Positions 1 to 64,000 of a DNA stretch of 64,000 nucleotides are shown here, piece by piece. Each line of letters opens with the position of its first letter. Position 1 is the first letter of the stretch. Source of the DNA: Halococcus agarilyticus (lineage in GTDB: Archaea; Halobacteriota; Halobacteria; Halobacteriales; Halococcaceae); NCBI RefSeq assembly GCF_000334895.1, contig NZ_BAFM01000006.1, positions 1 to 64,000 on the forward strand, read 5' to 3'. The notes beneath the pieces are model-generated. The model ran no database searches and had not been told where the DNA came from. It saw nothing but the letters and a program-made list of their open reading frames with translations. A program made the translations under genes and the position numbers.

Positions 1-157
1 CAGCAGCTCCAGCACGACCGAGAGTCGCCAGCGCACCCAGTCCACTCACGCTCGTCGCTCCGGTAGCTCGGAGATAATTTCGACGGGTGATGCTGTCTGA
101 CTGATGGTTGGTTTTGATAATACCAGCCTCTTTTTCCACGGGCTTATCCTGATTCAT
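1..157 (-). CDS. N-terminus of a Tat-exported protein, cut by window edge
   Basis: An open frame starts with ATG at 157 on the minus strand and runs off the left edge after 52 codons. It has a hydrophilic lead of about 24 residues, then the twin-arginine motif TRRNYLRATG, then a Gly/Ala/Leu-rich hydrophobic stretch. This is the layout of a haloarchaeal Tat signal. An A+T-rich stretch (about 188-202) lies upstream as a possible promoter. The mature protein lies outside the window, so its function cannot be stated. It is on the same strand as the ABC exporter and the secreted beta-helix protein that follow, which suggests an envelope-related neighbourhood. Confidence 0.6.
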   Translation of the reverse strand, partial: MNQDKPVEKEAGIIKTNHQSDSITRRNYLRATGATSVSGLGALATLGRAGAA

Positions 158-442
158 CCCTTACATATCTGGCTACAGCAGATTCTGTAATAAGTTTTGT
201 GTGGGCTGCTCTCAGCTCGAAGATCAGCGGCTAATTGTCGAAAAAGGCAGAGAGACTCTAACATCAAGCGCGTCAGAAACGAACTATTTCACCGTCGTGT
301 AACCGAGCGCCCGGCGGTGTTCTGAACGCTCGGTACTACGACGGAAACACGCTGCCCTCGAAACGTGTAGTGGCGACACTACCGGGCGCGTGAAAACAGG
401 ACTCACTTAGACAGCGCCACCGGAGATAATTCGTCGTTGTGG
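158..442. other. Intergenic region, no gene seen
   Basis: This stretch holds the presumed promoter of the leftmost Tat protein and the 3' flank of the ABC exporter. I see no open frame with haloarchaeal character and no RNA gene in it. Confidence 0.4.
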
Positions 443-2248
443 TTACCCCTGCGCCTGGATCGCGTACAGTTCCGCGTACTTCCCCTCGTTGCTGACCAGT
501 TCGCCGTGTTTCCCAGCCTCCGAGATCCGTCCGTTCTCAACGGTGTAGATCCGGTCGGCGTTCTTCACCGTCGAGAGACGGTGAGCGATGGTGACGATGA
601 TGTACTCGCGCTCCATCGTCTCGATCGCGCTCTGGACCTCCTTTTCCAGGTTCGAGTCAAGGTCGCTCGTCGCCTCGTCCAGAATCAGGAGGTCAGCGTC
701 TTCAAGGAGCGCGCGCGCGAGCGCGACACGTTGTTTCTGCCCGCCTGAAAGCCGAACGCCGTCATCACCAAGGAGCGAGTCATAGCCGTTCGGCAGGTCG
801 TCAAGGAACTCGTCGACCTTCGCGATCTCACAGACGCGTTCGATCTCCGCTTGAGACGCGTCTCGGTCGGCAATCGTGAGATTGTACCTGAGCGTGTCGG
901 CGAAAATGAAGGGGTCCTGACGCACGACTGCGACGTGCTCGCGCCAGTCGTGGATATCCATCTCGCCGACGGGAGCACCGTTCGCGCGGATGTGACCGTC
1001 GGTTGGCTCGTACATCCGCGAGAGCAGCGAAACGATCGTAGATTTCCCGGCACCCGACTGGCCCACGAACGCCACGAACTCACCCTCGTCCGCCTCGAAA
1101 TCGATCCCTCGGAGGACGTCCTCCTTGCCGTCGTAGGAGAACCACACATCGTCGAATTCGATCGAGTCCACGCTCTCGGGTGCGCTCCGACTGGACTCGT
1201 TCGGCTCCTCGTGCCGGCCTAACTCTTCGATGAAGGCCTCCGTCCGCACCAGGTGGGGGAGCTGATTCTCGACCTGATACACCAGTTGGTTGGCCGTACT
1301 CGCCTTTGGCCCGAGTCGAAACATGGCGAACAGGAACAGTCCGAGCGAACTGAGAGCGAGATTCGCGAAGGTCAATGAGAGATAGATCAGCACGAAAACC
1401 GACACCGAAACCGCCATGTTGTAGAAGTTACTGAGTGCGGCTTCGTTGCGTCGCAGCGTGATTCGGGATCGTGTGTACTGTTCGACTGCATCACGAAAGT
1501 CAGAGAGGAGTTCCTCGGCAACCCCGAAGATACGGATGTCTCGAATACCCTGTGTTCCAGCCTGTGCCGCCTCCTGCCGCCGCTCGTTCGCATCTGCCAC
1601 TTCTTCCCCGATATCGTATCCCGGTTCAACGACACTGCGCAGTAAGAACGTCACGCCGCCAAGAACGACCGCTGTGAAAACTGTGAGTGCAGGCGAAACC
1701 ACGAACGCAAGGAGCACATACGTTAGTGCCAGAAACCCCTGTTCAACAAGCCTGACACTCTTGTTGATGACTTGTCCAGCATAGTACGTCTGCGTGATAA
1801 TCGCGTTCAGGATGTCGTCGGAGCCCTCCTGATCGAAATACGATACCCGTGCATTGAGTGCGTTGTCGAACGCTCGTATCTGCAAATCTCGGGTGTAATA
1901 CGTTCTGAGAGCTTCTCGAAACCATGCAACGAGAAAGCTCGACGTGTACCGAACGACCATGACGGCCCCCACGCCGGCTACCGCGGTCCCAAGGGTGAGC
2001 GGAACACCGAAGAACTGGTACGCCGACGCGAACGCGCCTGCGAGGCCGCCTTGAGAAGCGGCCCCTCCATCGGATTGAACGAGTTCGACGATCGGGAGAA
2101 TGAAGCTCAGTCCGATGCCCTCCAGCACAGCGGCAAAGATCCCGAGGCCGATGATCCCGACCGTGAGTTTCGGGTCGTACTTCGCAACGCTAACTATCGC
2201 CTGTATTTTCTCCTTTCTCGAAACGTCTGGAGGATCGTCATCAGTCAT
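443..2248 (-). CDS. ABC exporter, fused permease and ATPase (MsbA/LipA type)
   Basis: This 601-residue half-transporter has an N-terminal six-helix membrane domain (about residues 35-330) and a C-terminal nucleotide-binding domain. The ATPase carries Walker A GQSGAGKST, signature LSGGQKQR and Walker B LLILDEATSDLD, followed by a switch histidine in IAHRLS. All catalytic elements are present, so it should work as a homodimer. The family exports lipids, glycolipids, peptides or drugs; the substrate cannot be read from sequence. It lies downstream of, and on the same strand as, a Tat-secreted beta-helix protein, which hints at surface glycan or envelope work, but about 265 bp separates them, so one operon is uncertain. 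Confidence 0.9.
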   Translation of the reverse strand: MTDDDPPDVSRKEKIQAIVSVAKYDPKLTVGIIGLGIFAAVLEGIGLSFILPIVELVQSDGGAASQGGLAGAFASAYQFFGVPLTLGTAVAGVGAVMVVRYTSSFLVAWFREALRTYYTRDLQIRAFDNALNARVSYFDQEGSDDILNAIITQTYYAGQVINKSVRLVEQGFLALTYVLLAFVVSPALTVFTAVVLGGVTFLLRSVVEPGYDIGEEVADANERRQEAAQAGTQGIRDIRIFGVAEELLSDFRDAVEQYTRSRITLRRNEAALSNFYNMAVSVSVFVLIYLSLTFANLALSSLGLFLFAMFRLGPKASTANQLVYQVENQLPHLVRTEAFIEELGRHEEPNESSRSAPESVDSIEFDDVWFSYDGKEDVLRGIDFEADEGEFVAFVGQSGAGKSTIVSLLSRMYEPTDGHIRANGAPVGEMDIHDWREHVAVVRQDPFIFADTLRYNLTIADRDASQAEIERVCEIAKVDEFLDDLPNGYDSLLGDDGVRLSGGQKQRVALARALLEDADLLILDEATSDLDSNLEKEVQSAIETMEREYIIVTIAHRLSTVKNADRIYTVENGRISEAGKHGELVSNEGKYAELYAIQAQG

Positions 2249-2513
2249 AGTGGTTAGAGCGAGGCTACAGTTGGAAAATCCATACTAGCCGAGAGGTATA
2301 AGTCCACCCATTTTGGACCTGTTCGGTAGACGTCACCGGCCGGACGATGCCTCCCTCGATTACTTCCCGACTGTACCATGAGAGATTCCGTGGAATAGCG
2401 TTTCAACACCTTTCGAACATGTGGTAGTCGGTGTAATCGCTTGTTTTGCACGGGCCTCGAGGCTATGCTATCGGTATTAGCGGTGGCTGCGTGGCAGATC
2501 AAAGGCGACTGTT
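2249..2513. other. Intergenic region between ABC exporter and beta-helix gene
   Basis: No convincing gene is seen. On the minus strand a TATA-like run (about 2295-2303) and an A+T-rich stretch (about 2274-2281) precede the exporter start, so the exporter probably has its own promoter. A minus-strand frame of 82 codons here has no family likeness and was not accepted. Confidence 0.35.
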
Positions 2514-3770
2514 CTACGGATTCACTCGGTTACCGTTCCGGTAGACAGTGAGACCGTCGTCCAAACTCACGTCGGTGAGCTCGCCCGCGATGTAGTAACT
2601 GTCGGAACCGCTCGCGACCCCACCAGCAACGTGGTCTGTACTGGCATCGATTTCGTCGGCATCGCCGATGTACTTCCGCGGAGCGACACCACCGGTTGCG
2701 GTAAACTCGTAGGTGCTCCACGACCCGCTTCCCTCGACGGTGAGGACGTCCGGCAGGTACTCCTCCACATTCAGAGCTTCGCCGTCGAGGTACACCGTGG
2801 CGTCGCCGCTCAGGCTGAGGCTCGTGATCTCGCCGGTGATGGTGTACCCATCGGAGCCGTCGATCACCCCGCCGGTCGCGCGCTGCCCATCGGCGCTGAT
2901 CTCGTCCGCCCCGCCGATGTTGTTCCGCGGGCTGATGCTCCCGTTCACCGAGAACCCGTAGGTGGTCCACGCGCCGTCGTTCTCCGCGATCGTGAGCGAG
3001 TGCTTCTCGGCTCCACCTCCACCAACGTCGAGTCGCTCGCCGTTTCGATAGACGTCGGCAGTCCCCTCGACGCTGACGTCGGTGAGCTCGCCCGCGATGT
3101 GATAGCTGTCCGAGCCGCCCGCGACTCCCCCGGTCACGTGTCCAGTCTCGGTGTCGATCTCGTCGGCACCACCCAGGCCAGCACGTGGTGCGACGCCACC
3201 GCTGGCAGTAAACTCGTAAGTGCTCCACGACCCGCTTCCCTCGATCGTCAGTACGTCGGGCAGGTACTGCTCGGCAGTAGTTACTTCGTTGTTGAGATGA
3301 AGAGTGGCGTCACCACTCAGAGCGATGTTACTGATATCGCCGGAGAAGTAGTAACTGTCGTAGCCACTTCTCACTCCTCCCGTCGCACGTCCCCTGTCGG
3401 CACTTATCTCATCGGCTCCGCCGACGTTTCGTCTCGGAACGATGTCGCCGCTAACCGAGAACCCGTAGGTGATCCAGGAGCCGCCGTTTTCTTTTATCGT
3501 CAGTACGTTACCGAAGTTTCCCGGATCTACTTCTTCGCCATCGAGATAGACCGTTGCATCACCATCGAAGTCGAATGCGACGATGTCGCCCGAGAAGCCG
3601 TAACTATCGATACCGCCACCGCCTCCTTGCCCAGTTGCGGTGTTACCGGAAACCACGTCTTTGTCGTCGATCGTCGCATTGTTTGCGGTGCTCTTTCCGA
3701 GATCACCGCTCACTATAAACTCATACGAGAACCGTCCACCGTTGCTCTCGATCGACAACTTGTGGGGGAG
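2514..3770 (-). repeat. Five tandem ~84-codon repeats inside the beta-helix gene
   Basis: The 3' part of the gene encodes five in-frame modules of about 84 codons. Copies 3 and 5 are nearly identical over the segment LTIEGSGSWSTYEFTA (LTVEGSGSWSTYEFTA in copy 5). Copies 2 and 4 share GFSVSGDI- or GFSVNGSI-like strands and the GGADEISAD motif. The alternation suggests duplication of a two-module unit (copies 2+3 and 4+5). Confidence 0.75.
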
Positions 3771-5258
3771 ATAGTCGCCAGCGCCGTACACCGGTGCTGG
3801 ACAGGATCCGCCCGTGTCGATACTGGAAACCGACACGCCCTCTGTTCCATCTCGGACGACCGGCTCTCCGGTGACGTCGATCGTGGAGTCTCGCACCGTG
3901 CAGTTGTCGGATCCATCGAGGTGTACTCCGTTACGACTGTCGCCCTCATGATGAATACAACAAGTGTCAACCACGGATTTGGGCCGGTTCTCGAGCTCGA
4001 TCGCCGCGTTCCCGTTCGCACTCCCGGTCACGCTCGTGTTCCGGATGGTCGCAGTGTGCGGTTCCGCCGGCGGGGAGTAGTTGCCACCGCCGTCGGGTTC
4101 CTTCCCGAGGATCCCGCGGACGCCGTCGGCCTCGATCCCGATCCGCGTGTTCTCCACCCGGAACTCGCTCGCGGTCGACTCCGCCACCACCCCGCCGCCG
4201 GAGTGTGGCGTCGACCGGATCGAAATGTTACAGTCCCGAATCGCAACATCGGTCCGATCGTTCATTCGACCCATCTCGATCCGTGCCCCCCGATAGTTCA
4301 ATGCCTCGTAGGGGTTCGGTGAACCGCTTTCGTCCGCGTCCACACTGAGGATCATTCCTTCGGCGTAGCTGCCGGGACTTCCGATCCGGAGCTGGTTGTT
4401 GTCGTTGTTGCGGTGAACGCCGTCCTCGAACTGCACCACCCCGTTCGTTCGGCTGGTGTACGTCCCGTTCGAGCCGAACTCCTCGATCCGACACCGTCGG
4501 AACGTGATCGTTCCCTTGTGCTGGATGCCGACCCAGATCCCGCTCCGGCCGTTGCCCGCGTTGTACGTCCCCATCAGCCCGTGGTTGTTCGCTACCACAT
4601 CCGTCACCAACCCGGTGCCGTCCGCCGAGCGCACGATCGGATAGAAGAAATCCAGCGCGTGGGGGTTGCCGTTCTCGGCTCCCGGCCCCGGCGAGTACCC
4701 CGGCTCACCCTTCGGGATCGATTTCGGGTGAATGCCCTGGCCCAGCAGCTCCACGTCGTGCACCCGGAGGTCGTCGTCCGTCCCCAGATGGAGGGCGGGC
4801 GTCGCCCCGTCCGCTCGCTGGTCGATGTCGATCCCCTCGAACAGCAGCCCCGTCCCGTCGTCGACCACCAGCGCCTTCTCGTTGAAGTTCGTCGGCACCC
4901 TGAATCGTGCATCCCCCTCCCCCAGGAAGCCGAGGTTCGTTTTGTTCTCGATGTAAGTGGTTTTAGTGACCAGGTACTCGCCGGGCGGGAACTTCAGCAG
5001 GGTGTAGTCGTCCGCGGCCGCCCGGATCTTCGCGCCGCACGGCTCCTCGCCCGTCGGGTCACACCCCGCGTCCGCCACCATGTCCACCGTCCGCTTGAAC
5101 CTGATCCCCCGGCGCTCGAACGCCGCTGCCGTCCCCGAAAACAGGCCGGCCGCTCCGGCGGCGGTACCGGCGAGTTTGAGATACGATCGTCGATCGACTG
5201 AAAGAGAACCGCGATGCTGTCCGCTGTCACCGGTACTGTCCCCATCGTTGCGCTGCAT
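2514..5258 (-). CDS. Tat-secreted parallel beta-helix protein with five C-terminal repeats
   Basis: This 914-residue secreted protein has the Tat motif DRRSYLKLAG near residue 22 and a hydrophobic segment ending near AAA. Residues about 55-480 look like a right-handed parallel beta-helix of the pectate-lyase/NosD type: short repeating turns with Asn/Asp and G-I-x-V patterns. From about residue 500 there are five copies of an ~84-residue module, starting near 501, 586, 669, 753 and 838. Each opens with a strand like LTIEGSGSWSTYEF and contains GADEI and a DSY/DGY turn. Such modules occur at the C-termini of haloarchaeal surface proteins. A polysaccharide-binding or -degrading role is inference; I see no certain catalytic residues. 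A minus-strand A+T-rich element at about 5281-5291 fits a leaderless start at 5258. Confidence 0.75.
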   Translation of the reverse strand: MQRNDGDSTGDSGQHRGSLSVDRRSYLKLAGTAAGAAGLFSGTAAAFERRGIRFKRTVDMVADAGCDPTGEEPCGAKIRAAADDYTLLKFPPGEYLVTKTTYIENKTNLGFLGEGDARFRVPTNFNEKALVVDDGTGLLFEGIDIDQRADGATPALHLGTDDDLRVHDVELLGQGIHPKSIPKGEPGYSPGPGAENGNPHALDFFYPIVRSADGTGLVTDVVANNHGLMGTYNAGNGRSGIWVGIQHKGTITFRRCRIEEFGSNGTYTSRTNGVVQFEDGVHRNNDNNQLRIGSPGSYAEGMILSVDADESGSPNPYEALNYRGARIEMGRMNDRTDVAIRDCNISIRSTPHSGGGVVAESTASEFRVENTRIGIEADGVRGILGKEPDGGGNYSPPAEPHTATIRNTSVTGSANGNAAIELENRPKSVVDTCCIHHEGDSRNGVHLDGSDNCTVRDSTIDVTGEPVVRDGTEGVSVSSIDTGGSCPAPVYGAGDYLPHKLSIESNGGRFSYEFIVSGDLGKSTANNATIDDKDVVSGNTATGQGGGGGIDSYGFSGDIVAFDFDGDATVYLDGEEVDPGNFGNVLTIKENGGSWITYGFSVSGDIVPRRNVGGADEISADRGRATGGVRSGYDSYYFSGDISNIALSGDATLHLNNEVTTAEQYLPDVLTIEGSGSWSTYEFTASGGVAPRAGLGGADEIDTETGHVTGGVAGGSDSYHIAGELTDVSVEGTADVYRNGERLDVGGGGAEKHSLTIAENDGAWTTYGFSVNGSISPRNNIGGADEISADGQRATGGVIDGSDGYTITGEITSLSLSGDATVYLDGEALNVEEYLPDVLTVEGSGSWSTYEFTATGGVAPRKYIGDADEIDASTDHVAGGVASGSDSYYIAGELTDVSLDDGLTVYRNGNRVNP

Positions 5259-5508
5259 CGATACATTGGTTTATCCATCACTCCAAAAATCTTGTGGCCG
5301 GTATCGGACATGTTCTCCTCTTGTCTTCGGCCTGGTTTTGTCTCAGTAGCTGAACTGGTTACGGGTCATGTGACAGCTTCAAACAATTTTGCCGGCGTGA
5401 CGTTCGCGTTCGGCGAGCACCGATCGCTGTCGGCGTCGTGATTATATCGGGGGCGTGTCGTGGCCCGACGGAACCGAACCCTCTGTCAACTACTCCACCC
5501 TACTTCGC
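5259..5508. other. Intergenic region between beta-helix gene and TnpB element
   Basis: It holds the promoter of the beta-helix gene at its left end and the 3' flank of the transposase gene at its right end. No other gene is seen. The outer end of the insertion element probably lies within about 5440-5500 but cannot be fixed without a second copy. Confidence 0.4.
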
Positions 5509-5539
5509 TCAGTCTGACGACTTCGCTCGTGGAGGGTGG
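5495..5539 (-). ncRNA. Hairpin at the 3' end of tnpB, candidate omega/sotRNA end
   Basis: The arms CCACCCT (5495-5501) and AGGGTGG (5533-5539) can pair across the end of the TnpB reading frame, whose stop is at 5509-5511. In IS200/IS605 and IS1341-type elements the guide RNA (omega RNA; called sotRNA in Halobacterium) is made from this 3' region. The hairpin is seen directly; that it belongs to such an RNA is inferred from position. Confidence 0.35.
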
Positions 5540-6788
5540 GACTTGTCCGTGAACTCGGCCTCGAACCCATTGGGGTAGGCGGTAAATCCGCGCTTCGGCG
5601 TCACTGTTCCAGACTTTAGGGCAAGCTGACTGTTGCCCGTCCGCCGAGACGACTGTTGGCCTCGACGGATGTACCGCATACCGATGTTCTTCGCGGCGTT
5701 GTAGTCCGCGTTCGCTTCCGATTCACACTTTACGCACCGGAAGTCGTTACGCGACGGGCGATTCTCGTCCGCCGTGAATCCACACTCGGCACATCGTTGG
5801 GAGGTGTACGCCGAGCCGACTTGTTCCACTGAGACACTGACGGCTTCAGCCTTGTACTCCACCTGTTCGTACAGCGTCCGAAACGCCCACTTGTGACCCC
5901 ACGACGCGCCGGTTCGGTCACGGATATGAGTCAGGTTCTCGAACGCGATAACGTCGCAGTCGTAGCGGAGTGCTTCGTCGATCAGTGCGTTCGACGCCCG
6001 GTGGAGAACGTCGCGGACGTGGCGAAGCTCCCGACCGCTCGACTGTACGAGCGTCCGGTGGGCGCTTCGCGTTCCGGTCTGTTGCAACCCGGCGCGTACT
6101 TTCTCGAACTCTTGGAGACGGTGCGTTAGCTCCCGCCCGCTGAAGAAGTAGGCGGTGCTGGTAACGGCGAGGTTTTCGATACCGAGGTCAACCCCGAGAA
6201 CCGTTCGTCCTCGGCGGTGTTCCGTTCGGCATCGTTCTTGGGTCGGCGGAAGCCGATATGCAAGAAGAACTCGCCATCGCGGGTGGTGAGTGTACTTTCC
6301 GTAACATTCCACTCGTCCGAGTCGAGATACTGGCGCTGGTAGCCGTCATCGGCGTCGGGAAGGGCAAGCGGACACCGGACCCGGCTCTCCGTTGTGGAGA
6401 GCGAGACGGTATCGTCATCGAACAGCGTCATCGTCCGCGTGTCGTACTTCACGGTCGGAGCGGTGAACGTCGGCTTGCTCACCGTCTTTCCGTTCGATCG
6501 GCGTTCGATACAGCCGGTGATGGCTTGTGCGGCTTGGTGGGTGGCGAGAATCGCGTGCTGACTACCGAGGTCAGTTTGTTCGCGCACAGAGTCATAGGCG
6601 AGAGGTTGTACGTCGCTCTTAGCATTGCACCGTCCCCACGCAAGGTCCGTGGCGATTTGGCAACCCCGTTTCCACTCAGAGATGGTGTCTTCGAGCAAGT
6701 CGCGTTGCTCGCCGTCAACCGAGAGGCGGGTGATTGCCGTCCGACGCACGTAGCCGTCTGCCACGTGTTCAATGTGAATATGAGGCAA
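5509..6788 (-). pseudogene. tnpB: IS200/IS605-family TnpB (OrfB), single frameshift
   Basis: Two overlapping minus-strand frames form one TnpB. The N-terminal frame (6126-6788, 220 codons) carries the usual start of the family. The second frame (5509-6312) continues with RTVLGVDLGIENLAV, FENL and ADYNAAKN, which hold the three RuvC acidic residues (D, E, D), and has a four-Cys zinc finger, CAEC and CVKC. The switch of frame is near 6205-6220, where the first frame reads ERFSGLTS and the second GRTVLGVD; one inserted or lost base explains it. The joined length of roughly 420 residues fits an intact TnpB. No TnpA gene lies beside it, as in IS1341-type elements. TnpB is an RNA-guided DNA nuclease that helps retain the element. 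Sequencing error or frameshifting during translation are alternatives to true decay. Confidence 0.85.
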
Positions 6789-6990
6789 TTTATCTGTATT
6801 GGAGATACCCAGCTATACGAACGCGCTCCTCCCTTCCCTACCGCTCGCTTCGCTCACGCTTGAGGAAAGGAACTCCGCGCTATCGCTTAGTTGAAACCCA
6901 ACCGGGAGGAGGGGACGATATGATTCGGCATTGTGGATCGCTCGTCGGCGGACGATCGAGCGGTTCGGGACGACGTCGCCGTTTCGTACG

Positions 6991-6997
6991 GGGGAGG
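6991..6997 (+). promoter_or_regulatory. Shine-Dalgarno-like site before the RCK channel gene
   Basis: GGGGAGG lies five bases before ATG 7003 and decides this start over an upstream in-frame ATG at 6931. Most single genes in the window instead look leaderless, so a ribosome site here is an exception. Confidence 0.5.
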
Positions 6998-7002
6998 CGA
7001 CG

Positions 7003-8625
7003 ATGAACACGTGGCAGCGCCGGACCGTTCATTCCCTCATCGGGCTCGCGGTGTTGATGCTTCTCTACTCGCTCGTCTACGACTACGGGATGAGTGCCTT
7101 CGAGAACGAGCCCGAGACGTTTCTCCACTCGCTGCAGGTCGTCGTCGAGACGTTCACCACGACCGGGTTCGGCTCGGACGCGGGGTGGGAGAGCCCGGTG
7201 ATGAACGTGCTCGTGATCGTGATGGATCTCACCGGCGTGGCGCTGATCTTCCTCGCACTCCCGGTCGTCGTGTTCCCGCTGCTCGACGAGACGCTCTCTC
7301 GGAGCGCCCCGACGACGATCGAGGACACCGATCACGTCGTCATCTGTGCGTACACTCCCCGTGGAGCGACCCTGATCGAGGAACTCGACAGTCGGGACGT
7401 CTCCTACGTCGTGATCGAACCCGATCGCGACCGCGCGGACGACCTCCACGAGGACGGAGTACGCGTGGTTCACGGCGATCCCGAGTCGCCCGAAGCGCTC
7501 GCCGGAGTCGACCTCGGGGCGGCGCGGGCGCTGGTCGCGGACGCCTCCGACGAACAGAACGCCTCGATCGCGCTCGCGGCCGCCGACACCGCCGACACCC
7601 GGATCATCACGTTCGTCGAGGACGCCACGGTCGCGGACTATCACCGATATGCGGGTGCGGACGAGGTGTTCTCGCCGCGCCGGCTCGTCGGCGAGAGCCT
7701 CGCCGACACGGTCACGACCGCGATCTCCACCGAACTGGGCGACGTGATCGAGATCGACGGCGACTTCGAGATCGCCGAACTCCCGATCCAGGCGGGGAGC
7801 GATCTCGACGGAGTCAGGATCGAGGAGAGCGAGATCACCGAACGGACCGGCGCGAACGTCGTCGGTGCGTGGCTCCGCGGCGAGTTCGTCAGCCCACCCG
7901 ACCCGAACGATCGGATCGACGAGCACTCGATCCTGCTCGTCGCGGGCCACGAGTCACAGCTCGAAGCGTTGAAAGAACTGACCCTCTCGGACACCCGATC
8001 ACGTCGGCGCGGTCGCGTCGTCGTCGTCGGGCTCGGCGAAGTCGGCACCACGGTGTACGAGGCGGTCTCGCGGGAGGGGATCGAGACGGTCGTGATCGAC
8101 CACGTGGATGGGCCGGGCGTCGATATCGTCGGTGACGCCACCGAGGAAGCCACGCTCCGCGAGGCGGGGCTCGACGGGGCGAACGCGGTGGTGCTCGCGC
8201 TGCCGAACGACACGCTCACCGTGTTCGCCACGCTCGTGATCAGAGAACTCGCGCCCGACGTCGAGATCCTCGCCCGCGCGAAGGAGCCCGCGGGCATCCG
8301 GAAGCTCTACCGGGCGGGTGCGGACTACGTGCTCGCACTCGCCACCGTCAGCGGCCGAATGCTGGCGTCGACGATCCTCGACGAGGAGGTGATGAGCTTC
8401 GACAAGCAGATCGAGGTCGTCCGAACCCAGTGTCCCAAACTCGCGGGCCAGAGCCTCCGCGAGGCCGACGTCCGTGCGCGCACCGGCTGTACCGTGATCG
8501 CGGTCGAGCGCAACGGCGACGTCCGGACCGAGATCGGCCCCGAGTTCGAGCTCCGCGCCGACGACGACCTCGTTCTCGTCGGCACCGACGAGGACGTCAA
8601 CCGGTTCGCCTCGCTCTACGAGTGA
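7003..8625 (+). CDS. Potassium channel-like protein with two RCK (TrkA) modules
   Basis: The 540-residue protein begins with two membrane helices (about residues 8-28 and 65-90) around a pore loop containing TTTGFGSD, a variant of the K+ filter TVGYG. The cytoplasmic part carries two TrkA-N Rossmann folds, one starting near residue 108 (DHVVICAYTPRGATL, lacking a full GxGxxG) and one near 340 (RVVVVGLGEVGTTV, intact). Each is followed by a TrkA-C domain (about 245-325 and 465-540). This is an MthK-like channel in which both RCK domains are in one chain. It should control K+ flux, which matters for salt-in osmoadaptation. Start 7003 was chosen for the ribosome site just upstream. The first nucleotide site may have lost binding. 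Confidence 0.85.
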   Translation: MNTWQRRTVHSLIGLAVLMLLYSLVYDYGMSAFENEPETFLHSLQVVVETFTTTGFGSDAGWESPVMNVLVIVMDLTGVALIFLALPVVVFPLLDETLSRSAPTTIEDTDHVVICAYTPRGATLIEELDSRDVSYVVIEPDRDRADDLHEDGVRVVHGDPESPEALAGVDLGAARALVADASDEQNASIALAAADTADTRIITFVEDATVADYHRYAGADEVFSPRRLVGESLADTVTTAISTELGDVIEIDGDFEIAELPIQAGSDLDGVRIEESEITERTGANVVGAWLRGEFVSPPDPNDRIDEHSILLVAGHESQLEALKELTLSDTRSRRRGRVVVVGLGEVGTTVYEAVSREGIETVVIDHVDGPGVDIVGDATEEATLREAGLDGANAVVLALPNDTLTVFATLVIRELAPDVEILARAKEPAGIRKLYRAGADYVLALATVSGRMLASTILDEEVMSFDKQIEVVRTQCPKLAGQSLREADVRARTGCTVIAVERNGDVRTEIGPEFELRADDDLVLVGTDEDVNRFASLYE

Positions 8626-8677
8626 TCGATCGGCCTGGCGACCGCGCGGCGAACCCGACGCTTGGGCCGAGCGCGAT

Positions 8678-9865
8678 TCAGGTTCCGTACACATCGGTGT
8701 CGGGGTTGAAATCGCGCCACGCGAAGAAGAACATGGGCGAGGCGTCGTTGGCCCGCGGGAGCTGCGTTCCCTCGTGGGGACCGTCGAGGGCCTCGCCGGT
8801 GGCGCGCCGCCACCGCGAGCCGCCGGCGCGCATCGCGTCCGCGCCCGCGGGCTCGAACGTCAGTTCGTCTCCATCGACGCGGCGCTCGTAGGCGACGAGC
8901 GCGTCGCCCGCATCGACCGTGACGACCACCGGGAGGTCGCCGACGCGGTCGTTGATCACGCCCTCACTCGTGACCGTATCGAACGGGTAGGCGCTCGCCG
9001 TCCCGTCGCGAGCGACCCCGATGACCTCGGCCTTCGGGTGGAGCTCCCCCTCGAACTCCTCGCCGCCGATGCCGATGCGCCGCGATTCGTCGTAGCCGGC
9101 GTAGGGGTCGCGGGCGTAGTCCCGCGGTCTCGCCCCGCCGATCGCCTCGGAGGCCGGCGGCGGGAGCAGGACCTCCGTGTCGGGGTGCGTCTCGCGCCAC
9201 GCACTCCACGCCGTCAGCGTCGAGGGGACCAACGAGAGCGTCTCGCCCGTGCTCGGCCCGCGGATGGCGGTCGCGAGGATCTGACTCCAGAGGCTGTCGG
9301 TCGCACGGTCGTACATCACGAGATCGCTGTTCCAGAGCAGGCCCGAGACGCCGAACGTTGTCTCCTCACCATCGACCCGGCGTTCGGCGGTGAGCCCGCT
9401 ACCACACAGCGGACAGTACGTCACCAGAAGAGGGCCGTCGAACTCGTCGTTCACGATCTCGTGCCAGTTCAGGACCGCGAGCGGGTACGCCCGCGCCTCG
9501 CCGCCGCGTTCGACGCCGATCACGCGCTCGTTCGGGTCGAGTTCGACCCCGAACTCGCTCCAGTCGGCTCCGAACGCGGGGTCGGTGATCGCCGGGATCG
9601 CGTCCTCCGATGCGCCACGGTCGAGCTCGCTTCTGGGGACGGGTAGCTCGACGTCGCCAGCGGACTGGGGCACGCCGGCCGCCGTTCCGCCGGCGGTGGT
9701 CGCGTTCCCCGGTTCGCCGGTGGCCGCCGAAGCGTCGGTGGCTGCCGAGGTGCCGGTCTCTCCGTTCGCTCCACGGGAATCGGAGCGGCCGGCGAGGCCC
9801 GAACAGCCCGCGAGCCAGACGGCCGTGCCGCCGGCGAGTCCGGACAGATAGCGGCGGCGATCCAT
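8678..9865 (-). CDS. DUF3179 family Tat lipoprotein
   Basis: The 395-residue protein starts MDRRRYLSGLAGG, a twin-arginine signal, with a lipobox LAGC near residue 20, then a Gly/Ala/Ser/Thr-rich linker to about residue 75. The rest fits DUF3179: ERVIGVERGGEARAYPL, LNWHEIVND and YCPLCGSGL are typical, and a second half has ARDGTASAYP. The family is extracytoplasmic and of unknown function; YCPLCG may bind a metal or undergo thiol chemistry. It diverges from the TlpA/CcdA pair, which would suit a shared thiol function (inference). A TATA-like TTAAC about 27 nt upstream supports ATG 9865; a GTG 12 nt further up is the alternative. Confidence 0.85.
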   Translation of the reverse strand: MDRRRYLSGLAGGTAVWLAGCSGLAGRSDSRGANGETGTSAATDASAATGEPGNATTAGGTAAGVPQSAGDVELPVPRSELDRGASEDAIPAITDPAFGADWSEFGVELDPNERVIGVERGGEARAYPLAVLNWHEIVNDEFDGPLLVTYCPLCGSGLTAERRVDGEETTFGVSGLLWNSDLVMYDRATDSLWSQILATAIRGPSTGETLSLVPSTLTAWSAWRETHPDTEVLLPPPASEAIGGARPRDYARDPYAGYDESRRIGIGGEEFEGELHPKAEVIGVARDGTASAYPFDTVTSEGVINDRVGDLPVVVTVDAGDALVAYERRVDGDELTFEPAGADAMRAGGSRWRRATGEALDGPHEGTQLPRANDASPMFFFAWRDFNPDTDVYGT

Positions 9866-9964
9866 ACCCACCTTCACTGGTCGGTGGGGTTAACGGACGC
9901 GGGGTCGTGCGCCCCGCTCTCACACGCGCTATACGGCTATGTGGCCGTCGCTCCAAGAGGAGGT

Positions 9965-10486
9965 ATGGAGCGGCACACTCGTCGGGCGGTCCTCGGTGCA
10001 GGTGGGGCCGGGCTCGCGAGCGCGTTCGCCGGCTGTGCGGGCGTCCTCGGCGGTACGGGCGGGGCGGACGGAACGGACACCCGGGAGATCGACACCGTCG
10101 CGGTCGCCGGCTCACCGGGCGAGTCGGTGGCGATCCGTCCCCAGGGACGGGTCGCGCTGCTCGATTTCTTCGGGACGTGGTGTGCGCCCTGCAAACCCCA
10201 GATGGCCCACCTCCGGACCGTCGACGAGCGATTCCCCGACCTCCATCTGCTCTCGATCACGTGGGAGGAGGACGAAACGGCAGTGACCGACTTCTGGCGG
10301 GAGTACGAGGGGTCGTGGCCGGTCGCGCTCGATCCCGAAGTCCGCACGGGCGAGCGCTACGGCGTCCGGCGGATCCCGACGCTGCTCGTCCTTGCCCCTG
10401 ACGGCACCGAGACGTGGCGACACGTCGGCCTCGCCGCTGCCGACACGATCGTCACGGAAGTCGAACGCGCGATCGAGACGGGATGA
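9965..10486 (+). CDS. TlpA-like thioredoxin, Tat lipoprotein
   Basis: The 173-residue protein begins MERHTRRAVLGAGGAG (twin-arginine) with lipobox FAGC near residue 24, so it should be lipid-anchored outside the membrane. A thioredoxin fold follows, with active site WCAPCK near residue 75 and a cis-proline in RRIPTLLV. The family reduces or rearranges disulfides in exported proteins or apocytochromes. Its stop overlaps the start of the ccdA-like gene (ATGA), so the two are almost certainly co-translated: CcdA would pass electrons across the membrane to it. A frame extending upstream to 9884 was not used because the signal peptide begins at 9965. Confidence 0.9.
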   Translation: MERHTRRAVLGAGGAGLASAFAGCAGVLGGTGGADGTDTREIDTVAVAGSPGESVAIRPQGRVALLDFFGTWCAPCKPQMAHLRTVDERFPDLHLLSITWEEDETAVTDFWREYEGSWPVALDPEVRTGERYGVRRIPTLLVLAPDGTETWRHVGLAAADTIVTEVERAIETG

Positions 10487-11223
10487 TCGACGTCTCGGGG
10501 CTGCGCCTCGGCTTCGCGTTCACCGCCGGCGCGGCAACCTTCTTCGCGCCGTGTGCGTACCCGCTGTTGCCTGGCTACGTCGCTTACTACCTCGGCAGCG
10601 ACGCCGGGAGCGGGAAAAGCGAGGGCGAAAGCGGAGCGTCGGGCGAGTCGGACGGCGTCGGGACGGGAGCGCGGCTGCGTCGTGCGGCGACGGTGGGCGT
10701 GCTCGTGAGTGTCGGGTTCGTGCTGGTGTACGGCGTGCTCGCCGGGATCGTGGCGACAGTCGGGACGCGAGTGCTCGCGGACATCGTTCTGCTGGAACTC
10801 GTCGTCGGCGCGTTGCTCGTCGTCCTCGGGACCGCGATGGCGCTCGGTCGCGGACCGACCCGCCACGTCACGTTCCCGGAGCGACGGCGCTCGCCCGTCG
10901 CGTTCGTGGGGTTCGGGATCGTCTACGCCGCCGCGGCCGCCGGCTGCACCGCACCGGTGTTCGTCGCGGTCGCGCTGACGGCGCTGTCGAGCGGCCCGGC
11001 CACCGCGTTCGTCACGCTCGGCGCGTACGCCGCCGGGATGAGCGCCCTGATGATCGCGATTACGGCGCTGTCGGCACTCGGACGCGAGGCCATCCTTCGT
11101 CGGTTGCCACGGCCACAGACGGTCTCGCGGGTCGCGGGCGTGCTCCTCGTGGCGGCCGGCCTCGCCCAGGTCTACCTCTTTTCGTTCCGGTTCGGCGGGC
11201 TCACGCTGCTCGGCCTGGAGTGA
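10483..11223 (+). CDS. ccdA: CcdA family thiol-electron transporter
   Basis: The 246-residue membrane protein has about six hydrophobic helices and the two conserved cysteines of CcdA: FFAPCAYPLLPGY in helix 1 (near residue 21) and AAAGCTAPVF near residue 161. An acidic/serine-rich loop separates helices 1 and 2 (about 37-58). The protein carries reducing power from cytoplasmic thioredoxin to the outer-face partner, here most likely the TlpA-like lipoprotein whose stop codon overlaps its ATG. In haloarchaea this supports cytochrome c or copper-protein maturation; which client applies is not visible. Confidence 0.88.
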   Translation: MIDVSGLRLGFAFTAGAATFFAPCAYPLLPGYVAYYLGSDAGSGKSEGESGASGESDGVGTGARLRRAATVGVLVSVGFVLVYGVLAGIVATVGTRVLADIVLLELVVGALLVVLGTAMALGRGPTRHVTFPERRRSPVAFVGFGIVYAAAAAGCTAPVFVAVALTALSSGPATAFVTLGAYAAGMSALMIAITALSALGREAILRRLPRPQTVSRVAGVLLVAAGLAQVYLFSFRFGGLTLLGLE

Positions 11224-11262
11224 AGCCAGAACGAGTTTGTCGATGGCGCGCGAGGCGGTGAC

Positions 11263-11613
11263 ATGGCCGGGATCGTCTTCTTCGAGACGGCGGCGCTCGA
11301 TCGGATGGTCGAGTTCTATACCGAGCGACTGGACGCGTCGGTGTGGCTCGAACAGGCCGGCTGTACGATCCTCCGCAACGAGAACCTCCTGCTCGGGTTC
11401 TGTGGCGGCGATCGCGCCGAAACCGACGGCACGATCACGCTCTTTTTCGACGACCGATCCGCGGTCGACGGGATGTACGACCGGCTCGACGATCGTGCCC
11501 ACGGGAGTCCGGAACTGAACGAGGAGTACGACATCTACCAGTTCTTCGCCGACGATCCGGAGGGACGAACGCTCGAGTTCCAGACGTTCCTCCATCCGAT
11601 CGATCCGTACTGA
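11263..11613 (+). CDS. VOC (glyoxalase/dioxygenase) family protein
   Basis: The 116-residue single-domain protein has the beta-alpha-beta-beta-beta pattern of vicinal-oxygen-chelate proteins: MVEFYTERLDA in the first helix, LLLGF in the first sheet, and YQFFADDPEGRTLEFQTF at the end, where the Glu of LEFQ is a usual metal ligand. Substrate is unknown; the fold includes glyoxalases, dioxygenases and resistance proteins. It follows ccdA on the same strand after 39 bp and may be co-transcribed. Confidence 0.8.
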   Translation: MAGIVFFETAALDRMVEFYTERLDASVWLEQAGCTILRNENLLLGFCGGDRAETDGTITLFFDDRSAVDGMYDRLDDRAHGSPELNEEYDIYQFFADDPEGRTLEFQTFLHPIDPY

Positions 11614-11723
11614 GCGCAGCACTCGACCGACGACACACCGCAACGCCGGCAGTACCGTTACGGCCGATTCGTTCGCTGTGCTTCCCCACAAAACATATGC
11701 CACCCGTCGTATCAGGGGTTGGT

Positions 11724-12647
11724 ATGCCCTCCCACACGCGTTCGGTCGCCGCGGTCGCGCTCGCCCTCCTCGTCGTGCTCGCCGGCTGTGGCGGTTTTAG
11801 CGCCGGCGGCGGCAGCGATGGCGGCGAGGCCGCGAGCGCCGGCGGCGGTGGCGGCGATCAGAGCGCCGGCAGCAGTGGCGGTGCCGATAGCCTCGCCAAC
11901 ACCGCCGGTGGATCGGCCGCCGACACGGGAGGAAACAACGGCCAGGCGCTCCAGGCGAACCGGGCGATCGTCAAGACCGCCCACGTCCGTCTCGAGGTCG
12001 AGAACTTCAGTACGGCACGGGGGAACATCACGAGCGCGACGCGTCGGCTGGGCGGGTACGTGGGCGCGTCGAGCGAGTCGACCCGGGGCGAGAACGGCAA
12101 CCGGACCGCCGGTCAGGTCGTTCTCCGCGTCCCGAGCCGGAACTTCTCCGCGCTCTACGATCGGGTGCAGGCGACCGGCACGGTGCTGAGTGCGAACACG
12201 AACACGAGCGACGTCACCGAACAGTTGGTCGACCTCGAAGCACGCCTCGAAAACCTCCGGGCGCAGCGCCAACGCCTGCGGAACCTCTACGAGAACGCGA
12301 GCGACACCGAGGCAGTCCTCAAGGTCCAGGAACGCCTCTCGAACACCCAGTCTGAGATCGAGCGCCTGGAGGCCCAGCTCCAGTCGCTCGAAAACCGGAT
12401 CACGCTCTCGACGATCACGGTCGAGCTCACCGAACCCGCCGACGATCCGGTCGTCGCGGGAGCGTGGTACGACGTCGGCGTGCTCGACGCCTTCCTCGAC
12501 TCGATCGGCGGCGTCGTCACGACGCTCCGGGCGGCGGTCGTCGCGGTCGCGTATCTCGCGCCGTACCTCCTCGTCTTCGGCGTGCCCATCCTGCTCGGCT
12601 ATCTCGCCTACCGGCGGCGGACGGCGGCATCCGCGAGCGCCGAGTGA
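11724..12647 (+). CDS. DUF4349 lipoprotein with coiled coil and C-terminal membrane helix
   Basis: The 307-residue protein has a signal peptide with lipobox LAGC near residue 21, a long Gly/Ser/Ala linker (about 22-75), then the DUF4349 domain starting at IVKTAHVRLEVENF. A coiled coil (about 165-230, rich in Leu/Arg/Glu/Gln) and a C-terminal hydrophobic span (about 270-295) follow. The family is envelope-associated and of unknown role. ATG 11724 is preferred over ATG 11697 because the upstream one lies inside an A+T-rich TATA-like element (11690-11699) about 29 nt before 11724. Confidence 0.82.
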   Translation: MPSHTRSVAAVALALLVVLAGCGGFSAGGGSDGGEAASAGGGGGDQSAGSSGGADSLANTAGGSAADTGGNNGQALQANRAIVKTAHVRLEVENFSTARGNITSATRRLGGYVGASSESTRGENGNRTAGQVVLRVPSRNFSALYDRVQATGTVLSANTNTSDVTEQLVDLEARLENLRAQRQRLRNLYENASDTEAVLKVQERLSNTQSEIERLEAQLQSLENRITLSTITVELTEPADDPVVAGAWYDVGVLDAFLDSIGGVVTTLRAAVVAVAYLAPYLLVFGVPILLGYLAYRRRTAASASAE

Positions 12648-12707
12648 ACCCGGTTCGGGGCAGTGCGGCTCAGTGGCGTTTTTGATCGTGGCGCTCCGCG
12701 GTGGGGT

Positions 12708-13217
12708 ATGGAGTTCGAGGTGATTCAGGGCGACATCGCCGCCCAGCAAGCCGACGCGCTCGTGAACGCCGCCGGCACGAGTCTCGAAATGGGCTCCGGC
12801 GTGGCGGGGGCGCTCCGGCGCGGCGCGGGCGGCGAGATCAACCGCGAGGCGGTCTCGCAGGGACCGATCGATCTCGGAACGGTGGCGGTCACCGACGCCC
12901 ACGATCTCGACGCCGAGTACGTGATCCACGCCGCCGCGATGCCCCATTACGGGGACGGCGAGGCCACGGCGGAGAGCATTCGGAACGCGACCCACAACGC
13001 GCTCGAACGCGCCGACGAACTGGGGTGTGAATCGCTCGTGCTCCCCGCGTTGGGATGTGGCGTCGCCGGGTTCGCCCTTCGAGAAGGCGCAACGATCATC
13101 GCCGATGCCGTTGCCGACTACGCTCCCGAGTCGCTCACGGACGTGCGTTTGATCGGGTACAGCGACGACGAGGTCGCCGTTATCCGTGAGGCCGCGAGCG
13201 AGACCCGTGACGGATGA
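12708..13217 (+). CDS. Macro domain protein (ADP-ribose binding)
   Basis: The 169-residue protein is one macro domain: GDIAAQQADALVNAAGT, then the Gly-rich GSGVAGALRRGAG loop, VIHAAAMPHY, and LPALGCGVAGF in the second phosphate loop. These bind ADP-ribose; many members remove mono-ADP-ribose from proteins or hydrolyse O-acetyl-ADP-ribose. A TTTTT run 26 nt upstream of ATG 12708 looks like a leaderless promoter. Its end overlaps a small CxxC gene by 11 bp, suggesting joint expression. Confidence 0.88.
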   Translation: MEFEVIQGDIAAQQADALVNAAGTSLEMGSGVAGALRRGAGGEINREAVSQGPIDLGTVAVTDAHDLDAEYVIHAAAMPHYGDGEATAESIRNATHNALERADELGCESLVLPALGCGVAGFALREGATIIADAVADYAPESLTDVRLIGYSDDEVAVIREAASETRDG

Positions 13218-13509
13218 GAGCGATCCGGTCGCCGCGCCGCCTGGCGACCGCGATCGCACGGCGGGTGATTCCGGAGCCTCTCGATCCGGACCACCGCCCG
13301 CTCCGGAAGCAGCCGCCGATCCCGAGGTATGTCCGGTCTGTGACGTCGCGTACGACTCGGTGTCGGTCCACGACGCGGGGCTCCTCGTGAACCTGCTCGA
13401 CAACGAGCGCTACCGGCGAGTGTGTTTCGAGCCGGTCGCCGCGGCCGACGGGACGTCCCTTATTCGGTTCTACCACCACACGCACGACCAGGCGGCGCTC
13501 GACGGCTGA
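13207..13509 (+). CDS. Small conserved haloarchaeal protein with CPVC motif
   Basis: The 100-residue product starts with GTG inside the last codons of the macro-domain gene. Residues 1-38 are Pro/Ala/Asp-rich and disordered. A CPVC pair near residue 43 opens a compact domain containing LVNLLDNERYRRVCFEPV and RFYHHTHDQ. The cysteines and histidines could bind one zinc ion. I do not recognise a named family. The overlap with the macro gene suggests translational coupling. Confidence 0.65.
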   Translation: MTDESDPVAAPPGDRDRTAGDSGASRSGPPPAPEAAADPEVCPVCDVAYDSVSVHDAGLLVNLLDNERYRRVCFEPVAAADGTSLIRFYHHTHDQAALDG

Positions 13510-13536
13510 GCGCGTCGCCGCGGCCGGCGGATGTCG

Positions 13537-14514
13537 CTACGTGTGGCCCGAGACTCGCACCGGCTCGTAGGGTTCTTCGAGATACTCGATGTCGCTCTCG
13601 GCGAGCGAGATGTCGAGCGCCGCGACCGCCTGTTCGAGGTGTTCGACGCTCGTCGTCCCGACGATCGGTGCGTCGACCCAGTCCTTGTGGAGGAGCCACG
13701 AGAGGGCGATCTGGGCCATCGTGGCGTCCTCCTCGGCGGCGAGCTCCGCGACGCGCTCGTTGATCTCCCGACCGCCACCCTCGCGGTAGGGGTGTTCGTA
13801 GAGGTACTCCTCGCTCGCGCCGCGTGCGGTGGCGTCGATCTCCTCGTGTGGCCTGGCGAGATAGCCGCGTGCGAGCGGGCTCCACGGCAACACGCCGACG
13901 TCTTCCCGCTGGCAGAGCGGCAGCATCTCGCGCTCCTCCTCGCGGTAGACGAGGTTGTAGTGGTTCTGCATCGTGACGAATCGTTCGAGACCCAGAGAGC
14001 GGCTGGTGTGGAGCGCGTCGGCGAACTGGTGAGCCCACATCGAGGAGCCACCGATGTAGCGCACCTTCCCGCGGCGCACGGCGTCGTCGAGCGCCCGGAG
14101 CGTCCCCTCGATCGGCGCGTCGTCGTCCCAGCGATGAGTCTGGTAGAGGTCGATCGTCTCCATTCCCAACCGGTCGAGGCTGTTTTCGAGCTCCTGTTCG
14201 ATGGCCTTGCGCGAGAGGCCCCGGGCGTTCGGATTGTCGTCGTCCATCGGGTTGTAGACCTTGGTGGCGACCACCGGCCAGTCGCGGTCGTAGCCTTCGA
14301 GGGCGTTGCCGAGCACCCGCTCGCTCTCGCCGCGCGAGTACATGTTCGCGGTGTCGAAGAAGTTGATCCCGAGATCGATCGCGCACTCGATGATCTCCTC
14401 GCTTTGCTCCTCGTCGAGCACCCAGTCGCGCCACTCGGGGCTCCCGAAGCTCATGCAGCCGAGACAGATCCGGCTCACCTCCATCCCCGTCGAGCCGAGG
14501 GTCGTGTACTCCAT
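13537..14514 (-). CDS. Aldo/keto reductase
   Basis: The 325-residue protein is a standard (beta/alpha)8 aldo/keto reductase. It starts MEYTTLGSTGMEVSRICLG, and the catalytic tetrad can be read: Asp and Tyr in FFDTANMYSRGESE, Lys in VVATKVYNP, His in DLYQTHRWD. The C-terminal NADPH-binding segment contains APIVGTTSVEHLEQAV. It resembles bacterial YajO/Tas-like reductases; the natural carbonyl substrate is unknown. A T-rich TATA-like element about 26 nt before ATG 14514 supports this start; the reading frame stays open far upstream but without protein likeness. Confidence 0.9.
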   Translation of the reverse strand: MEYTTLGSTGMEVSRICLGCMSFGSPEWRDWVLDEEQSEEIIECAIDLGINFFDTANMYSRGESERVLGNALEGYDRDWPVVATKVYNPMDDDNPNARGLSRKAIEQELENSLDRLGMETIDLYQTHRWDDDAPIEGTLRALDDAVRRGKVRYIGGSSMWAHQFADALHTSRSLGLERFVTMQNHYNLVYREEEREMLPLCQREDVGVLPWSPLARGYLARPHEEIDATARGASEEYLYEHPYREGGGREINERVAELAAEEDATMAQIALSWLLHKDWVDAPIVGTTSVEHLEQAVAALDISLAESDIEYLEEPYEPVRVSGHT

Positions 14515-14675
14515 GCGACGGAGAGACACCCACTCAGTAAAAATCCCCCCACAACCGGCAGCGATCGCCCCCGAGTCGACCGTGCCGTGCAAAACGGCCG
14601 TTCGAGGTCGTGCCAGCGACGCCGGGCGATCGGTCCCGGCCGACAGTATAACACGCGCCAGCGGCAACGGTGTCC

Positions 14676-14918
14676 ATGACCTGTCCACATCTGGAGTACC
14701 GAAGGGAAACCGACGAGCACCACGGCGACGAGCGCTTCGCTGAGCCACGGGGGTACTGTACGGTGGCCGAACGGTTCGTCGAGGCGCTGCGCGCGGACGT
14801 CTGCAACGACCGCTACGACCTCGATCACGAGCGCCACTGCGAGATCTACCGCGAGCACGCCGGGACGGACGAACGGGCTGGGAACGGCGCGCGCGGAGTG
14901 ACGACCAATGACCTATGA
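14676..14918 (+). CDS. Small conserved haloarchaeal protein
   Basis: The 80-residue product begins MTCPHLEYRRETDEHH and has cysteines near residues 3, 28, 43 and 55 plus several histidines, so a bound metal is possible. I do not recognise a named family. A TATA-like AGTATAAC lies 27 nt upstream of ATG 14676. Its 3' end overlaps the BKACE gene by 11 bp, so the two are probably one unit. Confidence 0.65.
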   Translation: MTCPHLEYRRETDEHHGDERFAEPRGYCTVAERFVEALRADVCNDRYDLDHERHCEIYREHAGTDERAGNGARGVTTNDL

Positions 14919-15750
14919 GGCGTTTCTCGCCGGCGAGCCGGTGATCGTCACCGCGGCGCTGACCGGTGGCGTCCACGGCAAGGAGGCGAACCCGAACCTC
15001 CCCGAGACGCCCGCGGAGATCGGTCGCGCGGCGGCCGCGGCGGAGGCAGCGGGCGCGGCGGTCGTCCACCTCCACGCCCGCCAAGACAACGGTGAGCGCT
15101 CGTTTGCGACCGAGCGGTTTCAGGAGATCGACGACGCCGTTCGGGAGCACACAGAGAACGTGATCGTCCAGCACTCGACCGGCGGGACGGCCGCCCCGAC
15201 GGCCGATCGTCACCAACCGCTCCGGACCGATCCACCGCCCGAGATGGCCTCTCTCGACATGGGACCGCTGAATCGCTACGATCACCTGACGAGCGAGAAC
15301 ACCCGCGGGACGGTCGACGCGCTCCACGCGGAGATGGTCGAGCGCGGGATCAAACCCGAACTGGAGGTGTTCAACGACGGCCACCGCAACGAGGTCCACA
15401 GTTTGGTGGAGCGCCGCGACCTCGCGGAGCCGGTGTACGCCACGCTCGTCTTCGGTTCGGGCACGCTCACCCGGCCGCGACCGCGGAACTTCCTGACCGC
15501 CATCGAGGGTCTCCCCGAGGGCGCGCTGTTCAACACGCTCGGCTTCGGTCGGCACCAGCTGCCGTTCGCGACGATGGGCATCCTCTTCGGCGGGCACGTT
15601 CGCGTCGGGCTGGAGGACAACGTCCACTACCGGCGGGGCGAGCTCGCCGAGAGCAACGCCCAGCTCGTCGAGCGCGTCGCCCGGATCGCCGAGGCGCTCG
15701 GCCGCGAGGTCGCCACGCCCGACCGGGCGAGGACGATCCTCGGCCTCTGA
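14908..15750 (+). CDS. Beta-keto acid cleavage enzyme (BKACE, DUF849)
   Basis: The 280-residue protein fits the DUF849/BKACE family, zinc-dependent enzymes that condense a beta-keto acid with acetyl-CoA; Kce of lysine fermentation is the founding member. Visible marks are the early VIVTAALTGGVHGKE, the metal site VVHLHAR, STGGTAAPT, and the late GHVRVGLEDNVHY. Residues usually binding zinc (H-x-H and Glu) are present. The substrate cannot be told from sequence. It overlaps a small Cys-rich protein upstream and is followed after 12 bp by an SRPBCC gene. Confidence 0.85.
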   Translation: MTYEAFLAGEPVIVTAALTGGVHGKEANPNLPETPAEIGRAAAAAEAAGAAVVHLHARQDNGERSFATERFQEIDDAVREHTENVIVQHSTGGTAAPTADRHQPLRTDPPPEMASLDMGPLNRYDHLTSENTRGTVDALHAEMVERGIKPELEVFNDGHRNEVHSLVERRDLAEPVYATLVFGSGTLTRPRPRNFLTAIEGLPEGALFNTLGFGRHQLPFATMGILFGGHVRVGLEDNVHYRRGELAESNAQLVERVARIAEALGREVATPDRARTILGL

Positions 15751-15762
15751 ACCTCAGCACCC

Positions 15763-16197
15763 GTGAACTGTCCCACGAAGCTCGCCGCCGGTCTTTCGTT
15801 CGAGCGCACGCCCGACGGGCCGCGGCTCGTCGTCTCGCGCGAGATCGGCGCGGCCCCCGCCGTCGCCTGGCGGCTGCTCACCGACACCCACCGGTGGCCA
15901 GTGTGGGGTCCGTCGGTCGTCGGCGTCGCGTGCGAGGGTCGGTTCGTACAGGCCGGAACGTGCGGTCACGTCCGCACCGTCGGCGGGCTCGAACTCCCCT
16001 TCCGGGTGACCGAGTGTGCCGATCGCCGCTGGACGTGGCGGGTCGCGGGCGTGCCGGCGACCGGCCACCGGGTCGAGCCCCTGGAAAGCGGCTGCCGCGT
16101 CGCGTTCGAGATCCCGCCCCTCGCGGCCCCGTACGCACTCGTCTGTCGGCGCGGGCTCGCGACCATCGAGCGACTCGCCCGGGACGCGACGGAGTGA
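15763..16197 (+). CDS. SRPBCC family protein
   Basis: The 144-residue protein, started by GTG at 15763, has the helix-grip pattern of the SRPBCC/polyketide-cyclase-like superfamily: SREIGAAPAVAWRLLTDTHRWPVWGPSV, then strands ending in GHRVEPLESGCRVAFEIP, and a long C-terminal helix. Such proteins bind hydrophobic ligands. It follows the BKACE gene closely and may be in the same transcript. The GTG start is the only one that keeps the first strand. Confidence 0.7.
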   Translation: MNCPTKLAAGLSFERTPDGPRLVVSREIGAAPAVAWRLLTDTHRWPVWGPSVVGVACEGRFVQAGTCGHVRTVGGLELPFRVTECADRRWTWRVAGVPATGHRVEPLESGCRVAFEIPPLAAPYALVCRRGLATIERLARDATE

Positions 16198-16230
16198 GCC
16201 ACTTCCGGCGAGGACGGCGGGCGTGCGTGA

Positions 16231-16467
16231 CTACTGCTCGACGAGAAGGAGGTCGCTCACCGAGTGGAGGTCCTCCTCCAGTCCCTCGCCGTCGCAGTCG
16301 TCGTTCGGGCACGAGAATCGCCACCCGTCCGTGGTCGCCGTTCGTTCCGGAAAGCGCTCGCCGCAGACCTCGCAGAACAGCTGCTCGTCCGAGCAGCCGT
16401 CCCGATGGAGTTCGAGTTCGAGCTCGCTCGTGAACGTCCGCTTGCAGTTCCGGCAAGTGTAGGTCAT
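16231..16467 (-). CDS. Small zinc-finger protein, C2H2 plus CxxC
   Basis: The 78-residue product starts MTYTCRNCKRTFTSELELELHRDGC, a C2H2-like finger. It continues with CEVCGERF and CPNDDC, a second metal-binding pair. Similar short proteins are widespread in haloarchaea (possibly the HVO_2901 type); roles are mostly unknown, with regulation or protein-protein contact likely. A minus-strand TATA-like TGATATAT 27 nt before the ATG supports the start and a leaderless transcript. The gene is convergent with the SRPBCC gene to its left. Confidence 0.75.
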   Translation of the reverse strand: MTYTCRNCKRTFTSELELELHRDGCSDEQLFCEVCGERFPERTATTDGWRFSCPNDDCDGEGLEEDLHSVSDLLLVEQ

Positions 16468-16605
16468 ACTTGCCGAATCATCGGCCAGGGATATATCACC
16501 ACCGCTTTTGGACGATTGGTCGACACGACGGGCGGGACGGCGCGGGGCAACGAGACGGCGTGTGCCGACCATGGGGTTTTGGACCCCGCGGCCCTCGGTG
16601 GACGT

Positions 16606-17085
16606 ATGCCGACCTTCGAGCGCGAGACCTACGTGCGCGCACCGTTCGACGAAGTCTGGCGGTTTCACTCGACGCTCGACGGCCTCGAAGCGCTGACGCC
16701 TCGCTTCATGAACCTCCGGGTGGAGTCCTCGCGCGGGCCGAACGGCGAGCCCGGTCCCGACGTGCTGGAGGCGGGCGCGGAGGCCGACCTCACCGTGCGG
16801 CCAGGCGGCGTCGGTCCGCGCCAAGGCTGGACGACCAGGATCATCGAACGCAGGGAGGAAGAGGGGGCCGGCCTGTTCCGCGACGAGATGATCGACGGGC
16901 CGTTCCGGCGCTGGGTCCACACCCACAGTTTCTACGCCGACGGCGGCGGGACGCACGTCCGCGATCGGGTGGAGTACCAACTCCCGTTCGGCGATCTCGG
17001 GCGGCTGGCCGGCCCGTTCGCGGTCGTCGGCTTCGAGCCGATGTTCCGGTATCGCCACCGCGAGACAAAACGTCGGCTTGAATGA
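16606..17085 (+). CDS. SRPBCC family protein (COQ10/cyclase-like)
   Basis: The 159-residue protein starts MPTFERETYVRAPFDEVWRF, the usual opening of START-like ligand-binding proteins. It keeps the family signs FHSTLDGLEALTP, GGGTHVRDRVEY and a C-terminal helix after GRLAGPFAVVGF. Comparable proteins are annotated as cyclases/dehydrases or CoxG-like; ligand unknown. It is about 23% identical by eye to the other SRPBCC gene at 15763, so a local duplication is not evident. Confidence 0.75.
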   Translation: MPTFERETYVRAPFDEVWRFHSTLDGLEALTPRFMNLRVESSRGPNGEPGPDVLEAGAEADLTVRPGGVGPRQGWTTRIIERREEEGAGLFRDEMIDGPFRRWVHTHSFYADGGGTHVRDRVEYQLPFGDLGRLAGPFAVVGFEPMFRYRHRETKRRLE

Positions 17086-17451
17086 GATCGGAGACGGCCC
17101 CGGCACGTGGTGTCAGTCGGAACCGTCCGAGCAGTTCCGTCACAAAATCCAGTAACGGACGGTCGATCCACCTGAGACGAATCCCGACGCAAATGAGAGA
17201 CCGCAGCCACACACCTCCCCAGCCGATTCCTTCACTCGGGCTTCGCCCTCGCTCAGTCATCCCTCGCGCGAGTCGCGCTTCGCGCTCACGGGTCGTCCCT
17301 CCCCGTTCGCTTAGCGGTGCTCGCTTCGCTCGCACCGCCCACGCGCTCCCGCGCGCCACAGCCCCCAGCAACGGATGGACCGCTGACCGCCCAGCAACGG
17401 GTGGACCGCTGACCGACAGGATATTTACGGTGTGCTCGTCTCGGCTTCAGC
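17086..17451. other. Intergenic region with a dispersed repeat
   Basis: No gene is seen. The middle holds copy A of the dispersed repeat listed separately; its Arg/Ser/Pro-rich open frames in several phases are composition artefacts. A short direct repeat follows: CAGCAACGG-TGGACCGCTGACC occurs twice (17370-17415). The thyX promoter lies at the right end, with ATATTT at 17421-17426, about 27 nt before the ATG. Confidence 0.5.
17207..17360 (+). repeat. Dispersed haloarchaeal repeat, copy A
   Basis: A 27-nt core (17207-17233, beginning CCACACACCTCCCCAGCCG) is identical to copy B at 63539-63565. Shared blocks continue downstream: CGCTCAGTCATCCCTCGC, then CGAGTCGC, and later CGCTCCCGCGCGCCAC. 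The spacer between blocks differs and contains small inverted repeats of GCTTCGC type. The block structure suggests a mobile or recombination-prone non-coding element. Confidence 0.7.
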
Positions 17452-18195
17452 ATGGATGTCCGCCTGCTCGAAGCCACCGACGACCCCGAGCGCGTGATCT
17501 GCACAGGGGCGCGAAACGACTACTCCGAACCGTTCGTCGGGAGTCAGTCCTTCGCCGAGACGATGGCGACGATCGACGGCGAGACGATCGAGGCGAAAAA
17601 GCGCACCCTGATCGGTCGGCTCCTCGATCACGGTCACTTCGGCCCGTTCGAACACCCACAGGCCACGTTCGCGGTCGAGGGCGTGAGCCGATCGTGCATG
17701 GCCCAGCTCACCCGCCATCGCCACGTCTCCTTCGACGTCCAGTCGATGCGCTACGTCGCCTTCGACGAGGTCGATCCCGACGAGGTCCGCGAGGGTGCAA
17801 TGGTCGTGACGCCACCCTCGGCCACCGACCCCGACTGGGTGGGGCGCAACCAGCGCGGCGGCGGGGTCGACGAGGCGACCGTCGAAAAGCGCGAGACAGT
17901 GTTTCGAGAGTCGGTCACGAGCTCGGTCGAGTCCTATCAGGAGCTCCTCGATCTCGGGATGGCTCCCGAGGACGCCCGGTTCGTCCTGCCGATCGGCACG
18001 GAGGTCAACATCGTGATGTCGATGAACGCCCGGATGTTGATGCATGTGAGCGATATGCGAGCGGCGGCGGACAGCCAGTGGGAGATCCGCGACCTCACCG
18101 AGCGGGTCCTCGATCTCGCCGCCGAGTGGTGTCCGATCACCTTTGCCCACTACGAGGAGCACATGAAGGGCCGGAAGAACCGGCTCGCACCGTGA
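17452..18195 (+). CDS. thyX: FAD-dependent thymidylate synthase
   Basis: The 247-residue protein has the ThyX signature RHRHVSFDVQSMRY (RHR-x7-S) near residue 85. It makes dTMP from dUMP using methylene-THF and FADH2/NADPH. The C-terminal half carries MAPEDARFVLPIGTEVNIVMSMNARML, with the Arg and Asn that orient dUMP. The start is set by MDVRLLEATDDPERV and by a TATA-like ATATTT 27 nt upstream. It is a stand-alone gene; the dTMP kinase that would use its product is in this window at 53760. Confidence 0.95.
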   Translation: MDVRLLEATDDPERVICTGARNDYSEPFVGSQSFAETMATIDGETIEAKKRTLIGRLLDHGHFGPFEHPQATFAVEGVSRSCMAQLTRHRHVSFDVQSMRYVAFDEVDPDEVREGAMVVTPPSATDPDWVGRNQRGGGVDEATVEKRETVFRESVTSSVESYQELLDLGMAPEDARFVLPIGTEVNIVMSMNARMLMHVSDMRAAADSQWEIRDLTERVLDLAAEWCPITFAHYEEHMKGRKNRLAP

Positions 18196-18329
18196 CCGGC
18201 GCGGAGGCATTTATGGCTCTTGTGGCCGCTGTCGCCGTCGGTGGGCTCGCGCCCGACGGACGCCGGATTCCGGCGGCCGGCCGTCGGCGGTCGCAGCCTT
18301 TTTATTCTCCCTGTGGTCACGTACCATAG

Positions 18330-19484
18330 ATGAGGTGGCTGTCGGCGCTCGGTCTCGCTGTAGTGGTGTTGGCGGGGGCGATGGTCGTCCCCCTCCCAGC
18401 GGTGGCCAGCGCGCAGACGGTCAACGGGACGGGACCGTCGGGACCCACGGACGGCCAGAACGCGTTCAACGACACCCAGTTCGTGGTCACGGTGTACGAG
18501 AACGGGTCGGCGCGCTGGACCCATCGCTACAAGCAGCCCCTGCAAAACCAAACCGAAGTCGAGCGATTCCGGGCCTACGCCAACCGGTTCACGAGCGAGG
18601 AGACGCCGCTGTACGCCGACTTTCGCGATCGGGCGACGGCGTTGACCGAGGTGGGCACGAACGCGACCGGGCGCTCGATGACGGCACGCGGGTTCTCCCG
18701 CAGCGCGCGAGTCGTTCCCCAGCCGGCGTCGACGGGCGTCGTGGAGACGTCCTTCCTCTGGACCAACTTCTCGGCCACGACGGGCGGCGAGATCGCCATC
18801 GGCGACGTCTTCGAAGGGGGGATTTACCTCTCGTCGGGGGCGTCGGTCGAGATCCGGGCGGGCCCCGATCTGTCGATCGCGTGGGATTCGGTCGAACCAG
18901 CGCCCGACGCCTCGACCAACGGCTCGGCCGACGGGAACGACTCGGCAACGTGGTTCGGCGAGCGGCAGTTCGCCACCGGTCAGCCACGGGTCGTGTTCGT
19001 CGAGCAGTCGGGCGTCGGGATGAACGGCCCGCCGATGCTCGACGGATCGATGGTGTGGCTCGCGGCCGCGCTCGCGGTCGCCGTGATCCTCGGCACGGTG
19101 GTCGTCCAACGGTCCGATCGGTCCCCGTTCGGCGGGTCACAGGCCACGGCCGCCGACGAGCGACCGGCCGAGACCGCCACCGAAGACGCGCCCGAGACGT
19201 CCGACGGGCCATCGTCGGCAGCGGCCACCGAACCCACGGTCCCCGACGAGGAACTCGTGAGCGACGAGGAGGTGGTGCGCTCGCTGCTCGACGAGAACGG
19301 CGGGCGGATGCGCCAGAGCGAGATCGTCGCCGAAACCGACTGGTCGAAGTCGAAAGTCAGCATGCTGCTCTCGGAGATGGCCGAGACGGGCGACCTCAGC
19401 AAACTCCGGGTCGGTCGCGAGAACATCGTGAGCCTCGACGGGCACGAACCCGAGGCTGCGGGATCGCCGTTCGACGAGGAGTGA
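18330..19484 (+). CDS. Membrane-anchored winged-helix protein (DUF7345-like)
   Basis: The 384-residue protein has a signal peptide (about 1-30, ending near ASAQ), an extracellular beta-rich domain (about 45-215), a single membrane helix (about 236-258), an acidic linker, and a cytoplasmic winged helix (about 310-375) with QSEIVAETDWSKSKVSMLLSE. This arrangement, an outer sensor joined to an inner DNA-binding domain, is common in haloarchaea and suggests direct transmembrane control of transcription. Target genes and signal are unknown. A TATA-like CTTTTTATTC (18298-18307) 27 nt upstream supports the ATG. Confidence 0.8.
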   Translation: MRWLSALGLAVVVLAGAMVVPLPAVASAQTVNGTGPSGPTDGQNAFNDTQFVVTVYENGSARWTHRYKQPLQNQTEVERFRAYANRFTSEETPLYADFRDRATALTEVGTNATGRSMTARGFSRSARVVPQPASTGVVETSFLWTNFSATTGGEIAIGDVFEGGIYLSSGASVEIRAGPDLSIAWDSVEPAPDASTNGSADGNDSATWFGERQFATGQPRVVFVEQSGVGMNGPPMLDGSMVWLAAALAVAVILGTVVVQRSDRSPFGGSQATAADERPAETATEDAPETSDGPSSAAATEPTVPDEELVSDEEVVRSLLDENGGRMRQSEIVAETDWSKSKVSMLLSEMAETGDLSKLRVGRENIVSLDGHEPEAAGSPFDEE

Positions 19485-19558
19485 GTCCGAAAGCGGAACT
19501 GTTAAACGCGATTCTGCGCTACCTGAGTTCGCCTGCCGACGAGCGGTTGGCGACCCGC

Positions 19559-19633
19559 GCTCCGGTGGTGTAGTCCGGCCAATCATATTGCCCTCTCACG
19601 GCAATGACCAGGGTTCGAATCCCTGCCGGAGCA
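19559..19633 (+). tRNA. tRNA-Glu (anticodon CTC)
   Basis: The 75-nt cloverleaf has acceptor arms GCTCCGG (19559-19565) and CCGGAGC (19626-19632) with discriminator A. The anticodon stem is TTGCC/GGCAA around loop CTCTCAC; the anticodon CTC is at 19595-19597. The T arm contains GGTTCGAATCC. No CCA is encoded and no intron is seen. Confidence 0.95.
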
Positions 19634-19754
19634 TTCTGCGACGGTTTCACTCGTGAAGCCTCGTGACGAGCGAAGCGAGAGCACGGAACTCGACGGAGGA
19701 ACGATGCGCATCACCCACTCGTGGGATTAAGTTCGTCGACGGCCACATCGGTAC

Positions 19755-20549
19755 ATGGACATCTTCGATACGGAGACCGCGATCATCGGCATGGTCCACC
19801 TCCCGCCGTTGCCTGGCGCGCCCGACTTTGCGGGAGATCGAGGTGCGATCCGCGAGCGAGTGCGGCGGGACGCTGCGGCGCTCGAAGCCGGCGGCGTCGA
19901 CGGCATCATGCTCGAGAACTTCGGCGACGCCCCCTTCTACCCCGACCGGGTGCCCCGTCACACCGTCGCCGATGTCGCGGCGCTCGCCGCGACTCTCGGA
20001 GAATGCGTCTCGATCCCGTTCGGCGTGAACGTCCTCAGAAACGACGTGCGGAGCGCGCTGGGGATCGCGGCCGCCACAGGAGGAACGTTCGTCCGCGTGA
20101 ACGTCCACACCGGGGCACGGGTGACCGACCAGGGACTGATCGAAGGGACGGCACACGAGACGCTGCGACTCCGCGAGCGACTCGACGCCGACGTCGCCGT
20201 TCTTGCGGATCTCGACGTGAAACACTCCGCGCCGCTCGCCGAACGCCCGCTCGAAGAATCGTTGGGAGACCTCGTCGAACGCGGCGGTGCCGACGGCGTC
20301 GTCGTGAGCGGGGCAGGGACGGGCGAGAGCGTCGATACCGATCTCCTCGCTCGGGTGGTCGACTGCCGCGACGATCGAGGGTTCGACGTCCCGGTCCTGA
20401 TCGGGAGCGGCGTCACGCCCGCGACGGCCTCCGACCTCCTTGAACTCGCCGACGGGGCGATCGTCGGCACGGCGCTGAAACAGGGTGAGGAAACGACTTC
20501 TCCCGTCGACGAAGCGGCGGTCGAGCGGCTTGTCCGGGCAGTTCCCTAG
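19755..20549 (+). CDS. BtpA/SgcQ family protein
   Basis: The 264-residue protein is a TIM-barrel of the BtpA family: MVHLPPLPGAP near the N-terminus, GGVDGIMLENFGDAPF, GVNVLRND, FVRVNVHTGARVTDQG, and a C-terminal phosphate site VLIGSGVTPATASDLLE. BtpA was named for photosystem I accumulation in cyanobacteria; archaeal members must do something else, perhaps sugar-phosphate metabolism. It is convergent with a PfkB kinase; the two share the four bases CTAG, giving both stop codons. A TATA-like element about 27 nt upstream supports the start. Confidence 0.85.
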   Translation: MDIFDTETAIIGMVHLPPLPGAPDFAGDRGAIRERVRRDAAALEAGGVDGIMLENFGDAPFYPDRVPRHTVADVAALAATLGECVSIPFGVNVLRNDVRSALGIAAATGGTFVRVNVHTGARVTDQGLIEGTAHETLRLRERLDADVAVLADLDVKHSAPLAERPLEESLGDLVERGGADGVVVSGAGTGESVDTDLLARVVDCRDDRGFDVPVLIGSGVTPATASDLLELADGAIVGTALKQGEETTSPVDEAAVERLVRAVP

Positions 20550-21472
20550 CGCTCGTCGAGAAACGCCCGAACGTCGGTTTCGGTCGGGAGACGACCGCGT
20601 GCGCCCCCGGCGGTGCAGCTGAGCGCAGCCCCGGCAGCCGCAAAGCGTCCCGCTGCCGTCGGCGAGGAGTCGTCGAGCAACCACGCGTGGACCAGCCCCG
20701 CGGTGAAGACGTCGCCTGCGCCCGTCGTGTCCTCGACGGCCACCTCGAAGGCGGGAACGTCGATCGTCGTCCCGTCGTCGAGGAGGAGTGCTCCCTCGTC
20801 GCCACGGGTCACGGCGGCGCGAGGAACGTCCCGGGCTGCGAGGGCATCGAGGGCCGCTTCGGCCCCACCGCCGAAGTACGAGCGTGCGGCGACCTCGCCG
20901 ACCACGAACAGGTCCGCGACGGCGAGCACCCGATCGATGGTCGCGGGTGACGTCCCCCGGTGTTCGAGTTCGGCGAGCGGCCCGGCGAGATCGAAGACGA
21001 GCGTCGTGATCGCCCCGCGCTCGCGGGCCGCCACGAGGTCGGCGACGACCGGATCGGGGGCGTAGGCGCTCGTGAACACCACCTCGCCGCCGGCGTACGC
21101 GAGGTCGGCGTCGTCGAGCCGGAGGTTCGGCACGCTCTGCCCGCCGGCGACCACCATCCGCTCGCCGTCCGGCCCGCGGAGGATCAGCGTGTACGAGGAC
21201 TCCTCGGGGCCGGTGCGGACCCGCGTGCAGTCGATTCCGCGTTCCCGCAGGTCGGCCTCGATCCGGTCGGCGGCATCCCGCCCGAGCCTGGTGACGATTC
21301 CGGTCTCTCGGCCGAGCGCGGCGAGTCCCGACGCGACGTTCGCGGCGACGCCGCCGACGGCGGTGGTGTGCTCGCGGACGAACGCGCCGCCGTCGGGTTC
21401 GGGGAGGTTCGAGAGCGTATAGCAGCGGTCGAGAACCGCACTGCCGACCGTGACGACTGCGGGCGACGACAT
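20546..21472 (-). CDS. PfkB family carbohydrate or nucleoside kinase
   Basis: The 308-residue protein has the PfkB pattern: VTVGSAVLDRCYTLSNLPEPDGG at the start, the Gly-rich TTAVGGVAANVASGLAALG, and the C-terminal catalytic DTTGAGDVFTAGL with Asp as base. The family phosphorylates sugars, fructose-phosphates or nucleosides; the substrate is not fixed by sequence. Its stop overlaps that of btpA, and the two families are often neighbours in haloarchaea, so a shared sugar or nucleoside pathway is plausible (inference). Confidence 0.9.
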   Translation of the reverse strand: MSSPAVVTVGSAVLDRCYTLSNLPEPDGGAFVREHTTAVGGVAANVASGLAALGRETGIVTRLGRDAADRIEADLRERGIDCTRVRTGPEESSYTLILRGPDGERMVVAGGQSVPNLRLDDADLAYAGGEVVFTSAYAPDPVVADLVAARERGAITTLVFDLAGPLAELEHRGTSPATIDRVLAVADLFVVGEVAARSYFGGGAEAALDALAARDVPRAAVTRGDEGALLLDDGTTIDVPAFEVAVEDTTGAGDVFTAGLVHAWLLDDSSPTAAGRFAAAGAALSCTAGGARGRLPTETDVRAFLDER

Positions 21473-21575
21473 CGACTCGATGGAGGACCGTGTGACCCTT
21501 GAACGTGCGGTCCGCGATCGGTGTCAGACGAGCGTCTGACTGAGACTTTTATTGTATCGCCCGGAGTGGCGGATA

Positions 21576-21878
21576 ATGGCTAGCTCCGCCGTCGGGTCGA
21601 CGAACACGAGGGCGTTCGTGGAGGCACTCTCCTACGAACACTCGCCCCTCGACAAGACACGCGCTCGCGACGACGCCGTGCTCGCGGCGTACAAGTACCT
21701 CATCACCTACCGGACCGCCTCGCGGCTGAGCCTCGTGGCGAACGTCTATCCGCAACGCGGCGCGGGGCTCGATCCCGACGACTGGTACGAGGAGCTCGTC
21801 GCGCCGCTGTTGGGTGAGCTTCCGGGTGTCTCGCCGCCCGGGCCAGGCACGGCGACGTGGCGGTACGCGCCCGAGTGA
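21576..21878 (+). CDS. Small conserved haloarchaeal protein
   Basis: The 100-residue product begins MASSAVGSTNTRAFVEALSY and is mainly helical with a Pro/Gly-rich tail. I do not recognise a family and see no signal or metal site. A TATA-like CTTTTATTG (21546-21554) 26 nt upstream supports the ATG and a leaderless transcript. It is divergent from the PfkB gene. Confidence 0.6.
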   Translation: MASSAVGSTNTRAFVEALSYEHSPLDKTRARDDAVLAAYKYLITYRTASRLSLVANVYPQRGAGLDPDDWYEELVAPLLGELPGVSPPGPGTATWRYAPE

Positions 21879-22102
21879 GCAGCGACGACGAGGCGATCGC
21901 TATGACATATAGTGGAAGTGACCAAACGCTTACTCAACCACCACCGCTACCGCCGAGTATGAGCGCCGAGCAGTGCCGGATCACGCGCACCCGCGAAGAC
22001 GAGTGGTGGGGTCGCGAAAGACGAAACCGTCGGCGAGCACGAAGACTTGCAAATATATGAATAGTATGTGTGTGCAGCGTTCGGCTAGCGGCACATTTCT
22101 TT
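21879..22102. other. Intergenic region downstream of pilin operon
   Basis: No gene is accepted. A short plus-strand frame (52 codons from 21902, or 33 codons from 21961, ending 22060) codes for an Arg-rich peptide with no recognisable family; it could be a small protein but support is weak. Confidence 0.35.
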
Positions 22103-24046
22103 TTAGCCTCTACCCGGCGGCCCTGTGGTAGCATCGAAGTAGACCGGACGAATGGTCCCATCTGTGAGGATGAACCAGTAGACGATGTCGGCCTCGGAGT
22201 ACGAACCGACAGCCCCTTCGAGGCGAACACCTCCTTGTGAGTCGAACCGTTCGAGTTGCACACGTGAATCAGTCACCGCTCCTTCTGAGGTGAAGTTGTA
22301 CACCGTGCCATCCAACTGAAGAGGAGTCTCGGATTCCTTTGAGAGGCCCGTCTGATAGATGAAGAAGTTGTGTGTTTTATCGCTGTGAGGTCTTTCTGTT
22401 TCCGTCACTCCCGAGAGAGCCCCCTTTGTCTCAATAGCGAAGGCAGTAATCTCGATCGGGTTGGGGCCGGAATCGGAGTCCGGATCGTTCGGTACCCCTA
22501 TTTTGAACGATGGATGGGTTCTACTCCGTGCAATTGCGGATGTATTAAGCGATGCCCCATCAACTTCACCAGGGTCGATCTTTTCGCCTTCCCGAGGTCC
22601 TTCATCGCTGGGGAACTCTAGATTGTATTCAACGGGGCCGTTTTCCGACCCGTTCGGAAGCGAGATTTCGACTGTTACCGTGCTCCCGCTGTCGGTATCT
22701 TCGGGAACATAGGTAAATGAAGTCTCCCCAGACTCGTTCGTAGAACTGCTGGTGAAGTTCAAGCTCCCAGCACCGTCTTCGCTAGCTTCGACATCAACCT
22801 TAGAGAGTGGGTTGTCCCCTTCATCTTGCACGCTTACAGCCAGTGTTTCTGGTTCATCGACAGACACCGAGGGAGATTCCGGCGATTCTCTGTAGATGTA
22901 CCGTTCCGGGTATTCCAACCCGAACGTGACGGAACTGTTCTCACCAGTCACGTTGGGGAGACTCGCAGTGACCCCGACCGTGCTTCCGATATCGCCGGCG
23001 TTCGGGTTATAGGAAACTGTCGTGTTGCCGTTCCCGTTCGATGTGGTGCTGGCCGTCGATAATCCTCCAGAACCGTTCGTACTCCACTCCACGTCGACAT
23101 CGCCGAGATCGCTGCCGAATATGTCCGTCGTGTGGGCAGTGAGTTCGGTATTGCTCTGGATGGACCCCACATCAGGATGGGTCGGGCTGGCGTTCGTGAT
23201 GCGAGGGTCCAGTCCGAGGTCGTCGTCATCCGGGTCCGGATCGCCGACCGATGCCTTATCGACAGCGAGTTGGGTGCCGTTTTTCAACTCAATCGTGACC
23301 TGATTGACGCCGGAGCCGGAGTTCGAATACATCCACCCGTCGACCTGGCTCTTATCCGTGAGTATCTCGTCCCAGCCCGCCTCGGGGAGCGTCGTCGGGA
23401 GGGTGAGCTCCCCGTCGCCCGACGTAATGTCGATGGTATGATTGTCGACGTTCGCCGGCGTAATTACCGTCGACATCTCGCTCGCCTGAAGATCGCCGGT
23501 CACCAACGGGAGATAGATGCGATCGGAACCCGAGAAGAGGACGCCTGACGAATCGAGGCGGGAGTCGCCCGGTCCCGAGTAATCCCGTATCAACATGCCG
23601 TGCTCGATGGAGTACGCCGTTTCTTCGTTCAGGCGGTTGTAGTTCGGCCGGTAGTTGATGAACGAAGTGTTGAGCGTCTCGGACCCATCCTCGCCCGAGA
23701 TCTCGATGGTGCGTGTTTCGGATGTTTGTATCGTTCCGACCGGCGTTCCTGGATTGATCGCGAGAGCACGGTCGGGATACTGGACGCCGAGCTGGACCGG
23801 CACCCCTTGTGGAACGGTATCTGGACCGGTAGAGCCGACCGCAGCACTCAACTGCTCCATATCGCCCGCGACCTCCTGGCTGTGCTTGAACTCGACCTCA
23901 GCGTTCTGTGCCGGCACCACGTCGGCCTGGTAGAGCGTGAACACCAGCATGATCAGCGCGAAGATCAACACGAACCCCACGACCGGTGAGACGCCGCGCT
24001 CGTCCTCGTGCAGCCGTTCCAACCGCTGTGTGATTTTTTCGAACAT
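22103..24046 (-). CDS. Large type IV pilin-like protein with Ig-like domains
   Basis: The 647-residue protein begins with a prepilin-type signal: charged residues to about 17, then DERGVSPVVGFVLIFALIMLV, the archaeal pilin/DUF1628-like helix that a PibD peptidase would cut before or near VSP. The exterior contains about 200 residues of unknown fold, then two Ig-like repeats (about 290-395 and 395-480) of the Big_1/invasin kind, each with VEWSTNGSG- or VEASEDGAG-like strands, and a C-terminal domain. At least ten N-x-S/T sites suggest N-glycosylation. It ends a three-gene operon after the pilus ATPase and platform protein, 4 bp from the latter, so it is probably a pilus subunit or tip adhesin. 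Its 3' part is A+T-richer than its neighbours. Confidence 0.75.
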   Translation of the reverse strand: MFEKITQRLERLHEDERGVSPVVGFVLIFALIMLVFTLYQADVVPAQNAEVEFKHSQEVAGDMEQLSAAVGSTGPDTVPQGVPVQLGVQYPDRALAINPGTPVGTIQTSETRTIEISGEDGSETLNTSFINYRPNYNRLNEETAYSIEHGMLIRDYSGPGDSRLDSSGVLFSGSDRIYLPLVTGDLQASEMSTVITPANVDNHTIDITSGDGELTLPTTLPEAGWDEILTDKSQVDGWMYSNSGSGVNQVTIELKNGTQLAVDKASVGDPDPDDDDLGLDPRITNASPTHPDVGSIQSNTELTAHTTDIFGSDLGDVDVEWSTNGSGGLSTASTTSNGNGNTTVSYNPNAGDIGSTVGVTASLPNVTGENSSVTFGLEYPERYIYRESPESPSVSVDEPETLAVSVQDEGDNPLSKVDVEASEDGAGSLNFTSSSTNESGETSFTYVPEDTDSGSTVTVEISLPNGSENGPVEYNLEFPSDEGPREGEKIDPGEVDGASLNTSAIARSRTHPSFKIGVPNDPDSDSGPNPIEITAFAIETKGALSGVTETERPHSDKTHNFFIYQTGLSKESETPLQLDGTVYNFTSEGAVTDSRVQLERFDSQGGVRLEGAVGSYSEADIVYWFILTDGTIRPVYFDATTGPPGRG

Positions 24047-24050
24047 TGGC

Positions 24051-26096
24051 TTAGATCACCGCAAACACCAGCAGCGAGACCGTCGGGAGGACCACCGCGA
24101 ACTTCGTCCCGGTCAGCAAGTCGCCGCTCCGGATGTAGCCCGCGATGAACCCCGACATGATCCCCTGGATCGTCACCGCGTGGAAAAAGAGCATGCCCAT
24201 CAGGTCCACGTCGACGTTGCTCCCGAAGCTCGCCGGGCCACCCGCACCTCCGCTCGCCGACCCGCTGCTCGCGCTCGCCTCCTGGCCCGTGCTCGCCATC
24301 GCGCCGAGGAAGTTGACCTCCAGCATCGCCATCACCCCGAGCAGCGTGAAAAAGGTCATCACGATGATCGCGACCTGCATCCGGGCGCGCGACCGGCGCT
24401 CGCGTTCGAGGTCGTCCTGGTTCTCGCTCGCGCGCGCCGCCGTGGTGAGCACCTCCGTGATCTGGCTGGAGGCCTCCTGGGCGTGACTGATCACGTTGAC
24501 CGTCCGGGCGAGCCGCGGGATGTGATACTTGTTGTTGAACTCGACCAGCGCCGTGGTCAGGTTCGTCCCGTAGTTCACCTTCGCGTGCATCGTCCGGAAC
24601 TCGTCGGCGAGCCGACCCGAGGAGGTGTCCGAGACCAATCGAAGGGACTCCAGCAGCGTGAGTCCGGTGCTGTTCGCGCTCGACAGTTTCCGCAGGCTCT
24701 CGGAGAGCTTGCCGGTGATCCGCCGGCGCGACCGGACGTTCCACTCGTAGAACACCGCGAGCGGCAGGAGGTTCAGATACAGCGGCACGTACATCCACAC
24801 GACGGTGGCACTGATCGGTCTCGCGATGAACCCCTCGACCGAGGTCGGCGCGGCACCCGAGGCGAACGCGAACCCGAGCAGCACGATCGTCGCCGGGATC
24901 GTGAGCGCGAGCACCGCGAGCGGGTGATCCCGGAAGAACAGGTGGGGTCGTTCGAGCAGCTTCGCCGTCTGATAGGTCCCCTCACGATCCCGGATCCGAT
25001 CGAACACGGCGTGCGTACCGGCGTAACGCTCGACGACACCGAGATCCGTGATCCGCCCGAGTCCCGATTTCCCGGCCCACTCGCCCTCGACGCCGTCCGG
25101 GCGGAGGTAGCCGTCGCCGACCTCGTCCTGCTGGACCGTCGAGACCAGGATCATGAACCCGATCGCGATCAGCGGGATCAGCGCGTAGACGGTGACGTAC
25201 AGCAGCGTGGTCTGGGAGCCACCGATCATGCTCATCACCACGAGGATGATGATGAGCAGGAGCGGAAACACCGAGAGCGTGATGTACATTTCGCCAAAGA
25301 GCTCGAGCGTTTCGAGCACGAGGGACTGCTCCTGTTTGGTGGTCCGGAGATGCTTGTCCTTCTTGTCCTTCAGGAAGTCGGTCATGTCGCCGCCGGAGTC
25401 GATGATCGAGAGCATGTCCGTGAGGAACTGCCCCAGCTCCTCGCTCGGCGTCCGCGCGGTCTGCTTTCTGATCGCCGTCCGATAGTCGGTGTCGAAGTAC
25501 TCGGTTTCGAGATAGATGCTCTCGAACTCCTTTGCGACCTCGCCGTAGGTGTCGTCGGCCTCGGCCATCGCCTCGAAGATCTCGAGCTGGTTCAGCCCGC
25601 CGATCGAGAGCGCGTACATAAAGGAGACCGAGTCCGCGAGCAGCATGTTGATCTCGCGTTTCCGAGAGCTCGCCCGGAAGTACGGGATCGCGATCAGCGC
25701 GCCGAACCCGAACGCGAAGCCGACGAGTCCGAAGACGAGACCCGAGACCGCGACGAGCAGCGGGATCTTGATCGCCTCGAACACGTCGAGCGCCGTGCCG
25801 TAGAAGATCCGGAGATCGGTCAGCTTCGGCGTCTCGGTGACGAACAGCTCCACGACGGCGTAGCCGGCGAGGGTGGCGACGAACCACAGCAGCGCGCCGG
25901 TGATGACACCGATCGCGAGCGCGCGCGAGAGGTACATCTCGACGGTGTCGCCCATCCGCGCCTCCGCGATCTTCCGCTCCATGTCGTCGACGAAGTCGCC
26001 GTCCTCGTTGAACAGCCGGCGGTAGAGCGGGTAGAACCGATCGCCGAGCGTGCTCGATCCACCCTCGTACCCCGCGTTCGCGGCCTCGTGGCTCAC
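24051..26096 (-). CDS. Archaeal type IV pilus membrane platform protein (TadC/GspF)
   Basis: The 681-residue membrane protein carries two T2SSF domains, each with a cytoplasmic helical bundle followed by membrane helices, as in archaeal PilC/TadC. Helices occur near residues 70-100, 125-160, 285-350, 400-460 and at the C-terminus. Examples of the bundle are SVSFMYALSIGGLNQLEIFEAMAEA and TGLTLLESLRLVSDTSSG. It forms the inner platform on which the pilus is built. Its ATG overlaps the ATPase stop by 4 bp and the pilin follows 4 bp on, so the three are one operon. Confidence 0.9.
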   Translation of the reverse strand: MSHEAANAGYEGGSSTLGDRFYPLYRRLFNEDGDFVDDMERKIAEARMGDTVEMYLSRALAIGVITGALLWFVATLAGYAVVELFVTETPKLTDLRIFYGTALDVFEAIKIPLLVAVSGLVFGLVGFAFGFGALIAIPYFRASSRKREINMLLADSVSFMYALSIGGLNQLEIFEAMAEADDTYGEVAKEFESIYLETEYFDTDYRTAIRKQTARTPSEELGQFLTDMLSIIDSGGDMTDFLKDKKDKHLRTTKQEQSLVLETLELFGEMYITLSVFPLLLIIILVVMSMIGGSQTTLLYVTVYALIPLIAIGFMILVSTVQQDEVGDGYLRPDGVEGEWAGKSGLGRITDLGVVERYAGTHAVFDRIRDREGTYQTAKLLERPHLFFRDHPLAVLALTIPATIVLLGFAFASGAAPTSVEGFIARPISATVVWMYVPLYLNLLPLAVFYEWNVRSRRRITGKLSESLRKLSSANSTGLTLLESLRLVSDTSSGRLADEFRTMHAKVNYGTNLTTALVEFNNKYHIPRLARTVNVISHAQEASSQITEVLTTAARASENQDDLERERRSRARMQVAIIVMTFFTLLGVMAMLEVNFLGAMASTGQEASASSGSASGGAGGPASFGSNVDVDLMGMLFFHAVTIQGIMSGFIAGYIRSGDLLTGTKFAVVLPTVSLLVFAVI

Positions 26097-28309
26097 TCCC
26101 CGCCCTCCGCGCCGTCGTCGGTTCCGGCGGGTTCGCCGCTCTCGACGCCAGCGCCCGGCTCACGGTCGCCGTCCCGAGTCTCCGACCCTCCGTCGGCGAG
26201 CGCGGCGGTGAGCTGCGGCGTCGCCTGCTGTCGGTACTCGTCGAACAGCCGGTCGTCGGCCTCATCCAGGATCGCGCCCGTCAGGCTCCGGAGCTCCTCG
26301 TTGGGGTCGGGCCGTGGCACCATCGCCTCCGCAGCCGGATCGGTGTCGATCAGCACGCTCTCCATCCCGCGGAGGTCGTCGAGGCTCTCCTCCAACCGAT
26401 CGTTCGCGATCAGCCCGAGGATCGTGTCGGGATCGTTGATGAACGCCTGGAGCGTCGCTGCGGCCTCGGTGTAGGTGTTGAGTCCGTTGTCGATCAGGTA
26501 GGCGAGGACGACCTTCCGCTGGAACAGTTCAGAGGAGAGGCGCTCCTGATCCCAGCCGCGATCGAACTTGATCTCCTCCAAGGTGGTCGAGCTCCCCATC
26601 CGGAGGAACTCGTCGGTCTCGGCCTGCCACTGGAACACGTCCTGGACGTTGATCTCGTCGTTCTCGGCGTCGTAGTAGTTGATCTCGGTCAGTCCCTTGT
26701 TCCGGCGGACCTTCTGCCCCCGCACGCGAGTCGCGGTCTGGATGCTCACGAGGTCGAGGGCGGTGAACAGCGTCTTCGAGACGTTGATCGGGTCGGTGGT
26801 GAAGCGCTTGATGACCTCGCCGACGTTGTCGGCGTGGAAGGTGGTGAGCGTGGTGTGGCCCGTCGACATGACCTGAAAGAGCGTCCGGCCCTCCTCGCCC
26901 CGGACCTCGCCCATCAGGATGTAGTCCGGGCGCTGGCGCAGGCCCGCCTCCAGCAGCTTGAACTCGTCGACGTCGCCCGCGTCGTCCGCGCTGAACGACG
27001 GCCGCGTGACCGAGGCGACCCAGTTGCGCTGGGGGATCTCGAGCTCTCTCGTGTCCTCGATCGAGACGATCTTCGCCTTGCTCGGGATGAAGAGTGACAC
27101 CGCGTTCAGGCTGGTGGTCTTCCCTGACGCCGTGCCGCCCGCAAAGAGCATCGACTTGTTGTTCTCGATGCAGAGCCAGACGTACGCCATCTCCTCCAGA
27201 CTGAAGGTGCCCCAGTTGATGAGGTCGATCGGCGTAAACGGGACGTCCTTGAACTGTCGGATGGTGTAGTTCGTGCCGTGATCGGAGACCTCGTAGCCGA
27301 GCGTGAGCTGGGCGCGCGACCCGTCCGGCAGGGTAGCGTCGACCTGGGGCTGGCGCTTCGAGATCCCCTTGCCCGAGCGCTGGGCGAGCTTGACGACGAA
27401 ATCGTCCAGCTCGTCCTCGCCGTGGTAGACGTTGGTGATCAGCTGTTCGCGGTCGGAGTGATAGGCGAAGACGGGGCTGTTGTACCCGTCACACGAGATG
27501 TCCTCGACGTTGACGTCGTGTTTGATCCCGTCGATCCGGCCGTAGCCGATGAAGTCGCGTTTGAGCCGGTAGAGCAGCTTCTCGACCTGGTACTCCGTGA
27601 GCTCCGTCGCGTCCTCTTCGAGCACTACGGCCTCGGGGCGTGCCGCGATCCCGTCGAAATCGCCGACCCGCTCTTCGTCGTCGGTGTCGTCCGCCCCCAT
27701 CCCGAGCGCGCGCTTCAGCCTGGCGATCACTCCCGACTCGCCAGCGCCGGCGATCGAGCCGTCGTACAGGCCGTAGCGATCGAGCAGCCTGGCGGTCTCG
27801 GTCTCGATGACTCCCCCGCGGTCGGCGTCGCTCCCCTCGACGGCGACCTCGTCGCTCGAATACTTGATCGCGGTCTTCAGCTTCCGGGTCAGGAACTCCT
27901 CGAGGTCGGCCTCGATTTCCGTGACGTGGGGCTCGACGAGGTAGTACTTCTCCTCGTTCTCCTTCGTGGAGTGGAAGATCACCACGAACGCGTAGGGCTT
28001 GTTGACCCAGTAGCGCGTCACTTCCCGAAAGTGCGCGCGCTTTTCGACCGGGACCGCCTTCGCGAGATCGTAGCGGTTGGCGACCGTGGTCCGCCCGTCC
28101 GCGGTCGCGAAAAAGGTGTCCTCGTCGACCGCCGGATCGGTGTCCACGGTTCGGGTGTCGACGACCCGAGCGAGCGTGCTCGCGATCTCCACCGCGGCCT
28201 CGATCCGCTCGGTCGCCCCCGCCCCACCGCCCCAGCTCTCGACCGGTTTCCCTCGGGCCGCCCCGCCCTCGGTTTCGTCCCCGGAGTCGGTTAACTCACC
28301 GCTTCCCAT
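26093..28309 (-). CDS. Archaeal type IV pilus assembly ATPase (PilB/TadA)
   Basis: The 738-residue ATPase has an acidic N-terminal half, then a secretion ATPase core: Walker A GGTASGKTTS (about residue 388), the Asp box, Walker B ILMGEVRGEEG (about 463), and the His box STGHTTLTTFHAD. It powers subunit assembly. The size, about 150 residues more than bacterial PilB, is usual for haloarchaea. ATG 28309 was chosen because MGSGELTDSGDETEGG has the normal disordered N-terminus and a T-rich TATA-like element lies about 27 nt upstream; an extra 9-codon extension to 28336 overlaps that element. It starts the pilus operon. Confidence 0.92.
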   Translation of the reverse strand: MGSGELTDSGDETEGGAARGKPVESWGGGAGATERIEAAVEIASTLARVVDTRTVDTDPAVDEDTFFATADGRTTVANRYDLAKAVPVEKRAHFREVTRYWVNKPYAFVVIFHSTKENEEKYYLVEPHVTEIEADLEEFLTRKLKTAIKYSSDEVAVEGSDADRGGVIETETARLLDRYGLYDGSIAGAGESGVIARLKRALGMGADDTDDEERVGDFDGIAARPEAVVLEEDATELTEYQVEKLLYRLKRDFIGYGRIDGIKHDVNVEDISCDGYNSPVFAYHSDREQLITNVYHGEDELDDFVVKLAQRSGKGISKRQPQVDATLPDGSRAQLTLGYEVSDHGTNYTIRQFKDVPFTPIDLINWGTFSLEEMAYVWLCIENNKSMLFAGGTASGKTTSLNAVSLFIPSKAKIVSIEDTRELEIPQRNWVASVTRPSFSADDAGDVDEFKLLEAGLRQRPDYILMGEVRGEEGRTLFQVMSTGHTTLTTFHADNVGEVIKRFTTDPINVSKTLFTALDLVSIQTATRVRGQKVRRNKGLTEINYYDAENDEINVQDVFQWQAETDEFLRMGSSTTLEEIKFDRGWDQERLSSELFQRKVVLAYLIDNGLNTYTEAAATLQAFINDPDTILGLIANDRLEESLDDLRGMESVLIDTDPAAEAMVPRPDPNEELRSLTGAILDEADDRLFDEYRQQATPQLTAALADGGSETRDGDREPGAGVESGEPAGTDDGAEGGE

Positions 28310-28435
28310 TACTAATGCTTGATCGCTACAGCACAAAAACGTTGTCCCGAGGTGTTCGCACCAGTCAGACCGTCGCGTTCGACCGTCGGCCCGATCTTCG
28401 GTCCGTTCACCACTCGCTACGGCCGGAGGCGTGGC

Positions 28436-29584
28436 CTACTCCAGAAACGCCTCGATCCGGGCCATCGCCTCGCGGAGGTCGTCGAGACCGGTGGCGTACG
28501 ACACCCGGAGGTGGCCCTCGCCGCCCGCACCGAAGACGTCGCCTGGCACGACCGCCACGCCCGTCTCGTCGAGCAGCGCCTCCGCGAACGCCTCGGCGTC
28601 CGGCCACGGGCTCTCGGGGAAGACGTAAAAGGCCCCTTCGGCCTCGAAACACTCGATCCCCAGCTCGGCGAAGCGCGAGAGCACGAACCGGCGGCGGCGG
28701 TCGTACTGGGTGCGCATCTCCGTCACCGCGCTGTCCCCGTGTTCGAGCGCGTCAAGCGCGGCGTACTGGGCGGTCGTCGGGGCCGAAAGCAAGGAGTACT
28801 GGTGGATCCGGTTCATCGCCCGGATCGTCTCGGGCGGGGCGAGCGCGTAACCGAGCCGGAGGCCGGTCATCGCGTAGGCCTTCGAGAACCCGTTGAACAC
28901 GACCGTGCGCTCGCGCATGCCCGGCAACGTCGCGATCGAGGTGTGATCGGTCCCATAGGTGAGCTCGGCGTAGATCTCGTCCGAGAGAACGGTGAGGTCG
29001 TGCTCGCGGGCGAAGTCGGCGATCGGCGCGAGCTCCTCGCGGGTCATGATCGCGCCGGTCGGGTTGTTCGGGTAACAGAGCACCAGCGCGTCGGCCGCCC
29101 CCGCATCGTGTGCGTCGAGAACCTCGGGGGTGAGTTTGAAGTCGTCGGCCTCACGGGTCGGCACGCGAAGCGGCTCGCCGCCGGCGAAGATCACGCCCGG
29201 CACGTACGAGATGTACGACGGCTGGGCGACCGCGACGCGATCGCCGGGATCGACCAGCGCGCGAAAGGCGACGTCGATCGCCTCCGACGCGCCCGCGGTC
29301 ACGACGATCTCCTCGTCGGGGTCGTAATCGAGGGCGTACCGTTCCTCGACGTTCGCGGCGATCGCGTCCCTGAGATCGCTCATCCCGCGGTTCGCGGTGT
29401 AGGAGGTCTTCCCGCGCTCCAGGGAGTCGATGGCGGCCTCGCGCGCGCTCCACGGCGCGGTGAAGTCGGGCTCGCCCACCCCGAGCGAGATCACGTCCTC
29501 GATCTCCTCGGCGAGTTCGAAAAAGCGCCGGATCCCCGAGGGGGGAACGCGCTGGGTGCGCTCCGACGGTTTCACGTGAGCCAC
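28436..29584 (-). CDS. PLP-dependent class I/II aminotransferase
   Basis: The 382-residue fold-type I aminotransferase has the aspartate-aminotransferase signs ISLGVGEPDF, SYTANRGMSDLRDAIA, CYPNNPTGA, and the PLP lysine in FNGFSKAYAMTGLRLGY. Haloarchaeal proteins of this kind are annotated as aspartate or aromatic aminotransferases; the exact amino acid is unclear. It follows an Lrp/AsnC regulator by 46 bp on the same strand, which suggests feedback control by an amino acid (inference). Confidence 0.9.
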   Translation of the reverse strand: MAHVKPSERTQRVPPSGIRRFFELAEEIEDVISLGVGEPDFTAPWSAREAAIDSLERGKTSYTANRGMSDLRDAIAANVEERYALDYDPDEEIVVTAGASEAIDVAFRALVDPGDRVAVAQPSYISYVPGVIFAGGEPLRVPTREADDFKLTPEVLDAHDAGAADALVLCYPNNPTGAIMTREELAPIADFAREHDLTVLSDEIYAELTYGTDHTSIATLPGMRERTVVFNGFSKAYAMTGLRLGYALAPPETIRAMNRIHQYSLLSAPTTAQYAALDALEHGDSAVTEMRTQYDRRRRFVLSRFAELGIECFEAEGAFYVFPESPWPDAEAFAEALLDETGVAVVPGDVFGAGGEGHLRVSYATGLDDLREAMARIEAFLE

Positions 29585-29630
29585 CTCCGGTGGCGAGGGT
29601 GAGCTCGAAACGGCTCTGCCGTTTCGGCGA

Positions 29631-30122
29631 TCATGGGGAGACCGACAGCCGGTCGTCGTCGTCGTGGCCGTCGCGGAACTCGACCCCGTTCTCCTTGTAG
29701 GTCGCCATCAGGTAGTGGGTCACGGTCTGGGTGATCTCGGGCACCGGCGCGACCTTCTCGGAGACGAACCGCGAGACCTCGCCCATCGAGTCGGCGCGCA
29801 CCCCCATCGAGAAGTCGTAGTCGCCGCTGACCAGCCGGAGCGACTCGACCTCCGGAAATCTCGCGAGTCGGTCGGCGATGTCGTCGTAGCCCGTCTCGCG
29901 ATCGAGCGTGACGTTGCACTCGACGAGCGCGCGCACCGGCTCGTCGTCGGTCCGTCGCCAGTCGACGACCGCTCCGTACCCCCGGATCACGCCCTCGGCC
30001 TCGAGCTCCTCGATCGCCGTTTCGACCTCGCTCTCGTCGGCGTCGGTCAGTCGCGCGAGGTCGGCGGTCGAGTGGCGGGCGTTCTCACAGAGCAGCGAGA
30101 GCACCTCGTCACGAACGCTCAT
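29631..30122 (-). CDS. Lrp/AsnC family transcriptional regulator
   Basis: The 163-residue protein has an N-terminal winged helix (about 1-55, with TADLARLTDADESEVETAIEELEAEGVI) and a C-terminal RAM ligand-binding domain (about 65-145). It probably controls the downstream aminotransferase gene. ATG 30122 was chosen over a longer form because MSVRDEVLSLLCENAR begins the HTH directly and a TTTTG-type element lies about 27 nt upstream. Confidence 0.9.
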   Translation of the reverse strand: MSVRDEVLSLLCENARHSTADLARLTDADESEVETAIEELEAEGVIRGYGAVVDWRRTDDEPVRALVECNVTLDRETGYDDIADRLARFPEVESLRLVSGDYDFSMGVRADSMGEVSRFVSEKVAPVPEITQTVTHYLMATYKENGVEFRDGHDDDDRLSVSP

Positions 30123-30186
30123 ACTACCGAGGCGACCACCCCAACGCAAAAGCGTTCCGCCACGGGTGGCCCACGACCGCCGCGCG

Positions 30187-31842
30187 CTACGCGTCGGGAT
30201 CGTCTTCGAGGAACGTCCGCGCGAGCTCGCGCTGGGCCTTCCGGAGGTGGTTGTGGAGGGTCGGCGAGGTGATCCCCATCGAGCTCGCGACCTGCTCGGC
30301 GGTCGACCCGCGGGGCCAGTCGTAGTAGCCCGCGAAGTACGCCGCCCGCAGCGCGGAGCGCTGCTTCTGGGTGAGGCGCTCGTCGAGCGCCTGGCGAAAG
30401 GTGCCCTCGGTTCGGAGCGGGAGCTCGACGGTCCGTTTCGACAGCAGCACCGAATCCGGATACGCCCGCTCGAACGCGTCGATCACGGTGCGGACGTCGG
30501 TGTCGGCCGCGATCTCCGCCACCACCTGCGCCTCGCCGTTCTCGGCCGTGAACTCCCGGACCGTGCTGCCGACCTCGATCAGCGCGCTCACGGGCGAGTC
30601 GGTGATGGCGAGTTCGAAGACGCCACCCGCCTCGCGCTCGGTGACGAGTCGCGCCTCGGCGACGAGCGCCGACTCGTCGGCGACTTCGAGCACGCGCTCC
30701 GGCGCTGCGCCCTCGACGACGACGTACTGGAGGACCGTCCCCTCGGCACCGGGAACGACGCCGTCGAGGCGATAGCGACAGTCGAGGCGTTCGGTGAGGA
30801 GGGTGGCGAACGCCGGGCCGTCGGTCACGCGGATCTCGAGCGCGACCGCGGTGTCCGAGAGCAGGAGCTGGGCGTTCTGGGTGGCGTTGATCGCGAACCC
30901 GGCGATCTCGCCGAGCACCGCGAACCCGGACTGCTCGCGCTCACTGAAGGCGTTCCGGCGGTCGGCGTACACCGCGAGCACGCCGTACACCAGGCTCTCG
31001 TGGGTCAGCGGGATGGCCGCGACCGATCGATGCTCGTGATCGGTCGCGGCGTGACACCCCTCGGCGAGCGGTTCGTGGGTGGCGTCGAGCACCTCGACAC
31101 GCCCCGTTTCGAGGGCGCGTTCGGCCGGTGCCGTGGCGGCTCCGCCGTCGGCCGCGACACCCAACTCGTCGAGGTCCGTGTCGCCGACACCGGCCCCGGT
31201 CCGCACCGCGAGATCGCCGCCCGCGCCGCGCTCGGCGATCCACGCGAACCCGTAGAGCGTCGAGGCGGCGAGGCGCTCACAGATCGTGCGTTCGATCTCC
31301 GCGCGCGTCGCCGCGGCGGCGAGGTCGCCGATGATCCCCTCGATGACCGCGTTGATCCGATCGAGCGTCGCGAGCTCGTCGCGCTGGGCGGCGAGGCGGC
31401 GCTCGCGCTCGGCCAGCGCCTGCTCCGCCCGGCGCTGGGCCACCGCGTTCTCGATCCGGTTCGCGAGCACTGCGTACTGGTCGGTGCCGGTGTCCTTCCG
31501 GAGGTAGTCGGTGACGCCCGCCGAGATCGCTTCGCTCGCCACCGCCTCCGACCCTTTCCCCGTCGAGAGGACGAACGGAACGTTCGAGTGCTCCTCGCGG
31601 ACCGCTTCGAGGAACTCCAGCCCATCGATCCTCGGCATCCGGTAGTCGCTCACGATGCAGTCGGGCGGTCCTTCGCGGTCGAGTCTGTCGAGGGCGTCGG
31701 CGGCGCTGGTTTCGGTATCGACGACGAACGCCTCCCGGAGGTCCTCGAGGTATCGGGCGGCGAACTCGACGAGGCGCTCCTCGTCGTCCACGAACAGTAC
31801 GCGGATCGGGTCGGTCACCCCCTCCTCGGCGTCCGATGACAT
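30187..31842 (-). CDS. Response regulator with GAF and HTH_10 (bat-type) domains
   Basis: The 551-residue protein has a receiver domain (about 8-125) with acceptor Asp in DCIVSDYRMPRIDG, a GAF domain (about 155-300), a bacterio-opsin-activator-type GAF/HTH-associated region (about 310-480), and a C-terminal HTH_10 (about 490-545) with SMGITSPTLHNHLRKAQ. The family includes Bat, activator of bacteriorhodopsin genes. It lies just downstream of, and in the same direction as, the large histidine kinase with a closely similar receiver (shared GVTDYL), so they may share a phosphorelay. A TATA-like ATATATTAAT about 30 nt upstream supports the start. Confidence 0.88.
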   Translation of the reverse strand: MSSDAEEGVTDPIRVLFVDDEERLVEFAARYLEDLREAFVVDTETSAADALDRLDREGPPDCIVSDYRMPRIDGLEFLEAVREEHSNVPFVLSTGKGSEAVASEAISAGVTDYLRKDTGTDQYAVLANRIENAVAQRRAEQALAERERRLAAQRDELATLDRINAVIEGIIGDLAAAATRAEIERTICERLAASTLYGFAWIAERGAGGDLAVRTGAGVGDTDLDELGVAADGGAATAPAERALETGRVEVLDATHEPLAEGCHAATDHEHRSVAAIPLTHESLVYGVLAVYADRRNAFSEREQSGFAVLGEIAGFAINATQNAQLLLSDTAVALEIRVTDGPAFATLLTERLDCRYRLDGVVPGAEGTVLQYVVVEGAAPERVLEVADESALVAEARLVTEREAGGVFELAITDSPVSALIEVGSTVREFTAENGEAQVVAEIAADTDVRTVIDAFERAYPDSVLLSKRTVELPLRTEGTFRQALDERLTQKQRSALRAAYFAGYYDWPRGSTAEQVASSMGITSPTLHNHLRKAQRELARTFLEDDPDA

Positions 31843-31865
31843 CCAGTCAAATATATTTCGCTCGA

Positions 31866-31878
31866 CGTATTAATATAT
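31866..31878 (-). promoter_or_regulatory. TATA-like element of the HTH_10 response regulator
   Basis: On the minus strand ATATATTAAT lies about 30 nt before ATG 31842. Another A+T-rich stretch (31850-31860) is too near the start for a TATA box but may mark initiation. The regulator therefore probably has its own promoter, apart from the kinase upstream. Confidence 0.5.
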
Positions 31879-32057
31879 CGCCTGTCAGCTCGCACCCAGT
31901 TCACCGGCGTCGGCCGCCGGCCGGCCGCCGAAACTCCGCCCCTCCGCTCGTCGATGTTTTCGACATCGCCGGGTCGGCGTCGTGGTTGGTCGAGTTCGCG
32001 GAGCGCACCCCGCCGACGGGCGTGTGAAAGCCGATGAGACCGCCGGCGTCGGTCGAG

Positions 32058-35000
32058 TCACGAGTCGCTCTCCTCGGGCGTCCCCGTCCGGATCTCGAAG
32101 CGCGCGCCGCCCGCGTCGCTCTCCGTGGCGGTCACCGTCCAGTCGTGGGCCTCGGCGATCGAGCGCACGATCGAGAGCCCCAGCCCGGTGCCGTCGTCGG
32201 TCGTGGAGTAGCCGCCCTCGAACACGCTCTCGCGCTCGTCTTCGGGGATGCCCGGTCCGTCGTCCGCGACGAAGAACCCGTCGACGCGGTCGGTCGACGA
32301 GACCCGCGTCGACGGGTGCTCCGTCTCGATCGGACCGACCCGCACCGCCACGTCATCGGAGCGGTCGGCGGCGTCGCCGGCCTCGGGCCGACTGCTCGTC
32401 GGACCGTGTTCGACGGCGTCCCCCTGGGCTTGCGAAGGGGGGTACGTGGAGCCATGCTCCACGCAATTCCGGAACAGGTTCTCGAACAGCCGGGCGAGCC
32501 GGTCGGGGTCGGCGTCGATCTCGCCGAGATCGCCGAGCGTGAGGCTCGCGGCCTCGGTGCCCACGGTGTGCCACGCCGCCTCGGCGATCGGCCCGAGCGA
32601 GACGGGCTCGGTTGCGCCGATCACCCGGCCCTGGCGCGCGAGCGTGAGCACGTCCTCGATCAGGTCGTTCATCCGCGTGAGGGCGGCGTCGATCCCGTCG
32701 TGGTGCTCGGAGGAGTGCTCCTCGCGGGCGAGTTCGAGCCGGCCGCGCGCGACGCTCAGCGGGTTCCGGAGGTCGTGGCTGATGACGCTCGCGAACTCCT
32801 CCAGCAGCTCGTTCTGGCGTTCGAGCTCGCGCTGGCGGCGCTGCTGGTCGGTGATGTCGGTGTAGATCGAGTACCCCTCGGCGTTGCGCTCGTCGAGCTT
32901 TATCGGCACCACGTGCAACAGGAAATCACGCACCCCGTCGGCCGTTTGACGGCGTGCAGTCGTCCGGAGGCGCTCGCCGGCCAGCAGTCGCCCGTTGAGG
33001 TCGTCGGCCTCGGCGTCGTGCTCGGCCGGGACGATGAACTCGTCGATGTTCTCGCCGGCCACCGTGTCGGCCGCGTACCCGAAGACCTCCTCGAACGCCG
33101 TGTTGACGTCCCGAACGATCGGTTCGCCGTCGATCAGGTCGTAGCGGATCGCGGCGTCGGGAACGTTCTCGAACAGCGCCGCGAGCCGGTCGTGCTCGGC
33201 GACGAGCTGTCGCTCGCGGTCCGCGCGCGAGAGCGCCGCCTCGGTGTTGGTGGCGAGGAGCTTCGCGAGCGAGACGTCGTCGTCGTCGAACGCCGCCTCC
33301 TCGGTCGAACCGATGTTCAACACGCCGTACTCGCCGAGCGGGACGACGATCTCGCTCCGGATCGGCGTCTCGGGATCGTAGACGTCCGTCTCGCGGTCGA
33401 CGTGGTCGTATCGACGGGTCTCGCCGTCCTCGAACGCCTGCCACGACAGACTCCCGCCACCGGTGTACGTCGGGGCCGATCCGAACAGCTCCTCGCCGTG
33501 CTTGGAGATCGCTGCCGGGCGGAGCACTCCCTCGGCTTGCTCGTGGAGCCAGACGCCGCACATCGGCATGTCGAGCACGCGCTCGACCGTCGCGACGGCG
33601 ATCTCGGCGATCCCGTCGCGGTCGGCCGCGTCGATCATCTCCCGGGTCGCGTCGTGGAGCGTTCCGATCGCCGCCTCGTGGCGCTTCCGGTCGGTGATGT
33701 CCCTGATCGTGGCGGTGAAGCGGTGCTCGCCATCGGCGACGTGCTCGCCGAAGGAGACGCCGAGTTCGATCTCGTGGCCGTCCCGGTGTCGGCCGGGCAG
33801 CTCGATCCACTCCCAGTCGAGATGCTTGGATCGCTCCCGGAGATACCGGCTGAGCCCCTCGAAGTGGCGATCGTGGAGTCGCTCGGGCATGACCGTCGTG
33901 AGCGACTCGCCCTCGAGTTCGGCGGCGTCGTACCCGAACACGTCCTCGACGGCGTCGTTCGCGTACCGCACCGTGCTGTCGGCGTCGATGGTGACGACCG
34001 CGAGCGTGGTGTTCTCCGCCAACGCCCGGAAGCGCGACCGTGCCGTCTCGATCTCGCGCTCGCGCTGCTTGCGCTCGGTGACGTCCTCACAGATCATGAC
34101 GGACCCCTCGAACGCCGTGTCGTAGGGAAGCAACGAGACCCGGATCCGGAGCGTGCGCCGCTCCCCGTCGGGCGGAGTGACGGGGAGTTCGTACGTCCCG
34201 GTCGTGTGCTCCGCGTCCGCCGAGAGCAGGTCCCGGACCGTCGCAGTGTACTTCTCGATGCTCTCCGGCGGAACGATCCCGTCCTCGACGAGCGTCCGGA
34301 ACGGCTTTCCGCGGAGCTCCGTCATGGGGTAGCCCGCCATCGACCCCGCCCGATCGTTCCCCCCGACGACCGTCCCCTCGGCGTCGACCACGAACATCCC
34401 GACGGGTGCGGTCTCGACCATCGTCTCGTAGCGCTCCAGCTCCCGCTCGCGCTCCTTGCGCTCGGTGACGTCGCGGATCACGCCGACGGTGCCCCGGAAC
34501 TCGTCGTCGGGCCTCGGCAGCAGCGTGATCTGGAACTCACACGGGAAGGTGTCGCCGTCGGCGGTGTGGACGGTGGCCCCGAACGAATCGCTGACGTCAC
34601 CGGACGAGTCACGTGAGAGCAGATCGCGGATCAGCGTCCGGCCGTGCTCGACGTCGCGCTCGTCGAGGAACGTCGAGACGTGCTCGCCGAGCAGCTCCTC
34701 GCGCGCGTAGCCGGTCTTCGCGACGATCGTGTCGTTGACGGTGGTGAACCGACCGTCGGTGTCGAGCGCGTAGATGCCGTCGCCGGCGGCGTCGAGCATC
34801 CGCTCGTGGCGTCGCAGCTCCGCCTCGCGGCCGACCCGATCGAACGCGACCGCCGCGTTCGCCGCGAGCACCTCGGCGAGCCTGACGTCGACGTCGTCGA
34901 ACTCGCCGTCGAGCGAGCCGATGCTCAGCGTGCCGTGGTCGCCGATCGGGACGTACATCGCACTCCGGAGCGGGAGGTCGTTCGCGCCGTGCTCGGCGAC

Positions 35001-36590
35001 GCTGCCGGCGGTCAGCACGGGTTCGCTCGATTCGAGCGCGCGCCACGGCAGTGCCTCGCCGCGGTCGAGGGTGGGCCGTTCGCCGAGCACCCGCTTCGTC
35101 GCGTCGGGCACCGCCACGGGTTCGAGCGCGTCGGTCTCCGGATCGCGCAGCCGCACCGCCGTGATCGAGAAGTCGAGCACCTCCGCCGCGGCCTCGATGG
35201 TGGCCGCCGCGACGCCCGCCTCGTCGTCCCGGCGAACGAGCTCGCGCGTCGACTCGTGGAGCGCCGCGACCGCCGCCTCGCGGCGTCTGCGCTCGGCGAT
35301 GTCGCGACCGGAACCGATCACCCCGTACACCGATTCGCCGTCGGTGAGCGGCGCGCCGCTGAACTCGTGGGGGATCGCCTCGCCCTCGGCAGTGACGAAC
35401 GCCGACTCGACAGTGACGGCCTCGCCGCGCTCGACGACCGTCTCGATCTGCTCTTCGATCAGGTCGCGGTCGGCCTCGGGAACGAACTCCAGGGCGTTCA
35501 TCCCCGCGATCGTCTCGTCGTCGTACCCGACCGTCGCGGCGAACGCGTCGTTCCACCGGAGCATCCGACCGCCGGCGTCGAACGCGTAGATCGCGTCGGG
35601 GATCGCGTCGAACACGCCCTCCGCGACCGCGCGCTCCTCGCGGAGTTCGCGCTCCCGGCGTTCGAGTTCGGCACGGGTCTCGGCCGCGTGGATCGCCTGG
35701 CCGATCGTGCCCGCGAGCTCCGCGAGCGCGGTCCGCTCCTCCTCGCCGAACGCGTACCGCCGGCTCGAATAGACGGCGAGAACGCCGTACTCGACCTCGT
35801 CGTACGAGAGCGGCAGCGCGATCACCGACTCGTGGCCGTGGCGGTCGGCGGTTTCGGCCCACGGCTCGAATGTCTCGTCCTCGGCGAGGTTCCGCGTGGT
35901 TTGAACGTCCCCGGAACGGAGCGCCAGCCCGGCGGGACCGCGACCACGAGGCGTGTCGTCGGCCCGGACGGCGATCTCGTCGAGATACGCCGTCCCGGAC
36001 CCCGCGCGTTCGTGGATCTCGACCCGACTCTCGTCGTTCGGCTCGCCGATCCACGCGAGCGTGTACGGTGTCGACTGAGCCAGACGCGCACAGACCTGCT
36101 CCTCGATCGCCTCGCGGGTCGACTCGCGGACGAGTTCGCGCTGGACGTCGCTGATCACGCCGTTGATGCGGGCGAGTTCGTCCGCCCGGCGCTCCGCGCG
36201 GTGGGCCTCGACCGCGTTCTCGATCCGGTTGGCGAGCAGCTCGTACCGTTCCGGACCGGTCCCCTTCTGGAGGTAGTCGGTGACGCCCGCCGAGACCGCC
36301 TCGCTCGCGATCTCCTCGCTTCCCTTCCCGGTGAACAGCACGAACGGCCGGTCGGCGTCGATCTCGCGCACCGCGGCGAGGAGTTCGAGCCCGTCCAGAC
36401 CCGGCATCGTGTAGTCGCTCACGATGCAGTCGAACGCCGCCGGGTCGCGCTCGAACGTCGAGAGCGCGACCTCGCCGCGCTCGACGACCGTCACCTCGAA
36501 TCCGTCGCGCAGCCGTTCGAGATGCGTCGCCGCGAGTTCCGCGATCGCCGGCTCGTCGTCGACCAACAACACCGCGATCCCTTCGTCCAT
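32058..36590 (-). CDS. Hybrid histidine kinase with N-terminal receiver, five PAS and three GAF domains
   Basis: The 1510-residue soluble kinase reads, in order: receiver (1-125, Asp in DCIVSDYTMPGLDG), GAF (about 145-290), PAS (about 320-415), GAF (about 435-580), PAS (about 595-715), PAS (about 720-845), PAS (about 850-970), GAF (about 975-1125), PAS (about 1135-1250), HisKA with the H box ISHDLRNPL (about 1270), then HATPase_c with N box LFENLFRNCVEHGS and G boxes ADDGPGIPEDE and GTGLGLSIVRSI. No membrane helix is seen, so it senses internal cues such as redox, light or small ligands. ATG 36590 was chosen because the receiver begins there; the frame stays open upstream without domain likeness. 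The downstream HTH_10 regulator is a likely partner. Confidence 0.9.
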   Translation of the reverse strand: MDEGIAVLLVDDEPAIAELAATHLERLRDGFEVTVVERGEVALSTFERDPAAFDCIVSDYTMPGLDGLELLAAVREIDADRPFVLFTGKGSEEIASEAVSAGVTDYLQKGTGPERYELLANRIENAVEAHRAERRADELARINGVISDVQRELVRESTREAIEEQVCARLAQSTPYTLAWIGEPNDESRVEIHERAGSGTAYLDEIAVRADDTPRGRGPAGLALRSGDVQTTRNLAEDETFEPWAETADRHGHESVIALPLSYDEVEYGVLAVYSSRRYAFGEEERTALAELAGTIGQAIHAAETRAELERRERELREERAVAEGVFDAIPDAIYAFDAGGRMLRWNDAFAATVGYDDETIAGMNALEFVPEADRDLIEEQIETVVERGEAVTVESAFVTAEGEAIPHEFSGAPLTDGESVYGVIGSGRDIAERRRREAAVAALHESTRELVRRDDEAGVAAATIEAAAEVLDFSITAVRLRDPETDALEPVAVPDATKRVLGERPTLDRGEALPWRALESSEPVLTAGSVAEHGANDLPLRSAMYVPIGDHGTLSIGSLDGEFDDVDVRLAEVLAANAAVAFDRVGREAELRRHERMLDAAGDGIYALDTDGRFTTVNDTIVAKTGYAREELLGEHVSTFLDERDVEHGRTLIRDLLSRDSSGDVSDSFGATVHTADGDTFPCEFQITLLPRPDDEFRGTVGVIRDVTERKERERELERYETMVETAPVGMFVVDAEGTVVGGNDRAGSMAGYPMTELRGKPFRTLVEDGIVPPESIEKYTATVRDLLSADAEHTTGTYELPVTPPDGERRTLRIRVSLLPYDTAFEGSVMICEDVTERKQREREIETARSRFRALAENTTLAVVTIDADSTVRYANDAVEDVFGYDAAELEGESLTTVMPERLHDRHFEGLSRYLRERSKHLDWEWIELPGRHRDGHEIELGVSFGEHVADGEHRFTATIRDITDRKRHEAAIGTLHDATREMIDAADRDGIAEIAVATVERVLDMPMCGVWLHEQAEGVLRPAAISKHGEELFGSAPTYTGGGSLSWQAFEDGETRRYDHVDRETDVYDPETPIRSEIVVPLGEYGVLNIGSTEEAAFDDDDVSLAKLLATNTEAALSRADRERQLVAEHDRLAALFENVPDAAIRYDLIDGEPIVRDVNTAFEEVFGYAADTVAGENIDEFIVPAEHDAEADDLNGRLLAGERLRTTARRQTADGVRDFLLHVVPIKLDERNAEGYSIYTDITDQQRRQRELERQNELLEEFASVISHDLRNPLSVARGRLELAREEHSSEHHDGIDAALTRMNDLIEDVLTLARQGRVIGATEPVSLGPIAEAAWHTVGTEAASLTLGDLGEIDADPDRLARLFENLFRNCVEHGSTYPPSQAQGDAVEHGPTSSRPEAGDAADRSDDVAVRVGPIETEHPSTRVSSTDRVDGFFVADDGPGIPEDERESVFEGGYSTTDDGTGLGLSIVRSIAEAHDWTVTATESDAGGARFEIRTGTPEESDS

Positions 36591-36714
36591 GCTCGTTACT
36601 GCCGGGTGCGCCGCCGGTGACAAAAACCTATCTGCGCCGTTCGACGACACGAAACGATGCGATACCCCCGGTCGGTGTCGAGCCATCTTTGGGCCTCGGG
36701 CACGTGGGACGGCC

Positions 36715-37281
36715 GTGACCCTCGAACAGTCCGAACGCGAACTCGAACGTGGCGACGCGGCCCCCGACTTCGAACTCCCCGACACCGATGGTGACACCCG
36801 TTCGCTCGCCGACTTCGCCGACCACAAGGCGCTGCTCGTCGTCTTCACCTGCAACCACTGTCCCTACGCCCAGGCGAAGTTCGACACCCTCGATCGGCTC
36901 GCCGACGACTACGACGACGTCGCGGTCGTCGGGATCAACCCCAACGACGCCGACGAGTACCCCGACGACTCCTTCGAGACGATGCAGGAACTCGTCGAGA
37001 AGGGCACCATCGATTATGACGCCTACCTCCGCGACGAATCCCAGGACGTCGCGCGGGCCTACGGCGCGGTCTGCACCCCTGACCCGTTCCTATTCAAAAG
37101 TACCGACGACGGGTTCGAACTCGCCTACCACGGCCGGCTCGACGACGCCCACGGCCCCGACGAACAGCCCTCCGGCGAGCCGGGCTTCGAGATGGCGGGC
37201 GCGATCGAGTCGGTGCTCGCGGGCGTCCCGGTCGACCACGAGTTCCGGCCGTCGCGGGGCTGTTCGATCAAGTGGCACTAG
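36715..37281 (+). CDS. Thioredoxin-like (AhpC/TSA) family protein
   Basis: The 188-residue protein starts with GTG and has a peroxiredoxin/thioredoxin fold: GDAAPDFELPDTDGDTRSL, then FTCNHCPYAQAKFD with a CNHC active site. AVCTPDPFLF holds a late cysteine and the cis-Pro position. The family is common in haloarchaea and may reduce peroxides or disulfides. The GTG is 28 nt downstream of a TATA-like CATCTTTGGG and starts the normal N-terminus. It diverges from the large kinase; no shared role is evident. Confidence 0.85.
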   Translation: MTLEQSERELERGDAAPDFELPDTDGDTRSLADFADHKALLVVFTCNHCPYAQAKFDTLDRLADDYDDVAVVGINPNDADEYPDDSFETMQELVEKGTIDYDAYLRDESQDVARAYGAVCTPDPFLFKSTDDGFELAYHGRLDDAHGPDEQPSGEPGFEMAGAIESVLAGVPVDHEFRPSRGCSIKWH

Positions 37282-37579
37282 AGACACCCACTTTTTTACA
37301 AGGGGTCCTCCCTCGCTCCCTGCGGTCGCTCGGTCGAACCCCTTCCAAAAACCTGGACCAAAAACACCCGCTCGTTCGCCTTCGGCTCACTCGCGGTGAA
37401 CCGCGCTCGCTTCGCTCGCACGGACGCTACACTTCCCGCGGCCGCAACCGCCCCCGCACCGGCCGCCGAAGCCCTCGGCGCGCTTCGCGCACCTCGCCCT
37501 TCATCCGCCAGGACCGCACCGACGGCCGCCACTGCACCGCCGACCGCCGCCGCACCGCAACCGCGCCGCAGCCGCAAAC
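37282..37579. repeat. Intergenic haloarchaeal repeat-like region
   Basis: No gene is seen. The sequence contains ACAAGGGGTCC and a near-inverse GAACCCCTT (a GGGGT/ACCCC-type hairpin), CCAAAAACCTGGACCAAAAACACCC, and runs of GCTCGCTTCGCTCGC type, ending in a Gly/Pro/Ala-codon-like CG-rich tail. I recall similar blocks between genes of other haloarchaea, but only one copy is in this window. Confidence 0.4.
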
Positions 37580-38620
37580 TCACCCCTCGCCAACGAGGTC
37601 GTCGTAGCGCGCGCCGGTCTGCTTCAGCGTCTCCGTGGAGTACAGCCGCTCGTGGCCGTACGGCAGATACTCGGCGGCGAGTTCGTCGACCTTCGCATCG
37701 ACCGCGCTGGCCTCGCGGCCGTGGATCATCGTGAAGAGGTTGTACGGCCAGTCCTGATCGGGCCGGCGCGGCCGGTGATAGCACAGGGTGACGTACGGCA
37801 GCGCGCCCGCCGCCGTCCCGCGCTCGTCGAGCGCGTCGTCGGGCACGTCCCAGACCACCATGCAGTTCGCGTCGAACCCGGTGACGACGTGGTTCACGAT
37901 GCAGCCGATCCGCTTGATACAGCCCACCTCGCGCAGTCGGCGGATGGCGTCGAGCACGTCCTCGATCGGGGCGTCGATCTCGCTGGCGATGTCACGGTAC
38001 GGCGTCGCGGTCAGCGGAAGGCCATCCTGAATCGCGAGCAGTAGGTGTGCGTCGAGCGCAGTGAGATCGCCCGCCGCGTCCTCACCGATCCGAGTGGGAG
38101 AGACGTCGGTCTCGTCGATCCCCTCCCGGGCGAACCGATCCGTGTTGACCACCGGGAATTCGAGATCGATGTAGAAATCGGTCAGCATCGGGAGCCGGAG
38201 CACCGAAGACCCAGTCCGCGACTCGATCTCGTCGAGGATCGTGTCGCGGGTCTCGCGCGAGCCCGCAGTGACCACGAACCACATGTTCCAGTCGTGATCC
38301 CGCCGGTAGTTGTGGTTGACCTGGCGATAGCCGTTGACGATCGCGGCGATCTCCGCGAAGCGCTCTTCGGGGGCCCGGACTGCAGCGAGCGCCGACGACC
38401 CGATGACGGGTGGGTTGAGGACCGCACCGAACCGCCGGAAGACGCCTGCCTCTCGCAGCCGCTCGACCCGAGCGAGCGCCTCGGCCTCGCCGATGCCGAG
38501 CTCGTCGCCGACGACCTCGAAGGGACGTTCGCGAACCGGGAACCCGCTCTGATAGCCGTCGATGAGCGCGGCGTCGACATCATCGAGATCGGCGCGCCAG
38601 TCCTCCGCCAGCGAACTCAT
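37580..38620 (-). CDS. Siroheme decarboxylase, fused AhbA/AhbB-type repeats
   Basis: The 346-residue protein is two AsnC-like halves in tandem, each with a winged helix and a RAM-like domain: half 1 about 10-160 (LREAGVFRRFGAVLNPPVIG, YRQVNHNYRRDHDWNMWFVV), half 2 about 185-340 (LREVGCIKRIGCIVNHVVTG, LCYHRPRRPDQDWPYNLFTM). The pattern xNHNYxR/DWNMWF and xCYHRxxxxDWPYNLF is that of AhbA/AhbB, which remove two carboxyls from siroheme to give didecarboxysiroheme in the archaeal haem route. These are usually two separate proteins in a heterodimer; here one chain carries both. ATG 38620 begins the first helix; a longer start lacks domain likeness. Confidence 0.88.
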   Translation of the reverse strand: MSSLAEDWRADLDDVDAALIDGYQSGFPVRERPFEVVGDELGIGEAEALARVERLREAGVFRRFGAVLNPPVIGSSALAAVRAPEERFAEIAAIVNGYRQVNHNYRRDHDWNMWFVVTAGSRETRDTILDEIESRTGSSVLRLPMLTDFYIDLEFPVVNTDRFAREGIDETDVSPTRIGEDAAGDLTALDAHLLLAIQDGLPLTATPYRDIASEIDAPIEDVLDAIRRLREVGCIKRIGCIVNHVVTGFDANCMVVWDVPDDALDERGTAAGALPYVTLCYHRPRRPDQDWPYNLFTMIHGREASAVDAKVDELAAEYLPYGHERLYSTETLKQTGARYDDLVGEG

Positions 38621-38696
38621 TGAGAAGGGGAGGAGTCGTCGACACAACCGTCTATCGGTTCGGCGGAACTATCCCACTCACCCACCCAGTCAGGCC

Positions 38697-39572
38697 ATGA
38701 CCAACGGCGAGGACATGACGAACCGAGTCGTGCTCGTGACCGGCGCAACCGGCGGCATCGGGCGCGTCGCGGCCAGACGGCTCGGCGGCCGCGGCGCGAC
38801 CGTCGTCGTGACCGGGCGCTCGCGTGAGCGCGGCCGGGCAGCCGTCGACGAGATCGAGCACGCGGGCGGCGAGGGCGCGTTCGTCCGTGCGGACCTCGCC
38901 ACGATGGACGCCGTCCGCGGGCTCGCCGACGCGTTCCACGAGCGCTACGACCGCCTCGACGTCCTGCTCCACAACGCCGCCTGCTCGCACGACGAGCGCC
39001 GGATCACCGACGACGGGTGCGAGAAAACGCTCGCGGTCAACCATCTCGCTCCGTATCTCCTCGCCCACGAACTGCTCGACGCGCTCCGCACGTCCGCACC
39101 AGCCCGTGTCGTCAGCACCTCCTCGACGGTACATCGTCGTGGCGCGATCGATCTCGACGATCTCCAGCTCGAAACGGACTACGACGCGCTCGACGCCTAC
39201 GCGCGCTCGAAGCTCGCGAACCTGCTGTTCATCCTCGAACTCGCCGCGCGCCTCGACGGGACGGACGTGACCGCGAACGCCGTTCATCCCGGGTTCGTTC
39301 CCGGCAGCGGGCTCTACCGCGACGCCTCGCTGCCCGTCCGCGCCGCCACGGCCGTCGCCGCACGGCTCCCGTTCGTTGGGGTCACGACGGAAGACGCCGC
39401 CGACGGCCTCGTTCGGCTCGCCGCCGCGTCCGAGGTGTCTGAAACCAACGGCGCGTACTTCGAAGGACGCGAGCGCGTCGATCCCGATCCCCGCACCCAC
39501 GACAAGCAACTCCGCGAACGTCTCTGGGAGGTGAGTGCCGATCTCGTCGGTGTCGATCCAGCGTGGCCGTGA
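38697..39572 (+). CDS. Short-chain dehydrogenase/reductase (retinol dehydrogenase-like)
   Basis: The 291-residue Rossmann enzyme has the NAD(P) motif TGATGGIG near the N-terminus, LLHNAA after the fourth strand, STSSTVHR with the catalytic Ser, and the active pair Y-x3-K in AYARSKLAN. NAVHPGFVPG closes the substrate side. The likeness to retinol dehydrogenase 11-14 type SDRs is general in haloarchaea; substrate unknown. ATG 38697 gives a 6-residue lead before the fold; ATG 38715 is the alternative. The gene is divergent from the siroheme decarboxylase and convergent with the symporter. Confidence 0.88.
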   Translation: MTNGEDMTNRVVLVTGATGGIGRVAARRLGGRGATVVVTGRSRERGRAAVDEIEHAGGEGAFVRADLATMDAVRGLADAFHERYDRLDVLLHNAACSHDERRITDDGCEKTLAVNHLAPYLLAHELLDALRTSAPARVVSTSSTVHRRGAIDLDDLQLETDYDALDAYARSKLANLLFILELAARLDGTDVTANAVHPGFVPGSGLYRDASLPVRAATAVAARLPFVGVTTEDAADGLVRLAAASEVSETNGAYFEGRERVDPDPRTHDKQLRERLWEVSADLVGVDPAWP

Positions 39573-39613
39573 TCGGGGACAGTCGTTCCGTGCTGCCGAT
39601 CCAGCACACCGTC

Positions 39614-39694
39614 ATAGGGACTGTTGTGAGTCATTCCGGTAGTTCGCCGTCACGGGGTCGGCGAATACCGGTACACAGTCACAACAGTCCTTAT
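39614..39694. terminator. Long palindrome between convergent genes
   Basis: Outer arms ATAGGGACTGTTGTGA (39614-39629) and TCACAACAGTCCTTAT (39679-39694) pair over 16 bp with one G-T mismatch. An inner stem CCGGTA-g-TTCGCCG (39636-39649) pairs with CGGCGAATACCGG (39659-39671) apart from one bulged base. The whole is a single ~81-nt hairpin, reaching the stop codon of the symporter gene. It may end transcription in both directions or be a palindromic mobile element; both fit. Confidence 0.65.
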
Positions 39695-41193
39695 CAATCG
39701 TCGTCGGTGGCGGGACCCTCCTCACCCAGACCGGTCGCGTCGCCCACCGAGAACCGTTCCATGTCCCGTGCCGCGGTCCGACGGATCTCCTCGATCGAGA
39801 AGGACGTGCCGTCGCTCAGGTAACTGACTCCGACGATGGTGACGAGCGCGCTCGCCGTGGCCGGAACCGCGGATTCGAGCGGGCCCTGCCCGAACAGCGC
39901 CGGCTCCCCGAGCGCGAAGTGCCAGATAGCAAAGACGACCCCGCCGACGACGAACCCGGGGAGCCCCGCCTCGCGCTTGGTGCCGTCCCAGAACAGCGCG
40001 ACGACGCCGGCGAACAGCACTGACATGATCCCGAGGCCGATGCTCTCGACGGCGATGATCCTGATCCCGCTGAGCGCGATCGCCGCCGCCCCGATGCCGA
40101 AGACGAGGATCGCCGCACGCGTCATCCGCACCAGGTGTGCCGCCGAGACGTTCCCGGTGCCGCCCCGGTACGGCAGGTACAGATCGTTCACGAAGGTGGT
40201 CGCTCCCGCGAGGAGGAACGAGTCCGCCCCGCTCATCACCCCGCCGATGGCGGCCGCGAGGAGCAGCCCGGCGAGAACGGGCGGGAGCGTGTTTTCGAGC
40301 GTCCACGCGAACGCCAGCGACGAGTCGATGGCCGCACCCTGGGCGTTGGCGATGAGTCCCGCCGTGGCGGTGAGGACGCCGTAGCCGGTGATGACGAGGC
40401 CCGAGAGGAAGATCCCGAACCGCGCGACGCGGGCGTTCTTCGCGGCCCAGGTCCGCTGGAGGAGGTGCTGTTGTGCGCCGGCGACGGTGAGATAGAGCAG
40501 ATACCAGCTCCCGATCTGGACGAGGCCGACGCCGAACCAGTTCGTGCCCGCCGCCGGGAGCTGACTCGTGACCGCCCCCACGCCACCCACGTTCAAGAGA
40601 GCGACCGGGATGGCGATGGCCATGCCGACGATGATGATGATGCCGTGGAGGGTGTCCGCCCACGCGACCGAACTCATCCCGCCCCAGACGGTGACGCCGA
40701 CGAACACGAGAGTGCTCAGCCAAAAGCCGACCTCCAGGGACACGTCGGTCACCGTGGTGATGATCGACGCCATCCCGATGGTCTGGGCCGCGGTCAGCGA
40801 GATCTGGCCGATCAGCGTGAAGAGCGCCGCGAAGTACCTGGTTCGGTCGCCGAACGCGCGCCCGAGGAGGTCGGGGACGCTGACGACGTCGAACGAGTAG
40901 AGCGCGCCGATGAACAGCGAGATCGTCATCCACGCGAGCCCCTGGGTCATCGCGTACCACTGCGCGCTGATTCCGTCGATGAACGCCTTCTGGGCGATCC
41001 CCATCGTGAGCCCGCCGCCGACGAACGTCGCGAAGTACGTCATCGTGAACGGGAGCAAATCGAGGTTCTTCCCCGCGAGGGTGAACTCGACGTATCCCGA
41101 CCCGGCCCCTCTGCCGAACCACCACGCGATGAGAACGGTCCCCACGAAGTACGCCCCCATCGTGAGGACGATCGGGTCAGCGAGCCGTACCAT
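39694..41193 (-). CDS. Sodium:solute symporter (SSS) family transporter
   Basis: The 499-residue membrane protein has about 13 hydrophobic helices and the SSS core: YVEFTLAGKNLDLLPFTMTYFATFVGGG in the first helices, SSVAWADTLHG, and GVMSGADSFLLAGAT in helix 9 (Na2 site region). The family takes up sugars, amino acids, organic acids or pantothenate with Na+. The hydrophilic C-terminus (about 465-499) is cytoplasmic. Substrate is unknown. A TATA-like element 27 nt upstream supports the start. Confidence 0.88.
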   Translation of the reverse strand: MVRLADPIVLTMGAYFVGTVLIAWWFGRGAGSGYVEFTLAGKNLDLLPFTMTYFATFVGGGLTMGIAQKAFIDGISAQWYAMTQGLAWMTISLFIGALYSFDVVSVPDLLGRAFGDRTRYFAALFTLIGQISLTAAQTIGMASIITTVTDVSLEVGFWLSTLVFVGVTVWGGMSSVAWADTLHGIIIIVGMAIAIPVALLNVGGVGAVTSQLPAAGTNWFGVGLVQIGSWYLLYLTVAGAQQHLLQRTWAAKNARVARFGIFLSGLVITGYGVLTATAGLIANAQGAAIDSSLAFAWTLENTLPPVLAGLLLAAAIGGVMSGADSFLLAGATTFVNDLYLPYRGGTGNVSAAHLVRMTRAAILVFGIGAAAIALSGIRIIAVESIGLGIMSVLFAGVVALFWDGTKREAGLPGFVVGGVVFAIWHFALGEPALFGQGPLESAVPATASALVTIVGVSYLSDGTSFSIEEIRRTAARDMERFSVGDATGLGEEGPATDDD

Positions 41194-41483
41194 CGTGTCT
41201 GCTCCCGGGATTCGACCACACTATCCGATCCTGGTGCCACGAATCGGTGTTCTCTCCCACGACCACTGGCCGGAAACCGGCTTCGTCTACCCTCATCCGT
41301 CCGGAGCGCCTCGTCGCGGGGCGTCGACGGAATCGTATCACACTGTATGATAGATAGTATCTCTCAAAAGCGTTGAGCCGGCACACGCTATCGCTCGACC
41401 GATCCGTGTGCGATGGAGCGCAACTCGAAGCCGCGTCCGTCGGAGACCGGACGCTTTTGCCTGCGCATCCGCTATCGACCGCT

Positions 41484-42548
41484 ATGGCTCAAACCACCGA
41501 ACGACACGGCGAGTGGCCGCTGAAGCGGCTGATGACCGAGGTCGTCGGCTCGGGACACAAGTCCGCCGACGACATGACGCGCGAGCAGGCCAGCGAGGCG
41601 ATGGCGCGGATTCTCGACCGCGAACCTGACGACACCACCCTCGGCGCGTTCTGGCTCGCCAACCGCTGGAAACGCAACACGCCCGACGAACTCGCGGCGT
41701 ACATCGACGTGATGGCCGACGAGTCGGTGGAGTTCGCCGCCCCCGACTGTGATCCCGTCGACTGCGGCGCGAACTACGACGGCAAGGGACGCTCCGCGAT
41801 CCTCGGGGTCGGGGCAGGCGTGGTCGCTGCCGCGGCCGGCACCTCGGTCGTCGCCCACTCGGGCGATCGCGTCCCCACGCAGAAACAGGACGCCTACAAG
41901 CACGTGCTCGACGCCTTGGAGATCCGGACCGAGATCGAACCAACGGAGAGCGCCGCGATGGTCGACGAGACCGGGTTCGGATTCTACTACCAGCCGGCGT
42001 TCAATCCGGGTATCGACGCGCTCGCCGAGCGCCGGGGCATGATGGGTGTCCGGACGTTCGTCAACACTATCGAAACGCTCGCCAATCCGTCGGGAGCCGA
42101 CGTCCACCTCGGCAGTTTCTACCATCTTCCCTACGCGAAGCGCATCATCGACACCTTCGAAACGAGCGAGCGCTACGACGTTCCCCGTGTCGTGATGTTC
42201 CAGGGGATGGAGGGGTACGACGATATCCGGCCGGGATCGACGACGGTCGCGGTGGGCGAGGACGGCGACCTCGACGATTTCACAATCGAGACTCCCGAGT
42301 ACGGGATGGACTTCGAAAGCGACGATCTCGGGGTCGACGACGTTGCGAGCGATTCCGCACGGATCACGGAGGCGGTGCTCGCGGGCGAGCGTGATGGAGC
42401 GTTCGCCGACGCGATCGCGCTCAACGGCGCGTTCCGGATCTACGCCCGCGAGGACTGTGATTCGCTCGACGAGGGGCTTGCGATGGCCCGCGACGCCATC
42501 GCCGACGGGAGCGCCGCAGCGGTCCTCGACGAACTGCGCGCATTCTGA
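41484..42548 (+). CDS. TrpD-like (anthranilate phosphoribosyltransferase family) protein, atypical motifs
   Basis: The 354-residue protein has the fold of the family: an N-terminal helical domain (WPLKRLMTEVVGSGHKSADDMTREQASEAMARIL) and a nucleoside phosphorylase-like domain. The PRPP site GTGGDG of true TrpD is replaced by CGANYDGKG, and HGNRSVSS by HSGDRVPTQ. The anthranilate-binding segment is changed too (MMGVRTFVNTIETLANPSG is kept in outline). It is therefore probably a paralogue, like bacterial TrpD2/YbiB, rather than the tryptophan enzyme. A TTTTG-type promoter element lies 27 nt upstream of ATG 41484. No other trp gene is near. Confidence 0.8.
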   Translation: MAQTTERHGEWPLKRLMTEVVGSGHKSADDMTREQASEAMARILDREPDDTTLGAFWLANRWKRNTPDELAAYIDVMADESVEFAAPDCDPVDCGANYDGKGRSAILGVGAGVVAAAAGTSVVAHSGDRVPTQKQDAYKHVLDALEIRTEIEPTESAAMVDETGFGFYYQPAFNPGIDALAERRGMMGVRTFVNTIETLANPSGADVHLGSFYHLPYAKRIIDTFETSERYDVPRVVMFQGMEGYDDIRPGSTTVAVGEDGDLDDFTIETPEYGMDFESDDLGVDDVASDSARITEAVLAGERDGAFADAIALNGAFRIYAREDCDSLDEGLAMARDAIADGSAAAVLDELRAF

Positions 42549-42625
42549 GTCCGTCGAGACGGCGAACGGAACCCGTTCGGCCGACCAGTTCTTCGCCGGT
42601 CGACTGCCAGCCTCCTCTGGGTCGA

Positions 42626-43597
42626 TCAGAGCGCAAGGTCCGTGCCGAGCCCCGTTTCCTGCGCCGCCTCGTAAATCGCCGTGGCCGCGGCGACGTCGAA
42701 CACCGCCGACCCGACGCTCTCGACCACGACGATCTCCTCGGCGGACTCCCGACCCACACCCTCCTCGAACAGCGCCGCCATCGGGACGAAATCGGCAGCG
42801 GTCAGCGACGTTGCGGCGATGTCGCCGGTCGTCGCCGCCTCCTCGGGGACATCCCCGAACACGCGCGCCGCGCGATCGAACACCGCGGGTTCGAGCTCCT
42901 GCATCCCCGACTCGTACGCTCCGATCGCCACCACGAGCGTGCCGGGTCCGAGCGCGTCGGCCGGGAACACCGGGTCGGTGTTCGTGGTCGCCGTCACGAC
43001 CACGTCCTTGTCGCGGACGGCGTCGACGGCGGATTCGGCGGCTTTCGCCGGGATTCCTTCCTCGTCGAGAACGTCGACACACTCGTGTTTCGAGTCGCTC
43101 GGCGAGTAGACGGCGACGCTCTCGACGTCGCACAGCGCGGCAATGGCCCTGGTCTGCCACCGCGCCTGCGCGCCCGCCCCGACGACGCCGATTCGAACTG
43201 GGTCGGTCGCGAGTTCGCGGGCCGCGAGGCCGCCGATGCAGCCGGTTCGCGCGTTGGTGATCCGCGTCCCATCGAGGAAGGCGACGGGCTCGCCGGTGCG
43301 TGCGTCGGCGAGCACGATCTGGGCGTGGAGCGTCGACAGCCCGCGCTCGGCGTTGCCCTCGTGGATGCTGGCGAGTTTCGTCGCGAAGTAGTCCTCACCG
43401 TGGACGTACGCGGGCATTACGAGGCCCGTTCCGAGGGGGTCGTCGGAGTCGAGTCCTTCGCCGACCGGGTAGTGGGGGCGTTCCGGGCGTTCGACCTCCC
43501 CCGCGGCCTGCTTGACGAGCGCGTGCTCGACCTCGCTGGCGAGCGATTCGAGGGCGAGCACCTCGTCGATCTCGGCGTCGGTGAGCACCAGGACCAT
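42626..43597 (-). CDS. Ornithine cyclodeaminase / mu-crystallin family protein
   Basis: The 323-residue dehydrogenase has LVMPAYVHGEDYFATKLASIHEGN at the substrate side, DGTRITNARTGCIGGLAAREL, and an NAD(P) Rossmann GVVGAGAQARWQTRAI. Members include ornithine cyclodeaminase, alanine dehydrogenase (archaeal Ala-DH) and ketimine reductases. Which reaction applies here cannot be told from sequence. A minus-strand ATAAC-type element 26 nt upstream supports ATG 43597. Confidence 0.88.
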   Translation of the reverse strand: MVLVLTDAEIDEVLALESLASEVEHALVKQAAGEVERPERPHYPVGEGLDSDDPLGTGLVMPAYVHGEDYFATKLASIHEGNAERGLSTLHAQIVLADARTGEPVAFLDGTRITNARTGCIGGLAARELATDPVRIGVVGAGAQARWQTRAIAALCDVESVAVYSPSDSKHECVDVLDEEGIPAKAAESAVDAVRDKDVVVTATTNTDPVFPADALGPGTLVVAIGAYESGMQELEPAVFDRAARVFGDVPEEAATTGDIAATSLTAADFVPMAALFEEGVGRESAEEIVVVESVGSAVFDVAAATAIYEAAQETGLGTDLAL

Positions 43598-43870
43598 GCG
43601 TTCGCCTCGCCAGCGACCGGGTTATGGGTTTCCCCGTTCTGGTGGGTAGTGTTCAGATAATCCTAAGAAGAATGCCCCGTCTGGAGCGACTAAAATAGTA
43701 ATTCTTCGCGGGGAAAGTGGCTTCTTCGGTCCGTTTCAACGACGGTGATAATCACATGCTTGTCGACTCATTCGGCCTGCAAAACTCTCGAAAGCCGAAT
43801 GAACATGAGTTACCGTCACAGTGCCGCCAAAATTGTTATTTAAAGGTCATTTCATTGCGAGCGTGGTTTT
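43598..43870. promoter_or_regulatory. A+T-rich leader with two hairpins before the dGTPase module
   Basis: No gene is accepted. An inverted repeat GAAGAAT/ATTCTTC (43667-43673 and 43701-43707) and a perfect 8-bp repeat CATTCGGC/GCCGAATG (43769-43776 and 43794-43801, 17-nt loop) are seen. The second lies about 35 bp before the TATA-like element and is well placed for an operator. A frame starting GTG 43717 overlaps the first gene in another phase and has no family likeness. Confidence 0.5.
43836..43844 (+). promoter_or_regulatory. TATA-like element of the dGTPase module
   Basis: TTATTTAAA is centred about 31 nt before ATG 43871, so transcription would begin within a few bases of the ATG. No Shine-Dalgarno site is present, in keeping with leaderless translation. 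Confidence 0.6.
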
Positions 43871-44143
43871 ATGTCGGAGGAGTATTTAGTGAGTCATGTA
43901 ATGGCCCCGTCGTTCATGCGTCACAGGGAAAGTGTAGGTGAGCTAGACGAAGACATAGCGGCGGAGCTCATGGATCTGATAGAGGAAAACCCAGCAAAAC
44001 CCTGGACAATCGTTTCAAGAGTTTCTAATCAGTTAGACCAGAATCCGGACCAAGTTCGCGAAACGCTCCGGCAGCTAACGCTCCAAGGAGAAGTCACTCC
44101 CACGGCGGATGGCGACCTCCGAAAAGCTCTCGTCGAAGCGTAG
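43871..44143 (+). CDS. Small winged-helix-like protein next to dGTPase
   Basis: The 90-residue product starts MSEEYLVSHVMAPSFMRHRES. The segment DIAAELMDLIEENPAKPWTIVSRVSNQLDQNPDQVRETLRQLTLQGEVTPTADGDL reads as a winged helix (three helices and a wing), like MarR/PadR-type or FaeA-like small regulators. The family is not certain. It lies 8 bp before the dGTPase gene, so it is translated from the same transcript. It may regulate the operon, sense DNA, or act as a partner of the hydrolase. Its A+T-rich codons match the dGTPase and not the surrounding genes. Confidence 0.65.
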   Translation: MSEEYLVSHVMAPSFMRHRESVGELDEDIAAELMDLIEENPAKPWTIVSRVSNQLDQNPDQVRETLRQLTLQGEVTPTADGDLRKALVEA

Positions 44144-44151
44144 GCCGGTCT

Positions 44152-45864
44152 ATGAATTCTGAGCGCCGATACGGAACACGAATACTGGGTGTTGGAGATA
44201 ACGACGACTCTGAGAATGAGGATCCGGTTGTAGAAATCGAGAAACCGAATACTACGAGCGACAAGCCACAGTCAGAGGATCAGAGCGGTCGATCACCATT
44301 TCAGCGAGACTTAGATCGGATTAAGTATACCAAGGAATTTCGCCGGTTGAAAGATGTCACTCAAGTAGCGCGTGCAGGTGAGTCGTACTTATACCATGAT
44401 CGACTAAGCCACTCATTAAAAGTAGCTCAGGTTGGTCGCCGATTTGCAGAGTATGTTATCCAACAGGAGGAGGGGACGCATACAATTTCTCGTGAACTTG
44501 ACCCAGATATGATTGAAGCGGCTTGCATGGCCCATGACCTTGGTCACCCACCATTCGGGCACCTAGCGGAATCAACACTTGATAAGTTGCTTCAAGAGAA
44601 AACGAATCCTTATCGGAAAGAGAACGATCTTGACCCTACGCTTGGGGAACTCCCCGAGAATCTTGATGCGACCGATGCTGATAACATCGATGCATATCTA
44701 CAAGTGAATTCTGACGAACTTGCAGGTATCCGATTTGAAGGAAATGCACAATCATTGCGTATCCTCACCCGACTCGCGACCCATCGCGATGCGTATACAG
44801 GACTTGCGCTCACTGTTGGCGTCTTGCTGGGTGTTGGAAAGTACCCATACGGACGTGGAGAATGGTTCAACCCAGACGCTCACAAGAGTCTGGACCCATG
44901 GCCAGACGAACCAAAATCGGTTGAGGGATTCTCTAAAGGGAAATTTGGATTCTACGAAGATGATGAGAACATCAACAAGGCGGTAAGGTATGCTGCAGTC
45001 GAAGGGGATGAATCGATTTCCGGTCGAGCAGCCGCAGCAGGAATCATGGATTATGCGGATGACCTCACATATGCTATCCACGATCTAACAGATTTCTATA
45101 TGGACGGGCGACTTCCATTGGACCGGTTGCTCAGGGAAGCGTTCGCAGAACTAGATGAGAAAGATCAGGAAGGCCTTGAAGAAGCAGATTACGAGCAGGC
45201 CCCTCGACGTGAACTTGAAGAACTACACAGAGAACTTGAATACGATGAGGAGATCACGACGCCAACCGAAGTCATAACATCACTAGCCACCTCAGCGATA
45301 ATAACCGGAGAGAATGTATCTCTGCTTAATCCATTTGACGGAACTCCCCAGCAACGGAACGAACTTGAAGCATTCACCTCGTTCCTAATCGAGTATTACC
45401 TCAACCGAATCTACTATGATGATGAATCCGATCACGAGCTGGTAGATACAGATGATGCGTATATCTCGCTCCGATTTGGTGAGCAAGAGTGTGAACTCTA
45501 TCTTTCCGACCGACTCGAGGAACAACTGAGTATCCTCCAACAGATCACAAAGTACTATGTAATTCGCCAGCCCTCATTGATAGCCCAGCAACGCGGGCAG
45601 CAGCGAGTTGTCCGTGAAACATTCGAAGCGCTATACGACGAGGCTAGCAAGGATGACCTCAGCTGGTCAGCGGTTCCTACACCTTACCGTAACTGGCTGG
45701 AAACCGAACATAGCCATGTAGGTAATCTAGGCAACGATGCGGAGAAGAGAGCACGTGTAGTCGCCGATTTCATTACGTCGATGACCGAACCACAGGTTGT
45801 GGCACTCCACAAACGGCTTACTGGGGACAACCCGGGATCACTCCAGAACGAAATTATTCGGTGA
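44152..45864 (+). CDS. dGTPase-family HD-domain hydrolase
   Basis: The 570-residue protein is a deoxynucleoside triphosphate triphosphohydrolase. The metal site can be read: His in DRLSHSLKVAQ, His-Asp in AHDLGHPPFGHLAE and Asp in MDYADDLTYAIHD. FEGNAQSLRILTRL and YTGLALT/KYPYGRGEW match the dGTPase substrate region. It splits dGTP (or dNTPs) into nucleoside and tripolyphosphate. The N-terminal ~55 residues are acidic and disordered; the insert of about 330-370 is Glu-rich. It is longer than E. coli Dgt (505). Codon use is A+T-richer than its neighbours, which suggests transfer. dGTPases can protect against phage by draining dNTPs; that role here is inference. Confidence 0.88.
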   Translation: MNSERRYGTRILGVGDNDDSENEDPVVEIEKPNTTSDKPQSEDQSGRSPFQRDLDRIKYTKEFRRLKDVTQVARAGESYLYHDRLSHSLKVAQVGRRFAEYVIQQEEGTHTISRELDPDMIEAACMAHDLGHPPFGHLAESTLDKLLQEKTNPYRKENDLDPTLGELPENLDATDADNIDAYLQVNSDELAGIRFEGNAQSLRILTRLATHRDAYTGLALTVGVLLGVGKYPYGRGEWFNPDAHKSLDPWPDEPKSVEGFSKGKFGFYEDDENINKAVRYAAVEGDESISGRAAAAGIMDYADDLTYAIHDLTDFYMDGRLPLDRLLREAFAELDEKDQEGLEEADYEQAPRRELEELHRELEYDEEITTPTEVITSLATSAIITGENVSLLNPFDGTPQQRNELEAFTSFLIEYYLNRIYYDDESDHELVDTDDAYISLRFGEQECELYLSDRLEEQLSILQQITKYYVIRQPSLIAQQRGQQRVVRETFEALYDEASKDDLSWSAVPTPYRNWLETEHSHVGNLGNDAEKRARVVADFITSMTEPQVVALHKRLTGDNPGSLQNEIIR

Positions 45865-46069
45865 TCGCACTTTGATAAAGTAGCTGGTCGTTAGCAGGTT
45901 CTGGTGACCATATCGGAAATGGTCTCTGTGATCAGCACGCCACTCCTGACAACTGCTGAGGGTTTCGGCGGAACCAACCGGACAACTACCTCGGCAGGGG
46001 ACTCCCGACGAACACCGTTTCCGGTGTCGCCAGTAGACTTATTCGGTCACGCGGCCCAAATTCGCCAGC
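45865..46069. other. Intergenic region between dGTPase and DAO genes
   Basis: A short hairpin GACCAT/ATGGTC (45906-45911 and 45919-45924) could end the dGTPase transcript. A TATA-like ACTTATT about 28 nt before ATG 46070 serves the next gene. No gene is seen; composition returns to GC-rich over this stretch, marking the island edge. Confidence 0.45.
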
Positions 46070-47218
46070 ATGAACGTGGTCGTCGTCGGGGGCGGTATCG
46101 TGGGACTCTCGTCCGCGTACGCACTCGCCGAGGCCGGTGCGGACGTGACCCTCTGTGAGAGCGGCTCGCTCGGAACGGGGAGCACCGCCCGCTCGGCGGG
46201 CGGGATCAGAACCCAGTTCTCGACGCCGGTCAACGTCCGTCTCTCGATCGAGAGCCTGCGGGTCTGGGAGGAGTTCGAGACGGAGTTCGGCGTCGACATC
46301 GCCCACCGACGGTCAGGCTACCTCTTCCTCGCGCGCACCCCCGAGACGGCCGATCGGTTCCGCGAGAACGTGGCGATGCAGCACGACCTCGGCGTGGACA
46401 GCCAGTTCCTCTCGCCCAGCGAGGCCGTCGAGCGCTGTCCGGGCCTCGATCCCGACGAGTTCGTCGGAGCGACCTACAACGCTGCCGACGGGTTCGCCGA
46501 CCCGAACCTCGCCGTCCAGGGGTACGCGACGAGCGCTCGGGAGGCCGGCGTCGACATCCGAACGGGGACGCCCGTCGTCGATCTCGTCACCGACGGCGAC
46601 GGGGTCACGGGCGTCGAAACCGACGCCGAACGGATCGACGCCGATTTCGTGGTCAACGCCGCGGGCGCGTGGGCGGCGACCGTCGCCGACCTGGCGGGGG
46701 TCGATCTCCCGATCCACCCGCGCCGCCGCCAGGTCGCGGTCGTCGATCCCAGCCGCCCGGTGGCGGCGGACGTGCCCCTGACGATCGATCTCGAACGGGG
46801 GTCGTACTTCCGCCCCGAACGGGACGGGGCCGCGCTCGTCGGAGGCCACTTCGCCGAGACCGAGTCCGACGTCGATCCGGACGCCTACTCGGACTCGATG
46901 GATCTCGACTGGGCGGCCACGGCGGTCGAACGCGCGGCGGCCTACACGAGCTATTTCGACGGCGACTCGCGCATCCGCCGCGGGTGGGCCGGGCTGTACG
47001 CCGTGACGCCGGATCACCACCCGATCGTCGAGGAAACGATGCCCGGCCTGATCACCGCGGCCGGATTCTCGGGCCACGGGTTCCAGCACGCACCAGCCAC
47101 CGGCCGCCTGGTGGCCGAGCTCTGCACCGACGGCGAGGCGTCGCTGGTCGACATCGAGCCGCTGTCGAGCCGTCGGTTCGAGGACGGCGACGAACCCGTC
47201 GAGCGAAACGTCGCGTGA
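46070..47218 (+). CDS. FAD-dependent oxidoreductase (DAO family)
   Basis: The 382-residue flavoprotein has an N-terminal dinucleotide fold VVVVGGGIVGLSSAYALAEAG, then TARSAGGIRTQFS, typical of sarcosine/glycine oxidase and dimethylglycine dehydrogenase-like proteins, and a C-terminal FAD-closing GFSGHGFQHAPATGRLVAEL. It likely oxidises an N-methyl or D-amino acid; the substrate is not visible. A leaderless promoter is likely (TATA-like 28 nt upstream). It flanks the A+T-rich island on the right. Confidence 0.9.
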   Translation: MNVVVVGGGIVGLSSAYALAEAGADVTLCESGSLGTGSTARSAGGIRTQFSTPVNVRLSIESLRVWEEFETEFGVDIAHRRSGYLFLARTPETADRFRENVAMQHDLGVDSQFLSPSEAVERCPGLDPDEFVGATYNAADGFADPNLAVQGYATSAREAGVDIRTGTPVVDLVTDGDGVTGVETDAERIDADFVVNAAGAWAATVADLAGVDLPIHPRRRQVAVVDPSRPVAADVPLTIDLERGSYFRPERDGAALVGGHFAETESDVDPDAYSDSMDLDWAATAVERAAAYTSYFDGDSRIRRGWAGLYAVTPDHHPIVEETMPGLITAAGFSGHGFQHAPATGRLVAELCTDGEASLVDIEPLSSRRFEDGDEPVERNVA

Positions 47219-47333
47219 CGCCACCGACGGTGCGTCGATCGTCGTTCGGGCTCCGGCGGTCGCACGGCTGCACGAACGGACGGGAGCGGTCGATCACCAG
47301 CACCCTTTTCCGCCGGCTCGTCGTTCGAGCGGT

Positions 47334-47834
47334 ATGACGAACGCGACCCTTCATACCAACCGGGGCGATATCGAGGTCGAACTCCACGACGAGCGCGCGC
47401 CGCGAACAGTTGAAAACTTCGTCGGGCTCGCCACCGGCGAGCAGGAGTGGGAGGACGACGGCGACACAGTCGAAAAACCGCTGTACGACGACGTGGCCTT
47501 CCACCGCGTGATCGAGGGGTTCATGATCCAGGGCGGCGACCCCGACGAATCGGGTCGCGGCGGACCCGGGTACACCTTCGACGACGAGTTCCACGACGAG
47601 CTGCGCCACGACTCGGCGGGCACGCTCTCGATGGCGAACTCCGGGCCCGATACGAATGGCTCGCAGTTCTTCATCACGCTCGACTCCCAGTCCCATCTCG
47701 ACGACCGCCACGCGGTGTTCGGCGAGGTCACCGACGGGATGGATGTCGTCCGCGAGATCGGCTCGGTCCCGACCGACGCGAACGACCAGCCTCAGGAGGA
47801 GGTCGTGCTCGAATCGGTCGAGATCCACGACTGA
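47334..47834 (+). CDS. Cyclophilin-type peptidylprolyl isomerase
   Basis: The 166-residue cyclophilin has the core motifs FHRVIEGFMIQGGDP (catalytic Arg, Phe, Met, Gln), GTLSMANSGPDTNGSQFFITL, and HLDDRHAVFGEV. It catalyses cis-trans isomerisation of prolyl bonds in the cytoplasm; no signal peptide is present. A TTTTC-type element about 28 nt upstream supports ATG 47334. Confidence 0.95.
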   Translation: MTNATLHTNRGDIEVELHDERAPRTVENFVGLATGEQEWEDDGDTVEKPLYDDVAFHRVIEGFMIQGGDPDESGRGGPGYTFDDEFHDELRHDSAGTLSMANSGPDTNGSQFFITLDSQSHLDDRHAVFGEVTDGMDVVREIGSVPTDANDQPQEEVVLESVEIHD

Positions 47835-47891
47835 GACCGGAAAGCGAGACGAGCGAAACACTGATACCGAGTCGGGCAGGTACGCGTGCGT

Positions 47892-48038
47892 ATGGTCGAC
47901 GATACCACGTCGCGCTGTCTGAGCTGTGGGTTCGAAGCCGCGAGCAGGGACAGCTGGGATGCGGTCGACGCACCGCCGCTCGGGACGGTCACGCAGTGTC
48001 CGGACTGTGGAAGCACGGACGTCTACACGCGCGGATAG
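47892..48038 (+). CDS. Tiny zinc-ribbon protein, 48 residues
   Basis: This short frame encodes 48 residues with two CxxC pairs, CLSC near the start (residues 9-12) and CPDC near the end (38-41), spaced as in a zinc ribbon. It fits the group of very small zinc proteins typical of haloarchaea. No family name is certain. It lies 57 bp after the cyclophilin gene on the same strand. Confidence 0.7.
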   Translation: MVDDTTSRCLSCGFEAASRDSWDAVDAPPLGTVTQCPDCGSTDVYTRG

Positions 48039-48129
48039 CGCCGGGGCGGCCGGAGTGTGGCGCTACCGGCAGTGCCGACGGTCGCTACGCGAACGGTAAA
48101 CGGAAAGCGATCGAGGCCGATTTCGGAGT

Positions 48130-48465
48130 ATGGCCGACGAACCCGTCGACCCGAGCGATATCGGCGAGCGCGACGCGCCGCCGATCGCGGAGAAGCCCTA
48201 CAAGATCGTCTTCGAGGCGAACAAGTGTATCGCGGCGGGCAAGTGCGCCGAGGTATCCGAAAACTGGACGATGAACCTCACGAGCGGGATCGCCCAGCCA
48301 GAGTCGTACTTCATCGACGAGGACGACCTCGACGCGAACGTCGAGGCGGCCGAGGTCTGTCCAGCGAAGAAGGACCGCGGCGTGATCCACGTGGTCGATC
48401 GCCGGACCGACGAGGAGATCGCACCCGACCCCGAGGGCGACGGCACGCTCTCGGTCGACTGGTAG
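48130..48465 (+). CDS. Ferredoxin-like protein, probably [3Fe-4S]
   Basis: The 111-residue acidic protein contains CIAAGKC and EVCPAK, three cysteines in the pattern C-x5-C-xn-C-P of [3Fe-4S] or divergent single-cluster ferredoxins, with the usual surrounding ANKCIAAGKCAEV and AAEVCPAKKDRGVI. A fourth cluster cysteine is missing, so a [4Fe-4S] cluster is unlikely. Electron partner unknown. The N-terminal ~20 residues are disordered. Confidence 0.78.
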   Translation: MADEPVDPSDIGERDAPPIAEKPYKIVFEANKCIAAGKCAEVSENWTMNLTSGIAQPESYFIDEDDLDANVEAAEVCPAKKDRGVIHVVDRRTDEEIAPDPEGDGTLSVDW

Positions 48466-48660
48466 GTGGAGCGAGGCCAACACGAATCGATCGGCGCGTT
48501 CCGTTGCGAGGCGCAGCGACGACATCGGAGGTCCCGTGTTCCGACGATTGCGTCGGACGATCGATCTCCGGAGCCGTACGAAGGAGGACGTTCCTTCGTT
48601 GATAGAGACGACCGAAGGATAAGTTTATTCTACGCGGGAGCTCGGTTTTTCGACGCGGCG

Positions 48661-49041
48661 ATGAGGAAAGGACAGCGGTTCGCGTCGGTCGCACTGGGGT
48701 TCGCCGTAGTGCTGACTGCCGGCTCGGCAGTCGTGACCGACGTCGCTGCCTCGCGGGACCCGCAGGCGGAACACGCCGGTGGTCATCCGGGTCCACGCTC
48801 GCTCGGAGTGACGGTCTCCGCGGACGGTGAGGCGCTCGACAACGTCCCCATCACGGTCGTCAACGACAAGACCAACAACCAGGTCTTCAGCGGCTACACG
48901 GACAGCGCCGGACAGATCGACGTCACCCTGCCACAGGGCAAGTACACCGCCGTTGCTCAGGGTCAGTCGAAGAAGGTCAACCTGAACAAGGACCAGAACG
49001 TCTCCTTCGAACTCAGCTCCGACGAGCGGCCCAATGGATGA
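48661..49041 (+). CDS. Secreted protein with carboxypeptidase regulatory-like (Ig) domain
   Basis: The 126-residue protein has a Sec-type signal (MRKGQRFASVALGFAVVLTAG..., cut near VAAS) and a mature beta-sandwich: LGVTVSADGEALDNVPITVVND, GYTDSAGQIDVTLPQGKYTAVAQG, the pattern of carboxypeptidase regulatory-like domains. It may be a surface or adhesion accessory. A TATA-like AAGTTTATTC lies 35 nt upstream of ATG 48661, so a short leader is possible. Confidence 0.7.
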   Translation: MRKGQRFASVALGFAVVLTAGSAVVTDVAASRDPQAEHAGGHPGPRSLGVTVSADGEALDNVPITVVNDKTNNQVFSGYTDSAGQIDVTLPQGKYTAVAQGQSKKVNLNKDQNVSFELSSDERPNG

Positions 49042-49243
49042 CCACCGCCGTTCTCTTCCACCCCCCTCGATCGCTTTTCGAACCCGACTGTCCTGCCGAC
49101 TCACGGACGCCGGGCGTTTCCTCGAGGACCGACCGCGTCGGGATCGCGACGCCAGGGAGCGACCGGCTCGGACCCGTCGCTAATCAGTGTGCTCTCCCCG
49201 TGGATCGAAACCGACTTTTCGGCGAGCGCGTAGGAGCGAACGC

Positions 49244-49328
49244 GCGAGGGTGGCCGAGTCTGGCCAAAGGCGTCGGGCTTAAGACCCGATCTCTCAGGAG
49301 TTCGTGCGTTCAAATCGCATCCCTCGCA
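49244..49328 (+). tRNA. tRNA-Leu (anticodon TAA)
   Basis: The 85-nt class II tRNA has acceptor arms GCGAGGG (49244-49250) and CCCTCGC (49321-49327) with discriminator A. The D arm starts TGGCCGAG. The anticodon stem TCGGG/CCCGA encloses CTTAAGA with anticodon TAA (49280-49282). A long variable arm (TCTCTCAGGAG region) is typical for Leu. No CCA is encoded and no intron is seen. Confidence 0.95.
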
Positions 49329-49355
49329 TTCCACGGCCGATCGCCCCAAGCGACG

Positions 49356-49363
49356 ATTTTATC
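49356..49363 (+). promoter_or_regulatory. TATA-like element deciding the start at 49389
   Basis: A TTTTAT run sits about 29 nt before ATG 49389 but only about 14 nt before the in-frame ATG 49374. As transcription would begin near 49385, the upstream ATG would lie outside the message, so 49389 is the better start. Confidence 0.5.
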
Positions 49364-49388
49364 ACGATTCCCCATGAGCACCCGCACG

Positions 49389-49775
49389 ATGGACTCAGAC
49401 CTCCTCGCCGACGGGCCGGCCGACCGCCTCGTCCGGGTCGCCCGCACCGCGACCGGCGACAGCCTCCGCTCGGTCACCTACTTCACTCGAAGCGACTACG
49501 ACCAGCTCTACCTCCGGGACGATCTCGAACAGGACGCCGACCTGATGAGCTTCATCGGCCACGAGTGGCACGACTTCAAGAACACTCGCAATGCCTACCA
49601 GAACTCCGAGCTCGGCGCGTACCGCCACACGATCCGGGTGTTCGAGAACGGCTATCTCCTCCGGATCACCACCGAGCGAAACGGCGTGTTCGTGACCACC
49701 GACGGGCTGACGATGCAGGACTTCGAGGCGGTGGCGAACGCGGTCACCACCGTTCTAGAGGACCGCAGCGAGTGA
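49389..49775 (+). CDS. Conserved haloarchaeal protein of unknown function
   Basis: The 128-residue protein has MDSDLLADGPADRLVRVARTATG, YFTRSDYDQLYLRDDLEQDADLM and YRHTIRVFENGYLLRITTERNGVFVTTD, a compact alpha/beta pattern found in haloarchaeal proteins of unknown role (possibly the DUF7522 type). No membrane helix, signal or metal site is seen. It follows the tRNA-Leu gene. ATG 49374 is the alternative start. Confidence 0.7.
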   Translation: MDSDLLADGPADRLVRVARTATGDSLRSVTYFTRSDYDQLYLRDDLEQDADLMSFIGHEWHDFKNTRNAYQNSELGAYRHTIRVFENGYLLRITTERNGVFVTTDGLTMQDFEAVANAVTTVLEDRSE

Positions 49776-49825
49776 TCGGGCACGGGTGACGACGTGCTTT
49801 TGCACGCGAGGGGCGAACCGACCGC

Positions 49826-50326
49826 ATGACCGACCCATCCACCGACGGGTTCGACAGTCATGGGGCGTTCGAGTCACAGGGCGACGGGTTCTCACTCACC
49901 ACCGTCCCGTTCGACAGTCACGCCGAGGCCACGGACGCCGAGTACCGGATCGTCGTTCGGGTGCCGACGCTCGACGCCACCACCGAAGAATCGGTCGCCG
50001 AGGCGGTGCGGGAGGGCTGGTTCGAGACGTTCGAGCGGCGGGTCGCCGACGCGCCTGGCGTGACGCGCGCGGCGATCGACGTGCCGGCACCGACCGTCGA
50101 GCGCGACGCCGACACCGTGCGGGTCGCGTTCGCGTTCGAGCACGACGACCCGGCGAGGGCGGCCGACGCCGCGAAGGCGCTCGCGGAGTACGTCGAGGGC
50201 ACCTACGTCGAGGGGATCGTGCCCGGTTACACCTACGAGCCGCCGGTCGCCGACCTGCTCACGCGGGCGCGTCGACACGGCGACGAGGGCGACGGAGAGG
50301 GATCGAGCGGTGCGATGCCGCTTTGA
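49826..50326 (+). CDS. DUF5813-like haloarchaeal protein
   Basis: The 166-residue acidic protein has a disordered start, then FSLTTVPFDSHAEATDAEYRIVVRVPTLDATTEESV, a mid helix EGWFETFERRV, and TVRVAFAFEHDDPARAADAAKALAEYVEGTYVEGIVPGYTYEPPV. The pattern fits DUF5813, restricted to haloarchaea and of unknown role; the assignment is from memory. A TTTTG-type TATA element 26 nt upstream supports the ATG. Confidence 0.7.
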   Translation: MTDPSTDGFDSHGAFESQGDGFSLTTVPFDSHAEATDAEYRIVVRVPTLDATTEESVAEAVREGWFETFERRVADAPGVTRAAIDVPAPTVERDADTVRVAFAFEHDDPARAADAAKALAEYVEGTYVEGIVPGYTYEPPVADLLTRARRHGDEGDGEGSSGAMPL

Positions 50327-50360
50327 GAGCGAGGAAGGACGAGTCGGACGTCGAACCGAG

Positions 50361-51050
50361 TCAGGCGTCGCCGGCCGCGCGACTCGCATCGCCCGCGATG
50401 ATCCGGCGGACGTCGCCGAGCACGCCGAAGTCCGCGAGCGCCACCACCCGGTCGCCCTCCTCCAGGGAATCGTCGGCGTGGGGCAGCCCGAGGGGCGAGC
50501 CCTCCTTCCCGAACGCGAGGAGTCGCGCGTCGCCGGGCAGTTCGAGCTCGCTCAGGGTGTACCCGCGGGTCGGCGAGTCGCGCGTGATGGTGAACTCCAC
50601 GAGCTGGAGATGGTGGGCGATGTCGGCGATCGCGCGGATCGTTCCCCCCAGGAGCGCGTTCTTCGCGCCGATCGCGCCGAGGCGCTCGGGGTAGACCACC
50701 TCGTCGACCTCCGCGGCGTACTTCCGGTAGACACCCTCGTACTCGTCGTTGTCGATGCGCATCACGGTGCGACACCCCCGTGATTTGCCGATCAGACACG
50801 CCATGACGTTGGTGATCACGTCGCCGGACAGCGCGCCCACCGCGTCGGCCTCCTCGATCCCGGCGTCGACGAGGTCCTCCTCGTTCGCCCCGTCGCCGTC
50901 GAGGATGTCGACGATCTCGAGGCGGTCGCCCCAGAGCCGTTCGAGCTGGTCGGGGTCGTTCTCGATCACGGTCGCCTCGTGGCCCTCCTCGGCGAGCACC
51001 CGCGCGGTCCGCAGCCCGACCCGGCCGGCACCCACGATGACGAATCGCAT
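50361..51050 (-). CDS. TrkA/KtrA-type potassium uptake regulator
   Basis: The 229-residue protein has an N-terminal Rossmann fold, FVIVGAGRVGLRTARVLAEEGHEATVIENDP (intact GxGxxG and acidic end), and a C-terminal TrkA-C (about 145-220). It would bind NAD(H) or nucleotide and gate a TrkH/KtrB-type K+ channel. No membrane subunit is next to it. A minus-strand GGTTATTGGG 27 nt before the ATG supports the start. Confidence 0.9.
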   Translation of the reverse strand: MRFVIVGAGRVGLRTARVLAEEGHEATVIENDPDQLERLWGDRLEIVDILDGDGANEEDLVDAGIEEADAVGALSGDVITNVMACLIGKSRGCRTVMRIDNDEYEGVYRKYAAEVDEVVYPERLGAIGAKNALLGGTIRAIADIAHHLQLVEFTITRDSPTRGYTLSELELPGDARLLAFGKEGSPLGLPHADDSLEEGDRVVALADFGVLGDVRRIIAGDASRAAGDA

Positions 51051-51109
51051 ACCACCCGTACACCGAGGACCCCCAATAACCTTACTCCGCTCCGGGATCG
51101 GCCCGCCGG

Positions 51110-52126
51110 TCAGTCCTCGCCCGCGAGCGACGCGCGCTGACGGTCGAGTTCGGGCGTCGGCTCGGCATAGACGTGGGCGAACAGCTCGTCACTTCCGGGT
51201 TCGGGAACCCCCTCGGCAGTCTCGACAGCGTCGTCGAGTTCGTCGTTCGCCGCCGTCTCGCACTCCTCGACGAACGCCTCGTCGACGACCCCCTGATCGG
51301 TGAGGTACTCGACGAAGCGCTCGACCGGATCGTGAGTTCGCCACGCGGGGAGGTCGGGGCCGTCGTCGCGATACCGGCTCGGATCGTCGCTGGTGGTGTG
51401 TGCGCCCCGGCGGTAGGTCAGGCTCTCGACGAGCACCGGCTCGCCGTCGCGGGCGCGGTCGAGCGCTTCCTCGATCGCGCCGCGCACCGCGAGCGGGTCC
51501 ATCCCGTCGACCTGCGCGCCCTCGAACCCGTAGGCCGATGCCTTCTCCGCAATCGTGGGACTCGCGGTCTGGCGCTCCCGCGGGAGGGAGATCGCCCAGC
51601 CGTTGTTCTCACACAGGAAGACCACCGGCGCGTCGAACACGCCGGCGAAATTGAGGGCCTCGTGGAAGTCGCCCTCGCTGGTCGCGCCGTCGCCGAAATC
51701 ACACAGGATCGCGTGGTCGTTTTCCATGTGATCGGCGGCCATCCCCGCGCCGACGGCGTGGGGGAGCTGGGTCGCGATCGGCACCGCTTGCGGGAAGATC
51801 GGGAGGTCGTGATCGGAGGTGAACTCCGGATGCCCGCGACGGAAGGCGAGCAGGTCGCTCATCGGCACGCCGCGGGCGAGCTGCATCGCGTTCGAGCGGT
51901 AGGTGGGGAACAGCCAGTCGTCGGCCGCGAGGGCGTGGGCCGCCCCGACCTGGGTGGCCTCCTGGCCCGCGAAGGGCGGATAGCCGCTCATCCAGCCGCG
52001 GCGCTGGAGCGCCACGGCGCGCTCGTCGAAGCGCCGTGCGCGGATCATGTCTTCGAGAAGGGCGCGTGCGTCGTCGGCGTCGAACGGGGTCGCGTCGAGG
52101 GCGCGCTCGCCGATGACCCGGTGCAT
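51110..52126 (-). CDS. Thiamine-diphosphate dehydrogenase E1 alpha subunit, unlinked
   Basis: The 338-residue protein has the E1-alpha pattern: PPFAGQEATQVGAAHAL, FPTYRSNAMQLARGVPMSDLL, and the ThDP motif GDGATSEGDFHEALNFAGVF...NNGWAIS. It fits pyruvate or branched-chain 2-oxo acid dehydrogenase E1 alpha. No E1 beta, E2 or E3 gene flanks it, so it is either a duplicate that pairs with a distant E1 beta or an enzyme for a different 2-oxo acid. A TATA-like element about 27 nt upstream supports the ATG. Confidence 0.88.
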   Translation of the reverse strand: MHRVIGERALDATPFDADDARALLEDMIRARRFDERAVALQRRGWMSGYPPFAGQEATQVGAAHALAADDWLFPTYRSNAMQLARGVPMSDLLAFRRGHPEFTSDHDLPIFPQAVPIATQLPHAVGAGMAADHMENDHAILCDFGDGATSEGDFHEALNFAGVFDAPVVFLCENNGWAISLPRERQTASPTIAEKASAYGFEGAQVDGMDPLAVRGAIEEALDRARDGEPVLVESLTYRRGAHTTSDDPSRYRDDGPDLPAWRTHDPVERFVEYLTDQGVVDEAFVEECETAANDELDDAVETAEGVPEPGSDELFAHVYAEPTPELDRQRASLAGED

Positions 52127-52197
52127 ACCACCTCACGTGCGGGCGCACCCGAAAGCCGTTCCGATACGCGGAAGGCCCGCGAGCCCCGGGACACGAT

Positions 52198-52524
52198 ATG
52201 GTCTCGATCGCCGACCTCGTCGGGCTCGTCGTGGTCGTCGGCGTCAACGCCACCGTCGCCGCGCTCGCCACGCGCTTCATCCGCGTCCGGCTCGACACCC
52301 AGTGGGGCGTCGCGCTCTACGTCGCCCTGCTCGTGCCGACGACGCTGTTCGTGCTGACGCTCGTCACGACCGGCCCCGTCGGGCTGGGACCGGACCTCGG
52401 TGGGGCGATCGCGGTGCTCGGAGTCGCGGTCCTCCTGCCGCTCGCGCTCGGCGTCGCGTTCGATTTCTTCTGGATGCCCGCCCCCGAGGAGGTCGAGCTC
52501 CCCGACACGCTCCGGGAGTCCTGA
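52198..52524 (+). CDS. Small membrane protein with three helices
   Basis: The 108-residue protein has three hydrophobic helices (about 5-27, 37-60, 67-90) and an acidic C-terminal tail. The pattern is common in haloarchaea and has no known function. It diverges from the E1-alpha gene with 71 bp between. Confidence 0.65.
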   Translation: MVSIADLVGLVVVVGVNATVAALATRFIRVRLDTQWGVALYVALLVPTTLFVLTLVTTGPVGLGPDLGGAIAVLGVAVLLPLALGVAFDFFWMPAPEEVELPDTLRES

Positions 52525-52650
52525 ACTCGCCCCGCGTCCGCCGGCCGATCGTCAGCGGCGACGAGTCGGCGGTTTCGAGTCGAAACGGACGGGTCGAACG
52601 GCGACGGCCCGAAGCGAGTTTTTAACCGATGGCGTCGTTTGGGGACGGGC

Positions 52651-53322
52651 ATGGGGAGTGCTTGCGTCATCAGGGGAGAGATCCCGGCCGAGGAGTTCGC
52701 GCTCTACGAGGGGTTGTCGTCGTTGCCAGGCGTCGAGTTCGAGGTCGAACGGATCGTCGAGACCGGGGAGGAGGCCGCGATGCCGCTCGTGTGGGTTCGG
52801 GGCGGCGATCACGAGACCGTCGCGGACGCCTTCGAGAACGATCCGAGCGTGCGGGAGATCGAACTCCTCTCGGCGTTCGACGACGAACAGCTCTACCGGA
52901 TGGAGTGGGTCGCCGACGTCGATCTCGTCCTCCAGATGCTCACCAACTCGGAGGCGACCATCACCGACGCGTACGGCACCGACGGCCGGTGGCATCTCCG
53001 GGTGCTCTACCCCGACCGCGAGTCGCTGTCGAAGACGACCGAGTTCCGCGACGAGGAGGGGCTGACCTTCGACATCACCGCGATCCGCGAACTTGAGGGC
53101 GAACCGGCGGGTCGGTACGGCCTGACCAAAGAGCAGTTCGAGGCGCTCGAAGCCGCGCTCGAAGCGGGCTACTACGAGGTCCCACGCGACGTCGATCAGA
53201 ACGAGCTCGCCGAGGAGCTGGGGATCTCCCACCAGGCGCTCTCCGAACGCCTCCGACGGGCGACCGGCGCGCTCGTCGAGGACGCGCTGCTGGTCGGGGC
53301 CGTCCCGGACCACGACGCATAA
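52651..53322 (+). CDS. HTH_10 (bat-type) transcriptional regulator
   Basis: The 223-residue protein has an N-terminal sensor-like region (about 1-150) and a C-terminal HTH_10 (about 165-215) with TKEQFEALEAALEAGYYEVPRDVDQNELAEELGISHQALSERLRRAT. Such regulators control local metabolic genes; the target is unknown. ATG 52651 was chosen over TTG 52639 because a TTTTTAA run lies about 27 nt before it. Confidence 0.85.
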   Translation: MGSACVIRGEIPAEEFALYEGLSSLPGVEFEVERIVETGEEAAMPLVWVRGGDHETVADAFENDPSVREIELLSAFDDEQLYRMEWVADVDLVLQMLTNSEATITDAYGTDGRWHLRVLYPDRESLSKTTEFRDEEGLTFDITAIRELEGEPAGRYGLTKEQFEALEAALEAGYYEVPRDVDQNELAEELGISHQALSERLRRATGALVEDALLVGAVPDHDA

Positions 53323-53420
53323 TCACCGCCGCTTCGGCCGCTCGCGACGAACGTGCGATGAAACAGAGCTTTCGTCCGCAACCTCAACGACTACAACCGA
53401 TCACACGAACAGCGACGACA

Positions 53421-53702
53421 ATGAGCCTCGATGGTGCGCTGCCGCCCTCCCCCCTGCACCGAGCGGACGCCGAGGCGATACGGGCCCGCGACGACGTGGA
53501 CGCGCTCATCGTTCTCGGGGCCACCTCGATGCACGCTCGCCGGAGCCACCGCGACGGCCCCGCGACCGAGGCCGTCGCGCTCGTCGACGGCACCGTCTGC
53601 GGACTCTCGTACGACGGAACCGACTGGTCACACGAGGTGTTGCAGCGTGACGCCGACCGTCACGAACACCTCGAAGCCGCGCTCCAGTGGTCGTCGGGCT
53701 GA
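53421..53702 (+). CDS. Small conserved haloarchaeal protein
   Basis: The 93-residue product (MSLDGALPPSPLHRADAEAI...) has a short alpha/beta core, VDALIVLGATSMHARRSHRDGP and VALVDGTVCGLSYDG. I do not recognise a named family. An in-frame ATG at 53358 adds 21 unlike residues; a TATA-like element lies 36 nt before that one, so the start is not certain. It is convergent with tmk. Confidence 0.55.
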   Translation: MSLDGALPPSPLHRADAEAIRARDDVDALIVLGATSMHARRSHRDGPATEAVALVDGTVCGLSYDGTDWSHEVLQRDADRHEHLEAALQWSSG

Positions 53703-53759
53703 CCGCCGAGAAACGGTGTCGGCGCGCTGGAACCGGACGACGAGCGCTCGGCCCGGGAG

Positions 53760-54350
53760 TCACTCGATGGCCCCGTCGAGCAGGCGCTCGATCGCTGACT
53801 CGGCCGCCTCGATCACCGTCTCGGGCGACTGGCTCGCGTCGATCCGCACGAACCGCTCGGGCTCGTACGCGACGAGCTGCTCGTAGTTTTCTCGGACCCT
53901 GTCGAGGTAGTCCGCCTGTTCGAACTTGTTCGTCGCACCGCTGCGCGCCGCGCCGCGCTCGGGAGCGAGATCGAGGTAGATCGTCGCGTCGGGCGGGCGC
54001 GTCCAGGGCTGGTGGACGCCGCGAACGTACTCCATCGGGCGCTTCACCCGACCGTCGAGCGCCGCGCCCTGGTAGGCGTACCGCGAGTCCGAATACCGAT
54101 CCGAGATCACGACCTCGCCGGCGTCGAGCGCGGGGCGAACGGTGTTGGAGAGGTGGGCAGCGTGGTCGGCCGTATACAGGAAGAGTTCGGCGAGCGGGTC
54201 GGCGTCGGGGTCGGCGATCGAGCGCGCGACCGCCTCGCCGTACCACGAGTCGGTCGGCTCGCGGGTGAAGGTGGCGTCGACGGTGTCGTGCAGCGCCTCC
54301 CAGACGGTGGTCTTCCCGCTGCCGTCGATGCCTTCGAGCGTGACGAGCAT
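53760..54350 (-). CDS. tmk: Thymidylate kinase
   Basis: The 196-residue P-loop kinase has Walker [10 protein letters not shown], the DRY-type motif [13 protein letters not shown], and a lid-like segment [18 protein letters not shown]. It phosphorylates dTMP to dTDP, so it takes the product of thyX at 17452. A minus-strand ACTTA element about 27 nt before ATG 54350 supports the start. Confidence 0.93.
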
Positions 54351-54744
54351 ACCGCGAGTTCGCCCGCCGACGGGTAAGTGTTGAGTTCGGCTGATCTCAC
54401 TGCTCAGCGGACGAGCCGGCGGGCAGCGCGACTGCGTCGGCCGTGTGCGTCACTACTGATCGCTCTCCGCGTAGTTGTCGTCACGGCGTCGTTGGACCGA
54501 TTCACCGAGCTCGTCGGCGATTTCCTCGCGTTTCGCGTCGGATGTCGCTTCCGGAACGAGTATTCCGCGGGTCTGGGTCATCGCCACGAACGGCAGTATC
54601 AGTCGTACTGTTGTAGTGCTTGCGACGCTTCGCTCCAGCATCGGCGTTCTCCGGCCACCGAACGACCGTGCCTTCATCCGTCGATGGGGACGTATCTCCT
54701 GCCGGTGACGGTGGTTTTAGGTCAGTTCCCCGAATAGTCAGGAC
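54351..54744. other. Intergenic region holding a weak small frame
   Basis: The only candidate gene is the 42-codon frame at 54453-54581 listed separately. The right end carries the promoter of the epimerase-like gene (GGTTTTAGG at about 54713-54721, 28 nt before its ATG). Confidence 0.4.
54453..54581 (-). CDS. Possible 42-residue peptide or gene remnant
   Basis: The frame reads MTQTRGILVPEATSDAKREEIADELGESVQ and ends RRRDDNYAESDQ. It is acidic and helical like real haloarchaeal proteins. The frame runs upstream without a stop through TVRLILPFVA, which resembles the end of a membrane helix, so it may be the C-terminal relic of a longer membrane protein. No promoter is clear. Confidence 0.3.
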   Translation of the reverse strand: MTQTRGILVPEATSDAKREEIADELGESVQRRRDDNYAESDQ

Positions 54745-55632
54745 ATGGACGTGCTCGTGACCGGCGGCGACGGCTTCGTTGGACGGAATCTCTGTGACGA
54801 ACTGGCGGAACGCGGCCACGACGTGACGGCGCTCTCGCGCGATCCCGACCCATCGGTGTTCGAGGCGGACGTCGACACCGCGATCGGCGACGTGACCGCC
54901 TACGACTCGATGAAAGAGGCGTTCGCGGGCCGTGATGCGGTCTTCAATCTCGTCGCGCTTTCGGCGCTCTATCAGCCCTCGGGCGGCGAGGAACGTCACT
55001 TCGAGGTTCACCTCGGCGGCACCGAGAACGCGGTTCGGGCGGCCGAGGAACACGGTGTGGAACGGTTCGTCCAGATGAGCGCACTCGGAGCCGATCCCCA
55101 GGGGCCGACGGCGTACATCCGGGCGAAGGGCGAGGCCGAGGGAGTCGTCAGGGACTCCGCGCTCGACTGGACGATCTTCCGTCCCTCGGTGGTGTTCGGC
55201 GACGGCGACGAGTTCGCCTCGTTCACCAAGATGCTCACGACGCCGTACGTGACGGGGCTGCCTGGTGCCGACACGGTGCGATTTCAGCCCATCTGGATCG
55301 GCGACTTCGCCCCGATGCTCGTCGACAGCATCGAGGACGGCGGACACGTCGGCGAGACCTACGAGATCGGTGGCCCGGCCGTCCTGACGCTCGGGGACGT
55401 GACGAAACTGGTCTACCGCGCCGAGGGGAAGTCGGTGTCGGTGATCCACATCCCGACGTCGCTGGCGAAAGTCGGGGGGACGCTCATCGGTCCCATCCCG
55501 CTGATCCCCTTCGGCCCGAATCAGGCGCGCTCGCTCGAAATCGACAACACGGTCGCCGACAACGACGCCACCGTGTTCGGCCGCACCCCGGCCGACCTCC
55601 GATCGTTCGCCGACTACCTCGGCGTGACGTGA
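54745..55632 (+). CDS. NAD-dependent epimerase/NmrA-like (complex I NDUFA9-like) protein
   Basis: The 295-residue Rossmann protein has VTGGDGFVGRNLCDELAERGHDV at the start, VFNLVALSALYQPSGG, VERFVQMSALGADPQG and the extended SDR tail with TIFRPSVVFGDGDEF. The YIRAK segment lies in the Y-x3-K position. It matches the NDUFA9/atypical SDR group, often found with complex I or carotenoid genes; its role is unknown. A TATA-like element 28 nt upstream supports ATG 54745. Confidence 0.85.
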   Translation: MDVLVTGGDGFVGRNLCDELAERGHDVTALSRDPDPSVFEADVDTAIGDVTAYDSMKEAFAGRDAVFNLVALSALYQPSGGEERHFEVHLGGTENAVRAAEEHGVERFVQMSALGADPQGPTAYIRAKGEAEGVVRDSALDWTIFRPSVVFGDGDEFASFTKMLTTPYVTGLPGADTVRFQPIWIGDFAPMLVDSIEDGGHVGETYEIGGPAVLTLGDVTKLVYRAEGKSVSVIHIPTSLAKVGGTLIGPIPLIPFGPNQARSLEIDNTVADNDATVFGRTPADLRSFADYLGVT

Positions 55633-55720
55633 GTTCCCGGACCGTCGAGAGCATCGCCGATGGCAGCCACCCTTCCCGCCGACCGGCACCCATTTGGCGT
55701 CGAGCGGCCGAGCATGGCGT

Positions 55721-56374
55721 ATGCGTGTCGTCGTCCCGTTCGCGGCCGAGCAGCCGAAGACGCGGCTCGCGGACGTGTTCGCACCCGCCGAGCGCCGCGA
55801 GCTCGCCCGCGTCATGCTGGACGACGTCCTCCGTGCGCTCCGCGAGACCGGCCACGCACCCGAGGTGCTCGCGACGACCGGGATCGACGTCGATGTACCC
55901 ACGATCGTCGACGAGCGCCCGCTGAACGCGGCGGTCGATGCGGTGCTGGAGGGCCAGGAGCCGCCGGTCGCGGTGGTGATGGCGGACCTCCCGCTCGCGA
56001 CCCCCGACGCGCTCGCGCGGCTGTTCGCGCCGGAGGCCGACGTGGTGCTCGCGCCCAGCCGGGGTGGCGGAACGAACGCGTTCGTGACGCGCCACCCCGA
56101 CTTTCGAGTCGATTACCACGGCGCGTCGTACCGGGATCACCGCGAGCGCGCCCGCGAGGTCGGTGCGAGCGTCGCGACGGTCGACTCCCACCGGCTCGCG
56201 ACCGACGTCGACGAGCGTGCCGACCTCGCGGAGGTGTTGCTCCACGGGACCGGCGCGACGCGTCGGTGGCTCGAAGAGAGCGGGGTTCGACTCGACACGA
56301 GCGGGGACGGGCGGGCGACCGTGCGTCGGGACGATCCGGCCGCACGGCGGGGTGACGGACCCAAAACGAGGTGA
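55721..56374 (+). CDS. cofC: 2-phospho-L-lactate guanylyltransferase (CofC)
   Basis: The 217-residue nucleotidyltransferase begins MRVVVPFAAEQPKTRLADVF, the N-terminal GTP-binding stretch, with VVMADLPLATPDAL for the metal Asp and LAPSRGGGTNAFV for the base loop. It activates 2-phospho-lactate (or phosphoenolpyruvate) for coenzyme F420. It is followed by cofG for the F420 chromophore on the same strand. A TATA-like ATTTGG element 28 nt upstream supports the ATG. Confidence 0.9.
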   Translation: MRVVVPFAAEQPKTRLADVFAPAERRELARVMLDDVLRALRETGHAPEVLATTGIDVDVPTIVDERPLNAAVDAVLEGQEPPVAVVMADLPLATPDALARLFAPEADVVLAPSRGGGTNAFVTRHPDFRVDYHGASYRDHRERAREVGASVATVDSHRLATDVDERADLAEVLLHGTGATRRWLEESGVRLDTSGDGRATVRRDDPAARRGDGPKTR

Positions 56375-56410
56375 TTCGGGTGAGAGTTGGGACAATCGTT
56401 TAGGAGAAGG

Positions 56411-56462
56411 GTTCCCGAGTTCCGACTGCGCGAACCCCCTTCCCCGGTTCGCGCACGGGAAC
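56411..56462. terminator. Nested hairpin after cofC
   Basis: An outer stem GTTCCCG (56411-56417)/CGGGAAC (56456-56462) encloses an inner 10-bp stem TGCGCGAACC (56427-56436)/GGTTCGCGCA (56446-56455), with a 9-nt bulge on one side and a 9-nt pyrimidine loop. It begins 37 nt past the cofC stop and before the cofG promoter, so it belongs to the 3' end of the cofC message; it may end or protect it. Confidence 0.55.
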
Positions 56463-56486
56463 GTCGGCTGCGGTATCCCGCTCCCG

Positions 56487-56524
56487 ACCCGGCATCCGTC
56501 CCTCCCCTTCCCTGGATGCCGGGT
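56487..56524. repeat. Second hairpin between cofC and cofG
   Basis: ACCCGGCATCC (56487-56497) pairs perfectly with GGATGCCGGGT (56514-56524) across a 16-nt pyrimidine-rich loop. It follows the nested hairpin by 24 nt and precedes the cofG TATA-like element (56544-56551). Confidence 0.55.
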
Positions 56525-56575
56525 GCGCCCCGCCGAGTGACAGCCTTTTAGCCGCCCGAGTGCCTCGCCGGGGTC

Positions 56576-57694
56576 ATGCAACGGCCCGACGACCGCGGCC
56601 GTGACGCGCTCGACGATTTCGACATCACGACGGGTGACGTCGACCGGCTGTGCGCCGTCACCCCCGACGACGTCGCTCCCGCCCCCCACCTCTCGTTCGC
56701 GCGCAACGTCTTCCTCCCGCTGACGACGGCATGTCGGTACACCTGCACCTACTGCACGTACTTCGACCCGCCTGGCGAAGCCAGCCTGATGGATCGTGAA
56801 GACGTCCGGAACGTGCTCGAAACCGGAGCCGACGCCGGCTGCACCGAGGCGCTGTTCACCTTCGGCGACAAGCCCGACGACCGCTACGAAGCGATCCACG
56901 ATCAGCTCGACGCGTGGGGTCACGACTCGATCCACGAGTACCTCTACGAGATGTGCGAACTCGCGCTCGACGTCGGGCTTCTCCCCCACAGCAACCCCGG
57001 CGACCTCGAACGGGAGGAGATGGCGATGCTCGCCGAGGTGAACGCCTCGATGGGCGTGATGCTCGAAACCACCGCCGATGTCGACGCCCACGCCGGCCCT
57101 CGAAAGAAGACCCCCGAGCAGCGTCTCGACACCATCCGTGCGGCCGGCGAGGTCGGGATCCCGTTCACCACCGGCATTCTGGTGGGAATCGGCGAGGACT
57201 GGGAGGATCGGGCCGAATCGCTGCTGGCGATCCGCGAACTCGACGAGCGCTACGGCCACATCCAGGAGGTGCTCGTCCAGCCCGTCGTCGAAAACGAGCG
57301 GTGGAACAGCCCGACGCCCGACGCGGAGACGCTCCGGCGTGCGGTCGCGATGGCTCGCTCCGCGCTCCCCGAGGAGGTCTCGATCCAGGTGCCGCCGAAC
57401 CTCGCGCCCGTCCGCGAGGTGCTCGACTGCGGCGTCGACGACCTCGGCGGAGTGTCGCCCGTGACCGACGACCACATCAACCCCGACTACGCGTGGCCGG
57501 GCCTCGACGAACTCGAAGCCATCGCGGGAGAGGCCGGCGTCCCGCTCGGCGAGCGCCTGCCGGTGTACGAGCGGTTCGTCGACGACGGCGGCTGGATCGA
57601 CGAGCGCATCGAGGCGGCGCTCGCCGCCGACACCGTCCACGGCGAGCGCTTCCGATCGGTGCTCGAACACGGCGAGAACCCCGCCGAAGTGTAG
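56576..57694 (+). CDS. cofG: 7,8-didemethyl-8-hydroxy-5-deazariboflavin synthase subunit CofG
   Basis: The 372-residue radical SAM enzyme has CRYTCTYC (Cx3Cx2C, 4Fe-4S and SAM site) near residue 55, LFTFGDKPDDRY, and TTGILVGIGEDWEDR in the SAM-binding barrel. With CofH it makes the F0 chromophore of coenzyme F420. CofH is not in the window. A CCTTTTAG promoter element 28 nt upstream supports ATG 56576. Confidence 0.95.
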   Translation: MQRPDDRGRDALDDFDITTGDVDRLCAVTPDDVAPAPHLSFARNVFLPLTTACRYTCTYCTYFDPPGEASLMDREDVRNVLETGADAGCTEALFTFGDKPDDRYEAIHDQLDAWGHDSIHEYLYEMCELALDVGLLPHSNPGDLEREEMAMLAEVNASMGVMLETTADVDAHAGPRKKTPEQRLDTIRAAGEVGIPFTTGILVGIGEDWEDRAESLLAIRELDERYGHIQEVLVQPVVENERWNSPTPDAETLRRAVAMARSALPEEVSIQVPPNLAPVREVLDCGVDDLGGVSPVTDDHINPDYAWPGLDELEAIAGEAGVPLGERLPVYERFVDDGGWIDERIEAALAADTVHGERFRSVLEHGENPAEV

Positions 57695-57716
57695 CAGTCG
57701 GAGCGGACGACGCTCG

Positions 57717-58490
57717 CTACCGACGTCCTGTCGGCTCGCGTTCGCGCTCCCGATCGGCGTCCGAGTGCGACCGCGAATCGACTGGCTCCGGTGCCGGGCT
57801 GTACCGATCGGTCCCGTCGTCGGCCGTCGGTTCGTCGTCGAACTCGATGGTGAGCGGCCGTGCGAGTCGAGCGGCGGCGGTCGTGGCCAGGCCTCGCGCT
57901 CGCGCCAGCGTGCTTGGCTCCGGCGGTGATCGAACCCGGAGTTCGCTTCCCTCGCGAACGAGCAGGTCGCGGTCGTCGAGCTCCGCAACCGCACGATCGA
58001 GCGCCGCGTCGTCGGGGTCGAGCGCGTCGGACAGCTCTCGACGGGTGAGGGGCTGCTCGCGGAGCGTCCGGTCGACCTTCCTCGTGACGTAGTCGTGGTA
58101 GACGTCCCGGCCGTCGGGGTCCTCGTCGCCCTCGTCGATGAAGAGCCCCTCGTGACGCAGCGTCTGGACGGCGTCGAGGGCGAGCCACCCGCCGAGGGCC
58201 GCGAAAACCACCGGCAGCCACCACGTACCAGTGCCACCGAGCACGAACAGGGCAACGCCGGAGAGCAGCGCCATGAGACCGAAACCGAGGGTTCTGACGA
58301 TCTCCCGGAGATCGTACACCTCCGTCAGGAGCTCCGAAAGACCGAAAATCCCCGTCGCCGTGAGACTCGTCGCAGTCTGTGTCACCGATCCGTCGAAAAA
58401 CCACACTGAGAACGCGACGAGTCCTAACCACGCCAGTATCGCCCGTGGACTCACCCGCTCTCGAACCGCGACACGGACGGAGTCGGCCAT
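57717..58490 (-). CDS. Membrane protein with cytoplasmic winged-helix domain
   Basis: The 257-residue protein has three or four hydrophobic helices in its first ~115 residues, among them RAILAWLGLVAFSVWFF and GLMALLSGVALFVLGG. A cytoplasmic winged helix follows (about 135-190, with REQPLTRRELSDALDPDDAALDRAVAELDDRDLLV), then a charged Arg/Asp tail. No family name is certain. It could be a membrane-tied regulator. A minus-strand GTTAATTG 27 nt before the ATG supports the start; an open frame 60 codons longer has no likeness. Confidence 0.65.
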   Translation of the reverse strand: MADSVRVAVRERVSPRAILAWLGLVAFSVWFFDGSVTQTATSLTATGIFGLSELLTEVYDLREIVRTLGFGLMALLSGVALFVLGGTGTWWLPVVFAALGGWLALDAVQTLRHEGLFIDEGDEDPDGRDVYHDYVTRKVDRTLREQPLTRRELSDALDPDDAALDRAVAELDDRDLLVREGSELRVRSPPEPSTLARARGLATTAAARLARPLTIEFDDEPTADDGTDRYSPAPEPVDSRSHSDADREREREPTGRR

Positions 58491-58672
58491 CGATCGTCGG
58501 TTCCCCCTCGATACAATTAACTCCTCGCCTCGCCGACCGTTTCGGACTGGCGAGCGGATAACGGCTCGCCGGTAGCGCGGATCGGAACACTCCGTGCGAA
58601 TCGATCGTTCTTCCGGAATATCTCGGTTATTCAACACGCTTCGTCGCGGACGGGAGCGTGGTGAGGACACGA

Positions 58673-59740
58673 ATGCCAGAACACACGCGGCGCGAACTGC
58701 TGAAGTTGACCGGCGCGACGGCGGCGGCCGCGGTCGGCGTCCCGAGCGTCGGCCTCGCCCAAGACGACACGCCCGATTCCGAGTGGACGGAGGCGGAGTC
58801 GCCGACGAAGAAGACCCTGAATGGTGCGGTCGACACCGCCGAGGGGCCGTTCGCGGTCGGGGCCGGCGGCGACGTGCTCGCCCGACGGAAAGACGGCTGG
58901 CAGAAGGTCGTCGAGTACGGTCCCCAGGCGCGGAGTCGGCCGCTGACGGGTGTCGACGTCACCGACGACGGCAAGGCGCTCTGGTTCGTCGGCGGCTCGG
59001 GCGTGATCGGCGAGTACCGCGTCGACACCGAGACGCTCACGAACTACTCCGCGCCGAAGGAGAAGACCAGCACGTGGGAGGGCTGTGCGGTGCGGGGCAG
59101 CGCGGGCGAGAACGAGCGCCTCTACTTCGTCAACGGCTCGGGCGAACTCCTGATCGGCGTCCGCCAGGAGAGCGGCGCGGTCAAGTACGCGGACGTGACC
59201 AAACCCGGCGGCGGGTCGACGATCCCGGCGATCGACTTCCACGCGCGGAAGGAGGGCCACGTCGTCTCGACCAGCCAGTTCGTCGCTGCGACGGGCGACG
59301 GCGGCGAGAAGTGGAAGAAGATCGGGATCGACTTCGCCGGCGGGGCCTTCTTCGACGTCGCGAGCGTCGGCCCGAAGGACGTCAACGTGGCTGCCGGCGG
59401 CGGGATCGTCTACCGCTACGACGGGTTCCGGTGGACGCCCCACGTGATCGACGACGGTCGCCAGGCGATCCGCGCGATCGACCGCGACGGCACGGCGGGG
59501 CTCGCAGCCGGAGCGGGCGGGAAGGTCTACGAACGCCAGTCGGCCGGCCAGTGGCGACGGTTCCAGACGCCGGTCGCGACGAAGTTCAACGGCGTCGCGC
59601 GGACCGACACCTACGACGTGGCGGTGGGCGCTGGCGGGGTTATCGTCGAACGGTCGGTCGATCGCGACGCCGAGCCCCCGAGCAGCAACAAGTCGGTGGT
59701 TCGGTACGCGGAGGGCGCTGTCGAGACCGCGTGGGACTGA
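58673..59740 (+). CDS. Tat-exported beta-propeller protein (Ycf48/BNR-like)
   Basis: The 355-residue protein begins MPEHTRRELLKLTGATAAAA (twin-arginine). The mature part is built of repeated strands such as FAVGAGGDVLARRKDGWQKV, ALWFVGGSGVIGEYR, VVSTSQFVAATGDGGEKWKKIG and AAGGGIVYRYDGFRW, which looks like a six- or seven-bladed propeller of the photosystem-assembly Ycf48/WD40 type. It is probably anchored or free outside the cell; its role is unknown. GTG starts at 58658 and 58661 are alternatives. Confidence 0.8.
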   Translation: MPEHTRRELLKLTGATAAAAVGVPSVGLAQDDTPDSEWTEAESPTKKTLNGAVDTAEGPFAVGAGGDVLARRKDGWQKVVEYGPQARSRPLTGVDVTDDGKALWFVGGSGVIGEYRVDTETLTNYSAPKEKTSTWEGCAVRGSAGENERLYFVNGSGELLIGVRQESGAVKYADVTKPGGGSTIPAIDFHARKEGHVVSTSQFVAATGDGGEKWKKIGIDFAGGAFFDVASVGPKDVNVAAGGGIVYRYDGFRWTPHVIDDGRQAIRAIDRDGTAGLAAGAGGKVYERQSAGQWRRFQTPVATKFNGVARTDTYDVAVGAGGVIVERSVDRDAEPPSSNKSVVRYAEGAVETAWD

Positions 59741-59755
59741 GGAAAGGAGGGGCGG

Positions 59756-60007
59756 CTACGCCGAGTGGGTCGATCGAGAATCGGACGGCTCGCCGAGTTC
59801 GTCGTCGAGCCCCGACCAGCAGTCCTCGCAGACCATCCGGATCGTCTCCTCCTCGGTACCGGAACCGCTCTCGTCGATCAGGACTGCCCGACAGTCGGCG
59901 TACTCCCGGGGGCTGAGGTCGGTTCCACAGAGCGCACACTCCGTGCCGGCGGGGGTCGAGTCGGCGGACGTCGCGTCGGCCGTCGTCGGTTCTGGATCGT
60001 CGGTCAT
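59756..60007 (-). CDS. Small zinc-binding protein (CxxC pair)
   Basis: The 83-residue product has an acidic disordered N-terminus, then CALCGTDLSPREYADCRAVLI and MVCEDCWSGLDDELGE. The pairs CALC and CEDC form a likely zinc site. It sits 3 bp after a 48-residue gene with the same CxxC/CxxC-W-D-E-L pattern, so the two look like a duplicated pair in one transcript. Confidence 0.65.
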   Translation of the reverse strand: MTDDPEPTTADATSADSTPAGTECALCGTDLSPREYADCRAVLIDESGSGTEEETIRMVCEDCWSGLDDELGEPSDSRSTHSA

Positions 60008-60010
60008 CGA

Positions 60011-60157
60011 TCAGCCTCCCTCGCCGAACCGGCCGTTGAGTTCGTCCCAGCAGCCCCGACAGAGCCGATACGACTGTTCGTTCGCGTCGCGTTCGAGCCG
60101 GATCCGCCACTGCGACTCGGCCTCGGTGTGACACTTCCCGCAGGTGTGTTCGGTCAT
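60011..60157 (-). CDS. Tiny zinc-binding protein, 48 residues
   Basis: The short frame reads MTEHTCGKCHTEAES, ends CRGCWDELNGRFGEGG, and has CGKC and CRGC pairs about 24 residues apart. It lies immediately before the 83-residue gene and shares CxxCWxxLxxxxGE with it, so the two probably arose by duplication. Confidence 0.65.
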   Translation of the reverse strand: MTEHTCGKCHTEAESQWRIRLERDANEQSYRLCRGCWDELNGRFGEGG

Positions 60158-60266
60158 TGAGAGTGAATCGGTAGCTCGAACGTTCGGGCTGGACCGGTGT
60201 TATACCTTTGCTCGGCTCGCGGCGTGAGATGGCAACCGCTTAGTTCCACCGACGGAACGCCCACCC

Positions 60267-61316
60267 ATGACCAGCGTCAAGGAGTTCCGGACCGAGGAGC
60301 CCGCCACCGCCGACGCGCCAGGCAGCGGGCGATTCGTCTTCACCGACGCCTACTCGGTGTTCGACTGGGGGCAGATGCCCGATTCCATCCCCGAGAAGGG
60401 CCGCTCCCTCTGTGCGATGGGCGCGTACAACTTCGAACTGCTCGAAGCCGAGGGGGTTCCGACCCACTACCGGGGCGTTGTCGATCCGACCGTCGACGAA
60501 GCGGGCGGGGAGCCCGAGGCGGTCGAGCTGGACGCCGTCGCGGAACCGCCCCGTGAGATGGCGATCGATCTCGTCCAGGTGCCGGACCTCCCCGCCGAGG
60601 ACGGAAGCTACGACTACGAGACGTTCCACGCTGCGGCGGGCGAGAACTACCTGATCCCGCTCGAAATCGTCTTCCGGAACAGCGTACCGGTGGGATCGAG
60701 CCTGCGCTCGCGCCGCGATCCCGGTGCGGTGGGTCTCGACGCGGCCGAGTGGCCCGACGACCCGGTCAACCTTCCGGAACCGGTCGTCGAGTTCTCGACG
60801 AAGTTCGAGGAGCAGGACCGGTATCTCACGCGCGAGGAGGCCGACCGGATCGCAGGACGGGCGACGCTCGACGATCTCGCGGCGGTCGCGCGCGAGGTCA
60901 ACCGGGTCGTGACCGATCGAGCCGAATCGGTCGGGATGGCCCACGAGGACGGCAAGATCGAGTGCTGTTACGTCGACGGCGAGATCCGGGTCGCGGACGT
61001 GGTCGGGACGTTCGACGAGAACCGGTTTTCCTACGACGCACAGGAAATTTCGAAGGAGGTGCTCAGACAGTACCACAAGCGCACCCAACCAGAGTGGGTC
61101 GCGGCAGTCGACGCCGCGAAGACCGCAGCCGACGAGCAGGGCGAAACCGACTGGCGCGCGCTGTGCGAGCGCGAACCCGAACCGCTCGGCGCGGGCGTGA
61201 TCGACGCCGCGAGCGATCTCTACACCGCAGGCACGAACGCCTACCTCGATCGAGAGCTGTTCGACGCACCGACACTCGACGACGCGGTTGCAGCCGTGCG
61301 CTCGCTCGGCGACTGA
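60267..61316 (+). CDS. purC: Phosphoribosylaminoimidazole-succinocarboxamide synthase, archaeal type
   Basis: The 349-residue protein has the SAICAR synthetase core: [27 protein letters not shown] (nucleotide), [20 protein letters not shown] (the family's EVVxRNxxxGS), [15 protein letters not shown], and [20 protein letters not shown]. It is about 100 residues longer than bacterial PurC, as usual for haloarchaea. It joins CAIR and aspartate in purine synthesis. A GCTTAG element 27 nt upstream supports ATG 60267. It is convergent with the purU-like gene. Confidence 0.9.
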
Positions 61317-61326
61317 CGACAGATCG

Positions 61327-62289
61327 TCAGTCGTCGCTCGTGCTAGCCGCCTCGCCAGCGGGTGGCGTCGCGTCGTCGACCGGCTGATCCGGGTTCAGTC
61401 GCTCGATCTCGTCGGGAAGTCCGAGATCGGCGTTCTCGCCGTTGCGGAGGTGGGTTCGGCCTCGACCGACGACGAGATCGTCTTCGAGGTGGAGGCGCAC
61501 TGCCTCGACGAGCGCCTCGGCTTCGAGGGGCTGGCCGCGGCGTTCGAGGTCTTCGACGGTGGCGTCGTCGGGCACATTGAACGCGCGCTGGGCGATGATC
61601 GGCCCCTGGTCGAGGTCGGTCGTGACGTAGTGGGCGGTGACACCGGCGATCCGGACTCCGGCGTCGAGCGCCTGGCGGTACGGCTCCGCACCGGGGAAGG
61701 CAGGCAGCAGCGAGGGATGGATGTTGATGATGCGACTCTCGTAGCGAAACACCACGTTGGGACTCAGGATGCGCATGTAGCGCGCGAGCACCACGAGGTC
61801 GATGTCGTGCTCGTCGAGGATGTCGAGCAGCCACTCCTCGTCGGGGACGCCGCCCGCGTCGCCGACGTTATAGAACGGTACGTCGTGGGCCTCGGCGATC
61901 GGCGCGAGATCGTCGTGGTTCGCGACCACGACCCCGATCTCGGCGTCGGGATCGCCCGTCTCCCACGCGTCGAACAGCGCGTCGAGGCAGTGCGATTCCT
62001 TCGTTGCGAGCACCGCGACCTGCCTGGTCTCGCGGTCCGCAGGAAAACGGACCTGGACGTCCATTTCCAGCTCCTCACAGAGCTCGTCGAGCGCCCGTCG
62101 GAGATCGTCCTTCGAGCCGTCCATCTCGCCCGTGTCGACTCGCATCGTCATCCGGAACAGATCCTCTCGAACCGCCTGATCGAGATCTTCGATGTTGACT
62201 CCACGCTCGAAGAGAAGGGAGGTGATCCGGGCGATCAGGCCGGTGTCGTCGTCGCCGATCACCGTGATCTCGGTGAGTCGCGGGTTCAT
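61327..62289 (-). CDS. purU: Formyltetrahydrofolate deformylase-like protein (PurU)
   Basis: The 320-residue protein has an N-terminal ACT domain (about 1-85, ITVIGDDDTGLIARITSLLFERGVNIEDL) and a C-terminal formyltransferase fold, with the catalytic Asn-His-Asp in IINIHPSLLPAF and AHYVTTDLDQGPII. PurU releases formate from formyl-THF for PurT-type steps. Between purC and purS it probably serves purine synthesis, but a transformylase (PurN-like) role cannot be excluded from sequence. A ~35-residue acidic tail is extra. ATG 62289 begins the ACT strand. Confidence 0.85.
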   Translation of the reverse strand: MNPRLTEITVIGDDDTGLIARITSLLFERGVNIEDLDQAVREDLFRMTMRVDTGEMDGSKDDLRRALDELCEELEMDVQVRFPADRETRQVAVLATKESHCLDALFDAWETGDPDAEIGVVVANHDDLAPIAEAHDVPFYNVGDAGGVPDEEWLLDILDEHDIDLVVLARYMRILSPNVVFRYESRIINIHPSLLPAFPGAEPYRQALDAGVRIAGVTAHYVTTDLDQGPIIAQRAFNVPDDATVEDLERRGQPLEAEALVEAVRLHLEDDLVVGRGRTHLRNGENADLGLPDEIERLNPDQPVDDATPPAGEAASTSDD

Positions 62290-62422
62290 CGCCACCACCG
62301 CGTGTCGGTCGCGTCCATTGAGAGCGATTCGTCCAACGAGAGCGAAAACCCTTCGTTTGCAGCAGCACTCGCGGCCGAACCGATGCAGAAGGGTTTTCGC
62401 CGACGGCTCCTTTCCGCCGCCG

Positions 62423-62674
62423 ATGACCGCCTACACCGCCGTCGTCACCGTTCGATTAAAGCGGGGCGTGCTCGACCCCGAGGCCGAGACCACCGCCCGC
62501 GCGCTCGAACGTCTCGGATTCGAGCTGGACGAGCTCCGCGCGGCCGACCGCTTCGAGGTCGATCTCGACGCCGAAAGCGAGGAGGCGGCCGCAGAGCGCG
62601 CGGACGCGATGGCCGAACGCCTGCTCGCCAACCCGACCATCCACGACTACACCGTGACGGTCGAACCCCGATGA
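62423..62674 (+). CDS. purS: Phosphoribosylformylglycinamidine synthase subunit PurS
   Basis: The 83-residue protein has TAYTAVVTVRLKRGVLDPEAETTARALERLGF and the C-terminal ANPTIHDYTVTVE, the standard PurS ferredoxin-like fold. It bridges PurL and PurQ. Its stop overlaps the ATG of purQ (ATGA), so the two are translated together. A GGTTTTCG element 27 nt upstream supports ATG 62423. Confidence 0.93.
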   Translation: MTAYTAVVTVRLKRGVLDPEAETTARALERLGFELDELRAADRFEVDLDAESEEAAAERADAMAERLLANPTIHDYTVTVEPR

Positions 62675-63348
62675 CAGTCTCGGTCATCCAGTTCGGCGGC
62701 TCGAACTGCGATCGCGACGCGGTTCGTGCGCTTCGGGATGTGGGGGTCGACGCCGAGCGGACGTGGCACGAGGACGGACTCCCCGAGGACCCTTCGGGAA
62801 TCGTCCTGCCTGGCGGCTTCTCCTATGGCGACTACCTCCGGGCTGGCGCGATGGCCGGGCGCGCGCCGATCCTCCAGGACGTTCGCGACGCCGTGAACGA
62901 AGGCGTGCCGGTGCTCGGGATCTGTAACGGCGCGCAGGTCGGCTGCGAGGCGGGCCTCACGCCTGGCGCGTTCACCACCAACGCGAGCGCGCGCTTCCAG
63001 TGCGAGCACGTCCACCTCCGTGTCGAGAACGCCGACACGCCGTGGACGCGATCGTTCGAGCCAGGCGACGTGATCGAACTCCCGATCGCCCACGGCGAGG
63101 GCCGGTTCGAGATCGACGAGGAGCGCCTCGCCGACCTCGACGCCGACGATCGAGTGCTCTTTCGGTACTGCGACGCCGACGGGAACGTGCGGCCGGCGGC
63201 GAACCCGAACGGCTCGACGGGCGCGGTGGCGGGCGTGTGCGGCGAGCGCGAGCACGTCGCCGTGTTGATGCCCCATCCCGAGCGGGCGACCCTGCCGGAA
63301 CTCGGCGGGACCGACGGCCGCGGTATCCTGCGCGGGTTCGCGGAGTAG
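62671..63348 (+). CDS. purQ: Phosphoribosylformylglycinamidine synthase subunit PurQ
   Basis: The 225-residue class I glutamine amidotransferase has VIQFGGSNCDRDAVRAL, LPGGFSYGDYLRAGAM, the nucleophile Cys in VLGICNGAQVG, and the His-Glu pair in VLMPHPERAT. It supplies ammonia to PurL through the PurS bridge. PurL is not in the window. It is joined to purS by a 4-bp overlap. Confidence 0.95.
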   Translation: MTVSVIQFGGSNCDRDAVRALRDVGVDAERTWHEDGLPEDPSGIVLPGGFSYGDYLRAGAMAGRAPILQDVRDAVNEGVPVLGICNGAQVGCEAGLTPGAFTTNASARFQCEHVHLRVENADTPWTRSFEPGDVIELPIAHGEGRFEIDEERLADLDADDRVLFRYCDADGNVRPAANPNGSTGAVAGVCGEREHVAVLMPHPERATLPELGGTDGRGILRGFAE

Positions 63349-63773
63349 TCCCGACCGCAACCTCCTGACTCGAATACCCGTGACTGGTGGGAGGTTCTGG
63401 ATCAGAGGGGGAATCGCAGGCCACACCTCACCGATCGATTCGTTCGTCGGAGTCACCTTGATGTGGAGTGAAATGCGGTGTGAGCCACGGATACCGATGC
63501 ATGTGGGAGACCGCTACCGCTCCGCAGACCGCACTGTGCCACACACCTCCCCAGCCGATTCCTTCGCTTCGCTCAGTCATCCCTCGCACGAGTCGCACGC
63601 CTACGGCGTCTGCTCGCGGGTGCTTCGCACCCGCTCGCACGGCCAGCGGGACCGGAGGTCCCGCTCGGCGCTCCCGCGCGCCACCGCTACCAAATAGGCG
63701 AGGACTCACGAAATAGGTCCCCGCACTGCCGTGGACCCGCGCTCTTTTGTTCGTCGGTGCGGTACGGACCCAC
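63349..63773. other. Intergenic region with dispersed repeat copy B
   Basis: No gene is seen. Its middle carries copy B of the dispersed repeat. Further right are inverted repeats of the GGGTGCTTCGCACCC and GGGACCGGAGGTCCC type. A TTTTG-type element (about 63741-63750) serves the small gene at 63774. Confidence 0.5.
63539..63690 (+). repeat. Dispersed haloarchaeal repeat, copy B
   Basis: The 27-nt core (63539-63565) is identical to copy A at 17207-17233. The blocks CGCTCAGTCATCCCTCGC, CGAGTCGC and CGCTCCCGCGCGCCAC follow in the same order, with different spacers. Both copies lie 3' of a plus-strand gene and before another. Confidence 0.7.
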
Positions 63774-63920
63774 ATGGGAGAGCGCGTGTGCTATCTCGCG
63801 GCCTGTCCGAACTGCGATCTCCGGGTGTCGATCGCCGACGAGACCTGTCCGGACTGTGGGGCGGCGCTCGATACCGACGAGACGGGGCAGGCCCGAACGC
63901 GCGACGACAGACAGAGCTAA
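63774..63920 (+). CDS. Tiny zinc-ribbon protein, 48 residues
   Basis: The short frame begins MGERVCYLAACPNCDLRVS and has CPNC and CPDC pairs 14 residues apart, a double zinc knuckle, and an acidic/Arg-rich tail. It fits the tiny zinc protein class of haloarchaea. A TATA-like TTTTG element 28 nt upstream supports the ATG. It lies 27 bp before the next gene. Confidence 0.65.
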   Translation: MGERVCYLAACPNCDLRVSIADETCPDCGAALDTDETGQARTRDDRQS

Positions 63921-63947
63921 CACTCGACAGACCGTAGCTTCGCCGGA

Positions 63948-64000
63948 ATGACCGACGACACGGTTCGAGTCTGGCTGGTCGAGCGAACGTATTCGGATGA
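63948..64000 (+). CDS. Start of a protein cut by the right edge
   Basis: ATG 63948 opens a frame reading MTDDTVRVWLVERTYSD that continues past the window. The opening is protein-like (beta strand VRVWLVER). It resembles a conserved haloarchaeal protein, but too little is visible to name a family. Confidence 0.5.
   Translation, partial: MTDDTVRVWLVERTYSD

Follow-up and report, generated by a model that had tools for sequence, protein, structure and literature searches.

Layout of the Locus

The locus described here consists of two genes on the forward strand of a haloarchaeal draft genome (3.48 Mb), lying within a 64,000-nucleotide stretch of DNA that was analyzed as a whole and that we call the window. 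The upstream gene (43871–44143, +) encodes a 90-aa protein modeled by AlphaFold as a winged helix, with positional homologs upstream of archaeal and bacterial relatives of its neighbor; the downstream gene (44152–45864, +) encodes a 570-aa putative dGTP triphosphohydrolase (dGTPase) with an HD domain and an HD-associated C-terminal domain. An ORF check agrees with the first-pass annotation of this DNA that the two reading frames are 8 nt apart and that no further gene lies between the flanking genes; the start coordinate given there, 43598, takes in ~270 nt of intergenic DNA. The pair had also been described as richer in A+T than the genes around it, and these are in fact the two most A+T-rich genes of the window, with GC of 0.489 and 0.524 and GC3 of 0.45 and 0.55, as against means of 0.670 (SD 0.047) and 0.854 (SD 0.092) for the window's genes, with which GC and codon use were compared. 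The third most A+T-rich gene of the window (22103–24046, −; GC 0.57) encodes a protein whose N terminus resembles archaeal type IV pilin.

A TATA-like promoter element, TTATTTAAA (43836–43844, +), is located ~30 nt upstream of the small gene and is the probable leaderless start of a two-gene transcript. This candidate, first picked out from one sequence, gains from comparison: of 14 archaeal loci, counting the window, 9 have a TATA-like site equally far upstream of the small gene, vs. 2.7% at shifted positions. Its spacing ahead of the small gene, together with the short intergenic gap, points to a single leaderless transcript with the small protein encoded first. The palindrome reported upstream held up in part. 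An inverted repeat with 9-nt arms is present (43768–43776 and 43794–43802), but it lacks conservation and repeats as good arose in 4 of 40 shuffles; we therefore rejected it as a conserved operator.

Is the larger protein a dGTPase? It scores 226.6 bits against TIGR01353, the dGTP triphosphohydrolase family (cut-off 152.35), lies above the cut-offs of both PF01966 (HD) and PF13286 (HD_assoc), and matches the PADLOC dGTPase model at 252 bits (E = 3e-75; the library gives no curated cut-off). It falls short of NF041026, the NCBIfam model for anti-phage dGTPases (188.7 vs. 400 bits). The first-pass annotation had recognized dGTPase motifs in the sequence, and these are not peculiar to it: H87, H128-D129, H137, E140, and an ADD motif are present, and HD, HxxxE, and ADD do not vary among 14 aligned haloarchaeal sequences. 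The best match in the PDB, by sequence and by fold, is 9p8w, the anti-phage dGTPase of Shewanella putrefaciens; the predicted model of the enzyme, built with 14 sequences, is moderately confident (mean pLDDT 64). From family membership and conserved residues, the enzyme is predicted to hydrolyze dGTP.

An Inserted Cargo with Patchy Distribution

The genes that flank the pair are adjacent in two genomes of the same genus (G005 and G099), where they are 91–95% identical to those of the window. In a blastn comparison of the locus, homology to these genomes stops near 43644 and restarts near 45968–45989, and the DNA absent from both, which we treat as the inserted cargo, extends approximately from 43650 to 45960. 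The slot holds a 314-aa gene in G005 (GC 0.43) and an oppositely oriented 250-aa gene in G099 (GC 0.46). Because the two genomes carry different A+T-rich genes at this place, the slot between the two core genes is a cargo hotspot. Neither of these other cargos has a Pfam or PADLOC match; each is a possible defense gene, the 314-aa one (L188, 2025–2969) with one hydrophobic N-terminal segment and the 250-aa one (L189, 3218–3970) on the opposite strand. At the edges of the window locus there is no integrase and no convincing repeat, the direct repeats being short and at chance level only, and the nearest tRNA is 3.4 kb away.

How widely is the enzyme distributed? Any dGTPase match was found in 30 of 394 genomes of the order, 14 of them full length or nearly so (window included); the remainder comprise a truncated gene (L048) and 15 weak matches (E above 1e-14) covering ~100 residues. 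The nine same-genus and eight other same-family genomes searched have no match, so at this locus the dGTPase does not count among the core genes. Searches of two bacterial orders found pair-type enzymes in 2 genomes out of 298 in one and 3 out of 201 in the other, counts that include the seed genomes. The genomes of Martelella, Novosphingobium, and Tabrizicola contain additional, more distant matches to the dGTPase family at other places, and the pair-type enzyme is thus accessory in them. Relatives of the pair are found on plasmids and prophage contigs, and integrases are nearby at five loci (L036, L038, L039, L052, and L054). Overall, horizontal acquisition of the pair is supported.

The Salinirubellus salinus plasmid NZ_CP104004.1 carries a second, interrupted dGTPase block (L045, 2409–3467; G308:C2) besides an intact copy near 195 kb, and the neighbors of the two copies match, which suggests a duplicated segment with a decayed enzyme.

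Conservation and Co-inheritance of the Pair

Does the small gene accompany the dGTPase elsewhere? An ORF of 64–93 aa stands directly upstream, on the same strand and usually across a gap of 6–24 nt, in all 15 archaeal loci that could be read (the window, L035–L044, L046–L048, and L166, the dGTPase start being ambiguous at L041; L034 was excluded, as it lies at a contig edge). Among other genes of at least 200 aa in the same loci, 8 of 197 have a 60–100-aa neighbor within 150 nt upstream, and chance occurrence of the small ORF was rejected on this comparison. A gene of the same size is found at the same place in the nearest bacterial relatives, Martelella, Paceibacterota (matched by position only), Altererythrobacter, Nannocystis, Pseudomarimonas, Novosphingobium, and Tabrizicola, as well as on five IMG/VR contigs. 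A profile from the seed set also finds the small gene (E = 5e-7) at L199, a locus that had no part in building the profile.

In a maximum-likelihood tree of the dGTPases, the pair-bearing enzymes form an archaeal clade and a bacterial sister clade, with one more row besides. The pair label requires 3 changes on this tree vs. 22.1 when labels are shuffled, a test in which L034 was entered as a pair with its upstream side out of view. Distances among the small proteins track those among the dGTPases (r = 0.75 overall, 0.72 in archaea, and 0.80 in bacteria), and none of 2,000 permutations gave so high a correlation. The clustering on the tree, the tracking distances, and the conserved arrangement together indicate that the two genes travel and evolve together. 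The possibility left by the first-pass annotation, that neither the pair nor its 90-residue frame would recur in other genomes, can thus be set aside, the frame being conserved in position and fold.

Another clade of dGTPases, borne by phages, is preceded on three viral contigs (L146, L161, and L162) by a shorter ORF of a different kind (..ELKTLRxxIEQSTGKWSLT..), and partnered dGTPases may therefore be commoner than thought.

A Small, Divergent Protein with a Predicted Winged-Helix Fold

The AlphaFold model of the 90-aa protein has three helices and a short beta hairpin, i.e., a winged helix, with a core pLDDT of ~89. The nearest folds are the DNA-binding domains of the IclR, DtxR, and MecI repressors (none below E = 0.001). 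No NCBIfam or PADLOC model matches it, and its Pfam, PHROG, and PDB profile matches are weak and mostly to generic winged helices. A first scan of the genome contigs with the single sequence as query returned no match. The archaeal small proteins are highly divergent, with 11–53% identity to that of the window; what they have in common is the pattern of a winged helix with a short wing, in which a position is often aromatic. Many archaeal members have a neutral to acidic recognition helix, several bacterial ones a basic one.

Leave-one-out profiles recovered most of the small proteins near the top of 14,860 ORFs. That of the window was recovered only at E = 0.25; it is assigned to the family by fold, position, and identity (52–54%) to an orphan homolog at L049. 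Profile transfer between archaeal and bacterial small proteins is weak as well, and part of the case for conservation of the pair accordingly rests on position and fold. The orphan (L049, 9986–10225, −; G067:C13) has no dGTPase nearby; its neighborhood includes a PADLOC HEC-06 match and genes resembling an Mre11/Rad50-type pair. In genome G293, only a fragment occupies the matching place (L050, ~9242–9364).

Neighboring Genes and the Case for Defense

The pair was initially flagged as a candidate antiviral island, and in other genomes several of its relatives stand beside defense genes. Defense-type neighbors occur at 7 of 16 archaeal loci and at one bacterial locus, a raw count of neighbors picked by eye before the scan and therefore suggestive only. 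The neighbors were identified by PADLOC, Pfam, and deposited annotation. The pair at L043 is embedded in a BREX locus, with PglX on one side, BrxC on the other, and PglZ also present. A CBASS cyclase and a TGT adjoin L044, and a CBASS-type TGT-like gene adjoins L034, the nearest relative. L035 is found among HmaB-like methylases and an HmaC-like ATPase, and L037 with two type II methylases. A class I Argonaute and its nuclease are near L048, where the dGTPase is truncated, and an Argonaute lies ~6.5 kb from L166. At the bacterial locus, L054, the neighbors are a type ISP restriction enzyme and an integrase. The genes immediately flanking the pair in the window, which lay outside the PADLOC scan, look metabolic, and no defense gene was recognized among them.

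dGTPases serve nucleotide homeostasis too, and the genome of the window has no other dGTPase match. Both facts would suit a housekeeping operon that balances dNTP pools and has no part in defense. We consider such a role very improbable, as the pair is patchy, A+T-rich, situated in a hotspot, and absent from same-genus and same-family genomes, while its relatives occur on mobile elements and are adjoined by several unrelated defense systems. A role of the pair in defense, to which the neighbors and the related enzymes that have been tested both point, is in our judgment probable.

Comparison with Known Systems

How does the pair relate to described dGTPase systems? A dGTPase can serve as an effector against phages, and a partnered dGTPase is already described in the two-gene defense system Clover, which has another kind of partner and is not archaeal (PMC12265719). 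Like Clover, the pair is a two-gene module of a dGTPase effector, a role that the window enzyme fits, and a dedicated partner; the HD and HxxxE residues are present in both, and CloA structures are among the Foldseek matches of the haloarchaeal dGTPase. The partners differ, however: CloB, a nucleotidyltransferase, produces an inhibitory nucleotide, whereas here the partner is a winged-helix protein of 64–93 aa encoded upstream, and no nucleotidyltransferase lies between the flanking genes of the window. In Clover, the CloA dGTPase on its own is toxic, and the nucleotide made by its partner restrains it; within the literature examined, restraint of anti-phage dGTPases is known in detail only for this system (PMC12265719).

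The single-gene anti-phage dGTPases (DefenseFinder/PADLOC, NF041026, and SpdGTPase, 9p8w) belong to the same enzyme family. PADLOC would label the window enzyme a dGTPase system, and the small gene matches none of its models; the system so labeled is a single gene without a partner, in contrast to the partner gene at every readable archaeal locus here. Three annotated anti-phage dGTPase regions (Agrobacterium vitis, Sphingobium fuliginis, and Moraxella osloensis) have no small winged-helix partner, and the haloarchaeal profile gives far lower scores for their enzymes, which lie outside the pair clade. In the KTQ motif, the pair clade and its nearest tree neighbors have V or I in place of the K found in most of the others.

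The pair also resembles type II toxin–antitoxin systems in gene order, fold, and gap: a small gene with a DNA-binding-like fold comes first, a larger and potentially toxic enzyme follows after a short gap, and the whole is mobile. It differs in that no known toxin or antitoxin family is represented. No description of the pair was found in the literature searched, which included PMC12265719, PMC12839542, PMC12988326, and PMC9090908 and did not include Tal 2022, the original anti-phage dGTPase paper. The pair probably represents a known antiviral strategy in a two-component form not described before.

What Does the Small Protein Do?

Set beside the conservation of the pair in archaea and bacteria, its co-inheritance, its patchy mobile distribution, and its several defense-gene neighbors, all computed here, the reading we prefer is that the two genes make up a single mobile antiviral module that depletes dNTPs, with the winged-helix protein as its dedicated regulator; we hold this to be an evenly balanced proposition. 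In such a module, the active dGTPase would drain dGTP and starve viral DNA replication. Made first, and from the same leaderless transcript, the small protein would most likely bind the enzyme, and possibly its own promoter too, keeping the dGTPase quiet until infection in the manner of an antitoxin. Restraint at the protein level is plausible, if somewhat short of an even prospect, in view of the gene order, of how small and divergent the winged-helix protein is, and of the fact that the Clover dGTPase is toxic when unrestrained. More tentative still is the full scheme, an undescribed two-gene form of dNTP-depletion defense common to archaea and bacteria: the fast-diverging winged-helix protein would silence the dGTPase by direct action until a viral cue displaces or inactivates that small protein.

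The small protein might instead be a transcriptional autorepressor that never contacts the enzyme, the dGTPase then being the known single-gene anti-phage effector. This alternative draws on the resemblance of the fold to repressors, on the position of the small gene as first in the transcript behind a conserved TATA-like site, and on the basic recognition helix of several bacterial members. We nonetheless think it unlikely, since the promoter has no conserved inverted repeat, the wing is very short and often has an aromatic position instead of basic residues, and the recognition helix of many archaeal members is neutral to acidic. Non-basic helices speak against promoter binding in those members, leaving a predicted protein–protein role, and with the missing promoter repeat they incline us slightly toward such a role.

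Rather improbable, in our view, is an activating subunit or sensor of viral nucleic acid or viral protein that switches the dGTPase on. The strong divergence of the small protein relative to the enzyme would suit a sensor, as would its weak profile similarity to winged helices that bind nucleic acid, Z-DNA-binding domains among them, and a solved Escherichia coli dGTPase structure (4x9e) holds two DNA effector molecules. An antitoxin would show divergence too, however, and an inhibitor fits the gene order and size at least equally well.

Some observations sit less easily with a single module under a dedicated regulator: the metabolic look of the window's immediate neighbors, the existence of the L049 orphan, the absence of a small gene at the tree neighbors L059 and L064 (and of a recognizable one at L058, where the reading frame is broken), and the failure to find any natural protein in which the small protein and a dGTPase are fused.

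If the proposed module is real, the small winged-helix protein would be a second, unrelated kind of dGTPase partner, implying that restraint of dNTP depletion arose with different parts. The pair occurs across haloarchaea, proteobacteria, a myxobacterium, and prophages, and it would offer a candidate for nucleotide-depletion defense in archaea.
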